A stretch of 36,007 bases of DNA, from positions 1-36,007 of IMG/VR virus record IMGVR_UViG_3300032675_000074; one strand, 5' to 3'. A program made the translations under genes and the position numbers. Origin of the DNA: a virus. Position 1 is the first letter of the stretch, and every line of letters starts with the position of its first letter. Positions 1 to 36,007 of the stretch are shown in pieces. The notes under the pieces were generated by a model. That model made no database searches, was not told the DNA's origin, and was given only the letters and a program-made list of their open reading frames with translations.

Positions 1-1254
1 AAAATCCGAAAGATTCGTGAAATTTCCAAAAAGAAAGTTGTTGGTGGCACTGATTCTTCTGCCATTGTTCCCAAGATTGTAAATGAATATTTCTTATATA
101 ATGATCGCGGGTTTAATTACGGAAATAAAATTGTTGGTCCAGCAACAACTGGTCTAAAGATTGCAAAGGATTCCATTGTTCACGTTTCATCAGGTCTTAC
201 TGATACTCAAGGAACCATGGTCCTTTCATATCTTCACAAAGCAATTAAAGCAGTCAATCAGCTTCGTACTCTAGAAGATGCTGTGGTAGTCTATAGATTA
301 TCCAGAGCACCTGAACGAAGAGTATGGTATATTGATGTTGGTTCTCTTCCTAAAATGAAAGCAGAACAATACGTTCGTGATATTATGGTCAAGCACAAAA
401 ATAGATTAATTTATGATGGTGCTACCGGTGAAGTCCGTGATGATCGAAAGTTCATGACGATGATGGAAGATTATTGGCTTCCAAGAAGAGAAGGTGGCAA
501 AGGAACTGAAGTTACAACACTTCCCGGTGGTCAAACATTGGGTGAAATGGATGACGTTTTATATTTCCAAAAGAAACTTTATCAGACATTGAATGTTCCT
601 GTTAATAGACTCAATTCTGATGCACTTTTCTCATTGGGTAGAGCAACAGAAGTAACACGAGATGAATTGAAATTCAATAGATTTGTATCTAGACTTCGTA
701 CCAAATTCTCTACACTATTCACATCTCTTTTGGAAAAGCAAATTGTTCTAAAGGGTGTTATGTCACTTGAAGATTGGCAAAATATTTGTGCAGACATCCG
801 TTATGATTATTCAAAGGATAATTACTTTACCGAATTGAAGGATGCAGAGATTCTTGAAAATAGAATTAATCTCATGTCAAACCTCATGCAAAGTCAAATG
901 ATCGGTGTTTATTATTCTCATGAATGGGCCAGAAAGAATGTTCTCCATCAAGATGATGAACAAATTGAAGCAATGGATGAACAGATTGAAGAAGAAAATA
1001 ATGATCCTCGGTGGCAACCACAAGAAGATGATGGAATGAATCCCGGGGAAGAATCAGATGACCAAGGTGCACCAGAACAAGGTGGTGCACCGCCACAGGA
1101 AGAAGATGAAAAATCAAAAAATTTTGCCGCGGCATCTGCATTATATCATACTTTAAAACTAAAAAAGAATAGAACTACACAAGAAGAATCGCAATTTAAA
1201 TCTGCTGCTTTAATTCTTGCAAAAAATGATCCACAATTATTGAAGGATAAATAA
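1..1254 (+). CDS. 20: Portal vertex protein gp20 (5' end cut by window)
   Basis: The reading frame is open from base 1, so the N-terminus lies outside the window; 417 residues are visible. The dodecameric portal forms the unique capsid vertex, starts head assembly and is the DNA channel. The visible part has the conserved T4 gp20 core, including the stretches APERRVWYIDVG and TTLPGGQTLGEMDDVLYF, followed by a helical segment and an acidic, Gln/Pro-rich tail (EEENNDPRWQPQEDD onwards). T4 gp20 is 524 residues, so roughly 100 residues are missing upstream. It heads the head-assembly block and is followed 3 bp later by the gp67-like gene. Identification is firm by motif and context. Confidence 0.95.
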   Translation, partial: KIRKIREISKKKVVGGTDSSAIVPKIVNEYFLYNDRGFNYGNKIVGPATTGLKIAKDSIVHVSSGLTDTQGTMVLSYLHKAIKAVNQLRTLEDAVVVYRLSRAPERRVWYIDVGSLPKMKAEQYVRDIMVKHKNRLIYDGATGEVRDDRKFMTMMEDYWLPRREGGKGTEVTTLPGGQTLGEMDDVLYFQKKLYQTLNVPVNRLNSDALFSLGRATEVTRDELKFNRFVSRLRTKFSTLFTSLLEKQIVLKGVMSLEDWQNICADIRYDYSKDNYFTELKDAEILENRINLMSNLMQSQMIGVYYSHEWARKNVLHQDDEQIEAMDEQIEEENNDPRWQPQEDDGMNPGEESDDQGAPEQGGAPPQEEDEKSKNFAAASALYHTLKLKKNRTTQEESQFKSAALILAKNDPQLLKDK

Positions 1255-1257
1255 ACT

Positions 1258-1434
1258 ATGAACGATGAATATACACTTTTTGATTTGATTTCTTTTAGTC
1301 ATAATCAGAAACCAATTGAATTTGAACATGCTTTCAATTCACTTATTACAGATAAATTAGCAGATGCAGTCTCATATGCAAAAGCAAATGTTGCACAGAC
1401 TATGTTTGCACATGAAGAAGAATCAGAGGAATAA
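1258..1434 (+). CDS. 67: Small acidic prohead core protein, gp67-like
   Basis: 58 residues, beginning 3 bp after gene 20. It has a helical body (FEHAFNSLITDKLADAVSYA) and ends in HEEESEE. T4 gp67 (80 residues) lies directly after gene 20 and has the same plan: a short helix with a lysine/alanine-rich stretch followed by a very acidic tail; it is an internal prohead core component cleaved during maturation. The assignment rests on position, size and composition rather than on a decisive motif. The next gene starts 4 bp downstream. A less likely alternative is an unrelated small head protein. Confidence 0.6.
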   Translation: MNDEYTLFDLISFSHNQKPIEFEHAFNSLITDKLADAVSYAKANVAQTMFAHEEESEE

Positions 1435-1438
1435 AAAA

Positions 1439-2335
1439 ATGGTCAAGAAACTCTCGGATGTTTTAAAAGGTAAGCTTGAAGGTGTTAAGAGTAGCACTGT
1501 TACTCCAGGATCACTCGGGACTAGACCTGGTGTAGATTATATGCCTAAGGCACCTTCCGAACAAGATTTTGTTGCAGCTCATACTTTTGAAAAGCATGCA
1601 GGTAGAGTTGGGAATGATGCAGATGTTTATAACGGCGGAAAAATTAAATATTCAATGGATACACCTCAGATGAAGAATTTTGGGCACAAAAAGGGTGATG
1701 ATGAAAAGGCTTATAATGAAGTAAAAAGCCCAACAAACACCGGCAAGGAAGTTGGTGAGACCATTATGAAGATCAAGAATATTACGCCTGGCCAGACAGT
1801 TAAAGAAGAAACGTCAAAGAAAACACTAAATGAAATTCTAACAAAATCAACACCTGCAGGTGAATGGATTAAGGATTTCATTGATTCTGATAATCCGAAA
1901 TTTGCTGGCAAATCTAAGGAAAGGCGTAAGCAAATGGCTTTAGCTGCTTACTATGCCAAACAGAGAAATGAAGAAGTAGAACAGATTGACATGGAAGAAG
2001 ATATAGCTGTCCCACTTTTAGGTGGTGATATTGCAAAAAATAAAACTGATGACACTCAGGATGAAATTGCAATGGTCAAAAGTGAATTAAAGGCTATTGC
2101 AAATAAAGCAATGCATATGCTTATGTCTCTTCCTACTGATATGCATATTGAACCATGGGTGCAAGCAAAGATTGCTATGGCTAAGGAAATTCTTTCAGGT
2201 GTTCATGACTATATGATTTATGGTCATGGCCAATCCGTAGAAAAAGAAGCAGATTCACAAATGGATATTACATCTTCGGGTTCAGTACCTCAAGATTTTC
2301 CAGGTATAACAGTTGATTATGGGAAAATTGTCTAA
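1439..2335 (+). CDS. Putative head core/structural protein with an ITPGQ motif shared with gp22
   Basis: 298 residues. A longer in-frame start exists at 1364, but it overlaps the gp67-like gene, so ATG 1439 just after that gene is preferred. Visible parts: a Gly/Pro-rich N-terminus; NITPGQ at residues 114-119; a helix NPKFAGKSKERRKQMALAAY (about 174-193), a motif seen in structural proteins of marine T4-like phages; an acidic linker; and a C-terminal helical unit containing WVQAKIAMAKEILSGVHDYM. It lies between gp67-like and the prohead protease, where T4 has gp68. NITPGQ occurs at the same residue numbers in gp22 (4750-5835), which suggests a core or scaffold link. Function is inference. Confidence 0.6.
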   Translation: MVKKLSDVLKGKLEGVKSSTVTPGSLGTRPGVDYMPKAPSEQDFVAAHTFEKHAGRVGNDADVYNGGKIKYSMDTPQMKNFGHKKGDDEKAYNEVKSPTNTGKEVGETIMKIKNITPGQTVKEETSKKTLNEILTKSTPAGEWIKDFIDSDNPKFAGKSKERRKQMALAAYYAKQRNEEVEQIDMEEDIAVPLLGGDIAKNKTDDTQDEIAMVKSELKAIANKAMHMLMSLPTDMHIEPWVQAKIAMAKEILSGVHDYMIYGHGQSVEKEADSQMDITSSGSVPQDFPGITVDYGKIV

Positions 2336-3996
2336 TGTCTACATATCCAGTAAGCACTAATAATTATACAATGAAAACGACTCGTCCAGAGTCGTTCCTC
2401 CTTCCTTCAAGAGTACGAGATGTTGTGGGTAGAATGAAAATTTCTATGCCACAGAATATCTATGAAGCAGACTTTGAATATGGTTCACAACCAATGCGGT
2501 GGGAAAACTATACGGTCAACACTGCTTCATCAGGAAGTCTTGCAAGTATTGTTCAGCTTCCTGGTATGGGCGGTGTTCGTATGCTTGTTGGTAACAATGC
2601 AGGTGATTTAACAGTCCGTCAGTCACGTCCATATCATCGTTATCAGCCTGGCAAAACAATGTATATGGCCACAGCAATTAATTTCGGTGCACCAACTTCA
2701 AATAATTACCAACGTGTTGGATTCTTTGATGATTCAAACGGTATATTTTTTGAACAAGGTGCTGTTACAGCCAATAATCCATCAGGCATGTATTGTGTCA
2801 TTCGTTCGGATGCAGGTTCAGTCAATCTTGCTACAGGTGTGCCAATATCATCACTTCCTGTAGATACAAAGATTTCTTATGAAAATTGGTATGGTGATCC
2901 AGTAGGTTCACTTATCGACTGGACAAAGATTCAAATGCTTTGGATGGAATATGCTTGGTATGGTGCCGGTACAATTCGTTGGGGTATTTTGCTCAATGGT
3001 GAGCCTTATGTTCTTCATGAAGTTGGTGCAGGCAATGGTAACTACACTGGTAATCCACAGCAATTCCCATGGTCAAGAACAGGTAATCTACCCGTAAGAT
3101 ATGAACAAAGAAATATTGGCGCAACAACAGCTAATAGTGCTTTGGTTCATTTCGGTGTATCAGTCATGGTAGAAAATCGCCAGGATGCACAACGTGGTTT
3201 CACATATGGCTATGGTATGTCTGGCGCCGCACCAAGACGAAATGTTCCTGCAGCTAATACACGTTTCCCCGTTACATCTTTCCAGATGCTTTCAATGGGC
3301 AGAACAGAAGCTAATAATACAACTACCAATAATTACTTTTCTGTATCGACTCTTGGTACTCAGGCAAATATTGTAGCATCTCCTGCACCAAATACAACAT
3401 TCATTCAGGTTGCTGGTACACCATGGACGGCAAATCAGTTTGTTGGTCGTGCTATCACATTCTATGGTCTTGGTGCTGGTAATACAAATATTACTGCTCG
3501 TATTGCTAACAACACAGCAAACACCGTTTATTTTTACGACCTAATTTCCAATACAGCACCGATTGCAAATACACCCAATACTGCAACAACATATGGTATT
3601 GGTCTAATCAATCGCGGTCAGATTCTTCCACAATCTCTAATCATTTCTTCTGATGCTACTTGCTTCGTAGAATTGATTGTATCGACCGCAACAAATCCTG
3701 TTGGATTGACAGGTGCTTCATTTGTGCCTATGAATACACTTGGTTCATTTAACTCTCTTTCATCTAGAGATATTTCTGCTACAGCATTGACACCTAATAC
3801 TGGTGAAGTTATCTATTCATTTACCGGTCCAGCTGGTGGTTCTGGTCTCCAGACATTTGATTTGACTAACGTGTTTGCTCTTTATAATAACATCCGAGGG
3901 AATCAGCCAGATATTCTAACTGTTGCTGTTTCTACACCTTCTGGTGTTTCTGCTAACGTGGGTGCTACACTTATTGCACAGGAAGCTATGTCTTAA
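2335..3996 (+). CDS. Virion structural protein, marine T4-like family
   Basis: 553 residues, overlapping the previous stop by one base (TAATG). The N-terminal half holds RPESFLLPSRVRDVVGRMKI, VRQSRPYHRYQPGKTMYMAT and RVGFFDDSNGIFFEQ, a conserved pattern in structural proteins of cyanophage- and pelagiphage-type T4-like viruses. The rest is rich in Asn, Thr, Gly and Ala and looks like beta-sandwich or fibre sequence, with no membrane segment or signal peptide. It sits in the head block, so a capsid-surface or fibre-like role is plausible, but the exact location in the particle cannot be read from the sequence. Confidence 0.6.
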   Translation: MSTYPVSTNNYTMKTTRPESFLLPSRVRDVVGRMKISMPQNIYEADFEYGSQPMRWENYTVNTASSGSLASIVQLPGMGGVRMLVGNNAGDLTVRQSRPYHRYQPGKTMYMATAINFGAPTSNNYQRVGFFDDSNGIFFEQGAVTANNPSGMYCVIRSDAGSVNLATGVPISSLPVDTKISYENWYGDPVGSLIDWTKIQMLWMEYAWYGAGTIRWGILLNGEPYVLHEVGAGNGNYTGNPQQFPWSRTGNLPVRYEQRNIGATTANSALVHFGVSVMVENRQDAQRGFTYGYGMSGAAPRRNVPAANTRFPVTSFQMLSMGRTEANNTTTNNYFSVSTLGTQANIVASPAPNTTFIQVAGTPWTANQFVGRAITFYGLGAGNTNITARIANNTANTVYFYDLISNTAPIANTPNTATTYGIGLINRGQILPQSLIISSDATCFVELIVSTATNPVGLTGASFVPMNTLGSFNSLSSRDISATALTPNTGEVIYSFTGPAGGSGLQTFDLTNVFALYNNIRGNQPDILTVAVSTPSGVSANVGATLIAQEAMS

Positions 3997-4002
3997 TAAA
4001 TA
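3995..4002 (+). promoter_or_regulatory. Late promoter (AATAAATA) for gene 21
   Basis: AATAAATA matches the T4-type late -10 element (TATAAATA in T4, NATAAATA in marine relatives) read by RNA polymerase carrying gp55. It overlaps the end of the upstream gene and lies 31 bp before the ATG of gene 21, a proper distance for a short leader. Confidence 0.65.
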
Positions 4003-4032
4003 GTAAATGTCAACAATAAGAAAGAGAAAAAA

Positions 4033-4704
4033 ATGCGTCTGATTACCGAACTATTCGAGGAAATTGAATATATTTCTGAAGCAAAGGAAAATGGCGAGAA
4101 AGTCCATTATATTCATGGACCATTTATGCAAGCAGAGGTAGTTAATCGCAACGGTAGATCATATCCAATTCATGTGATGGAAAAGGCCGTTCAGGCTTAT
4201 CACGACAGTCATATCAGTCAAGGTCGCGGTTATGGAGAACTTGGACATCCTCAAGGTCCACAAATCAATTTGGATAGAGTTTCACATCTTATTACAGATT
4301 TAAAGCGCGATGGTGATTCTCACACTTTTATTGGTAAAGCAAAACTTACCGATACACCCATGGGTAATATTGCAAAAGGTCTTTTAAGTTCTGGTGCTAA
4401 GCTTGGTGTATCTTCTCGAGGTATGGGTTCTTTGGAACCAAAAGATGGTGTAATGGTTGTTCAACCAGATTATCAATTAGCTACTGCTGCTGATATTGTT
4501 GCTGATCCATCTGCTCCTGGTGCATTTGTGAATGGTGTAATGGAAAATGTTGAATGGATTTATGATCCAGTCCATGGTACATGGAAGGAAGAAAAACTTC
4601 ACAATATCAAGAAGTCAATTAGAAAAATGACAATGAATGAAGTTGAACAGAACAAACTTGCCATCTTTGAAGGATATATTAATTTGTTGGTGTCAAAGAG
4701 ATAA
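4033..4704 (+). CDS. 21: Prohead core protease gp21
   Basis: 223 residues, close to T4 gp21 (212). This serine-type protease of the prohead core digests the scaffold and trims capsid proteins after (L/I)xE sites. Visible motifs: NRNGRSYP (39-46), GELGHPQ with the likely catalytic His72, LGVSSRGMGS with the likely nucleophile Ser127 or Ser128, and AADIVADPS around Asp154. ATG 4033 follows an AG-rich leader and a late promoter at 3995-4002. It is followed by scaffold gene 22, the standard T4 order. Identification is firm. Confidence 0.95.
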   Translation: MRLITELFEEIEYISEAKENGEKVHYIHGPFMQAEVVNRNGRSYPIHVMEKAVQAYHDSHISQGRGYGELGHPQGPQINLDRVSHLITDLKRDGDSHTFIGKAKLTDTPMGNIAKGLLSSGAKLGVSSRGMGSLEPKDGVMVVQPDYQLATAADIVADPSAPGAFVNGVMENVEWIYDPVHGTWKEEKLHNIKKSIRKMTMNEVEQNKLAIFEGYINLLVSKR

Positions 4705-4708
4705 AAAT

Positions 4709-4716
4709 TATAAATA
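4709..4716 (+). promoter_or_regulatory. Late promoter (TATAAATA) for gene 22
   Basis: A perfect T4 late consensus in the 45-bp gap between genes 21 and 22, 34 bp before the ATG of gene 22, whose AAAGGAG ribosome site is at 4733-4739. Confidence 0.75.
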
Positions 4717-4749
4717 TCTTAGAAATATATCGAAAGGAGACATTTAAGC

Positions 4750-5835
4750 ATGTCAAAGAAACCCGAACATCTAGATGAAAATTTAGAGCAAATTGAAGAA
4801 GATTCAACCGCTGCTCTAGCTTCATTAAAACCAGATTCAATGCCTGTTGGCCCAGACCCAAAGTCAAAGGTCGAACATATGACTGCAGTGCTTGATGCAA
4901 TGCATGCTATGAAGAAGGATGATCTAACTTCTTGGTTCACAAAGGCAATGGAACTAATTGGAAAGGAAGCTTCACATCTTCCTGCTTCTGCCAATGAAAA
5001 GAGCAATGAAGCTTCAGTTCGTATGAAGCCTTCACATGCTACTGGCACTGCTGGTCCATCTGCAAATGATATAATGCCAAAGCTAGCTAATATCACACCT
5101 GGTCAGGCAATGCGTGAAGACGTTGAAGAAATGTTTGCTGATCAGGATCTATCAGAAGAATTTAAGGAAAAGGCTTCAACACTATTTGAAGCTGCCGTTA
5201 ATCTTCGTATTACAACCGAAATGGCTCGTCTTGAAGAAGCATATGATGCACGTCTTCAGGAAGAAGTTGAAGAAATCACAGAATCTCTAGAACGTAAGCT
5301 AGATTCCTATCTAGATTATGTTGTTGAGACTTGGATGAAGGAAAATGAGGTTGCTATTGAATCTTCACTTCGTAATGAAGTAACAGAAGAATTCATTGAT
5401 GGTCTTCGTAATCTATTCACAGAACACTATATTGACATTCCTGAGTCCAAAGTTGATGTAGTTGAATCTCTAGCTTATAAGGTTGAACAGCTAGAAAGCC
5501 GTCTTGATGAAGTCATCTCAGAGAATACAGAATTAAAGGGTGACCTAACTTTTGTTCAGAGAAAGGAAATTTTTGAAGAACTAAGTGAAGGTCTAACTAT
5601 GGTTCAGGCTGAAAAGTTCGGCACACTTGCCGAGAGCATTCAGTTTGATGGTAACCTAGATGTATTCAAGCAGAAACTAGCTTGGATTAAGGACAGCTAT
5701 TTTGCTGAACAAAAGAGATATGATTCTAATATTCTAAGCGAAAGCTTTGAAAGTGATGATAGTAATGCTTCCGCAACCGTCTCACCAGAAGTATCTAGAT
5801 ATGTTCAGGCAATTTCTAGATCCGTCAAGAAGTAA
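4750..5835 (+). CDS. 22: Prohead scaffold protein gp22
   Basis: 361 residues, with the low-complexity, Glu/Lys-rich helical composition of T4-like scaffold proteins. The N-terminal third has the motif KLANITPGQAMRE (NITPGQ at 114-119), and the central and C-terminal parts are long helices rich in E-E-x-x-E that probably form coiled coils (for example EAYDARLQEEVEEITESLER). Several LxE and IxE tripeptides are potential gp21 cleavage sites. The start is fixed by AAAGGAG at 4733-4739 and a perfect late promoter. Position between the protease and major capsid genes is decisive. Confidence 0.92.
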   Translation: MSKKPEHLDENLEQIEEDSTAALASLKPDSMPVGPDPKSKVEHMTAVLDAMHAMKKDDLTSWFTKAMELIGKEASHLPASANEKSNEASVRMKPSHATGTAGPSANDIMPKLANITPGQAMREDVEEMFADQDLSEEFKEKASTLFEAAVNLRITTEMARLEEAYDARLQEEVEEITESLERKLDSYLDYVVETWMKENEVAIESSLRNEVTEEFIDGLRNLFTEHYIDIPESKVDVVESLAYKVEQLESRLDEVISENTELKGDLTFVQRKEIFEELSEGLTMVQAEKFGTLAESIQFDGNLDVFKQKLAWIKDSYFAEQKRYDSNILSESFESDDSNASATVSPEVSRYVQAISRSVKK

Positions 5836-5840
5836 ATTTT

Positions 5841-5848
5841 AATAAATA
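5841..5848 (+). promoter_or_regulatory. Late promoter (AATAAATA) for gene 23
   Basis: AATAAATA lies just after the gene 22 stop and 36 bp before the ATG of gene 23. The same arrangement of a late element in a short gap occurs before genes 21 and 22. Confidence 0.7.
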
Positions 5849-5883
5849 CATATACTTAATTGCAATTTAGAAAGGAAAGCAAA

Positions 5884-7320
5884 ATGTATCTAAATGAAGA
5901 AATTCAGAATAAGTGGGGTCCTGTTCTAGATCATCCCGATCTAGGCGTTATCCGTGATGCACATCGGAGATCAACAACTGCCATTGTTCTAGAGAACACA
6001 GAAAAGGCACTTCGTGAAGCCGCTGCACATGGTGGGTTCCAGACTCTAACTGAAACAACCTCTGCTCTACCTGTTAATAATATGGGCGCTTCAAGCTCAA
6101 CCGCAGGTGCTGGTGGTATCGACACATTTGATCCAGTGTTGATTTCTCTAGTTCGGCGCGCAATGCCAAACCTAATGTCTTATGATGTTTGCGGCACACA
6201 GCCAATGACAGGCCCAACAGGTCTAATCTTTGCAATGCGTTCACGTTATGGCAACCAGACATCTAATACATCTGGTGGCGGTGATACAACTGCAAACAAC
6301 GAAACATTCTACAATGAAGTTAACACAATGTGGTCTGCCACAGGTGCTAACTCTACAAATGGTGGCCAGGGCACAGGTTCTTCTTACCTATCTGGTAACT
6401 CTACATTTGGCCAGAACTTCACTGGTACAATTCCTGGTCAGACCAACACTTCTGCTCTAGTCAATACCGCTAACTATAACACAGCACAGGGTATGACAAC
6501 TGCACAGGGTGAATCTCTAGGTACTGATACAGGTATTGCTTTTGACCAGATGGCTTTCTCCATTGAGAAGGTTACGGTTACAGCTAAGACCCGTGCTCTA
6601 AAGGCCGAATATACAATGGAACTAGCTCAGGATCTAAAGGCCATTCATGGTCTAGATGCTGAAACAGAACTATCAAATATTCTAGCTGCTGAAATTCTTG
6701 CCGAAATTAATCGTGAAGTTATCCGCACAATTAATATCACTGCTCAGCAAGGCGCCGCTGATAATACAACAACTGCCGGCGTATTCGACCTTGACACCGA
6801 CTCAAACGGCCGTTGGTCTGTTGAAAAGTTCAAGGGTCTAATGTTCCAGCTAGAACGTGAAGCTAACCACATTGCCCGCGATACTCGTAGAGGCAAGGGT
6901 AATCTAGTTATCTGCTCATCTGATGTTGCTTCTGCTCTACAGATGGCCGGTGTTCTAGATTATGCTCCTGCTCTAAACTCCAACAACCTACAGGTTGATG
7001 ATACAGGCAACACCTTTGCTGGTGTTCTAAATGGTCGTCTAAAGGTTTTCATCGACCCATATGCAATCGGTGGTAACTACCTAACTGTTGGTTATCGTGG
7101 TTCTTCTGCTTTTGATGCTGGTCTATTCTACTGCCCATATGTTCCTCTACAGATGGTCCGTGCAGTCGATCAGTCAACCTTCCAGCCTAAGATTGGCTTC
7201 AAGACTCGCTATGGTATGGTTGCCAATCCATTTGCTCAGGGTCTAACAGTTGGCCGTGGTGCTCTTACTACCACAACCAACCTTTATTACCGCAGAGTAA
7301 TTGTTAATAATTTAATGTGA
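5884..7320 (+). CDS. 23: Major capsid protein gp23
   Basis: 478 residues from ATG 5884, preceded by an AAAGGAAAG ribosome site; an in-frame TTG at 5860 is upstream of that site and unlikely. It forms the hexamers of the T4-like head. Typical features: N-terminal LNEEIQNKWGPVLDHPDLG, DTFDPVLISLVRRAMPNLM, DVCGTQPMTGPTGLIFAM and a C-terminal RYGMVANPFAQG. A likely gp21 cleavage site is LTE at residues 55-57, so the mature protein would start at Thr58; in T4 cleavage is at residue 65. Codon choice is more even than in neighbours (many CTA and GCC), as expected of a highly expressed gene. A strong terminator follows. Confidence 0.97.
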   Translation: MYLNEEIQNKWGPVLDHPDLGVIRDAHRRSTTAIVLENTEKALREAAAHGGFQTLTETTSALPVNNMGASSSTAGAGGIDTFDPVLISLVRRAMPNLMSYDVCGTQPMTGPTGLIFAMRSRYGNQTSNTSGGGDTTANNETFYNEVNTMWSATGANSTNGGQGTGSSYLSGNSTFGQNFTGTIPGQTNTSALVNTANYNTAQGMTTAQGESLGTDTGIAFDQMAFSIEKVTVTAKTRALKAEYTMELAQDLKAIHGLDAETELSNILAAEILAEINREVIRTINITAQQGAADNTTTAGVFDLDTDSNGRWSVEKFKGLMFQLEREANHIARDTRRGKGNLVICSSDVASALQMAGVLDYAPALNSNNLQVDDTGNTFAGVLNGRLKVFIDPYAIGGNYLTVGYRGSSAFDAGLFYCPYVPLQMVRAVDQSTFQPKIGFKTRYGMVANPFAQGLTVGRGALTTTTNLYYRRVIVNNLM

Positions 7321-7351
7321 GGACTCGTTTTCTCATATTTATAAACTAAAT

Positions 7352-7379
7352 AAAGTCAGGGGGAAACTCCTGACTTTTT
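7352..7379 (+). terminator. Rho-independent terminator after gene 23
   Basis: Stem AAAGTCAGG (7352-7360) pairs with CCTGACTTT (7369-7377) around an 8-base loop, and the 3' arm runs into a T-tract. It closes the head transcript before the endonuclease gene. Confidence 0.9.
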
Positions 7380-7394
7380 CTTTTGGAGGCAAAT

Positions 7395-7994
7395 ATGGAA
7401 AAATATGGGTTTGTTTATATTTGGTTCGATCGTAAACATAAAAGATATTATGTTGGATGTCACTGGGGAACTATTGATGATGGGTATATTTGTTCATCTA
7501 GATGGATGCGAAATTCATATAATCGTAGAAAAGAAGACTTTAAAAGACGTATTATAAAAACAAATTTAGATAGAGAAGAAATGTATACTGAAGAGCAACG
7601 TTATCTTGATATGCAAAAACCCGAAGAAAAAAAATTACGTTATTATAATATACAAACAAAAAATGGTAACCTTTGGCACCAATACCCAGAATCCGTAAAA
7701 ACTATTGGACAAAAAATATCATTTTCTAAAACAGGTAAAAGTGTTCCAGCACCACCAAGCCGAGGACCAGCGATTTCTGCTGCTAAGAAAGGTAAACCAT
7801 TAACTGAAGAACATAAGGCAGCCCTTCGTAAAATAAAGAAAAAGCCTCACACAGAAGAGTGGAAGCAACAGAACTCAGAAAAATTCAAGCAGCTCTGGTT
7901 AGACCCAGAGTTTAAAGCCAAACAGTCAGAAGCTAGAAAAGCTGCTTGGATTAAAAGACGACAAAAGATAAATAACAATGAACTTGCTCAATGA
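7395..7994 (+). CDS. GIY-YIG homing endonuclease, free-standing
   Basis: 199 residues from ATG 7395, with GGAGG at 7385-7389. The N-terminus has the GIY-YIG signature in the forms GFVYIW (5-10) and RYYVGCHWG (17-25), as in T4 Seg-type enzymes. The C-terminal half has lysine-rich repeats of NUMOD3 type (KISFSKTGKS, AISAAKKGKPLTEEHKAALR) that contact DNA, and ends strongly basic. It is a single gene bracketed by two terminators (7352-7379 and 8033-8058), between gene 23 and tail-like genes, which fits a selfish insertion rather than a part of the head module. Its DNA target, probably near gene 23, is inference. Confidence 0.85.
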   Translation: MEKYGFVYIWFDRKHKRYYVGCHWGTIDDGYICSSRWMRNSYNRRKEDFKRRIIKTNLDREEMYTEEQRYLDMQKPEEKKLRYYNIQTKNGNLWHQYPESVKTIGQKISFSKTGKSVPAPPSRGPAISAAKKGKPLTEEHKAALRKIKKKPHTEEWKQQNSEKFKQLWLDPEFKAKQSEARKAAWIKRRQKINNNELAQ

Positions 7995-8032
7995 AGGCAA
8001 AGAACATAAGACGGTTTCAAGCCGCAAACTTT

Positions 8033-8058
8033 AAGGGGGCAATTACTGCCCCTTTTTT
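8033..8058 (+). terminator. Rho-independent terminator after the endonuclease gene
   Basis: AAGGGGGCA (8033-8041) pairs with TGCCCCTTT (8047-8055), with one G-T wobble, around loop ATTAC, and a run of six T ends at 8058. The T-run overlaps the stop codon of the converging minus-strand gene. Confidence 0.88.
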
Positions 8059-8293
8059 ATTCTTCGTATAACACTCCAGCAAAACCTGGTTGAAGAGCAT
8101 TTACAACATTATTTGCCAAAGCAACTTTTATTGAATCTGGTGCATACATTATATATTTCACACTATTAATATTTGGAACAGTAAGATTCCATGATATTGC
8201 TGTTGGTGTTTTTGGTATATGAGATGTTACGGTTTCAGTTGCAGGTATTTTTACCCATGCATAATATTCAGTATCTTGGATTATGAATCCCAT
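8057..8293 (-). CDS. Small virion-associated protein, unknown function
   Basis: 78 residues. Its ATG overlaps the stop of the upstream minus-strand gene by one base, so the two are co-transcribed and probably translationally coupled. The sequence is rich in beta-forming residues (EYYAWVKIPATETVTSHI, ISWNLTVPNINSVKYIMY) with no membrane segment. I do not recognise the family. Its link to the 128-residue beta-rich gene and to a late promoter suggests a late structural or fibre-accessory product. Confidence 0.6.
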   Translation of the reverse strand: MGFIIQDTEYYAWVKIPATETVTSHIPKTPTAISWNLTVPNINSVKYIMYAPDSIKVALANNVVNALQPGFAGVLYEE

Positions 8294-8679
8294 TATCTTG
8301 TTACTTGACCGTAAAAAGTAATATTTCCATATAGAACTTTATAAGAAATATTTGTATTTGATGTAAGTGTAAGATCATATACATACTGAGTCTTTGGTGG
8401 ATTACCTGGGCCACTTAAATTCACATACACATTTGCAGTACGATTTGCAGGGAGTGTAAGTGTCATCCAACCATTATTTGCAGAACCAGGAATATAAATC
8501 TCACCATTTGAAGTTGACAAGGATTCAGTTGCAATCGAATTAGCATAACTAGTTCTGATCTTCATTGCAGCAGTATAATTAGTCATATTTACTGGCTGAT
8601 TATTATAATCAACAACATTTACATTCAATTTGAACGTGACGCCTTGTTGCATATCCAGATTATATTGATTTTGAAGCAT
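8293..8679 (-). CDS. Beta-rich virion protein resembling phage baseplate/fibre N-domains
   Basis: 128 residues, with an AGGAA ribosome site just before the ATG at 8679. It reads as an immunoglobulin-like or BppU-N-like beta sandwich: MQQGVTFKLNVNVVDYNNQP, VNMTNYTAAMKIRTSYANS, a Gly/Asn turn region, WMTLTLPANRTANVY and a final YVYDLTLTSNTNISYKVLYG. That succession (a 'linear, then GYTAxMxIR, then YDLxLTS' plan) is common in tail and baseplate-associated proteins of many phages. It is the first gene of a two-gene minus operon driven from the late promoter at 8711-8718. Precise role is unknown. Confidence 0.65.
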   Translation of the reverse strand: MLQNQYNLDMQQGVTFKLNVNVVDYNNQPVNMTNYTAAMKIRTSYANSIATESLSTSNGEIYIPGSANNGWMTLTLPANRTANVYVNLSGPGNPPKTQYVYDLTLTSNTNISYKVLYGNITFYGQVTR

Positions 8680-8710
8680 ATTCCTGTTCTCTCTGAAACG
8701 GTTTACAATT

Positions 8711-8722
8711 TATTTATAAATA
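8711..8722. promoter_or_regulatory. Palindromic divergent late promoter
   Basis: The 12-bp perfect palindrome TATTTATAAATA contains TATAAATA on the + strand (8715-8722) and TATAAATA on the minus strand (8718 back to 8711), overlapping by four bases. The plus gene starts at 8750 and the minus gene at 8679, each about 28-33 bp from its element. It should fire both ways with gp55 polymerase. Confidence 0.75.
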
Positions 8723-8749
8723 TCTATAAAGAACTCATAGGATTTTGCA

Positions 8750-9271
8750 ATGACAGCTATAGATTCAACCCCAGGAAACCCAAATTTTTTATCACCACTA
8801 AATTTTGTTTTTTCATTGAAACGTGCACCTCATGTGAATTTTTTTATACAAGAATGTAATATTCCAGGTTTGGCCTTAAGACCTTTAAATGTTCCTACAC
8901 CACTTGTTCGTATCCCATATGGTGGTGATCATATTATGTATAATGAATTGTCAATCACATTCAAGGTCGATGAAGATCTTCAAAACTATATGGAAATTTT
9001 TACCTGGCTCAAATCATTGGGTAAACAAGAATATCAGTATTATGCAAATCTTGAAACACAACCAGTCATGTCTGCTGCAGGTCTAAAGTCTGATATTCTG
9101 ATGACAATCCTTGATGGAACAAAGAATCCAAATTATCAAATTACATATCGTGATTGTATTCCAATCTCCCTTTCAGATGTAAAGTTCAGATCAGATGCTC
9201 AGGATGTAAATTATGTTTCGGCTTCAGCACAATTTAGATACACACTTTTTGATATAGATCCAATCATATAG
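8750..9271 (+). CDS. Tail-tube-like protein (gp19/gp54-type fold likely)
   Basis: 173 residues. The sequence shows the layout of marine T4-like tail-tube-family proteins: SPLNFVFSLKRAPHVNFFIQ, then CNIPGLAL, then RIPYGGDHIMYNELSITFKV, DEDLQNYMEIFTWLKSLG, and a C-terminal SASAQFRYTLFDI. The 'NIPG ... tTFxVDEDLxNYxEIxxWL' pattern fits small barrel proteins of the tail tube and tube initiator. Which of these it is (gp19, gp54 or an accessory paralogue) cannot be told from here. A late promoter 28 bp upstream fits a virion gene. Confidence 0.6.
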   Translation: MTAIDSTPGNPNFLSPLNFVFSLKRAPHVNFFIQECNIPGLALRPLNVPTPLVRIPYGGDHIMYNELSITFKVDEDLQNYMEIFTWLKSLGKQEYQYYANLETQPVMSAAGLKSDILMTILDGTKNPNYQITYRDCIPISLSDVKFRSDAQDVNYVSASAQFRYTLFDIDPII

Positions 9272-9274
9272 TTG

Positions 9275-9303
9275 TTGACAATTAATAATATTTGTGATAT
9301 AGT
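9275..9303 (+). promoter_or_regulatory. Sigma-70-type promoter for uvsY-uvsW
   Basis: TTGACA (9275-9280), a 17-bp spacer, then TATAGT (9298-9303), preceded by TGTGA as an extended -10. It lies in the gap between the tail-like gene and uvsY and marks the switch from late to early/middle genes. Confidence 0.88.
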
Positions 9304-9328
9304 GTGAATTATTTGGTTCGAGGTGATT

Positions 9329-9766
9329 ATGAAGTTTGAGGATATTATTGCCGAATGGGATGTGGATTCTAATCTTGATAGAACTGAGATTGATCAAGAA
9401 GCTCTTAAGATTCCAAATCTCCATTCCAAGTATTACAAAATTTATGTTGCTGAAAAGAATATGCTTCGTGTTCTAGAAGCACAATTCAAAAGTCTAAAAC
9501 TTCAAAAGTATGAATTTTACACACAAGGTCATACCAAGGAGACCAGGGAAAAAGGTTGGGAATTACCCGATAAAGGTTTGATACTTAAAGCAGATATACC
9601 AATGTATATTGATGCCGATCCTGATATTATTTCAGCATCACTTAAAATTGGAACACAACAAGAAAAAGTTGAAATGCTTGAAAATATTATTAAATCTTTG
9701 AACAACAGAGGATATCTATTAAAAACAGCACTTGACTTTATAAAGTGGACACAGGGAGCATCGTAA
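9329..9766 (+). CDS. uvsY: Recombination mediator UvsY
   Basis: 145 residues (T4: 137). ATG 9329 is chosen over GTG 9323 because GAGG at 9320-9323 gives normal spacing. UvsY loads the UvsX recombinase on gp32-covered single strands. Visible family features: KFEDIIAEWDVDS at the start, IPNLHSKYYKIY, a long basic helix (LRVLEAQFKSLKLQKYEFYT) and a C-terminal helix ending in LLKTALDFIKW. It directly precedes and overlaps uvsW by one base (TAATG), the same pairing as in T4. Confidence 0.92.
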   Translation: MKFEDIIAEWDVDSNLDRTEIDQEALKIPNLHSKYYKIYVAEKNMLRVLEAQFKSLKLQKYEFYTQGHTKETREKGWELPDKGLILKADIPMYIDADPDIISASLKIGTQQEKVEMLENIIKSLNNRGYLLKTALDFIKWTQGAS

Positions 9767-11211
9767 TGGATTTGGTAACTATAAAAGGAAAGGATGAAGT
9801 ATATGTAAAGGTATCTTGTGATCCTTCTATTGCTATGGAAATTTCCGAAAGATTTACATTCGATGTCCCTGGTGCTAAATTTACACCTCTTTATAGAAAT
9901 AAAATGTGGGACGGAAAAATAAGACTATTCAATCCAATGACATGTCTCTTGTATAAAGGTCTTACCAAGAATCTGGAAGATTTTTGTTCCAAAAGAAATT
10001 ATGATATTGAATATGATTATTCAAATGCCGATACAGAATTTTCTCTCATCGAAGCAAAAAACTTTGTTGAATCCATTAAACCTAAACATACACCCAGGGA
10101 TTACCAATATGATGCTTTTGTCCATGGCGTAAGAAAAAATAGAGCTCTCCTTCTTTCTCCTACTTCTTCTGGCAAATCACTTATCATATATCTTCTTGCT
10201 AGATATTATAATTGCAAAACACTCATCATAGTTCCTACAATTTCTCTTGTCCGTCAGATGACTTCTGATTTCATTGACTATGGGCTTCCTTCGGATATAG
10301 AGATACATCAGGTTGTCGGTGGTGTAGAAAAGACATCTGATAAACAAATCATCATTTCTACATGGCAATCAATTTTCAAACAACCTAAAGCATATTTTAA
10401 AGATTTTGATCTTGTAATAGGTGACGAAGCACATTTATTCAAAGCAAAATCTCTCACTTCTATTATGACAGGTCTTGTCAACTGTAAGTATCGGTTTGGC
10501 ACTACAGGAACACTTGATGGTTCAAACTGTAATGCTCTTGTTCTTGAAGGTCTCTTTGGACCAGTTCATAGAGTCATTACAACTTCAGAACTTATCGAGA
10601 AGAAACATGCTGCAGATTTTACTATTAAATCCATTATTCTTAAATATCCGGATGAAATACGCAAACTTGTTGTAGGGTTTGATTATCAAAAAGAACTTGA
10701 TTTTATTGTTACAAATGCAAAGAGAAATAAATTCATCAAGAATCTAGTACTTTCCCTTCAAGGCAATACACTTGTTCTTTTTCAATTTGTAGAGAAACAT
10801 GGAAAACCTTTGTATGATCTAATTAAAAGTGAAGCAGGTGATAGAAAAGTATATTTTATTTCAGGTGATGTTTCGGGTGATGAAAGAGAAGAAATCAGAC
10901 ATACAATCGAAACAGATAAAAATGCTATTATAATTGCTAGTTATGGAACAACTTCAACTGGTGTAAATATTATCAATCTCCATAATGTTATATTTACATC
11001 ACCTTCAAAGAGTAGAGTAAGGAATCTCCAATCAATCGGGAGAGTACTTCGGAAATCCACAGAGAAAGTCAATGCAACACTTTATGATATTGCAGATGAT
11101 TTTTCATGGAAATCCAAAAAGAATTACACTTTCCTTCATCTGATCGAGAGAATTAAAATATACGCAGAGGAGAAATTCAACTATAAAACATATAATGTAG
11201 AACTAAAGTAA
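9766..11211 (+). CDS. uvsW: DNA/RNA helicase UvsW
   Basis: 481 residues from ATG 9766, with GGGAG at 9754-9758. This superfamily 2 helicase unwinds branched DNA and R-loops and helps switch from origin- to recombination-dependent replication. Domains: N-terminal DNA-binding domain (about 1-100); helicase core with Walker A SPTSSGKS (131-138), GDEAH (219-223) and a TTGTL motif near 246; C-terminal RecA lobe with SYGTTSTGVNI and motif VI QSIGRVLRKS. Length is close to T4 UvsW (503). It forms an operon with uvsY. Confidence 0.96.
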   Translation: MDLVTIKGKDEVYVKVSCDPSIAMEISERFTFDVPGAKFTPLYRNKMWDGKIRLFNPMTCLLYKGLTKNLEDFCSKRNYDIEYDYSNADTEFSLIEAKNFVESIKPKHTPRDYQYDAFVHGVRKNRALLLSPTSSGKSLIIYLLARYYNCKTLIIVPTISLVRQMTSDFIDYGLPSDIEIHQVVGGVEKTSDKQIIISTWQSIFKQPKAYFKDFDLVIGDEAHLFKAKSLTSIMTGLVNCKYRFGTTGTLDGSNCNALVLEGLFGPVHRVITTSELIEKKHAADFTIKSIILKYPDEIRKLVVGFDYQKELDFIVTNAKRNKFIKNLVLSLQGNTLVLFQFVEKHGKPLYDLIKSEAGDRKVYFISGDVSGDEREEIRHTIETDKNAIIIASYGTTSTGVNIINLHNVIFTSPSKSRVRNLQSIGRVLRKSTEKVNATLYDIADDFSWKSKKNYTFLHLIERIKIYAEEKFNYKTYNVELK

Positions 11212-11265
11212 CTCTTTATTGTTTTCCTCAGGAACCATTATACCATCAGTGAAGGATTTGTCAAT

Positions 11266-11787
11266 ATGAAAAGTAAGTCTACCCCACGGCACTACGTTAA
11301 CAATCGAGATTTATATGATGCTTTGGTGAAATATAATGAAAAAATAAAAGAATCAAATGATCTTCCGAAAATTCCTGATTACATTGGAATTTGTATATCA
11401 AAAATTTGTGAAAGACTTTCTTTAAAACCTAACTTCTCTGGATATACTTTTAGAGATGAAATGGTCGATGATGGGATTGAAAACTGTATTGCTTCAATTA
11501 AAAGTTTTGATCCTTCAAAAACAGAGAATCCATTTGCATATTTTACCCAAATTGCATGGAATGCTTTTTTAAGAAGAATTGCAAAAGAGAAGAAACAAAC
11601 TTATCTTAAGCATAAAAATTTACAACACCTCATGCTTTCTGATGTTCATAACACTTTTCAAATTGATTCAAATGAAGCTTCGGACGAAATTATACGTAGT
11701 TTTGAAGAAAAACAGTTGACAAAAGTCAATAAAAATGTTATAGTGACTACTGGTATAGAAAAATTTATGTCTGGAGATTCAGAATGA
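11266..11787 (+). CDS. 55: Late-transcription sigma factor gp55
   Basis: 173 residues (T4 gp55: 185). GAAGGA at 11251-11256 supports ATG 11266. gp55 replaces sigma-70 on host core polymerase, recognises the NATAAATA late element and works with clamp gp45 as mobile activator. The signature region is FDPSKTENPFAYFTQIAWNA followed by FLRRIAKEKKQTYLKHKN, equivalent to sigma region 2. The C-terminus of T4 gp55 binds gp45; here the tail is short (EKFMSGDSE). Its presence explains the late elements found in front of the head and tail-like genes. Confidence 0.95.
   Translation: MKSKSTPRHYVNNRDLYDALVKYNEKIKESNDLPKIPDYIGICISKICERLSLKPNFSGYTFRDEMVDDGIENCIASIKSFDPSKTENPFAYFTQIAWNAFLRRIAKEKKQTYLKHKNLQHLMLSDVHNTFQIDSNEASDEIIRSFEEKQLTKVNKNVIVTTGIEKFMSGDSE
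11716..11744 (+). promoter_or_regulatory. Sigma-70-type promoter inside the 3' end of gene 55
   Basis: TTGACA (11716-11721), 17-bp spacer, TATAGT (11739-11744). It is placed 40 bp before the small gene at 11784, so genes 47 and 46 can be transcribed separately from 55. The -35, spacing and -10 equal those of the uvsY promoter, which argues against chance despite lying in coding sequence. Confidence 0.65.
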
Positions 11788-11957
11788 AAAATTCACATCT
11801 TGTCCCACAAGCTGTCATTGATGCAGTAATCGGTATGTCAGATGAAAATAACAATTCTACTATTAAATCAAATTTTGAGGATCGTGTGAAAGCCATCAGG
11901 GAATTCTGTGATACTGCTTTAAGAAAGAACTTGGAACAAAAAAAGTCACGTCGGTAA
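11784..11957 (+). CDS. Small conserved protein between genes 55 and 47
   Basis: 57 residues, overlapping gene 55 by ATGA and gene 47 by TAATG, so it is tightly fitted in the operon and almost certainly translated. It starts SHLVPQAVIDAVIGM and continues with a charged helix (FEDRVKAIREFCDTALRKNL) ending in basic residues KKSRR. Marine T4-like phages have a comparable small helical gene before 47. No function is known to me. Confidence 0.7.
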   Translation: MKNSHLVPQAVIDAVIGMSDENNNSTIKSNFEDRVKAIREFCDTALRKNLEQKKSRR

Positions 11958-13009
11958 TGCGGATCGGATTAATTACGGATACTCATTGGGGTGTCCGTTC
12001 AGATAATATAGCATTTCTTGATAACACCAAGAAATTTTTGGATAATATCTTTTTTCCTTATCTAGATAAGCATCAGATTGATACTGTAATACATCTTGGT
12101 GATCTTCTGGATCGTAGGAAGTATACAAATTCTCATACTGCATATCGAATGAGAGAAGATTATATTGATCCCATTCGAGCAAGGAAACTTGATTATCATC
12201 AAATTTTAGGAAACCATGATTGTTTCTTTAAAAATACTAACAGAGTAAATGCAGTTAGAGAATTCTGTGGTGATTATCAAGTATATGATAGTGCCCAAGA
12301 GGTAATTTTTGATGACACAAAAATACTTTTGGTGCCATGGATATGTCAAGAAAATAGGAATGAAACATATGATGCAATCAATAAAACACAAGCTTCAATC
12401 TGTCTTGGGCATCTCGAACTTGAAGGTTTTCAAATGTATCGAGATAGTGTTGCTACTCATGGCGATGATCGTAAAATGTTTGACAAGTTTGATCTTACTT
12501 GCTCTGGTCATTATCATCACCGTTCCAGTGATGGTTCTATATTTTATCTTGGTTCTCATGCTCAATTTACTTGGTCCGATTATGGAGATTCTAGAGGATT
12601 TCATGTATTGGATACGGAAAAAAGGGAGTTGACATTTATAGAGAATCCATATAAAATGTTCGAGAAGGTAGTATATGATGACACAGATACTACTCTTGCT
12701 AATCTTTTGGAAATAGATTTTGAACTATATAAAAATACTATTTGCAAAGTTATAGTAAAAAATAAAAATAACCCATATTGGTTTGATATGTTCTGTGAAC
12801 GCATAGAAAAGACAGGTGTGACTGACATGCAAATTGTCGATGATCATCTTAATATGAGCACCATAGAAGATTCGGAAATTACTACTTCTGCTGAAAATAC
12901 ATGGGATATTTTTAAAAACTATATTAGACAAATCAACACCACTTCTATTTCACCAGAGAAGCTCGAAAAGAAAATGGAAGATCTTTATATCAAGGCATCA
13001 AATCTCTAA
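11957..13009 (+). CDS. 47: Recombination endonuclease subunit gp47 (Mre11-like)
   Basis: 350 residues (T4: 339). This is the metallophosphoesterase nuclease of the gp46/gp47 complex, which resects DNA ends for recombination-dependent replication. Metal-binding motifs appear in order: DTHWG (residues 8-12), HLGDLLDRR, LGNHD, a GHLELEG block and SGHYHHR. The C-terminal third is the capping and gp46-binding part. It overlaps the preceding small gene (TAATG) and gene 46 by one base each. Confidence 0.96.
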   Translation: MRIGLITDTHWGVRSDNIAFLDNTKKFLDNIFFPYLDKHQIDTVIHLGDLLDRRKYTNSHTAYRMREDYIDPIRARKLDYHQILGNHDCFFKNTNRVNAVREFCGDYQVYDSAQEVIFDDTKILLVPWICQENRNETYDAINKTQASICLGHLELEGFQMYRDSVATHGDDRKMFDKFDLTCSGHYHHRSSDGSIFYLGSHAQFTWSDYGDSRGFHVLDTEKRELTFIENPYKMFEKVVYDDTDTTLANLLEIDFELYKNTICKVIVKNKNNPYWFDMFCERIEKTGVTDMQIVDDHLNMSTIEDSEITTSAENTWDIFKNYIRQINTTSISPEKLEKKMEDLYIKASNL

Positions 13010-14724
13010 TGTCTATACTATTTCGACGGATTCGATGGAAGAATTTTCTGTCAACCGGAAACCAATTTACAGAATTAGAACTTGACAGAAATGGAACGAC
13101 ACTTATCATTGGTTCAAATGGGTCTGGGAAATCAACATTTCTTGATGCTCTTACATTTGCACTATTTGGCAAACCTTTCCGGAATATTAACAAACCTCAA
13201 CTTATAAATTCTATTATTAAAAAGGATGCTGTAGTTGAGGTTGAATTTGATTCTGGTGCTGATGCTTATAAGATTATTCGTGGCTTAAAACCGGTAATCT
13301 TTGAAGTATATAAAAATGATGTTCTAGTCAATCAATCTTCTGATGTTCGTGACTATCAGGAAATTGTTGAGAAGAATATTCTCAAGATTAACTACAAATC
13401 ATTCTGTCAGGTAGTGGTTTTAGGTTCGGCTTCATTCATTCCATTTATGCAATTACCTGCTGCACAACGTAGATCCATCATTGAAGATTTACTTGATCTT
13501 CAGATATTCACTACCATGAATATTATATTAAAAGAACAAATTCAAGAAAATCTTGAAAATATTTGTGAAGCAGATCAGAAAGTCATTTTGGTCAAAGAAA
13601 AAATAAAGATAGTTCAGGAACATCTTCGTGAACAATCTTCTAGTAATGAAAAGAAAATTGAACAACTGGTTGAAAAAAACTCTAATCTTGAAAAAGCCAA
13701 ACTTCTTGCAAGTGAAGTAATTGAAAAGCATAGAATGGAAATTGAAAAGAATGAGGAACTAATCAAGGACAAAGCATCTCTGGAAAAGAAACTAAAAGCC
13801 TTAAATGTATACAAGAATCAAATTGACACAAAACTTGCTATCATTGAAAGTGAAATCAAGTTTCTAGAAAATAATGAAAGTTGTCCAACTTGTAAGCAAT
13901 CTATCGAGAAACACTTTCGTTGTGATTCCATTGAAGATAAAACTTCAAAACTTTCTGAACTGAAAGAAGGTCTAGAGAAACTATCGGAAACACAAGCTTC
14001 GATTGAAACAAGACTTTTGGAAATACAAGAAATTTCAAAGACTATAGATTCTTTGAACAGTTTGATTTCCATGCAAATCCTTGAGATAAAGCATGCTGAT
14101 ATGCAAATATCTCAAAATAAAAAGGATATAGTATCAATTAAGGATAGCATCAAAACAGAATCAAATGATAGAATAGTTGATTATGAAAAGCAATTCATGG
14201 AAGCCTCAACAGTCTATAACGAATATCAAGAAGAAAAGAAGGTACTTGCAACAGCAGGAATTCTTCTAAAAGATTCTGGTATTAAAACTACTATCATAAA
14301 TCAGTATGTTCCTATTATCAATAAGTTGATTACAAAATATCTTTCAATTATGGATTTCCATTGTCAATTTGAAATTAACAATCAATTTGAGGAAACCATC
14401 AAATCTCGTCATCGGGATGAATTTAGTTATGCATCTTTCTCGGAAGGTGAGAAACAGAGAATCAATCTTGCTATTCTCTTTACTTGGAGAGCTATAGCAA
14501 AGATGAGGAATTCTCTTTCGACAAATCTTCTCATCCTAGATGAAATATTTGATTCCTCGATTGATGCCGCTGGTGTAGATCAACTTATGTCTATCATTCA
14601 AAGTCAAGGAACTGACACAAACTTATATGTTATATCACACAAAGAACAAATGCTAGATAGATTCAACACTGTTATCAAATTTTCAAAGAAAAGTAATTTT
14701 AGTCATATGGAGGATGCAGCATGA
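13009..14724 (+). CDS. 46: Recombination ATPase subunit gp46 (Rad50-like)
   Basis: 571 residues (T4: 560). SMC/Rad50-type ATPase that partners gp47. Walker A GSNGSGKS is at 35-42, long coiled coils flank a zinc hook CPTC at 292-295, the ABC signature reads FSEGEKQRINLAI near 480, and Walker B is LLILDEIFDSS near 516, followed by an H-loop (VISHKEQ). All parts needed for ATP-driven clamping are intact. Gene order 47-46 with overlap is standard. Confidence 0.97.
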   Translation: MSILFRRIRWKNFLSTGNQFTELELDRNGTTLIIGSNGSGKSTFLDALTFALFGKPFRNINKPQLINSIIKKDAVVEVEFDSGADAYKIIRGLKPVIFEVYKNDVLVNQSSDVRDYQEIVEKNILKINYKSFCQVVVLGSASFIPFMQLPAAQRRSIIEDLLDLQIFTTMNIILKEQIQENLENICEADQKVILVKEKIKIVQEHLREQSSSNEKKIEQLVEKNSNLEKAKLLASEVIEKHRMEIEKNEELIKDKASLEKKLKALNVYKNQIDTKLAIIESEIKFLENNESCPTCKQSIEKHFRCDSIEDKTSKLSELKEGLEKLSETQASIETRLLEIQEISKTIDSLNSLISMQILEIKHADMQISQNKKDIVSIKDSIKTESNDRIVDYEKQFMEASTVYNEYQEEKKVLATAGILLKDSGIKTTIINQYVPIINKLITKYLSIMDFHCQFEINNQFEETIKSRHRDEFSYASFSEGEKQRINLAILFTWRAIAKMRNSLSTNLLILDEIFDSSIDAAGVDQLMSIIQSQGTDTNLYVISHKEQMLDRFNTVIKFSKKSNFSHMEDAA

Positions 14725-15215
14725 AATTAGTTGATTATAAAGATCCAATTCTTAAAGAAAAAAGTAAAGTATTTGACTTTAACGATCCACCTTTTGATCC
14801 GATTGAATATTCACAAAAACTCATAAGATTTGTGTATGATAACAATATCATTTGTGTTGCTGGTATTCAGGTAGGAATTCCCTATAGAGTTTTTGCAATG
14901 AGAGGTGCACCTGAAAATTATGTTATGTATAATCCAAGAATTGTGATGCCTTCTGCAGAAACAATAGTTCTTGAGGAAACTTCAGCTACATATCCTGATT
15001 TTATTTGCAAAGTTTCCAGACCACAGCATGTAAAGGTAAGATTTGCTACACCAAATGGAGAAATAAGAACTGAAACATTTACAGGTCTAAGTGCAAGAGT
15101 ATTTCAACATAATATGGATTTTTTAGAAGGAGAAAGATTTTGGAAAACATGCAGCAAGCTCCAATTCGATATGGCCAAGAAAAAAAGTTCCCTGGAGTTT
15201 TTGACGTTCAGGTAA
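14721..15215 (+). CDS. Peptide deformylase homologue with degenerate metal site
   Basis: 164 residues, overlapping gene 46 by 4 bp (ATGA). Deformylases remove the formyl group from new proteins; marine T4-like phages often carry one. The fold's landmarks are present: DPILKEKSK near the start, AGIQVG (47-52; normally G-x-G-L-A-A-x-Q), a strand RVFAMRG, and ARVFQHNMDFLEG (125-137). But three of the four catalytic positions differ: in place of EGCLS it has ETSAT-type residues (Ser88 where Cys binds metal), and HExxDH has become His130-Asn131 with Phe134 for the second His. It is therefore probably catalytically dead as a metalloenzyme or has taken another role. The C-terminus overlaps the next gene by 67 bp. 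Confidence 0.85.
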   Translation: MKLVDYKDPILKEKSKVFDFNDPPFDPIEYSQKLIRFVYDNNIICVAGIQVGIPYRVFAMRGAPENYVMYNPRIVMPSAETIVLEETSATYPDFICKVSRPQHVKVRFATPNGEIRTETFTGLSARVFQHNMDFLEGERFWKTCSKLQFDMAKKKSSLEFLTFR

Positions 15216-15400
15216 GACTTTTCAGATATGATGATCTTGAAGGTCAGAAGTTGGTATCTGAAACTTATATTTTAGAAACTTATTATCCAATTTGGCGTAA
15301 AAGAATGGCCAATAAAATGGGAAAAGATTCTAAACTTATTACAGAAGAAAATTGCATTGAAGATTTCTGTGCGCTTCATTATGCGTGGGAAATTAGTTGA
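15149..15400 (+). CDS. Small conserved T4-like protein overlapping the deformylase homologue
   Basis: 83 residues from ATG 15149 (a TTG start at 15140 is possible). Its first 67 bp overlap the end of the deformylase homologue in another frame. The sequence FPGVFDVQVRLFRYDDLEGQ, then ETYYPIWRKRMANKM, then EENCIEDFCALHYAWE resembles a small protein seen near recombination genes in marine T4-like phages. It has an alpha/beta feel and no membrane segment. Function unknown. The stop codon coincides with the -35 of the next promoter. Confidence 0.65.
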   Translation: MQQAPIRYGQEKKFPGVFDVQVRLFRYDDLEGQKLVSETYILETYYPIWRKRMANKMGKDSKLITEENCIEDFCALHYAWEIS

Positions 15401-15425
15401 CAAAAATTCAAATATGGTATATTAT
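15397..15425 (+). promoter_or_regulatory. Sigma-70-type promoter for the 15.4-17.8 kb operon
   Basis: TTGACA (15397-15402), 17-bp spacer, TATTAT (15420-15425). The leader contains an 11-codon ATG frame at 15431-15466 that ends across the start of the first gene at 15456; whether this mini-frame is translated is unknown. Confidence 0.8.
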
Positions 15426-15455
15426 ACATTATGAATAACTTGATGGAATCATATT

Positions 15456-15827
15456 ATGGAAATTAAAACTAAATACAGTATCGGCAATTCGTTGTGGTTT
15501 CCCCGTGTTTTCAACGATATGAATGTAGATAAAATTGAAGTAAATGGTGAGATTTATACAAAATCGACGCTAGTTCTTTGTGCTTCAGCATTTTTAATGG
15601 ATATTGTTTCAATATCCATTGTAGTTGAAACGGATGGTGAAATTTCCACAGAATATTGTTTTCAAGAATACAACGAATCCTCAAAAGGTTTTCACAGATA
15701 TTTTATAGATGAGGAACATCTTAAAACTGCTTTTGATTCTGAAGATGGTGCTTTAGAATTTGCACAAAATTGGAAGACCAATCAAAATCGTGAATACTAT
15801 GGTTTCAATGAGCTTGATTATCTATAA
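15456..15827 (+). CDS. Hypothetical phage protein
   Basis: 123 residues. It begins MEIKTKYSIGNSLWF, a start common in small T4-like phage proteins with a beta-barrel-like N-terminus, then alternates hydrophobic strands (LMDIVSISIVVETDGEIS) and an acidic, aromatic C-terminal half (NREYYGFNELDYL). First gene after the promoter at 15397; no strong ribosome site is visible. Function unknown. Confidence 0.6.
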   Translation: MEIKTKYSIGNSLWFPRVFNDMNVDKIEVNGEIYTKSTLVLCASAFLMDIVSISIVVETDGEISTEYCFQEYNESSKGFHRYFIDEEHLKTAFDSEDGALEFAQNWKTNQNREYYGFNELDYL

Positions 15828-16369
15828 TGAATATTTTTATGCTTGATTCAAATCCTGTTCAAGCAGCACGATGGATGGTCGATAAACACGTTGTAAAAAT
15901 GATCCTGGAATCAGCACAACTTTTATCAACAGCACATCGTCTGCTTGACGGGAAGGAATCCCAAGCATCAATCAATGGTCGGAAACGGAAATTGTGGTCT
16001 TTGTTTGATGAACGAGAAACACAAATGTATAAGGCAACACATGTAAATCATCCATGTGCTATTTGGTGTCGTGAATCTGTTGAAAATTATTCATGGCTTG
16101 TGGAACATTTCTTTGCTCTGCTTGATGAATATACCTACAGGTATAACAAGAAGCACAAATGTTCTGATATGGGCTTTATTCTTCAATCTCCTCCGTTAAA
16201 TCTAAAAGAATGGAATATTACCCCAGCACCATCTTGTATGGCCAAGGAATACATAGTTTCAGATAATGTAATAGAAAACTATCGGAACTATTATAAAGTT
16301 GGTAAGAAACATATTCATAGTTGGAAAAATCGTGAAACACCAGAATGGATTATGAACAATGAAATTTGA
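15827..16369 (+). CDS. Conserved T4-like phage protein of unknown function
   Basis: 180 residues, overlapping the previous stop by one base. It carries a widely conserved phage pattern: MNIFMLDSNPVQAARWMVDK, HVVKMILESAQLLSTAHR, THVNHPCAIWCRES, a Trp/Tyr-rich middle, and a C-terminal YRNYYKVGKKHIHSWKNRETP. The early D..K...KM..E..Q arrangement has some likeness to pyrimidine-dimer glycosylase-type small proteins, but the match is too loose for a call. Conserved His, Arg and Trp residues suggest an enzyme or nucleic-acid-binding protein. Confidence 0.65.
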   Translation: MNIFMLDSNPVQAARWMVDKHVVKMILESAQLLSTAHRLLDGKESQASINGRKRKLWSLFDERETQMYKATHVNHPCAIWCRESVENYSWLVEHFFALLDEYTYRYNKKHKCSDMGFILQSPPLNLKEWNITPAPSCMAKEYIVSDNVIENYRNYYKVGKKHIHSWKNRETPEWIMNNEI

Positions 16370-16514
16370 TATTGTGAATATAGAAGATAAAGATGATGGA
16401 TCTGTTATTCTTACAATAGATATGGATCGTGAAACAATGCTTATATTTGCTGAAATTGGAATTATGAAAACTATTATTGATGCTGCTAATGGAGTTGTAA
16501 AAAATGAAGGATAA
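16359..16514 (+). CDS. Small hypothetical protein
   Basis: 51 residues, overlapping the previous gene by 11 bp and the next by 11 bp. It reads MKFDIVNIEDKDDGSVILTI followed by a helix with ETMLIFAEIGIMKTIIDAAN. Tight packing in the operon and balanced composition support translation. I do not recognise it. Confidence 0.55.
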   Translation: MKFDIVNIEDKDDGSVILTIDMDRETMLIFAEIGIMKTIIDAANGVVKNEG

Positions 16515-16698
16515 TATTTCAGATAGAATGATTGAACTTATGGAACCCATCGACCGACAAATCATGATGTGTGATAATCCCAATGATTTATTGGCTTTGG
16601 CAAGTATCATGCTTACTACATCGATGCGTATGTATAGTGCGGTGATTGGTGCTGAATCCATGAAAACCTTAGTTAAAGAATATCTAGATGAACTATAA
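16504..16698 (+). CDS. Small helical hypothetical protein
   Basis: 64 residues, almost entirely helical, methionine-rich (MIELMEPIDRQIMM, LASIMLTTSMRMYSAVIG). It starts within the end of the preceding gene and overlaps the lipoprotein gene by 11 bp. No known family. Confidence 0.55.
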   Translation: MKDNISDRMIELMEPIDRQIMMCDNPNDLLALASIMLTTSMRMYSAVIGAESMKTLVKEYLDEL

Positions 16699-17110
16699 AG
16701 TTTCTTTTGAAGAACTATGTGTATTTTTATTGTTGCTGATGTGTCTGACAACAACACTGTTTGTATCTTCATGCACGACAAATATTACACCAACTTTTAA
16801 TCAAAAGAATTATGATAGGTTTGTTACTATGGCAGTAACAACTGATGATGCATCAACCATTTGTTCTAAACCTGAAAATGTGGCATCAACCTTAAATGAA
16901 TTGAAAACAAATATTGCATATGCTAGAATCGACAGTATCGGTCACGGTGATGTTGAAATTAGTGAAATGCTTTTAAATCTTTCGGATGAAGTTAGACGTT
17001 TTGAAACTATATCAAAAACTACTATGACAAATACGTATTGCATTGATAAATTTCAAAATATCAATAAGTCATTACTTTTGATTCTGAAAAGTGAAGGGAA
17101 GAAAAAATAA
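16688..17110 (+). CDS. Predicted lipoprotein in an early operon
   Basis: 140 residues. After a short N-terminus there is a hydrophobic stretch LLLLMCLTTTLF followed by a lipobox VSSC with Cys29, so a lipid-anchored export to the envelope is predicted. The mature part is mixed helical with four further Cys or short polar segments and a basic C-terminus (SEGKKK). It sits in an operon behind a sigma-70-type promoter, not a late one. Early phage lipoproteins can block superinfecting phages; a late spanin role is less likely because a spanin pair is encoded at 31382-32022. This role is inference. Confidence 0.65.
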   Translation: MNYKVSFEELCVFLLLLMCLTTTLFVSSCTTNITPTFNQKNYDRFVTMAVTTDDASTICSKPENVASTLNELKTNIAYARIDSIGHGDVEISEMLLNLSDEVRRFETISKTTMTNTYCIDKFQNINKSLLLILKSEGKKK

Positions 17111-17379
17111 TGAGTAATTCAACTATTGATATAACACAATCAGTACTTAAAAAGTTACAGCTAAATACTACTGCTATCATTTCAGACAATGCATCAAAAG
17201 CACTTCTTTACAAGACTCAATTTGATGAAGGAACTATCACAAAAGAAGAATATTCTGACCTTTTGCAAGATATGATTTCAACAGTAAAGATTGCTGAACT
17301 TTCAGATGAACTTGAAATGAAAATTTTACTTCTTCAATGTCTAAACACACTTGAACAAATTATTGCTACAAAGATTTAA
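17110..17379 (+). CDS. Small hypothetical phage protein
   Basis: 89 residues, one-base overlap with the lipoprotein gene. Helical, with the stretch QFDEGTITKEEYSDLLQDMI, a kind of linker helix found in several phage small proteins, and a C-terminal hydrophobic helix (EMKILLLQCLNTLEQIIATK). No domain recognised. Confidence 0.6.
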   Translation: MSNSTIDITQSVLKKLQLNTTAIISDNASKALLYKTQFDEGTITKEEYSDLLQDMISTVKIAELSDELEMKILLLQCLNTLEQIIATKI

Positions 17380-17391
17380 TAGGAGATTATA

Positions 17392-17760
17392 ATGAGTGAC
17401 TTTCTTTTGACACAAGATGAAATTGCCGCACTTCAGAGCATTCAGGCACGACTTTATGGTCAGGCATCACATATGGGTTGGCATAATAAGCCACGTGAAA
17501 TTGGTACTATGCTTGCTCTAATTCATTCTGAAATTTCTGAAGCACTTGAAGGTGCTAGAAAGGATTTATTTGACGATCATCTTACCCATCGAAAGATGCT
17601 TGAAGTAGAATTGGCAGATGCTGTCATTCGTATTTTTGATCTTGCTGGTCGTGAAGGGCTAGATCTAGGTTCTGCGATTGCTGAAAAGCATGCTTACAAT
17701 TCAGTCCGTGCAGATCATCAACTTGCAAATCGTGAAAAGTCTGGTGGCAAGAAGTTCTAA
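17392..17760 (+). CDS. mazG: MazG-like nucleotide pyrophosphohydrolase
   Basis: 122 residues, single MazG domain. The family hydrolyses NTPs or alarmones to monophosphates; phage copies are thought to slow the host stringent response or purge unusual dNTPs. The all-helical core shows the metal-binding pattern: HSEISEALEGAR (E-x-x-E) followed by VELADAVIRIFDLAGREG (E-x-x-D) and IAEKHAYN. AGGAG-type ribosome site precedes ATG 17392. Last gene before the next promoter. Confidence 0.9.
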   Translation: MSDFLLTQDEIAALQSIQARLYGQASHMGWHNKPREIGTMLALIHSEISEALEGARKDLFDDHLTHRKMLEVELADAVIRIFDLAGREGLDLGSAIAEKHAYNSVRADHQLANREKSGGKKF

Positions 17761-17769
17761 ATAAAGAAG

Positions 17770-17798
17770 TTGACAAACTTGTTCAACCGTGATATATT
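17770..17798 (+). promoter_or_regulatory. Sigma-70-type promoter for the glycosyltransferase operon
   Basis: TTGACA (17770-17775), 17-bp spacer ending CGTGA, TATATT (17793-17798). It starts a run of overlapping genes from 17826 to 20993. Confidence 0.87.
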
Positions 17799-17825
17799 CA
17801 CTTATATAAGTTGCGGTGGGTAAAA

Positions 17826-18131
17826 ATGCAAATTAAAGATACTTCAAAAGACTATGATGATTTGGTTGGTTACAAAGCAGAGGAACTGGTCAAATCATCA
17901 TCACTTTCTCCTTTCCTAAAAGAAGAATCGGAATTCAAACCGGAAATTCTTCCAAAACCTGTTGATCCAGAATTCCCTGAGGATTGGCAAAATCTATACC
18001 TAAATTTTACTAATGAAGAAGACTATATCAAGTTTATGAAAAAAATTGATGAAGTTCCCATTCCTTCTTTAAAGAAGTTTGTATATTCAAGAGTAAAAGA
18101 TAATGGTATTTTAAATTTCCTAGGTGATTAA
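17826..18131 (+). CDS. Hypothetical protein, paralogue-like partner of the next gene
   Basis: 101 residues from ATG 17826 with GGTGGG at 17815-17820; an in-frame TTG at 17811 is too near the transcription start. The part from residue 60 on (DWQNLYLNFTNEEDYIKFMK) resembles a small alpha/beta domain also visible in the next gene (QLIVKFKTMEDRNAFAELVE). The N-terminal half is acidic and proline-rich. One-base overlap with its neighbour. Function unknown. Confidence 0.6.
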   Translation: MQIKDTSKDYDDLVGYKAEELVKSSSLSPFLKEESEFKPEILPKPVDPEFPEDWQNLYLNFTNEEDYIKFMKKIDEVPIPSLKKFVYSRVKDNGILNFLGD

Positions 18132-18403
18132 TGATTGAAGAAAAAGCAAAAAACCACGAACACCTTCAGAAAGAATGGAGAAATCCATATATGCAATGGT
18201 ATGCCGCAGGTATGCCAGCATTTGTTACTAAGGATTTGTCACCATATAAACAACTTATTGTGAAGTTTAAAACGATGGAAGATCGTAATGCTTTTGCCGA
18301 ACTCGTTGAGCAAAAGATTACAGAAAAAACAAATGTTATATGGATTCCTATGAAGGAACGAGAAAATAATATTGATTCGAAGTGGATTGAAGATGATGTA
18401 TGA
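18131..18403 (+). CDS. Phage protein with the 'GMPxF ... IVKFKTMEDRxxF' domain
   Basis: 90 residues. It contains EWRNPYMQWYAAGMPAFVTK, then YKQLIVKFKTMEDRNAFAEL and KITEKTNVIWIPM. This module occurs in many phages, alone or near ParB-like and DNA-methylase genes, suggesting a role linked to DNA modification or recognition. It overlaps the glycosyltransferase gene by 11 bp. Its fold relation to the preceding gene suggests duplication. Function is not established. Confidence 0.65.
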   Translation: MIEEKAKNHEHLQKEWRNPYMQWYAAGMPAFVTKDLSPYKQLIVKFKTMEDRNAFAELVEQKITEKTNVIWIPMKERENNIDSKWIEDDV

Positions 18404-19330
18404 TACTCGATATCCAATTTATATTATTTCGAAAGGCCGTTGGGATAGTCGATACACCTCAAAAGCATTAGAACGGATGGGTGTTCCATATTATATTGTT
18501 GTTGAACCACAAGAATATGATAACTATGCTGCTGTAATCGAGCCAACAAAGATTCTTACACTTCCCTTTTCAAATCATGGTAAGGGTTCTGGACCTGCAA
18601 GAAATTGGTGCTGGGAACATTCTCAAGCTAATGGTTTCAAACGTCATTGGCTTATGGATGACAATATCTATGAATTCTGGCGTTTCCATAATAATAAACG
18701 ATATCGTATTGAAAAAGGTTCGGCATGCTTTAGAGCAGCAGAGGATTTTGTAGATCGGTTTGAAAACGTAGCTCTTGCAGGACTCCAATACAAATTTTTC
18801 TGTGTTGATGATTATCTTTACCCGCCATATATTCTAAATACCAGAATTATGTCATGTTTCTTGATTGACAATTCTTGCCCACACAAATGGCGTGGAAGAT
18901 ACAATGAGGACGTTGATCTTTCGATTAGAGTCTTGAAGGAAGGTCTATGCACCATGCTTTTCTATTCCTTCCTTTGTGGAAAAGCAAGAACTGGAACAAT
19001 CAAGGGTGGTAATACATCTGAAATCTATAATAACTATCAGGAAGATGCTTCGTTCAAGAAATCTGAAATGCTTTTACAGATGCATCCGGATGTAGTACAA
19101 CTTGCAGAACGATATGGTCGTGTTCACCATCTTGTTGATCTTGAAGCCATTATGACAAAAGATGGGACTCTTGCAAGAAATACACCTCTTATTTTAAAGA
19201 AAGATGCAAAAATTGTCAATGCAGTTGACAATTATGGTATGAAACTAATTCGGAATTATAACACACCTGAAGCATATGAGGATGTGAATTTTTCAAAGGA
19301 TGTATATCCGACTGGGAGAAAGAAATACTA

Positions 19331-19331
<1 letters not shown>
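18393..19331 (+). CDS. TET-associated-type glycosyltransferase (putative DNA-base glycosylation)
   Basis: 312 residues from ATG 18393 (or the next codon, ATG 18396). The order of motifs fits the TAGT family of phage glycosyltransferases: YPIYIISKGRWDSRYT (7-22), VPYYIVVEPQEYDNY (31-45), LPFSNHGKGSGPARNWCWEH (58-77), WLMDDNI (86-92), FRAAEDFVDRFENVALAG, LNTRIMSCFLIDN, and KWRGRYNEDVDLSIRVLK. TAGT enzymes are encoded with TET/JBP-type dioxygenases and add sugars to hydroxymethylated bases in phage DNA; no dioxygenase lies in this window. The next gene is an NDP-sugar epimerase, which could provide the sugar. Substrate is inference; family call is fairly sure. Confidence 0.78.
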
Positions 19332-20187
<856 letters not shown>

Positions 20188-20188
<1 letters not shown>

Positions 20189-20625
20189 TGAGTAAATGGG
20201 ATTTAAATTTCCTGTCTCTCGCCAAAGAAATTAGTCTTTGGTCAAAGGATCCTTCAACCAAAATAGGCGCTGTGACAGTAGGATCGAATAGAAGAATACT
20301 TTCAACTGGATACAATGGATTTCCACGTGGAATTGAAGATACTCCCGAAAGATTGATAAATAAGGATATCAAATATAAGTATGTAGTTCATGGGGAAATG
20401 AACTGTATATACAACGCAACACTAAATGGTATATCTCTAAATGATGCTGATCTTTATGTGTATGGACTACCAGTATGCTCTGACTGTGCAAAAGGTGTAA
20501 TCCAGGTTGGTATCAAACGTGTTGTGATGTGTTATCCCGACAATTTAAGTTCTAAATGGCTAGATTTGTTTGAACTTACAAAGGCGCTTTTCAAAGAAGC
20601 AAATATTGAAATGTTTCAACTTTGA
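20188..20625 (+). CDS. cd: dCMP deaminase
   Basis: 145 residues from ATG 20188; longer in-frame starts fall inside the epimerase gene. It converts dCMP to dUMP for thymidylate synthesis. Zinc site: HGE (68-70) in VVHGEMNCIYN, and Cys97 and Cys100 in LPVCSDCAKG. N-terminal part LAKEISLWSKDPSTKIGAVT and GYNGFPRG are typical. T4 cd is somewhat longer (193), but the short form is common in related phages. Translationally coupled to the epimerase. Confidence 0.9.
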
Positions 20626-20636
20626 GGGAATATAAT

Positions 20637-20993
20637 ATGAATACAATGAATAGTATAGAAACCAAGGGTAACATCACAGTTCAAATTGCGGGCTATACAT
20701 GTGGAATACCCGAAAGTTCTAATATCAAGTATAAATATTCAGAAGATAAGATTATCTCGGATTTCAAAGCATATATAGATAAAACATACACCGAACATTA
20801 TAAGCCAGAAGATTCTGATCTACAATGTTTTGATGCATGGATAGCATTAGGTGATGCCACTCCTACTTTCCGGAACACCGCTTTAAAATATCTATGGCGT
20901 TATGGAAAGAAAAATGGCACAAACAAGCAAGATTTAATGAAAGTACTTCATTATACCTTACTTTGCCTATACAACGATCATTATTGCGACTAA
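20637..20993 (+). CDS. DUF3310-like protein
   Basis: 118 residues from ATG 20637, with GAGGGA at 20624-20629. The C-terminal half has the DUF3310 plan: an HYKPEDSDLQCFDAW-type entry, then FRNTALKYLWRYGKKNG, then DLMKVLHYTLLCLYNDHY. These small helical phage proteins are sometimes labelled nucleotide kinases without proof. The N-terminal 50 residues are unrelated to the family core as I know it. Operon with deaminase. Confidence 0.75.
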   Translation: MNTMNSIETKGNITVQIAGYTCGIPESSNIKYKYSEDKIISDFKAYIDKTYTEHYKPEDSDLQCFDAWIALGDATPTFRNTALKYLWRYGKKNGTNKQDLMKVLHYTLLCLYNDHYCD

Positions 20994-21022
20994 TTTAAAA
21001 TTAACTAAGGAGTGACTATAGT

Positions 21023-21865
21023 ATGGAAATTAAGATAGATATGGAACAGCTACGTCAGCGTAGTATTTTTCTTGCTGTTCCTATGTATGGCGGCGCTTGT
21101 ATGGGTATGTTTGCCAAGTCTGTTGCAGATTTGTCGGCTATTTGTGCTGTAAATGGAATCAAGCTTAATTGTTATTTCCTTTTTAATGAATCTCTTATTA
21201 CTAGAGCAAGAAATTATTGCGTTGATGAATTTATGCGGTCTGACTGCACGCATATGTTGTTCATTGACTCAGACATTGGATTTGATCCTCGAGATGTTCT
21301 GGCAATGCTTGCTCTCCAGTCTGATGATTCTGATTATGATGTTATTGCAGGTCCCTACCCTAAGAAGTGTATTTCTTGGGAAAAGATTAAGCTTGCAGTA
21401 GATAAGGGTATTGCAGATGAGAATCCCAATGTTCTAGAAAAGTTTGTTGGTGATTATGTTTTCAATCCCAAGGGCGGTGGTGGATCCATTCGGATTGATG
21501 AGCCTGTGGAAGTATCAGAAGTTGGTACTGGCTTTATGATGGTTCGTAGAAATACCTTCGAGAAGTTCCTCGAGGCATATCCTCAGTATTATTACAAGCC
21601 TGATCATGTTCGGACAGAACATTTTGATGGGTCTCGTGAGATTATGATGTATTTCCAGGCTGAAATTGAGCCCGAATCCAAGCGGTATCTATCAGAAGAT
21701 TATTGGTTTACACATAAGATCCATCAGATTGGTCTAAAGACGTGGTATTGCCCATGGATGCGGTTACAGCATTGTGGCATGTATATCTTTGGTGGTTCTT
21801 TAGTTGATCTTGCTTCTATTGGTGCTCCTGCTACAGCAGATCCTGGAATGCTTGGCAAGAAGTAA
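21023..21865 (+). CDS. Phage glycosyltransferase, GT-A type
   Basis: 280 residues, with AAGGAG at 21007-21012. A GT-A fold is indicated by LAVPMYGGACMGMF, NESLITRARNYCVDEFM, and the DxD-like motif LFIDSDIGF (79-87), which binds metal and nucleotide-sugar, followed by VIAGPYPKKCISW and GTGFMMVRRNTF, and SEDYWFTHKIHQIG near the end. Such genes are frequent in cyanophage-type T4-like genomes. The acceptor could be DNA, capsid or fibre. It is the last gene before a terminator and a separate 30-bp gap parts it from the previous operon. Codon use differs from its neighbours (more CGG, CAG). Confidence 0.82.
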   Translation: MEIKIDMEQLRQRSIFLAVPMYGGACMGMFAKSVADLSAICAVNGIKLNCYFLFNESLITRARNYCVDEFMRSDCTHMLFIDSDIGFDPRDVLAMLALQSDDSDYDVIAGPYPKKCISWEKIKLAVDKGIADENPNVLEKFVGDYVFNPKGGGGSIRIDEPVEVSEVGTGFMMVRRNTFEKFLEAYPQYYYKPDHVRTEHFDGSREIMMYFQAEIEPESKRYLSEDYWFTHKIHQIGLKTWYCPWMRLQHCGMYIFGGSLVDLASIGAPATADPGMLGKK

Positions 21866-21899
21866 AATTTGAATGCTGTGATCCCCATCTTATCATAGA

Positions 21900-21937
21900 G
21901 TCGGTGGATGTCTGTGCCATCGCGACCGACATTTTTT
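21900..21937 (+). terminator. Rho-independent terminator after the glycosyltransferase gene
   Basis: Outer stem GTCGGT (21900-21905) pairs with ACCGAC (21925-21930), with a short inner GATG/CATC pairing, then A and six T. It separates the glycosyltransferase transcript from the clamp operon; the next -35 begins two bases later. Confidence 0.85.
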
Positions 21938-21938
21938 G

Positions 21939-21967
21939 TTGACTTTTCCCAACTATTGATTTATAAT
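21939..21967 (+). promoter_or_regulatory. Sigma-70-type promoter for gene 45
   Basis: TTGACT (21939-21944), 17-bp spacer, TATAAT (21962-21967), 25 bp before ATG 21992. Drives the clamp/clamp-loader operon. Confidence 0.87.
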
Positions 21968-21991
21968 GACATATAACTTGGAGTTTATATA

Positions 21992-22645
21992 ATGAAGTTA
22001 AATCCTAAGACCGTTTCTATTCTAAAGAACTTTTCAACAATCAATCCGTCGATCCTGATCAAGCCTGGTTCTACTTTAAAGACTATTTCACCGACAAAGA
22101 CGGTGATGGCCATGGCAGAGATTCCAGATACTTTTGATAACATGTTTGCAATCTATAATTTGTCTCAATTTCTAGCTTGTATTTCAATGTTTAATAATCC
22201 GGAATTGGAATTTTCTTCCTCATCAGTTTCTGTTTCGGATGGAAATCGGTCGATTGTATATCATTATGCGGATCCTTCAGTTGTTCTGGCGCCACCTGAT
22301 AAGGATATTGTTCTTCCTTCTAAGGATGCCAAGTTCCGTCTTGAGAATAAGGATATTCAAGATGTAACAAAGGCTCTTGGTATTCTTGGCTTGCCAGAAC
22401 TTGCCGTTACAGGTGATGGGACCAATATTATTCTTCAGGCAGTTGATTCCAAGAATCAATCGACAAATCATTATTCTATTATTGTTGGTGAGACCAGTAA
22501 GGTTTTTCGTGCCATTTTCAAGGCGGAAAACCTTAAGATGACTGCAGGTGATTATGATGTGACACTATCCTCAAAGGGTATTTCATACTTTCAAGGTATT
22601 GAGGCTTCATACTATATTGCTATTGAGGCTTCTTCTACTTTCTAA
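21992..22645 (+). CDS. 45: Sliding clamp gp45
   Basis: 217 residues (T4: 228). Trimeric DNA clamp: processivity factor for gp43 and mobile activator of late transcription with gp55. Typical start LNPKTVSILKNFSTINPSIL, central MAEIPDTFDNMFAIYNLSQF, and end VTLSSKGISYFQGIEASYYI. GGAG-type ribosome site upstream. Followed by loader genes 44 and 62, the T4 order. Confidence 0.95.
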   Translation: MKLNPKTVSILKNFSTINPSILIKPGSTLKTISPTKTVMAMAEIPDTFDNMFAIYNLSQFLACISMFNNPELEFSSSSVSVSDGNRSIVYHYADPSVVLAPPDKDIVLPSKDAKFRLENKDIQDVTKALGILGLPELAVTGDGTNIILQAVDSKNQSTNHYSIIVGETSKVFRAIFKAENLKMTAGDYDVTLSSKGISYFQGIEASYYIAIEASSTF

Positions 22646-22674
22646 TTTGATTTTTTATATTATGGGAATATGTG

Positions 22675-23613
22675 ATGTTAGAAGATTTTTTGTTTGTAGA
22701 AAAGTATCGGCCGCGTACTATCGACGACTGTATTCTTCCCGATGATCTAAAGACCACATTCAAGCAATTTATTGCTCAGGATAATGTTCCTAACCTTATT
22801 CTCAGTGGTTCGGCAGGCATTGGCAAGACTACAGTTGCTCGAGCACTTCTTGAGGAACTAGGTTCTGATTATATTATCATTAATGGTTCATTGAATGGTA
22901 ATATTGATACACTCAGAAATGAAATTCTTAATTTTGTGTCTGCTGTATCATTTACAGGAAAGCGGAAATATGTCATTCTAGATGAGGCAGATTATCTGAA
23001 TGCCAATTCAACTCAACCAGCACTTCGTAATTTTATGGAGGAATTTTCCAAGAATGCCGGTTTTATTCTAACTTGTAATTTTAAACAGAGGATCATTCAA
23101 CCGCTACATTCACGGTGTGCTGTTATTGATTTTAAAATTTCTAGCAAGGATTCTGCTAAACTTGCTTCTCAATTCCTTAAGCGTGCCCAATATATTCTTA
23201 CAACCGAGAATATCAAGTTTGACCGTCAGGTACTTGCGGCAGTCATTGAAAAGTACTATCCAGACTGGCGCCGAGTTCTTAATGAACTACAACGCTATTC
23301 TGCAACAGGTCAAATCGACACGGGTATCCTTACCAATTTCCAGGAAATTCCTATTACAGAGCTATTCAAGCTCCTAAAGGAAAAGGAATTTGATAAACTT
23401 CGGAAATGGCTTACAGAGAATTCGGATATTGATCAGAATGAAGTATTCCGATCCATGTATGATATTTGTGATAAGTATATTGCAAAAGCATCCATTCCTG
23501 TCCTTATCCTTCTCATTGCCGAATACCAATACAAAGGTAGTTTTGTAGCCAATATAGAACTAAATTTGCTAGCATTTCTAATTGAGATAATGCGCGAGGT
23601 GCAATTCGTATGA
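22675..23613 (+). CDS. 44: Clamp-loader ATPase large subunit gp44
   Basis: 312 residues from ATG 22675 (GTG 22672 is the only other in-frame choice). AAA+ ATPase that opens clamp gp45. FVEKYRPRTIDD at the start, Walker A GSAGIGKTT (45-53), Walker B VILDEAD (100-106), arginine-finger motif SRC (146-148) and a helical collar. Length equals T4 gp44 (319). It overlaps gene 62 by 4 bp (ATGA). Confidence 0.96.
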   Translation: MLEDFLFVEKYRPRTIDDCILPDDLKTTFKQFIAQDNVPNLILSGSAGIGKTTVARALLEELGSDYIIINGSLNGNIDTLRNEILNFVSAVSFTGKRKYVILDEADYLNANSTQPALRNFMEEFSKNAGFILTCNFKQRIIQPLHSRCAVIDFKISSKDSAKLASQFLKRAQYILTTENIKFDRQVLAAVIEKYYPDWRRVLNELQRYSATGQIDTGILTNFQEIPITELFKLLKEKEFDKLRKWLTENSDIDQNEVFRSMYDICDKYIAKASIPVLILLIAEYQYKGSFVANIELNLLAFLIEIMREVQFV

Positions 23614-24056
23614 TTTCCACCTTATTTGGAAAGGTAAACAAAGAAGTCGAGGAAAAGAGCACCGATCGAAAGGTCGGTGTCTTCGACATGATTAATTCTA
23701 TTACAACTACAAAAAATTATATGTTTGATGATGAAACCGCAAAGGAATATGCGCCATGGATTGTGAATAAATCACTTTCTGCTTTTCCTGAATTACTTTA
23801 CCATGTCGATAGAATGAACACATTCTCACATCTATCACCCAAGATGCAGTATGACTATTATTTTCATGCTGTTCCCAAAAATAAGAGATACAAGAAGTGG
23901 CTTAAAAAGGAAAAGAACCCCGAGGAAAAATATATTGCTATACTCTCGGAAAAACTAAATTATTCCTATAGGAAAGCCGAAACTGCCTGGTCTCTCATGA
24001 GCAAGGAACAAAAGAAACAGTTTGTTGATACATATATCGACAAGAATAAAAAATAA
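23610..24056 (+). CDS. 62: Clamp-loader small subunit gp62
   Basis: 148 residues (T4: 187, so on the short side). It forms the 4:1 loader with gp44. Conserved parts: KVGVFDMINSITTTKNYMF, EYAPWIVNKSLSAFPELLYH, VDRMNTFSHLSPKMQYDYYF and KNKRYKKWLKK. Coupled to gene 44 by overlap. Firm by context and motif. Confidence 0.93.
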   Translation: MISTLFGKVNKEVEEKSTDRKVGVFDMINSITTTKNYMFDDETAKEYAPWIVNKSLSAFPELLYHVDRMNTFSHLSPKMQYDYYFHAVPKNKRYKKWLKKEKNPEEKYIAILSEKLNYSYRKAETAWSLMSKEQKKQFVDTYIDKNKK

Positions 24057-24062
24057 TAAATA
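24055..24062 (+). promoter_or_regulatory. Possible late promoter before regA
   Basis: AATAAATA overlaps the gene 62 stop, 30 bp before ATG 24092. Its position fits, but regA is normally read with 45-44-62 and the 8-mer is not rare in AT-rich DNA. Confidence 0.35.
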
Positions 24063-24091
24063 AGGTATATTATCAATGAGGGTTTACGAGT

Positions 24092-24490
24092 ATGAGTATT
24101 GTAGATACATTTTTGGAGGTGAAGTTAGCTAACGAAGAAGATTTTCTTAAAATTAAGGAAACATTAACACGTATTGGTGTTGTGTCAAAGAAAGAAAAGA
24201 AACTTTATCAATCCTGTCACATTCTTCATAAGCAGGGCCGCTACTTCATAACACATTTTAAAGAATTATTTGCATTAGATGGTAAGTCGACTGATTTCTC
24301 TGAGGAAGATCAGGGAAGACGTAATACCATTGCCTCTCTCTTAGAAGAATGGAAATTATTTGAAATTATGAATAAGGAAAAGTTTCAAGAACCTAGAGCA
24401 TCTTTAAATCAAATCAAGGTTCTTACTTACAAAGAAAAAAGTGAATATGAATTGGTATCAAAATATACCTTGGGGAAAAAGAGAACGTAA
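24092..24490 (+). CDS. regA: Translational repressor RegA
   Basis: 132 residues (T4: 122), with GAGGG at 24078-24082. RegA binds the start regions of many early mRNAs, including those of 44 and 45, and lowers their translation. Signature: CHILHKQGRYFITHFKELFA, LDGKSTDFSEEDQGRRNTIA, SLLEEWKLFEI and the C-terminal IKVLTYKEKSEYELVSKYTL. It directly follows 62, as in T4. Confidence 0.95.
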   Translation: MSIVDTFLEVKLANEEDFLKIKETLTRIGVVSKKEKKLYQSCHILHKQGRYFITHFKELFALDGKSTDFSEEDQGRRNTIASLLEEWKLFEIMNKEKFQEPRASLNQIKVLTYKEKSEYELVSKYTLGKKRT

Positions 24491-24493
24491 TGG

Positions 24494-24823
24494 ATGTTTA
24501 GATTCTTTAGAAAAAAGAAAAAGAATACTGCTGAAGAGAAGCTGGATCAAATATCCAAGCTTCTCTTTCCACATTATGAAACACAAAAGGATGATCAAGG
24601 AAGAGTCTTTGTAGTTGATTATTCCGTTGATAGTAATATTTTTGCTGCTCTAATGGATCTTCAAGATGGGAATAATGATCCCATAGTTCATGATATACTT
24701 GACCATTGCAATAAGCAACTTATGGAAGCAAGAGAAATTCTAGATGCTTATTCAATTCTAAACAAAAAAGCCGAGTATGTCATTGTTGACCACCATGGAT
24801 CAAACAAGGAAATACTCGGATGA
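24494..24823 (+). CDS. Conserved T4-like hypothetical protein downstream of regA
   Basis: 109 residues. Very basic N-terminus (FRFFRKKKK) followed by LLFPHYETQKDDQGRVFVVD, YSVDSNIFAALMDLQDG and a closing EYVIVDHHG. Marine T4-like phages carry a comparable 'VDxSVDxN' protein near replication genes. Function unknown. ATGA overlap with the next gene. Confidence 0.65.
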   Translation: MFRFFRKKKKNTAEEKLDQISKLLFPHYETQKDDQGRVFVVDYSVDSNIFAALMDLQDGNNDPIVHDILDHCNKQLMEAREILDAYSILNKKAEYVIVDHHGSNKEILG

Positions 24824-25014
24824 GTGAGGATTTAGCACGAAAGCTTACATTTGCTATCGAGAAAATGATAGACGAGAAACTTCTTCTAGAAGAAGACAAG
24901 AGTTACTATGATTACAGAAGTTACAACAAACGATATAATAATAACTATAAACCTGCGGTCGACAACGTGAAGGATGTCATTCACCTAATAATGAATAGTC
25001 ACTCCCATCGTTAG
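24820..25014 (+). CDS. Small hypothetical protein
   Basis: 64 residues; helical start SEDLARKLTFAIEKMIDEKL, then an Asn/Tyr-rich stretch (KSYYDYRSYNKRYNNNY) and a short final helix. Its last 38 bp overlap the end of the converging minus-strand deaminase gene, so the coding of both strands is used there. Coupled to the preceding gene. Not recognised. Confidence 0.55.
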   Translation: MSEDLARKLTFAIEKMIDEKLLLEEDKSYYDYRSYNKRYNNNYKPAVDNVKDVIHLIMNSHSHR

Positions 25015-25384
25015 TATATACAACTTTTTTGATATTAAAAGTTGCTATAGCTTTCATACAACCTGAACAAGGTTTTGAAAGACCCCAACCAATCTTACCG
25101 CCAATAAGTTTAATTCTACATACGTATAAAGTACTTTTTCTAAAATCCTCAACGTCTATGGATTTAAGAGAATTATAGATACAATTGGTCTCAGCATGAA
25201 GATAAATTGCTTCTTCGTGATGGGAAAATTTAGCATGAAATGGATGACTTTTCATCTGATTCATACCAAATGCTTGTATCATCCCTTTATAAACAAGGCA
25301 AGCACAAACTCTTGCATTGGCAGCTCTTTCTATTGAAGATGCTGCCTTTGCAAGAGTGTTTAGATAGTATCTATGTTTATCCAT
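24977..25384 (-). CDS. Cytidine/deoxycytidylate deaminase-family protein
   Basis: 135 residues. Zinc site motif HAE (63-65) in YLHAETNCIYN and Cys106/Cys109 in KPCSGCMKAI; the spacing between the two is that of cytidine deaminase-fold enzymes. The N-terminus (LAKAASSIERAANARVCACL) and middle (AKFSHHEEAIYLHAE) differ from the dCMP deaminase at 20188-20625, so this is a distinct, second deaminase. Last gene of the minus-strand operon; its ATG overlaps the upstream stop by one base. Substrate unknown. Confidence 0.8.
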   Translation of the reverse strand: MDKHRYYLNTLAKAASSIERAANARVCACLVYKGMIQAFGMNQMKSHPFHAKFSHHEEAIYLHAETNCIYNSLKSIDVEDFRKSTLYVCRIKLIGGKIGWGLSKPCSGCMKAIATFNIKKVVYTNDGSDYSLLGE

Positions 25385-25797
25385 TAATCTTGTTTGTGCT
25401 TATAACAAGTGTAGCGATACCTAGCATCGGTAGGAAATCCACAACTTGCTTCCTCCAGACAACCTGGTTCATCACAAATACCATTCATATCGTCAGCAAT
25501 AAAGCCTTCCTTTTTCATTATCTTCCGGAATTCTTCATCTACTGTCTGATAAGGGCCAGAGCAATACCAATGCATGTAATCACCTTGACCACGAATTTCT
25601 GCTATTATTATCCCTGCAGCACGAAAAGAGTATGAGCATATTATCAACTGTTGACTTTTTATATAATACCAATCAACATTGGCCAAAGATGACCAAATAC
25701 GAGTGCACAATGCTTCATCAGTTTTCATGCGCTCACCCAGGTACTTGCTTATAGTATCTTCAAAGTGATCGTATATAGTTTCTTGAGTAACAGTCAC
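25384..25797 (-). CDS. Conserved phage protein with a C-terminal Cys/His cluster
   Basis: 137 residues from a GTG start at 25797 with AAAGGTG upstream. The first part has the phage-conserved LANVDWYYIKSQQLIICSYS, FRAAGIIIAEIRGQGDYMHW, YCSGPYQTVDEEFRKIM. The end has CDEPGCLEEASCGFPT and YTCYKHKQD, giving a Cys4/His set that may bind zinc. This combination is found in phages of several groups. Function unknown. Confidence 0.7.
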   Translation of the reverse strand: MTVTQETIYDHFEDTISKYLGERMKTDEALCTRIWSSLANVDWYYIKSQQLIICSYSFRAAGIIIAEIRGQGDYMHWYCSGPYQTVDEEFRKIMKKEGFIADDMNGICDEPGCLEEASCGFPTDARYRYTCYKHKQD

Positions 25798-25814
25798 TGC
25801 TTTGCACCTTTGTT

Positions 25815-26012
25815 TTATCCATATTGCATATCAATTATAGCGCCATTCTTATCAATGGCTCTGGCTTTCTTAGTCTTAGACGCTAATTGTGTTTTAAGAG
25901 CATTAAGAAGCCCCTGCCTGATAGACTGAGGATAGTTCGATGTGGTCGTGTAGTTATTCCAACGACCATACATATCTTGTATCTGAATTTGGATCACATC
26001 TGCCTCATGCAT
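25815..26012 (-). CDS. Small hypothetical protein
   Basis: 65 residues from ATG 26012, which overlaps the end of the membrane-protein gene. It contains IQIQDMYGRWNNYTTTSNYP followed by a basic helix (RQGLLNALKTQLASKTKKAR) and a polar end. Resembles small phage proteins of WGL-type pattern, but no certain family. Confidence 0.55.
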   Translation of the reverse strand: MHEADVIQIQIQDMYGRWNNYTTTSNYPQSIRQGLLNALKTQLASKTKKARAIDKNGAIIDMQYG

Positions 26013-26211
26013 AACCAAGGATAACACCAAACGGAGCTACAACAACACCAACAATCCTGAGTATCATCTCAGTTGTAAGAGGGTCGTTGAAATGTCTGAA
26101 TATTTTGACAATGTTGAGAATATATCCTACAGTTGTAATTGCGGATAATGCAAATATTCCCGCAACATACAGAGAAAACCAATAAGCTGGTATACGATTC
26201 TTATTTCTCAT
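26005..26211 (-). CDS. Small two-pass membrane protein
   Basis: 68 residues. Basic start MRNKNRIPAYWF, then a hydrophobic segment (about 10-32, SLYVAGIFALSAITTVGYIL) and a second one (about 49-67, MILRIVGVVVAPFGVILGYA) around a charged loop. An inner-membrane location is predicted. It lies in a non-late operon, away from the lysis genes, so holin function is not indicated but cannot be excluded. One-base overlap with its upstream gene. Confidence 0.6.
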   Translation of the reverse strand: MRNKNRIPAYWFSLYVAGIFALSAITTVGYILNIVKIFRHFNDPLTTEMILRIVGVVVAPFGVILGYA

Positions 26212-26417
26212 TATTCAGCGACCTGAAATTGAGTTTGATATTGCTCGATCAATTCAATCAACTCAGCCATTTCGTCGGAGATCCGATCAAAGTAAGGCTT
26301 TTCATATTCATTAAGATCCAAAGGCTCATTATCATCAATGGCATATCCTACCATTGCTTTCAGCTGACTTAGCTCTGAACATGTATTCTCAAACGCACAG
26401 TAAGACATTGAAGGCAT
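26211..26417 (-). CDS. Small phage protein of the MSYCxFENT type
   Basis: 68 residues from ATG 26417 with GAGGAA upstream; longer in-frame starts lie at or before the promoter. It begins MPSMSYCAFENTCSELSQL and ends in an acidic helix (DRISDEMAELIELIEQYQ). The 'MSYCxFxNT' start defines a small, very widespread phage family with no assigned role. First gene behind its own minus-strand promoter. Confidence 0.75.
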   Translation of the reverse strand: MPSMSYCAFENTCSELSQLKAMVGYAIDDNEPLDLNEYEKPYFDRISDEMAELIELIEQYQTQFQVAE

Positions 26418-26442
26418 AACAATTCCTCTCAAGTATATGTAC

Positions 26443-26471
26443 ATTATATCCCGGAACGGATATTTTGTCAA
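26443..26471 (-). promoter_or_regulatory. Sigma-70-type promoter, minus strand
   Basis: On the minus strand TTGACA (26471-26466), 17-bp spacer, TATAAT (26448-26443): a full consensus. Transcription should begin near 26436 and read 26417 down to 24977. Confidence 0.9.
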
Positions 26472-26477
26472 CCATTA

Positions 26478-26633
26478 TTAAGCAAAAGGTTTCCGATCTC
26501 TGAATTCCACACGGTATTCAAAGCCGATCAGATTCTCAATTCGATCTAGAAGTTCTAGAGCATCAAGATAGTCATCTCGGTGATGCCGCTCGACAATCTT
26601 CCGACCTTTTTTAATAGTGATTTCGTATCGCAT
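26478..26633 (-). CDS. Small basic hypothetical protein
   Basis: 51 residues. MRYEITIKKGRKIVERHHRD, then helix DYLDALELLDRIENL, then FEYRVEFRDRKPF. Alternation of strand and helix with many charges looks like a compact alpha/beta phage protein. Starts 8 bp after the stop of the preceding gene; the stop lies just upstream of the 26471 promoter. Supported by spacing and composition only. Confidence 0.6.
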   Translation of the reverse strand: MRYEITIKKGRKIVERHHRDDYLDALELLDRIENLIGFEYRVEFRDRKPFA

Positions 26634-26641
26634 CTTATTTC

Positions 26642-26848
26642 CTATTCGTTAACAATTCCGGTGGGGTCGAACTCATCCTCAAGTTTAAAATCAAATGTTT
26701 CAATGTCGATTTCGTATGCCTCACACATTTTCTTGACATCAGCCTCACTCATCCAGAGAAGGAAGGATTCAATCAGCCAATCTCGATCCACTATGCCTTC
26801 TTGGACTGCTTCGAGCAACTTATTGGTATATTCACGAACCGGTACCAT
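26642..26848 (-). CDS. Small conserved phage protein (LLExVQEGIVDRDxL type)
   Basis: 68 residues; AGGAGAT precedes ATG 26848. The pattern KLLEAVQEGIVDRDWLIESF followed by LLWMSEADVKKMCEAYEID is shared by a family of short phage proteins, often beside other small early genes. Acidic C-terminus. Function unknown. Confidence 0.7.
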   Translation of the reverse strand: MVPVREYTNKLLEAVQEGIVDRDWLIESFLLWMSEADVKKMCEAYEIDIETFDFKLEDEFDPTGIVNE

Positions 26849-26859
26849 GTTTATATCTC

Positions 26860-27141
26860 CTAGTAATAGTGAACACGAGTTGTGTCGGTATTATGGAAGC
26901 GAGCATCGTAGTCTTCCATGTGCTGCCCGTCGACGGGGCTGATGTTGACACCTGGCCGATGGCCGGGAGGCACCTCACTTTCTGTCAGATACCCAAAGCC
27001 ACGATAATTCCCGGTCGATAACAGCACAGACTCAAGTACCGTTATCATACCCCGCCGTTGTTCCGGGCCGAGAGTACTCTCGGAAAGCATCTTGTTAACC
27101 GAAGCGGTTAGCTCCGCAATATTAATAGTTTTCCTAGCCAT
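26860..27141 (-). CDS. Conserved phage protein, first gene of the minus-strand operon
   Basis: 93 residues; GGAGAGGG precedes ATG 27141. It reads MARKTINIAELTASVNKMLS, then EQRRGMITVLESVLLSTGNY, GFGYLTESEVPPGHRPGVN, and NTDTTRVHYY at the end. This complete pattern is known from many phages outside the T4 group. GC content is visibly higher than in the core genes. It is the gene directly controlled by the left promoter of the 27.2-27.6 kb control region. Confidence 0.72.
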   Translation of the reverse strand: MARKTINIAELTASVNKMLSESTLGPEQRRGMITVLESVLLSTGNYRGFGYLTESEVPPGHRPGVNISPVDGQHMEDYDARFHNTDTTRVHYY

Positions 27142-27169
27142 GAGAATCCCTCTCCATCATCATATATGC

Positions 27170-27198
27170 ATCTTATACCAATTAAAGAAAAAAGTCAA
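27170..27198 (-). promoter_or_regulatory. Left promoter of the divergent control region
   Basis: Minus strand TTGACT (27198-27193), 17-bp spacer, TAAGAT (27175-27170), followed by GCATATATGATG. It mirrors the right promoter at 27602-27630 almost base for base downstream of the -10. Confidence 0.8.
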
Positions 27199-27207
27199 AC
27201 TAATCAT

Positions 27208-27592
27208 ATCAATAGGTTAGCGCTAACCTATTGATTTCCTTACAAATAAAAAAGTAAGTTTCTTAAACTTTTTTCGTTCTAATAGAATCAATGGGTTATG
27301 TGAGAGACGATGCTAAGGCTGTCAGGGTGGTATAAACCCACCTCTAGTGCTGCTTAGTTCGGCATTTTTAGCTAACGTATTGATAAGATTGGTATTTTTT
27401 CCAAACGTGCCTAGGCCTAACCCATTGATTTCATTAGGTTTTGGCAAGTAGAATCCTCATAAGAACGTCTGGTCCCAGGCCTTCTAAGCTAACGTATTGA
27501 TTCTATTAGAACGAAAAAAGTTTAAGAAAACCTACTTTTTTATGTTCAATCATATCAATGGGTTAGGCACCTTACCTGGCTAACGTATTGAT
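27208..27592. repeat. Eight-copy 14-bp repeat array (GCTAACSTATTGAT family)
   Basis: Copies of GCTAAC(G/C)(T/C)ATTGAT: plus-strand at 27222-27235, 27371-27384, 27416-27429, 27488-27501, 27579-27592; minus-strand at 27208-27221, 27287-27300 (end differs) and 27554-27567. The first two face each other as a perfect 28-bp palindrome (half site ATCAATAGGTTAGC, 27208-27235). Three copies are identical (GCTAACGTATTGAT). None occurs near other promoters in the window. The array looks like operators for a dimeric regulator or iterons of an origin. No gene is visible between 27142 and 27657. Confidence 0.88.
27259..27529. repeat. Long inverted repeat framing the control region
   Basis: A perfect 34-bp inverted repeat lies at 27259-27292 and 27496-27529. 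With mismatches and a short insertion, homology continues outward on both sides, through one 14-bp element pair each, to the two divergent promoters (27198 and 27602). Each arm also has a small internal hairpin (AGTTT-CTT-AAACT at 27257-27269 in the left arm). The centre, 27301-27487, has two lone 14-bp elements and a GGTGG/CCACC hairpin near 27327-27343. Confidence 0.85.
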
Positions 27593-27601
27593 TTCCTTGG
27601 T

Positions 27602-27630
27602 TTGACTTTTTTAAGCATTTGGTATAAGAT
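27602..27630 (+). promoter_or_regulatory. Right promoter of the divergent control region
   Basis: TTGACT (27602-27607), 17-bp spacer, TAAGAT (27625-27630), then GCATATATGATG, as in the left promoter. Transcription would begin about 27637, which rules out the ATGs at 27637-27646 as normal starts. Confidence 0.8.
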
Positions 27631-27657
27631 GCATATATGATGTTAATGGAGATAGGT

Positions 27658-27873
27658 GTGACCGATTATTCTGACGGTGTTAAAGCTTTGGCCGATGCTA
27701 CTTTGAAAGCAATTCGGGATGCCGATGCTGTTATCAAAGATTATAACGATATTATAGATTATCTCGACCAAACCATGGAAATAATCCAGCCGTCAGGGTC
27801 GGATGAAATTCTTGGCGATTACATGTATATCGAGGCATGGGATATGATTGCCCGCGAATTGGGTGTAAAATAG
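27658..27873 (+). CDS. Small hypothetical protein, first gene of the right operon
   Basis: 71 residues from GTG 27658, chosen because GGAG at 27648-27651 has normal spacing and the upstream ATGs (27637, 27640, 27646) coincide with the predicted transcript start. It is a helical, acidic protein (LADATLKAIRDADAVIKDYN, IIDYLDQTMEIIQPSG). Higher GC than the core genes. Not recognised. Confidence 0.6.
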   Translation: MTDYSDGVKALADATLKAIRDADAVIKDYNDIIDYLDQTMEIIQPSGSDEILGDYMYIEAWDMIARELGVK

Positions 27874-27876
27874 GTA

Positions 27877-27905
27877 TTGACTTATTTTTAAAAATAGGTT
27901 AAGAT
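27877..27905 (+). promoter_or_regulatory. Third promoter of the TAAGATGCATATATGATG type
   Basis: TTGACT (27877-27882), 17-bp spacer, TAAGAT (27900-27905), with the same GCATATATGATG leader. The spacer has a TATTTTTAAAAATA palindrome. No 14-bp repeat lies beside it. Confidence 0.78.
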
Positions 27906-27929
27906 GCATATATGATGGTGGAGATAGAT

Positions 27930-28409
27930 ATGTTGCTCAAACTAGTCAGATTGCCCGATAGGCTCAAGGCCCATCGGTCTGATATTCGGTCGGCGCTAAA
28001 ATTCTATTCCACCATCTTGCTTGGCCCGCGGCTGACAGAGAATATTGAACTTGATGTCGAGTTCGATCCGACTCTTCACGAACGCGCTAGCGAATATGCA
28101 TTTATGAACCCAGAGGATGACGGACGGTCGCCGCGTTGGTTTACGATCACTGTTGACGCCAATATGGAATTTGACACTTTACTTAAGACGCTTGCCCATG
28201 AAATGGTGCATGTCAAACAGTATGCCAGGAATGAACTCAGACATGTTGCAAAAGGTGGCGGTCGTCTTCACAAATGGTTCAATGAAACTATTGATGACGA
28301 AAAGGTAAACTATTGGGATCTTCCCTGGGAAATTGAGGCTTTTGGTCGCGAACAAGGGCTCTTTGTTCGGTATATCGAATCGAAAGGTGAAACCGATGTA
28401 CATAATTAA
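27930..28409 (+). CDS. Putative zinc metallopeptidase (HEMVH, SprT-like)
   Basis: 159 residues from ATG 27930 with GGTGGAG at 27917-27923; upstream ATGs lie at the transcript start. HEMVH in TLAHEMVHVKQYARNEL is the HExxH zinc-binding helix, followed by KGGGRLHKWFNETIDDEKVN and a conserved end YWDLPWEIEAFGREQGLFVR with a candidate third ligand. Such proteins are common in phages and resemble the SprT/WLM metalloproteases. Target unknown. It is GC-rich for this genome. Confidence 0.8.
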   Translation: MLLKLVRLPDRLKAHRSDIRSALKFYSTILLGPRLTENIELDVEFDPTLHERASEYAFMNPEDDGRSPRWFTITVDANMEFDTLLKTLAHEMVHVKQYARNELRHVAKGGGRLHKWFNETIDDEKVNYWDLPWEIEAFGREQGLFVRYIESKGETDVHN

Positions 28410-28581
28410 ACACGTGAACAAGAATATAAGAATTACGGCAAATTCTTTTGAGGAATGCCAACGTGATTATTATTACCAATTCCGTGAGCAAGATGGATCA
28501 ATTCCTTGGGAAATGTTTTATCTTCCGTCATTTGATGGTATTATGATCCACGTGGATCCTGTTACTGGCACAATGCTTTAA
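28396..28581 (+). CDS. Small hypothetical protein
   Basis: 61 residues; ATG 28396 with AAGGTG at 28384-28389, overlapping the peptidase gene by 14 bp. MYIIKHVNKNIRITANSFEE, CQRDYYYQFREQDGSIPWEM and a final HVDPVTGTML. Aromatic, probably a small alpha/beta fold. Unknown. Confidence 0.6.
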   Translation: MYIIKHVNKNIRITANSFEECQRDYYYQFREQDGSIPWEMFYLPSFDGIMIHVDPVTGTML

Positions 28582-28595
28582 AAAGGAATACTAAG

Positions 28596-28832
28596 ATGGC
28601 TCGAATTAATATCTGGAACTTGGTCGATGTAAATCAGATCGACGATATTATGCTTGATAAAATTCTACGATATTCTGGTTATGGATGTGATTTCATCTCG
28701 TCATCATTTTCATATATTGATGACTCAGGTGTTGCTGTTTTTAATATAGAAGTAGAAGAAGATAAACAATATCTTTTGGAACGGGTGTATATCAAGCTCG
28801 ATGAGATTGGTAACCTTGTTGCTAAATTCTGA
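28596..28832 (+). CDS. Small hypothetical protein
   Basis: 78 residues with AAGGA upstream. Helical first part (NLVDVNQIDDIMLDKILRYS) and beta-rich acidic second part (VAVFNIEVEEDKQYLLERVY). Last gene of the right operon before the tRNA promoter. Not recognised. Confidence 0.58.
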   Translation: MARINIWNLVDVNQIDDIMLDKILRYSGYGCDFISSSFSYIDDSGVAVFNIEVEEDKQYLLERVYIKLDEIGNLVAKF

Positions 28833-28901
28833 GAAGGGAATGATTGGCATACCAAATTGATGGTAGGTAAACCTGGGCTTCATATTAGCTAAACTTTTTA
28901 A

Positions 28902-28929
28902 TTGACATACATGAGAAATGTGATATAGT
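28902..28929 (+). promoter_or_regulatory. Sigma-70-type promoter for the tRNA cluster
   Basis: TTGACA (28902-28907), 16-bp spacer ending TGTGA, TATAGT (28924-28929). The start point should be about 20 bp before the first tRNA fragment. Confidence 0.87.
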
Positions 28930-28955
28930 CTAAAAATGATGAAATGATACATCAA

Positions 28956-28987
28956 GTGTCCTTAGCTCAGTTGGATAGAGCAACAAC
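28956..28987 (+). pseudogene. 5' half of a broken tRNA-Arg
   Basis: GTGTCCT, then TA, a D-arm with stems GCTC/GAGC, and ACAAC: exactly a tRNA 5' half up to the anticodon loop. It then breaks into a short A/T hairpin (AACTAAA/TTTAGTT, 28985-29001). ACAAC pairs 4 of 5 with GCTGT of the 3' half at 29124-29128. The intervening 129 bp contain an intact tRNA-Arg. Confidence 0.7.
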
Positions 28988-29034
28988 TAAAAAATTTAGT
29001 TATTCTATCTAGTTTAGAAGAAATAAAACAGTTT

Positions 29035-29110
29035 GCTCTTATGGTGAAATAGGATATCACACGGGTCTTCTAAACCCAGATTCTAGGTTCGAGTCCTAGT
29101 GAGAGCGCCA
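29035..29110 (+). tRNA. tRNA-Arg(TCT)
   Basis: 76 nt. Acceptor GCTCTTA pairs with TGAGAGC; anticodon loop CTTCTAA between GGGT and ACCC gives anticodon TCT (reads AGA); T-arm CTAGG-TTCGAGT-CCTAG; encoded CCA ends at 29110. It is intact and lies inside the broken tRNA-Arg. Confidence 0.92.
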
Positions 29111-29116
29111 ACCTAT

Positions 29117-29161
29117 CTTCTAAGCTGTGGGCCGGTGGTTCGAATCCCCTACGGGATACCA
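29117..29161 (+). pseudogene. 3' half of a broken tRNA-Arg(TCT)
   Basis: Anticodon loop CTTCTAA (29117-29123, TCT), stem GCTGT, variable loop, a T-arm with GG-TTCGAAT-CC core and an end ACGGGAT-A-CCA (29161). The T-stem and the standard acceptor pairing with the 5' half have mismatches. GTGTCCT of the 5' half pairs fully (two G-T wobbles) with GGGATAC at 29153-29159, two bases out of register. So a decayed gene is likelier than a working split tRNA. Confidence 0.68.
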
Positions 29162-29187
29162 ACTTAAACTTATGTGGAGAATACAAT

Positions 29188-29409
29188 ATGAATAAGCCTG
29201 CTACTGATCGTGTGTTTGCTCTTTTGGAACGTGGACAATCCTTGACGGCCGAACAAATTTCAAACCGTTTTAATGTAAGTAACCCATATCATGTTGTATA
29301 TTCATTGCGAAATCGTGGTCTAAATATTATTACTACACCTCATACTATTCGTGGTAAGACGGTATCTAAGTATAGTTATATTGCGCCACGATCTAGGAAG
29401 AAGATGTAA
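29188..29409 (+). CDS. Small winged-helix DNA-binding protein
   Basis: 73 residues, inside the tRNA cluster, with TGGAGA upstream. Helix-turn-helix segment SLTAEQISNRFNVSNPYHVV (18-37) followed by a recognition-like helix YSLRNRGLNI and a basic wing (TIRGKTVSKYSYIAPRSR). The pattern fits the small winged-helix proteins that occur in many phages. It is the only clear small DNA-binding regulator in the window and therefore a candidate reader of the repeat array at 27208-27592, but nothing in the sequence proves that. Confidence 0.75.
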   Translation: MNKPATDRVFALLERGQSLTAEQISNRFNVSNPYHVVYSLRNRGLNIITTPHTIRGKTVSKYSYIAPRSRKKM

Positions 29410-29418
29410 AACAAGTTT

Positions 29419-29493
29419 TCGGGTGTAGCTCAGTGGTAGAGCAATCGGCTGTTAACCGATCGGTCGTAAGTTCGAATCTTACCACCCGAGCCA
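29419..29493 (+). tRNA. tRNA-Asn(GTT)
   Basis: 75 nt. Acceptor TCGGGTG/CACCCGA, anticodon stem ATCGG/CCGAT around CTGTTAA (GTT), T-arm GTAAG-TTCGAAT-CTTAC, discriminator G and encoded CCA. Confidence 0.95.
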
Positions 29494-29497
29494 GTTT

Positions 29498-29650
29498 GCC
29501 GGATTAGTAACAAGCGGTTCCTAGGTCTGCTTGGGTCTGTACCGGTAGAGGATCCCGACACCTCTATAAAAACGCGGAGGTTTGCCCCTCAAGGGGAATA
29601 ACCGGTCACTCCGGTTCGAGCTGGGCGATCTCGTGAAACTGCCCTAGCCA
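29498..29650 (+). ncRNA. Candidate structured RNA between tRNA-Asn and tRNA-Thr
   Basis: A 153-nt stretch that starts like tRNA-Thr (GCCGGATTAG) and ends in CCTAGCCA. A 19-bp direct repeat (AGCCAGTTTGCCGGATTAG) at 29489-29507 and 29646-29664 bounds it. Stems visible: CTAGG/CCTAG (29521-29525 with 29643-29647) as a closing helix; TAGAGG/CCTCTA (29536-29541, 29551-29556); CCCC-TCAA-GGGG (29585-29596); ACCGG-TCACT-CCGGT (29601-29615); GGGCG/TGCCC (29623-29627, 29640-29644; alternative to the closing helix). It is GC-rich, has no good reading frame, and recalls the stable RNA C and RNA D of the T4 tRNA cluster. It could instead be a decayed tandem copy. Confidence 0.5.
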
Positions 29651-29654
29651 GTTT

Positions 29655-29729
29655 GCCGGATTAGCACAGTGGTAGTGCAGCGGTTTTGTAAACCGAAGGT
29701 CGGGAGTTCAAATCTCTCATCCGGCACCA
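29655..29729 (+). tRNA. tRNA-Thr(TGT)
   Basis: 75 nt. Acceptor GCCGGAT/ATCCGGC, D-stem GCAC/GTGC, anticodon loop TTTGTAA (TGT), T-arm GGGAG-TTCAAAT-CTCTC, discriminator A and CCA. One G-A mismatch at the top of the anticodon stem. Confidence 0.93.
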
Positions 29730-29736
29730 AATTGTT

Positions 29737-29823
29737 GGGGATGCGGCACAGTTGGAGAGGTGCGGCAGACTGTAAATCTGTTCCTTAATTGGTGAGTTAG
29801 TTCGAATCTGACGATCCCCACCA
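29737..29823 (+). tRNA. tRNA-Tyr(GTA)
   Basis: 87 nt, class II with a long variable arm. GGGGAT pairs with ATCCCC, anticodon loop CTGTAAA (GTA), T-loop TTCGAAT, discriminator A with encoded CCA. Confidence 0.93.
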
Positions 29824-29884
29824 AATAAGTTTGATCTAGATACGATTGGGAAGTCTCTGGTCGTCGCGATGCTAGACAACATTC

Positions 29885-29909
29885 AGGCCAAGTCGTGCGG
29901 CCTAGTTTT
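29885..29909 (+). other. Hairpin in the spacer before tRNA-Ser
   Basis: AGGCC (29885-29889) pairs with GGCCT (29899-29903), followed by AGTTTTA, a weak terminator-like shape. The 94-bp spacer 29824-29917 holds no gene that I can see; it may be a processing or attenuation site. Confidence 0.35.
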
Positions 29910-29917
29910 ATAATAAA

Positions 29918-30009
29918 GGAAGTGTGACCGAGAGGCCTATGGTAGCGGTTTGCTAAACCGCCGAACTCTACTAGGGGTTCCGAGGGTTCGAATCCCTCCT
30001 CTTCCGCCA
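29918..30009 (+). tRNA. tRNA-Ser(GCT)
   Basis: 92 nt, class II with long variable arm. GGAAGTG/CTCTTCC acceptor with one mismatch, anticodon stem GCGGT/ACCGC around TTGCTAA (GCT), T-arm GAGGG-TTCGAAT-CCCTC, GCCA end. Confidence 0.95.
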
Positions 30010-30014
30010 ATTAT

Positions 30015-30091
30015 CAGGGAATAGCTCAATCTGGCAGAGCATTGCGTTTGGGACGCAAAGGTTGCAAGTTCAATTCTTGCTTCCCTGACCA
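30015..30091 (+). tRNA. tRNA-Pro(TGG)
   Basis: 77 nt. CAGGGAA/TTCCCTG, anticodon stem TTGCG/CGCAA around TTTGGGA (TGG), T-arm GCAAG-TTCAATT-CTTGC, discriminator A and CCA. Last tRNA of the cluster. Confidence 0.95.
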
Positions 30092-30106
30092 TTCGGGATA
30101 TATTCA

Positions 30107-30268
30107 ATGAAAAGTATCGAAGAAGAAATAGAAACCAAAGAGTTTAATGATGCATTCTGGATTTGGTTTGATGAACTATCTCCAGAAACAAAGAAGCTTT
30201 TCAATGAATATAAATCAGATATGGCAAAGATTAATTTTTATAATTCCATATGGAAACGTATTAGATGA
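30107..30268 (+). CDS. Small acidic hypothetical protein
   Basis: 53 residues, beginning 15 bp after tRNA-Pro and overlapping speD by ATGA. Sequence MKSIEEEIETKEFNDAFWIW followed by LSPETKKLFNEYKSDMAKIN and IWKRIR. Coupling to speD suggests it is translated with it. Not recognised. Confidence 0.6.
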   Translation: MKSIEEEIETKEFNDAFWIWFDELSPETKKLFNEYKSDMAKINFYNSIWKRIR

Positions 30269-30663
30269 TTAGCAAACTATTAACTCTTTTAAAACTTAAA
30301 GAACAAGAAACAAATAAGTTTCTTGGGAGACATGTGATATTAGATATATGGGGAACTGAAAATTCAGAAGTTTTTCTTGATATATCAGCCGCTTCTAAGG
30401 TTTTAAAAGAAATTGCCATCAATGCCGGTGCAACTGTTCTTGATGAGAGATGGCATCATTTTGGTGAAGGGAATGGTTATACGGGTGTTATCATTTTAGC
30501 AGAAAGTCATATCTCCGTTCATACTTGGCCTGAATATGGTCATGCCGCAGTTGATATTTTTATGTGTGGGGAACCAGACCCAAGGACTACTGTTAAACCT
30601 ATAGTTTCTTATTTTAAAGCAAACAAATATTCTATTCTTATTTCTCAAAGGGGACAGATGTGA
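30265..30663 (+). CDS. speD: S-adenosylmethionine decarboxylase SpeD
   Basis: 132 residues, the short bacterial/archaeal class. It makes decarboxylated SAM for spermidine synthesis. Autocleavage occurs between Glu80 and Ser81 in ESHISVHTWPE, Ser81 giving the pyruvoyl group; His86 and Cys101 (in DIFMCGEP) occupy the spacing (+5, +20) of the family's catalytic residues. All are intact, so it should be active. speD is a known auxiliary gene of some cyanophages; polyamines help pack DNA. Read with the small gene upstream and the 61-residue gene downstream. Confidence 0.95.
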   Translation: MISKLLTLLKLKEQETNKFLGRHVILDIWGTENSEVFLDISAASKVLKEIAINAGATVLDERWHHFGEGNGYTGVIILAESHISVHTWPEYGHAAVDIFMCGEPDPRTTVKPIVSYFKANKYSILISQRGQM

Positions 30664-30845
30664 TAGAAGCAGAAATTTATGTTCTTAAAGATGAATATTG
30701 GTGTAAATTAAAAACCAGACAAACTATTACAGAAGAATCTTTAAAAAATTATGAATTTATAGCTTTTAAATATTCTCAAGAAAATAAGAAGGTTGCGGTT
30801 TACCACCATAAAAATATGTTGACAAATCCTACTCCTGTGGTATAA
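30660..30845 (+). CDS. Small hypothetical protein downstream of speD
   Basis: 61 residues from GTG 30660, overlapping speD by GTGA, with AGGGGA upstream. It reads IEAEIYVLKDEYWCKLKTRQ, then a Lys/Tyr-rich part. Its 3' end contains the promoter for the next gene. Unknown. Confidence 0.58.
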   Translation: MIEAEIYVLKDEYWCKLKTRQTITEESLKNYEFIAFKYSQENKKVAVYHHKNMLTNPTPVV

Positions 30846-30846
30846 T
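30819..30846 (+). promoter_or_regulatory. Sigma-70-type promoter
   Basis: TTGACA (30819-30824), 16-bp spacer ending TGTGG, TATAAT (30841-30846), 25 bp before the gene at 30871. Confidence 0.88.
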
Positions 30847-30870
30847 ACACCTATAAGTAGAGGTGATAAT

Positions 30871-31200
30871 ATGTCTGCGCGATTGGACCAGAAAAAAGCA
30901 GAGCATGAAAAGTGGCTCCGAAAGATGGGTGTTCATCCTGAACAACTAAAAAAAGCAAAAAAATACAAAATTCCTTTGCCTTCTTATAAAACAGAAAAAG
31001 TAAAACTTAGCAATACCATTCTTGATGGTGGTAGAGCCAATGGAATTATGGCCAATCTCCATAAGGAATCTGCTGCTACTCGAGCGGCAATCCTTGAAAA
31101 GGCAAGTCGTGTAGTTCCCCTATATAATAAGGGTGGCTTACAGGTTGCCTTGCCTAATGAAGATATGTCTAAGATCGGCAGTCTTTCACGGCGTAACTGA
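30871..31200 (+). CDS. Conserved phage protein of unknown function
   Basis: 109 residues; AGAGGTGA upstream. Basic N-terminal helix (RLDQKKAEHEKWLRKMGVHP), KIPLPSYKTEKVKL, then ANGIMANLHKESAATRAAIL and a final GGLQVALPNEDMSKIGSLSR. A phage family with a 'TMHKSN ... DIAKMRR' end has the same layout (basic start, short central motif with His-Lys, terminal Ile/Arg stretch). Function unknown. Confidence 0.65.
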   Translation: MSARLDQKKAEHEKWLRKMGVHPEQLKKAKKYKIPLPSYKTEKVKLSNTILDGGRANGIMANLHKESAATRAAILEKASRVVPLYNKGGLQVALPNEDMSKIGSLSRRN

Positions 31201-31210
31201 GGAGAAAGAT

Positions 31211-31381
31211 ATGTATAAGATTGTGTACGATGTTCGGGTCATGGAAGCAGGTTCTAAGATTGCTAGAATTATTCCTAAAACCAAGAAGATGAAAACGTTT
31301 GCTGCGGCTGTAGATTTTGCCAAGAAGATTGCTAATACCAATCCTAATATTTTTGGTAAACCTTACATCGAAGAAATCTAA
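31211..31381 (+). CDS. Small hypothetical protein
   Basis: 56 residues from ATG 31211 with GGAG at 31201-31204. MYKIVYDVRVMEAGSKIARI then a helix KTFAAAVDFAKKIANTNPN. Single alpha/beta unit, probably cytoplasmic. Its stop touches the end of the o-spanin gene on the other strand with no gap. Confidence 0.6.
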   Translation: MYKIVYDVRVMEAGSKIARIIPKTKKMKTFAAAVDFAKKIANTNPNIFGKPYIEEI

Positions 31382-31657
31382 TTACTTACTTTCAATCTTC
31401 TGGGAATCTTCCAGAAACTTTTGAATAGCACCGATATTGGTATGGCAAGTCATGTTATTTTTAAAAAGTTGAACTAACAACTTTGCTACTCCAACATCTG
31501 TAAGTTTAGAGGTATCTGGAAAATTCTCGATGATTGGGCAATCAAATAAGGACTGATCTGGCATTATTACGGTCTGCTTTGTATCAGTAATAACTTCTTT
31601 TTGTGGTGCTGAACAAGCAGATACAAGAATTAGACTTCCAACTAATATCTTTTTCAT
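31382..31657 (-). CDS. Outer-membrane spanin lipoprotein (o-spanin)
   Basis: 91 residues. Signal sequence MKKILVGSLILVSAC with lipobox VSAC, Cys15 being the lipidated residue, followed by a short polar periplasmic part (about 76 residues) that ends DSQKIESK. It overlaps the i-spanin stop by ATGA and partners it to fuse the membranes in the last lysis step. Family assignment rests on the pair architecture rather than sequence similarity, as is usual for spanins. Confidence 0.8.
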   Translation of the reverse strand: MKKILVGSLILVSACSAPQKEVITDTKQTVIMPDQSLFDCPIIENFPDTSKLTDVGVAKLLVQLFKNNMTCHTNIGAIQKFLEDSQKIESK

Positions 31658-32022
31658 TTCACATTTCCTTCTTGAAGTTCTTGTATTGTATTTCTAAGAA
31701 TATCCGAACTTGGCTTGTCTTCTTTTTTAACTGTATCTGAATTCAAATATGTTGTGATAGATTCAATTCTTTGATTAAGAGCTTGATTATCTGCCGTGGC
31801 TTTTTTAATAGTTGCTTCCTGATCATCAAGAATTTGTTTCTGTTTTGCTATTTCTTCTTGTTGGGCTTTAATGATTTGTTTTAATTGGTTTTCATTTTGC
31901 TCAGCTATGGCCGCATTTTCAATTCCGGTTTTCCAAACAATATAAATAGTTGACACAGCGCCTAAAAATGCCATTCCGGCCACTATGTATATCACTAATT
32001 TATTTCCTATTAGGGCAAACAT
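31654..32022 (-). CDS. Inner-membrane spanin (i-spanin)
   Basis: 122 residues. One N-terminal membrane helix (about 8-30, LVIYIVAGMAFLGAVSTIYI) followed by a long periplasmic coiled coil rich in Gln, Glu and Lys (LKQIIKAQQEEIAKQKQIL and ATADNQALNQRIES). This is the typical i-spanin form. It is encoded on the minus strand, opposite all genes around it, and its ATG abuts the next plus-strand ATG with no gap. Confidence 0.82.
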   Translation of the reverse strand: MFALIGNKLVIYIVAGMAFLGAVSTIYIVWKTGIENAAIAEQNENQLKQIIKAQQEEIAKQKQILDDQEATIKKATADNQALNQRIESITTYLNSDTVKKEDKPSSDILRNTIQELQEGNVK

Positions 32023-32244
32023 ATGGGTATCTCCAATAATTCAGGTTCAGGTTTGGTAGTTTTAAATGAGGAATATATCAAATATAATGAAAGCTTATAT
32101 GCTAAGCCCAATGAGTATACATATTTATTAGAAGAAGTTGAACCATATAAGAAGGCCGAATTGACACCCATATTTTTATGGGATGAAGATTTAAGTTGTT
32201 TCTATATTACGTCTGTAGAAAATTTGAGCAAAAAAGGTCATTAA
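32023..32244 (+). CDS. Small hypothetical protein (uncertain)
   Basis: 73 residues starting at ATG 32023, back-to-back with the i-spanin start. Sequence is acidic and aromatic (NEEYIKYNESLYAKPNEYTY, IFLWDEDLSCFYITSVENLS). A weak TAGGG-type site is upstream. The composition looks like real protein, but a minus-strand late element lies within it. Unknown. Confidence 0.5.
   Translation: MGISNNSGSGLVVLNEEYIKYNESLYAKPNEYTYLLEEVEPYKKAELTPIFLWDEDLSCFYITSVENLSKKGH
32122..32129 (-). promoter_or_regulatory. Possible late promoter for the spanin genes
   Basis: AATAAATA on the minus strand (32129-32122), about 100 bp before the i-spanin ATG. Late expression of spanins is expected, but several chance matches to this 8-mer are expected in 36 kb of such DNA. 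Confidence 0.35.
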
Positions 32245-32246
32245 TA

Positions 32247-32277
32247 TTGACATTTCATTGAACCTGTGGTATAAATA
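32247..32277 (+). promoter_or_regulatory. Combined sigma-70 and late promoter for hsp20
   Basis: TTGACA (32247-32252), 17-bp spacer ending TGTGG, TATAAA (32270-32275). The -10 is part of a perfect late element TATAAATA (32270-32277), so the same start point could be used both early and late. Confidence 0.75.
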
Positions 32278-32280
32278 AAC

Positions 32281-32299
32281 TTGTCGCCTTCGGGGACAA
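32281..32299 (+). other. UUCG-capped hairpin at the 5' end of the hsp20 transcript
   Basis: TTGTC(G)CC pairs with GGGACAA around loop TTCG with one bulged G. It begins about where the transcript should start, so it would form a stable 5'-terminal hairpin that could protect the mRNA. Confidence 0.65.
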
Positions 32300-32335
32300 A
32301 CAACATCTAACTCTCGCTTAATTAGGAGAACATAT

Positions 32336-32812
32336 ATGACATATCTAACTACATTCCCATCCTTTTGGGATAAGAACTTTGATAAGTTTTTCATTGGTTC
32401 TGATCATCTTGCCAAGACTGTCAAGCATATGACTGATACTATGGCAAACACTTCAATCGCAAATTTTCCTCCATATAATATTGTCAAACTAGAAGAAAAC
32501 AAGTATGTAATTGAAATTGCAGTTGCTGGTTTTGGCAAGCAGGATCTTGAGATTACTCTTGAAGATAAGAAGCTCATTATTAAGGGTTCGGTGAAGGCAG
32601 ATACACAGCAAAATTATCTATTTAAAGGTATTGCTGATCGAGCATTCACGCGTGAATTTACTCTATATGATAATGTTGAACTTCAGAATGCTGAACTTTT
32701 CAACGGTATGTTAAAGCTCTGGCTGGAGCATATTATTCCAGATTCCAAGAAGCCACGGAAGGTTGAAATTTCAGAGACAGGCACTGAAAAGCACAAGAAG
32801 CTTTCGGTATAA
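32336..32812 (+). CDS. Small heat-shock protein Hsp20
   Basis: 158 residues, with TAGGAG upstream. The alpha-crystallin domain is clear: PPYNIVKLEENKYVIEIAVA, GFGKQDLEITLEDKKLIIKG, and ADRAFTREFTLYDNVELQNA, then a C-terminal Lys-rich extension. T4-like marine phages often carry it, with a presumed chaperone role in capsid folding or host stress. It is the first gene of the hsp20-DUF1127-small ORF operon. Confidence 0.92.
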   Translation: MTYLTTFPSFWDKNFDKFFIGSDHLAKTVKHMTDTMANTSIANFPPYNIVKLEENKYVIEIAVAGFGKQDLEITLEDKKLIIKGSVKADTQQNYLFKGIADRAFTREFTLYDNVELQNAELFNGMLKLWLEHIIPDSKKPRKVEISETGTEKHKKLSV

Positions 32813-32991
32813 TGATAATGGGTATAATCAACCACCTTAAAAAGTGGGTCAAATCCGTTCGTGTCTATAATGACACATTCCGTGATTTAAGTATTATGTC
32901 ATGTCGAGAACTCAACGATCTTGGTATTCATAAGAGTGACATTTATTTCCATGCTCAGAGAGCATATCAAGAAAGTATGAAAAATGCTTAA
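32812..32991 (+). CDS. DUF1127-type small arginine/aromatic protein
   Basis: 59 residues (ATG 32812, overlapping the hsp20 stop; ATG 32818 is an alternative). The segment RVYNDTFRDLSIMSCRELND followed by LGIHKSDIYFHAQRAYQE matches the DUF1127 plan (R-x-x-x-x-x-L-x-x-L-s-x-R-E-L-x-D-i-G-i-x-r-s-D-i). These short proteins are abundant in alphaproteobacteria and influence RNA turnover and phosphate or carbon regulation. A phage copy is unusual and could alter host RNA metabolism; that is inference. Confidence 0.75.
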   Translation: MIMGIINHLKKWVKSVRVYNDTFRDLSIMSCRELNDLGIHKSDIYFHAQRAYQESMKNA

Positions 32992-33112
32992 AACTTTTAT
33001 CAATAGACTTGTTAGCTTTTTCAGAGAACGATCCACAAAGTTGGATTCATGCTCTGATTATAAACAACTAAGATTTAAACTACACGAGCTTAAATCATTA
33101 CATCTACTCTAA
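32984..33112 (+). CDS. Very small basic protein
   Basis: 42 residues, overlapping the DUF1127 gene by 8 bp and ending just before a terminator. MLKTFINRLVSFFRERSTKL then SDYKQLRFKLHELKSLHLL: amphipathic and basic. Could be a membrane-active peptide or chance frame; its position fits a third gene of the operon. Confidence 0.45.
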   Translation: MLKTFINRLVSFFRERSTKLDSCSDYKQLRFKLHELKSLHLL

Positions 33113-33113
33113 A

Positions 33114-33142
33114 TAGAGGGGCTTCGGCCCCTCTACTCTTTT
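33114..33142 (+). terminator. UUCG terminator after the hsp20 operon
   Basis: TAGAGGGGC (33114-33122) pairs with GCCCCTCTA (33127-33135) around TTCG, followed by CTCTTTT. Very stable stem, modest T-run. Confidence 0.85.
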
Positions 33143-33154
33143 AAGGAATATGTT

Positions 33155-33772
33155 ATGGAAATTACACTTGTACAACTACAAAGCATGTTTGAAACAACAA
33201 ATGAAACTATACTCAATTCATATATTCCTCCGCTGAATAAGTTTCTAGAAGGTGGAAATATCAACACCGAACTTCGTGTTGCAATGTTTATTGCACAAGT
33301 TGGTCATGAATCTGGTGGTTTCACATATACTCGTGAAAATCTGAATTATTCCGCACAGAGACTTCTAGAAGTATTTCCATCACATTTTACAGAAACAAAT
33401 GTTTCTCTTTATGCGCACAACCCAGAGAAAATTGGAAATAGAATATATTCTAATAGAATGGGAAATGGAAATGAAGAATCTGGTGATGGATATCTCTTTA
33501 GAGGTAGAGGTCTAATTCAGCTAACAGGAAGATCCCTTTATACTGAATTTGCAACCAGTATTAATGCTGATGTTACTTCTGCTGTCTCTTATCTTGAAAC
33601 ACCAGAAGGTGCAGTGGAATCTGCTGTATGGTATTGGAACAAATATAATCTCAATAAAGATGCCGATGCACAAGATATAATTAAAGCTACCATCACCATC
33701 AACGGGAATAAGCTTGGTTTAAATGAAAGAGAACGGCTATATGATAAAGCTCTGAGTGTATTTGGTTGTTGA
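33155..33772 (+). CDS. Endolysin, GH19 chitinase-like
   Basis: 205 residues, with AAGGA upstream. Glycoside hydrolase family 19 fold acting on peptidoglycan. Catalytic Glu52 in AQVGHESGGF and second Glu61 in YTRENLNYS, then the typical FRGRGLIQLTGR and a C-terminal TINGNKLGLNERERLY. No signal peptide, so it needs a holin, which I cannot see in the window. It follows the hsp20 terminator; its own promoter is not evident. Confidence 0.93.
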   Translation: MEITLVQLQSMFETTNETILNSYIPPLNKFLEGGNINTELRVAMFIAQVGHESGGFTYTRENLNYSAQRLLEVFPSHFTETNVSLYAHNPEKIGNRIYSNRMGNGNEESGDGYLFRGRGLIQLTGRSLYTEFATSINADVTSAVSYLETPEGAVESAVWYWNKYNLNKDADAQDIIKATITINGNKLGLNERERLYDKALSVFGC

Positions 33773-33797
33773 CAATTTCCTACAAACGTGATATAAT
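33769..33797 (+). promoter_or_regulatory. Sigma-70-type promoter for gene 43
   Basis: TTGACA (33769-33774), 17-bp spacer ending CGTGA, TATAAT (33792-33797). Its -35 overlaps the endolysin stop. Confidence 0.9.
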
Positions 33798-33823
33798 AAT
33801 AGTATTAGTAGGAGACTTGCATT

Positions 33824-36007
33824 TTGAAATTTTACACAAATGTATATCAGCGTGGAAATAAAATCTATCTCCGCGGTTATAATGGAACTGAAAGAGTTTC
33901 AAAAGTAATCAACTACAAGCCTTATATGTTTCTCCCGGCCAAGAAGAATGCTCAAACGGAATTCCATACACTCGATGGGAAACCGGTTGAAAAACTTTTG
34001 TTCGATTCTATCTCTGATGCCCGTGACTTTGTAAAGCGCTATGATGATGTAGCCAACTTTGAAGTCTATGGCCTGAATGACTTTAAATATCTTTTTATCT
34101 ATGATGAATATCATGGAGATATTCAGTACGATCCTAGTAAGATCAATATTATTTCATTAGATATTGAGACCGATTCTAGCGGTGGATTTCCAGATATTCT
34201 TAAGGCCGATAAAGAGGTAACTGCTATCACCATTTCTCGACGTGGTGAAAAGGTTGTATTTGGTTTGAAGCCATACAAACCTAAGTCTGATAAAATCACT
34301 TATATTCATTGCAAAGATGAATATGAATTGCTATCGAAATTTCTACATGTTTGGCAGTCTGGTCGGTTTTCCCCTGATATTGTTACTGGCTGGAATATTG
34401 AATTCTTTGATATTCCATATCTAGTAAATCGTATCACAAATGTTCTTGGTGTTAAAGATGCTGAAAAGTTATCACCTTGGGGAATTCTCATCGAAAATTC
34501 GGTGGAAATTCGTGGTAAAACAAACCAGACATTTACACCTGCTGGCATCAATGTTCTAGATTACTATCATCTGTATCGTAAGTTTTCATTCTCAAACCAT
34601 GAAAATTACAAGTTGGATACTATTGCAGAAGAGGAACTTGGTGTCAAGAAACTTGATTATTCACAATATGGATCACTGAATGATTTATATGTGAAAAATT
34701 TTGAACTGTTTATCGACTACAACATTCGAGATGTTGAATTGATTGACATGTTCGAGGAAAAATTAAAATTCATTGAACTTGTTGTGGCTCTGGCATATCG
34801 AGCAAAAGTCAATTATAATGATATGTTTACAACAGTAAGACCTTGGGATGTTATTATTCACAACTATCTGCTTGATCGAGCAATAGTCATTCATCAATTC
34901 AAGAAAGGTAAGTCACTCCAATCATTGATGGGTGGTCACGTAAAAGATGTAAAGACTGGAATGAATCGTTGGGTAGTTTCATTCGATCTTGACAGTCTTT
35001 ATCCTCATTTGATTATGGGCTATAATATCTCCCCTGATACGTATGTGATGCGCAAGGAATCATCTCCTTCCATAGATGCTATTCTCAATGGCAAGTTATC
35101 TTTTACGGATGACTATACATATGCTGCTAATGGTACTCGGTATCGACGTGATAAACAAGGATTCCTTGCTGCTCTCATGGAATCCATTTATAACGAACGT
35201 GTAGAATTTAAACAGAAAATGCTTGATGCCAAGAAACAACTTGAGACTATTCCAGAAACTGAAAATGAAAAACGGAGACTAGTTTCAAACGAAATTTCAC
35301 GGTATCACAATCGACAACTTGCCATGAAAATTCTTCTAAACTCTGCTTATGGTGCTCTGGCAAATGAATATTTCCGTTGGTTTGATTTCAATCTTGCCGA
35401 GGCAATTACATCATCTGGCCAGCTAACCATTCGTTGGATCGAGATGAAGATCAATGGCTATTTGAATAAAGTTCTAAACACATCAAATGTAGACTATGTA
35501 ATTGCTTCTGATACTGATTCGGCCTATATTGAAATGAATAATCTTGTGCAAACTCTTGATGAAACGGATCCTGTCAGGATCACTAAAATTCTTGATGCAT
35601 TCTGTGAAAGGAAAATCAAACCTTTTATGGATAAAGCATATCAGGAATTGGCAGACTATGTAAATGCATATCAACAAAAAATGAGGATGAAACGAGAGAC
35701 CATTGCTGATAAAGGAATATGGAAAGCCAAAAAAATGTATATTCTCAATGCATGGAACATTGAGGGTGTGCAATACTCTGAACCCAAGTTAAAAATTCAA
35801 GGTATTGAGGCAGTTCGGTCATCAACACCAAAGGTATGTCGGAAGAATATTAAAACTGTTCTTGAAATGATTATGAATAAGGATGAAGAATCCGTGCAGC
35901 AATATATTTCAGATTTCAAGAAATATTTTATTACTCTTCCTTTCGAGGAGGTTGCATTTCCTCGGGGTATGAATAATATTGATAAGTATACCGATAAAAA
36001 TAGTATC
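33824..36007 (+). CDS. 43: DNA polymerase gp43 (family B), 3' end cut by window
   Basis: 728 codons are visible with no stop or frameshift. Start TTG 33824 is chosen because GGAG at 33811-33814 has usable spacing and the protein then opens (M)KFYTNVYQRGNKIYLRG like cyanophage polymerases; there is no ATG alternative nearby. Exonuclease motifs: SLDIETDSSG (Exo I), NIEFFDIPYL (Exo II), YNIRDVELI (Exo III). Polymerase motifs: FDLDSLYPHLI (A), KILLNSAYGALAN (B) and SDTDSAYIE (C). T4 gp43 has 898 residues, so the thumb and clamp-binding end are missing here. It replicates the phage genome with clamp gp45. No intron or intein is seen in the visible part. Confidence 0.97.
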   Translation, partial: MKFYTNVYQRGNKIYLRGYNGTERVSKVINYKPYMFLPAKKNAQTEFHTLDGKPVEKLLFDSISDARDFVKRYDDVANFEVYGLNDFKYLFIYDEYHGDIQYDPSKINIISLDIETDSSGGFPDILKADKEVTAITISRRGEKVVFGLKPYKPKSDKITYIHCKDEYELLSKFLHVWQSGRFSPDIVTGWNIEFFDIPYLVNRITNVLGVKDAEKLSPWGILIENSVEIRGKTNQTFTPAGINVLDYYHLYRKFSFSNHENYKLDTIAEEELGVKKLDYSQYGSLNDLYVKNFELFIDYNIRDVELIDMFEEKLKFIELVVALAYRAKVNYNDMFTTVRPWDVIIHNYLLDRAIVIHQFKKGKSLQSLMGGHVKDVKTGMNRWVVSFDLDSLYPHLIMGYNISPDTYVMRKESSPSIDAILNGKLSFTDDYTYAANGTRYRRDKQGFLAALMESIYNERVEFKQKMLDAKKQLETIPETENEKRRLVSNEISRYHNRQLAMKILLNSAYGALANEYFRWFDFNLAEAITSSGQLTIRWIEMKINGYLNKVLNTSNVDYVIASDTDSAYIEMNNLVQTLDETDPVRITKILDAFCERKIKPFMDKAYQELADYVNAYQQKMRMKRETIADKGIWKAKKMYILNAWNIEGVQYSEPKLKIQGIEAVRSSTPKVCRKNIKTVLEMIMNKDEESVQQYISDFKKYFITLPFEEVAFPRGMNNIDKYTDKNSI

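Follow-up and report, generated by a model that had tools for sequence, protein, structure and literature searches.

The gene that begins within the end of gene 46 in the viral DNA examined here encodes a homologue of peptide deformylase (PDF) in which, by alignment, substitutions affect all three catalytic motifs, and it is very probably a pseudoenzyme maintained by selection. Judged from its residues, the protein would not carry out ordinary metal-dependent deformylation, a conclusion that we infer with high confidence. Few auxiliary genes are as abundant in marine viruses as PDF, whose phage product is interpreted as an enzyme that accelerates the maturation of N-termini. A large and repeatedly evolved set of proteins with a dead metal site makes the deformylase annotation unsafe and points to a function independent of catalysis, which is directly testable with the matched active and inactive relatives available at one gene position.

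Gene position, active site and fold

The window, meaning the whole stretch of 36,007 nucleotides that was analysed (IMG/VR record IMGVR_UViG_3300032675_000074), contains the features collected in Table 1. The product of the PDF-like gene matches PF01327 with an E-value of 6e-27 and 94.6 bits against a Pfam cut-off of 22.8, its residues 2-147 aligning with positions 3-153 of the 156 in the profile, and it also matches phrog_2890 in PHROGs (E 4e-29) and solved PDFs in a sequence search of the PDB. The GGAGG upstream of its start is, from its position, the likely ribosome-binding site.

Table 1. Coordinates of the PDF homologue, its parts and neighbours in the window, and of two damaged relatives in sequenced phages
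Feature	Sequence	Coordinates	Strand	Evidence or remark
PDF-fold protein, 164 aa, PF01327; very probable pseudoenzyme	window	14721-15215	+	ORF call (exact bounds, ATG start), Pfam, PHROGs, structure
GGAGG, likely ribosome-binding site of the PDF homologue	window	14709-14713	+	sequence and position; 7 nt upstream of ATG, inside the end of gene 46
Gene 46, SMC-like recombination nuclease subunit	window	13009-14724	+	Pfam SMC_N, E 1e-14
Gene 47, Metallophos, recombination nuclease	window	11957-13009	+	Pfam, E 2e-11
Motif I, residues 43-50, IICVAGIQ (canonical GxGxAAxQ)	window	14847-14870	+	alignment; Gly43 to Ile, Gly45 to Cys, Gln50 kept
Motif II, residues 86-90, ETSAT (canonical EGCLS)	window	14976-14990	+	alignment; metal ligand Cys to Ser88, Glu86 kept
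Motif III, residues 130-134, HNMDF (canonical HEXXH)	window	15108-15122	+	alignment; His130 kept, Glu to Asn131, His to Phe134
C-terminal tail, residues 141-164, net charge +4, predicted helix 146-155	window	15141-15212	+	alignment, AlphaFold2
Damaged PDF, annotated peptide deformylase	RHph_I1_18 (L009)	2881-3462		without complete metal site
Damaged PDF, annotated peptide deformylase	vB_OspM_OC (L014)	1914-2408		without complete metal site

Alignment with the E. coli PDF (reference sequence from NC_000913) and with canonical phage PDFs places Ser88 at the position of E. coli Cys90, Asn131 at Glu133 and Phe134 at His136, with His132 and Gln50 preserved as His130 and Gln50. Motif I, which reads GIGLAATQ in E. 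coli versus IICVAGIQ here, keeps only the Gln and one Ala of GxGxAAxQ; the complete Cys/His/His ligand set, the Glu of HEXXH and the canonical motif I of an active PDF (EC 3.5.1.88) are all missing from the homologue. The preliminary description of this DNA had recognised a PDF homologue without its metal site, citing Ser88, Asn131 and Phe134 with His130 remaining. The family matches, the solved PDFs and the alignments confirm that reading and every residue named, but the list was incomplete, the motif I glycines being lost too (Ile43, Cys45). In Arabidopsis PDF1B, replacement of the first motif I glycine (G41M, G41Q) lowers kcat/Km about 1000-fold (PMC3101196), and since Ile43 stands at the G41 position, the change in motif I matters on its own. 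Sequencing error at these codons, which the same description had named as a possible undoing of its view, is excluded because a contig of another IMG/VR record (L001) matches without a single difference across 6,492 bp and the same kinds of change occur in relatives that share 55-63% identity.

An AlphaFold2 model built with 83 relatives reached a mean pLDDT of 92.5 and a pTM of 0.85, with a helix at residues 146-155. In structural matching (VIA-align), the best 50 PDB entries listed were all PDFs, led by 1lme with a Z of 24.2; other matches are the S-SSM7 phage PDF 3uwa (Z 23.7), E. coli 4az4 (Z 23.4) and Vp16 5mtc (Z 22.9). On the model, the PDF fold is intact, in support of the earlier statement that the remainder of the fold is kept.

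Nearby genes for gene 47, UvsW, UvsY, a tail tube protein, head protease and major head protein, together with those for the sliding clamp, both clamp loader subunits and a RegA-type repressor, mark the source as a T4-like phage. The major head protein best matches that of Stenotrophomonas phage DLP_6 (65.7%), followed by those of Sinorhizobium T4-like phages, and its gene is adjoined by a homing endonuclease-like reading frame at 7395-7994 (+; phrog_314, E 1e-18). The product of 15827-16369 (+) has a pyrimidine dimer DNA glycosylase domain (PF03013, E 7e-8), and its gene lies directly behind the PDF gene in relatives such as L002. Six clustered tRNA genes (Arg, Asn, Thr, Tyr, Ser, Pro) occupy 29035-30091 (+), and minus-strand reading frames in that cluster, for example 29937-30092, are antisense artefacts. 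The DUF1127 protein at 32812-32991 (+; PF06568, E 6e-6) belongs to a small family common in host proteobacteria.

Relatives, recurrent loss and selection

Scans of viral contigs with PDF profiles returned more than 546 relatives, of which 80 per scan were retained, and a scan with gene 46 added the best 80 further loci, chosen by likeness to the gene 46 of the window. After removal of near-copies, 125 non-redundant rows, mostly from aquatic T4-like phages, were compared: 78 are canonical (Gln, Glu, Cys, His, Glu, His) and 47 are damaged, so that the survey of relatives that had been suggested as a check finds the same kinds of change in many of them. Behind gene 46 in the loci anchored on it, 30 distinct PDFs are damaged and 25 intact, a share that reflects selection of loci by gene 46 likeness and is not a global rate. 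The damaged sets at positions 88, 130, 131 and 134 include Ser-His-Cys-Phe, Ser-Gln-Ser-Phe, Ser-Gln-Met-Asn, Ser-Gln-Gln-Phe, Cys-His-Gln-Tyr, Ser-His-Gln-Tyr and others. The second His has mostly become Phe or Tyr, in separate lineages, and Gln50 and Glu86 are present in every damaged lineage but that of vB_OspM_OC. A genome scan for relatives also returned two contigs from Bacteroidetes/Bacteroidales metagenome-assembled genomes (MAGs), one of them with a damaged PDF. This 132-kb contig (L225, CAIWHI010000271.1), from a MAG labelled Bacteroidetes, reads GAIYLTAIQ (the clade type), EETSL and HCMDY, and may be either a misbinned phage contig or a hint of the host.

A quick tree with long branches, built without the six site columns, shows 10 changes between intact and damaged states, at least 4 of them forced on well-supported branches. 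When only losses are allowed and the tree is rooted on distant intact phage PDFs, 11 are counted, falling to 9 with branches below 80 support collapsed and to 4 with those below 95. The number of losses is about 10-11, a soft figure, and a single loss would be incompatible with the supported branches unless function had been regained. The homologue of the window belongs to a damaged clade that comprises 26 rows, has modest outer support (80) and is adjoined by intact rows. In this tree of PDFs from phages and viral contigs, damaged rows branch from among phage PDFs whose motifs are intact, which speaks for an origin separate from the cellular type 3 PDFs.

Damaged copies appear to be under purifying selection similar to that on intact ones. 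Among close pairs (dS < 0.7), the median pairwise dN/dS (Nei-Gojobori) is 0.084 for the 25 damaged and 0.085 for the 13 intact pairs; among wider pairs it is 0.176 versus 0.151. The pairs share sequences, and the values are descriptive only. Among the 31 non-ligand sites conserved to at least 95% in 63 intact copies, 24 are still conserved to at least 85% in the damaged clade, and the site entropies of the two groups correlate (Spearman 0.67). New residues have become fixed in the clade of 26: Ser88 (26/26), Phe134 (24/26) and Cys45 (22/26), as well as Arg116, Glu118 and Thr119 (25/26 each). Together with the recurrent loss, these results give good support to the earlier proposal that the gene is selected for something other than standard deformylation.

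In a search of 18 records with PF01327, most of them fragments, one PDF was found in 17 and none in 1; the set includes a 141-kb record with a damaged copy and the complete genomes of RHph_I1_18 and vB_OspM_OC. With at most one PDF per examined record, the damaged copy probably replaces the enzyme, and the idea of a spare copy beside an active phage PDF was rejected for these records.

Candidate roles of the retained fold

The preferred account is that an ancestral active phage PDF in a DNA-metabolism operon would have lost its metal site and catalytic Glu, the aromatic side chain at 134 probably occupying the space vacated by the metal, and that the fold and remaining surface would have stayed under selection. 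Because the fold, most of the conserved surface and the basic tail are common to active and damaged members, we propose that the protein acts without catalysis, at the ribosome exit or on nascent chains. Active and inactive forms would, with moderate confidence, share docking by the ribosomal tunnel exit on the uL22 side, where the docked protein would contact the nascent N-terminus, using its basic C-terminal helix; by occupying this site in an infected cell, it would displace the host PDF and other N-terminal processing factors or modulate them. That the kept function lies at the ribosome exit or on nascent chains and works through this helix is, in our view, as likely to be true as false.

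The tail is the counterpart, by alignment, of the ribosome-docking helix region of the E. coli PDF, which is reported to dock on uL22 and 23S rRNA via L149, K150, R153, K157, K160 and R163, with Lys150 and Lys157 reported to contact uL22 (PMC12690207). Mean net tail charge is +5.7 in the clade of 26, +5.6 in other damaged copies and +5.3 in intact ones. His148 and Lys155, aligned with E. coli Lys150 and Lys157, are each found in 24 of the 26 clade members, and across the family residue 147 is aliphatic or aromatic, His148, Lys155 and Lys/Arg158 are retained, and E. coli Arg153 is mostly unmatched (Gln151). Binding of nascent chains or blocking of the host enzyme, the two roles suggested in the preliminary description, would both be plausible, and the conserved basic helix fits a ribosome-side role. 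The homologue of the window is itself, on its deviant tail, a weak witness for docking: its tail reads WKTCSKLQFDMAKKKSSLEFLTFR, has Gln148, Phe149 and Asp150 in place of the His148 pattern, and keeps only Leu147 and Lys155 of the docking-region residues. A reading frame of 86 aa at 15140-15400 (+), with a TTG start and AAGGAG at 15127-15132, overprints the last 76 nt of the gene, the tail codons, in another frame, and this overprinting may explain the changed tail; apart from the identical contig L001, the frame has no relatives in the collections searched. Neither a bS20 nor a bS21 gene turned up in 16 related records, which give no sign of a wider ribosome-modifying set, and a link with phage-encoded ribosomal proteins was accordingly set aside for these records.

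Docking alone leaves the commonness of active relatives unexplained. A wider generalisation, which is possible but doubtful, would be that phages repeatedly turn PDF into a non-catalytic ribosome-exit protein controlling N-terminal processing or cotranslational traffic during infection, and that so many aquatic T4-like phages have PDF as a core gene because of what the protein does apart from deformylation.

Gene order bears on another reading, that the PDF fold has come to serve the gp46/gp47 recombination nuclease as an accessory subunit or regulator and is co-translated with gp46. The tight packing behind gene 46 from which the preliminary description had argued is correct at 14721, where the two genes overlap by 4 nt and the PDF gene has a GGAGG of its own, and the ATGA overlap recurs in L002, RHph_I1_18 and vB_OspM_OC, the last two being sequenced phages with damaged copies. 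The PDF gene abuts gene 46 in 32 of 43 damaged rows and in 24 of 69 intact ones (Fisher p 8e-5), so such packing is not universal; the association is not significant in independent well-supported pairs (only 4, median p 0.5), the damaged copies L031, L098, L162 and L172 lie 1-1.5 kb from gene 46, and adjacency changes 23 times on the tree. Recruitment to the nuclease is on this evidence unlikely. We give a similarly low chance to the idea that the protein inhibits the host PDF, either by binding it directly or by occupying its place on the ribosome, which would leave N-formyl-Met on proteins during infection. Retention of fold and tail with apparent loss of catalysis would suit such an inhibitor, as does the lack of a second, active phage PDF in the 18 records, but 78 of the 125 rows keep the full active site and would act oppositely, and the proposal overlaps with the ribosome-exit account.

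Residual or altered chemistry, through another metal arrangement such as Cys45, His130 and Cys131 or as a Ser/His hydrolase, is improbable. It could draw on the pairing of Cys45 with Cys131 in 12 damaged relatives, 10 of which also have His130 (CSHCF 9, CSHCI 1), on the retention of Gln50 and Glu86 outside vB_OspM_OC, and on T. brucei type 3 PDFs with changed motifs that are reported active (PMC12690207). The set is, however, unstable within the clade of 26, eight rows having Cys45, Ser88, Gln130, Ser131 and Phe134, and a general alternative metal site of this kind is not maintained across it; other lineages have Gly45, Ser88, Gln130, Met131 and Asn134, the homologue of the window lacks Cys131, and Ile43 with Cys45 should also impede substrate closure. 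A functionless relic on its way to loss, as recurrent loss and a variable residue 131 (Asn, Cys, Ser, Gln, Met) might suggest, is very improbable, since dN/dS of about 0.08 in close damaged pairs equals that of intact ones, reading frames are full-length throughout, and the Ser88 and Phe134 replacements are conserved across a deep clade, so that neutral decay is refuted by purifying selection, conserved sites and newly fixed residues.

Comparison with known deformylases

Type 3 PDFs are those with substitutions in the conserved catalytic motifs (Grzela 2017, PMC5591237), and inactive or weakly active members are described from S. aureus, S. pneumoniae, archaea and trypanosomatids (PMC5591237; MBE 2025, PMC12690207). 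By alignment, the homologue of the window has such substitutions, and the damaged phage PDFs resemble type 3 in combining them with a PDF fold. They differ in that type 3 proteins are cellular and usually occur beside an active PDF in the same genome, whereas the damaged phage protein is the sole PDF found in its record and has evolved several times from phage PDFs.

In pelagimyophages, PDF is listed as a core gene that forms part of the DNA metabolism operon (PMC7029224). The canonical PDFs of T4-like phages (Stenotrophomonas DLP_6, Caulobacter Cr30, Methylophilales Melnitz and Pelagibacter Mosig) are homologous to the protein described here, with 26-41% identity over the aligned part, and those of Cr30, Melnitz and Mosig also lie in the gene 46/47 region, but all retain Gln, Glu, Cys, His, Glu and His. 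The PDFs of cyanophage S-SSM7 and vibriophage Vp16 have the same fold as that modelled for the homologue; unlike it, they have intact motifs and reported deformylase activity (PMC5591237), and their C-terminal tail is short or absent, whereas the family of the homologue carries a basic tail some 18-20 residues long. The catalytic motifs of phage PDFs were reported as conserved, which prompted the suggestion that all are active, and the failure of two marine viral PDFs to complement was attributed to short C-termini (PMC5591237).

The closest parallels in sequenced phages are RHph_I1_18 (Rhizobium) and vB_OspM_OC (Ochrobactrum), which likewise have a damaged site, a single PDF and a PDF start that overlaps the gene 46 stop. 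Their proteins are distant, carry other substitutions (EISPS/QQLIE in RHph_I1_18, DVCPL/QRAIE in vB_OspM_OC) and are annotated plainly as peptide deformylase; the RHph_I1_18 protein found no relative when used as a query against viral contigs. Their damage probably represents separate losses, their position in the tree being unsure. No report of a phage PDF group without a metal site was found in the open-access literature; inactive type 3 PDFs are known from cells.
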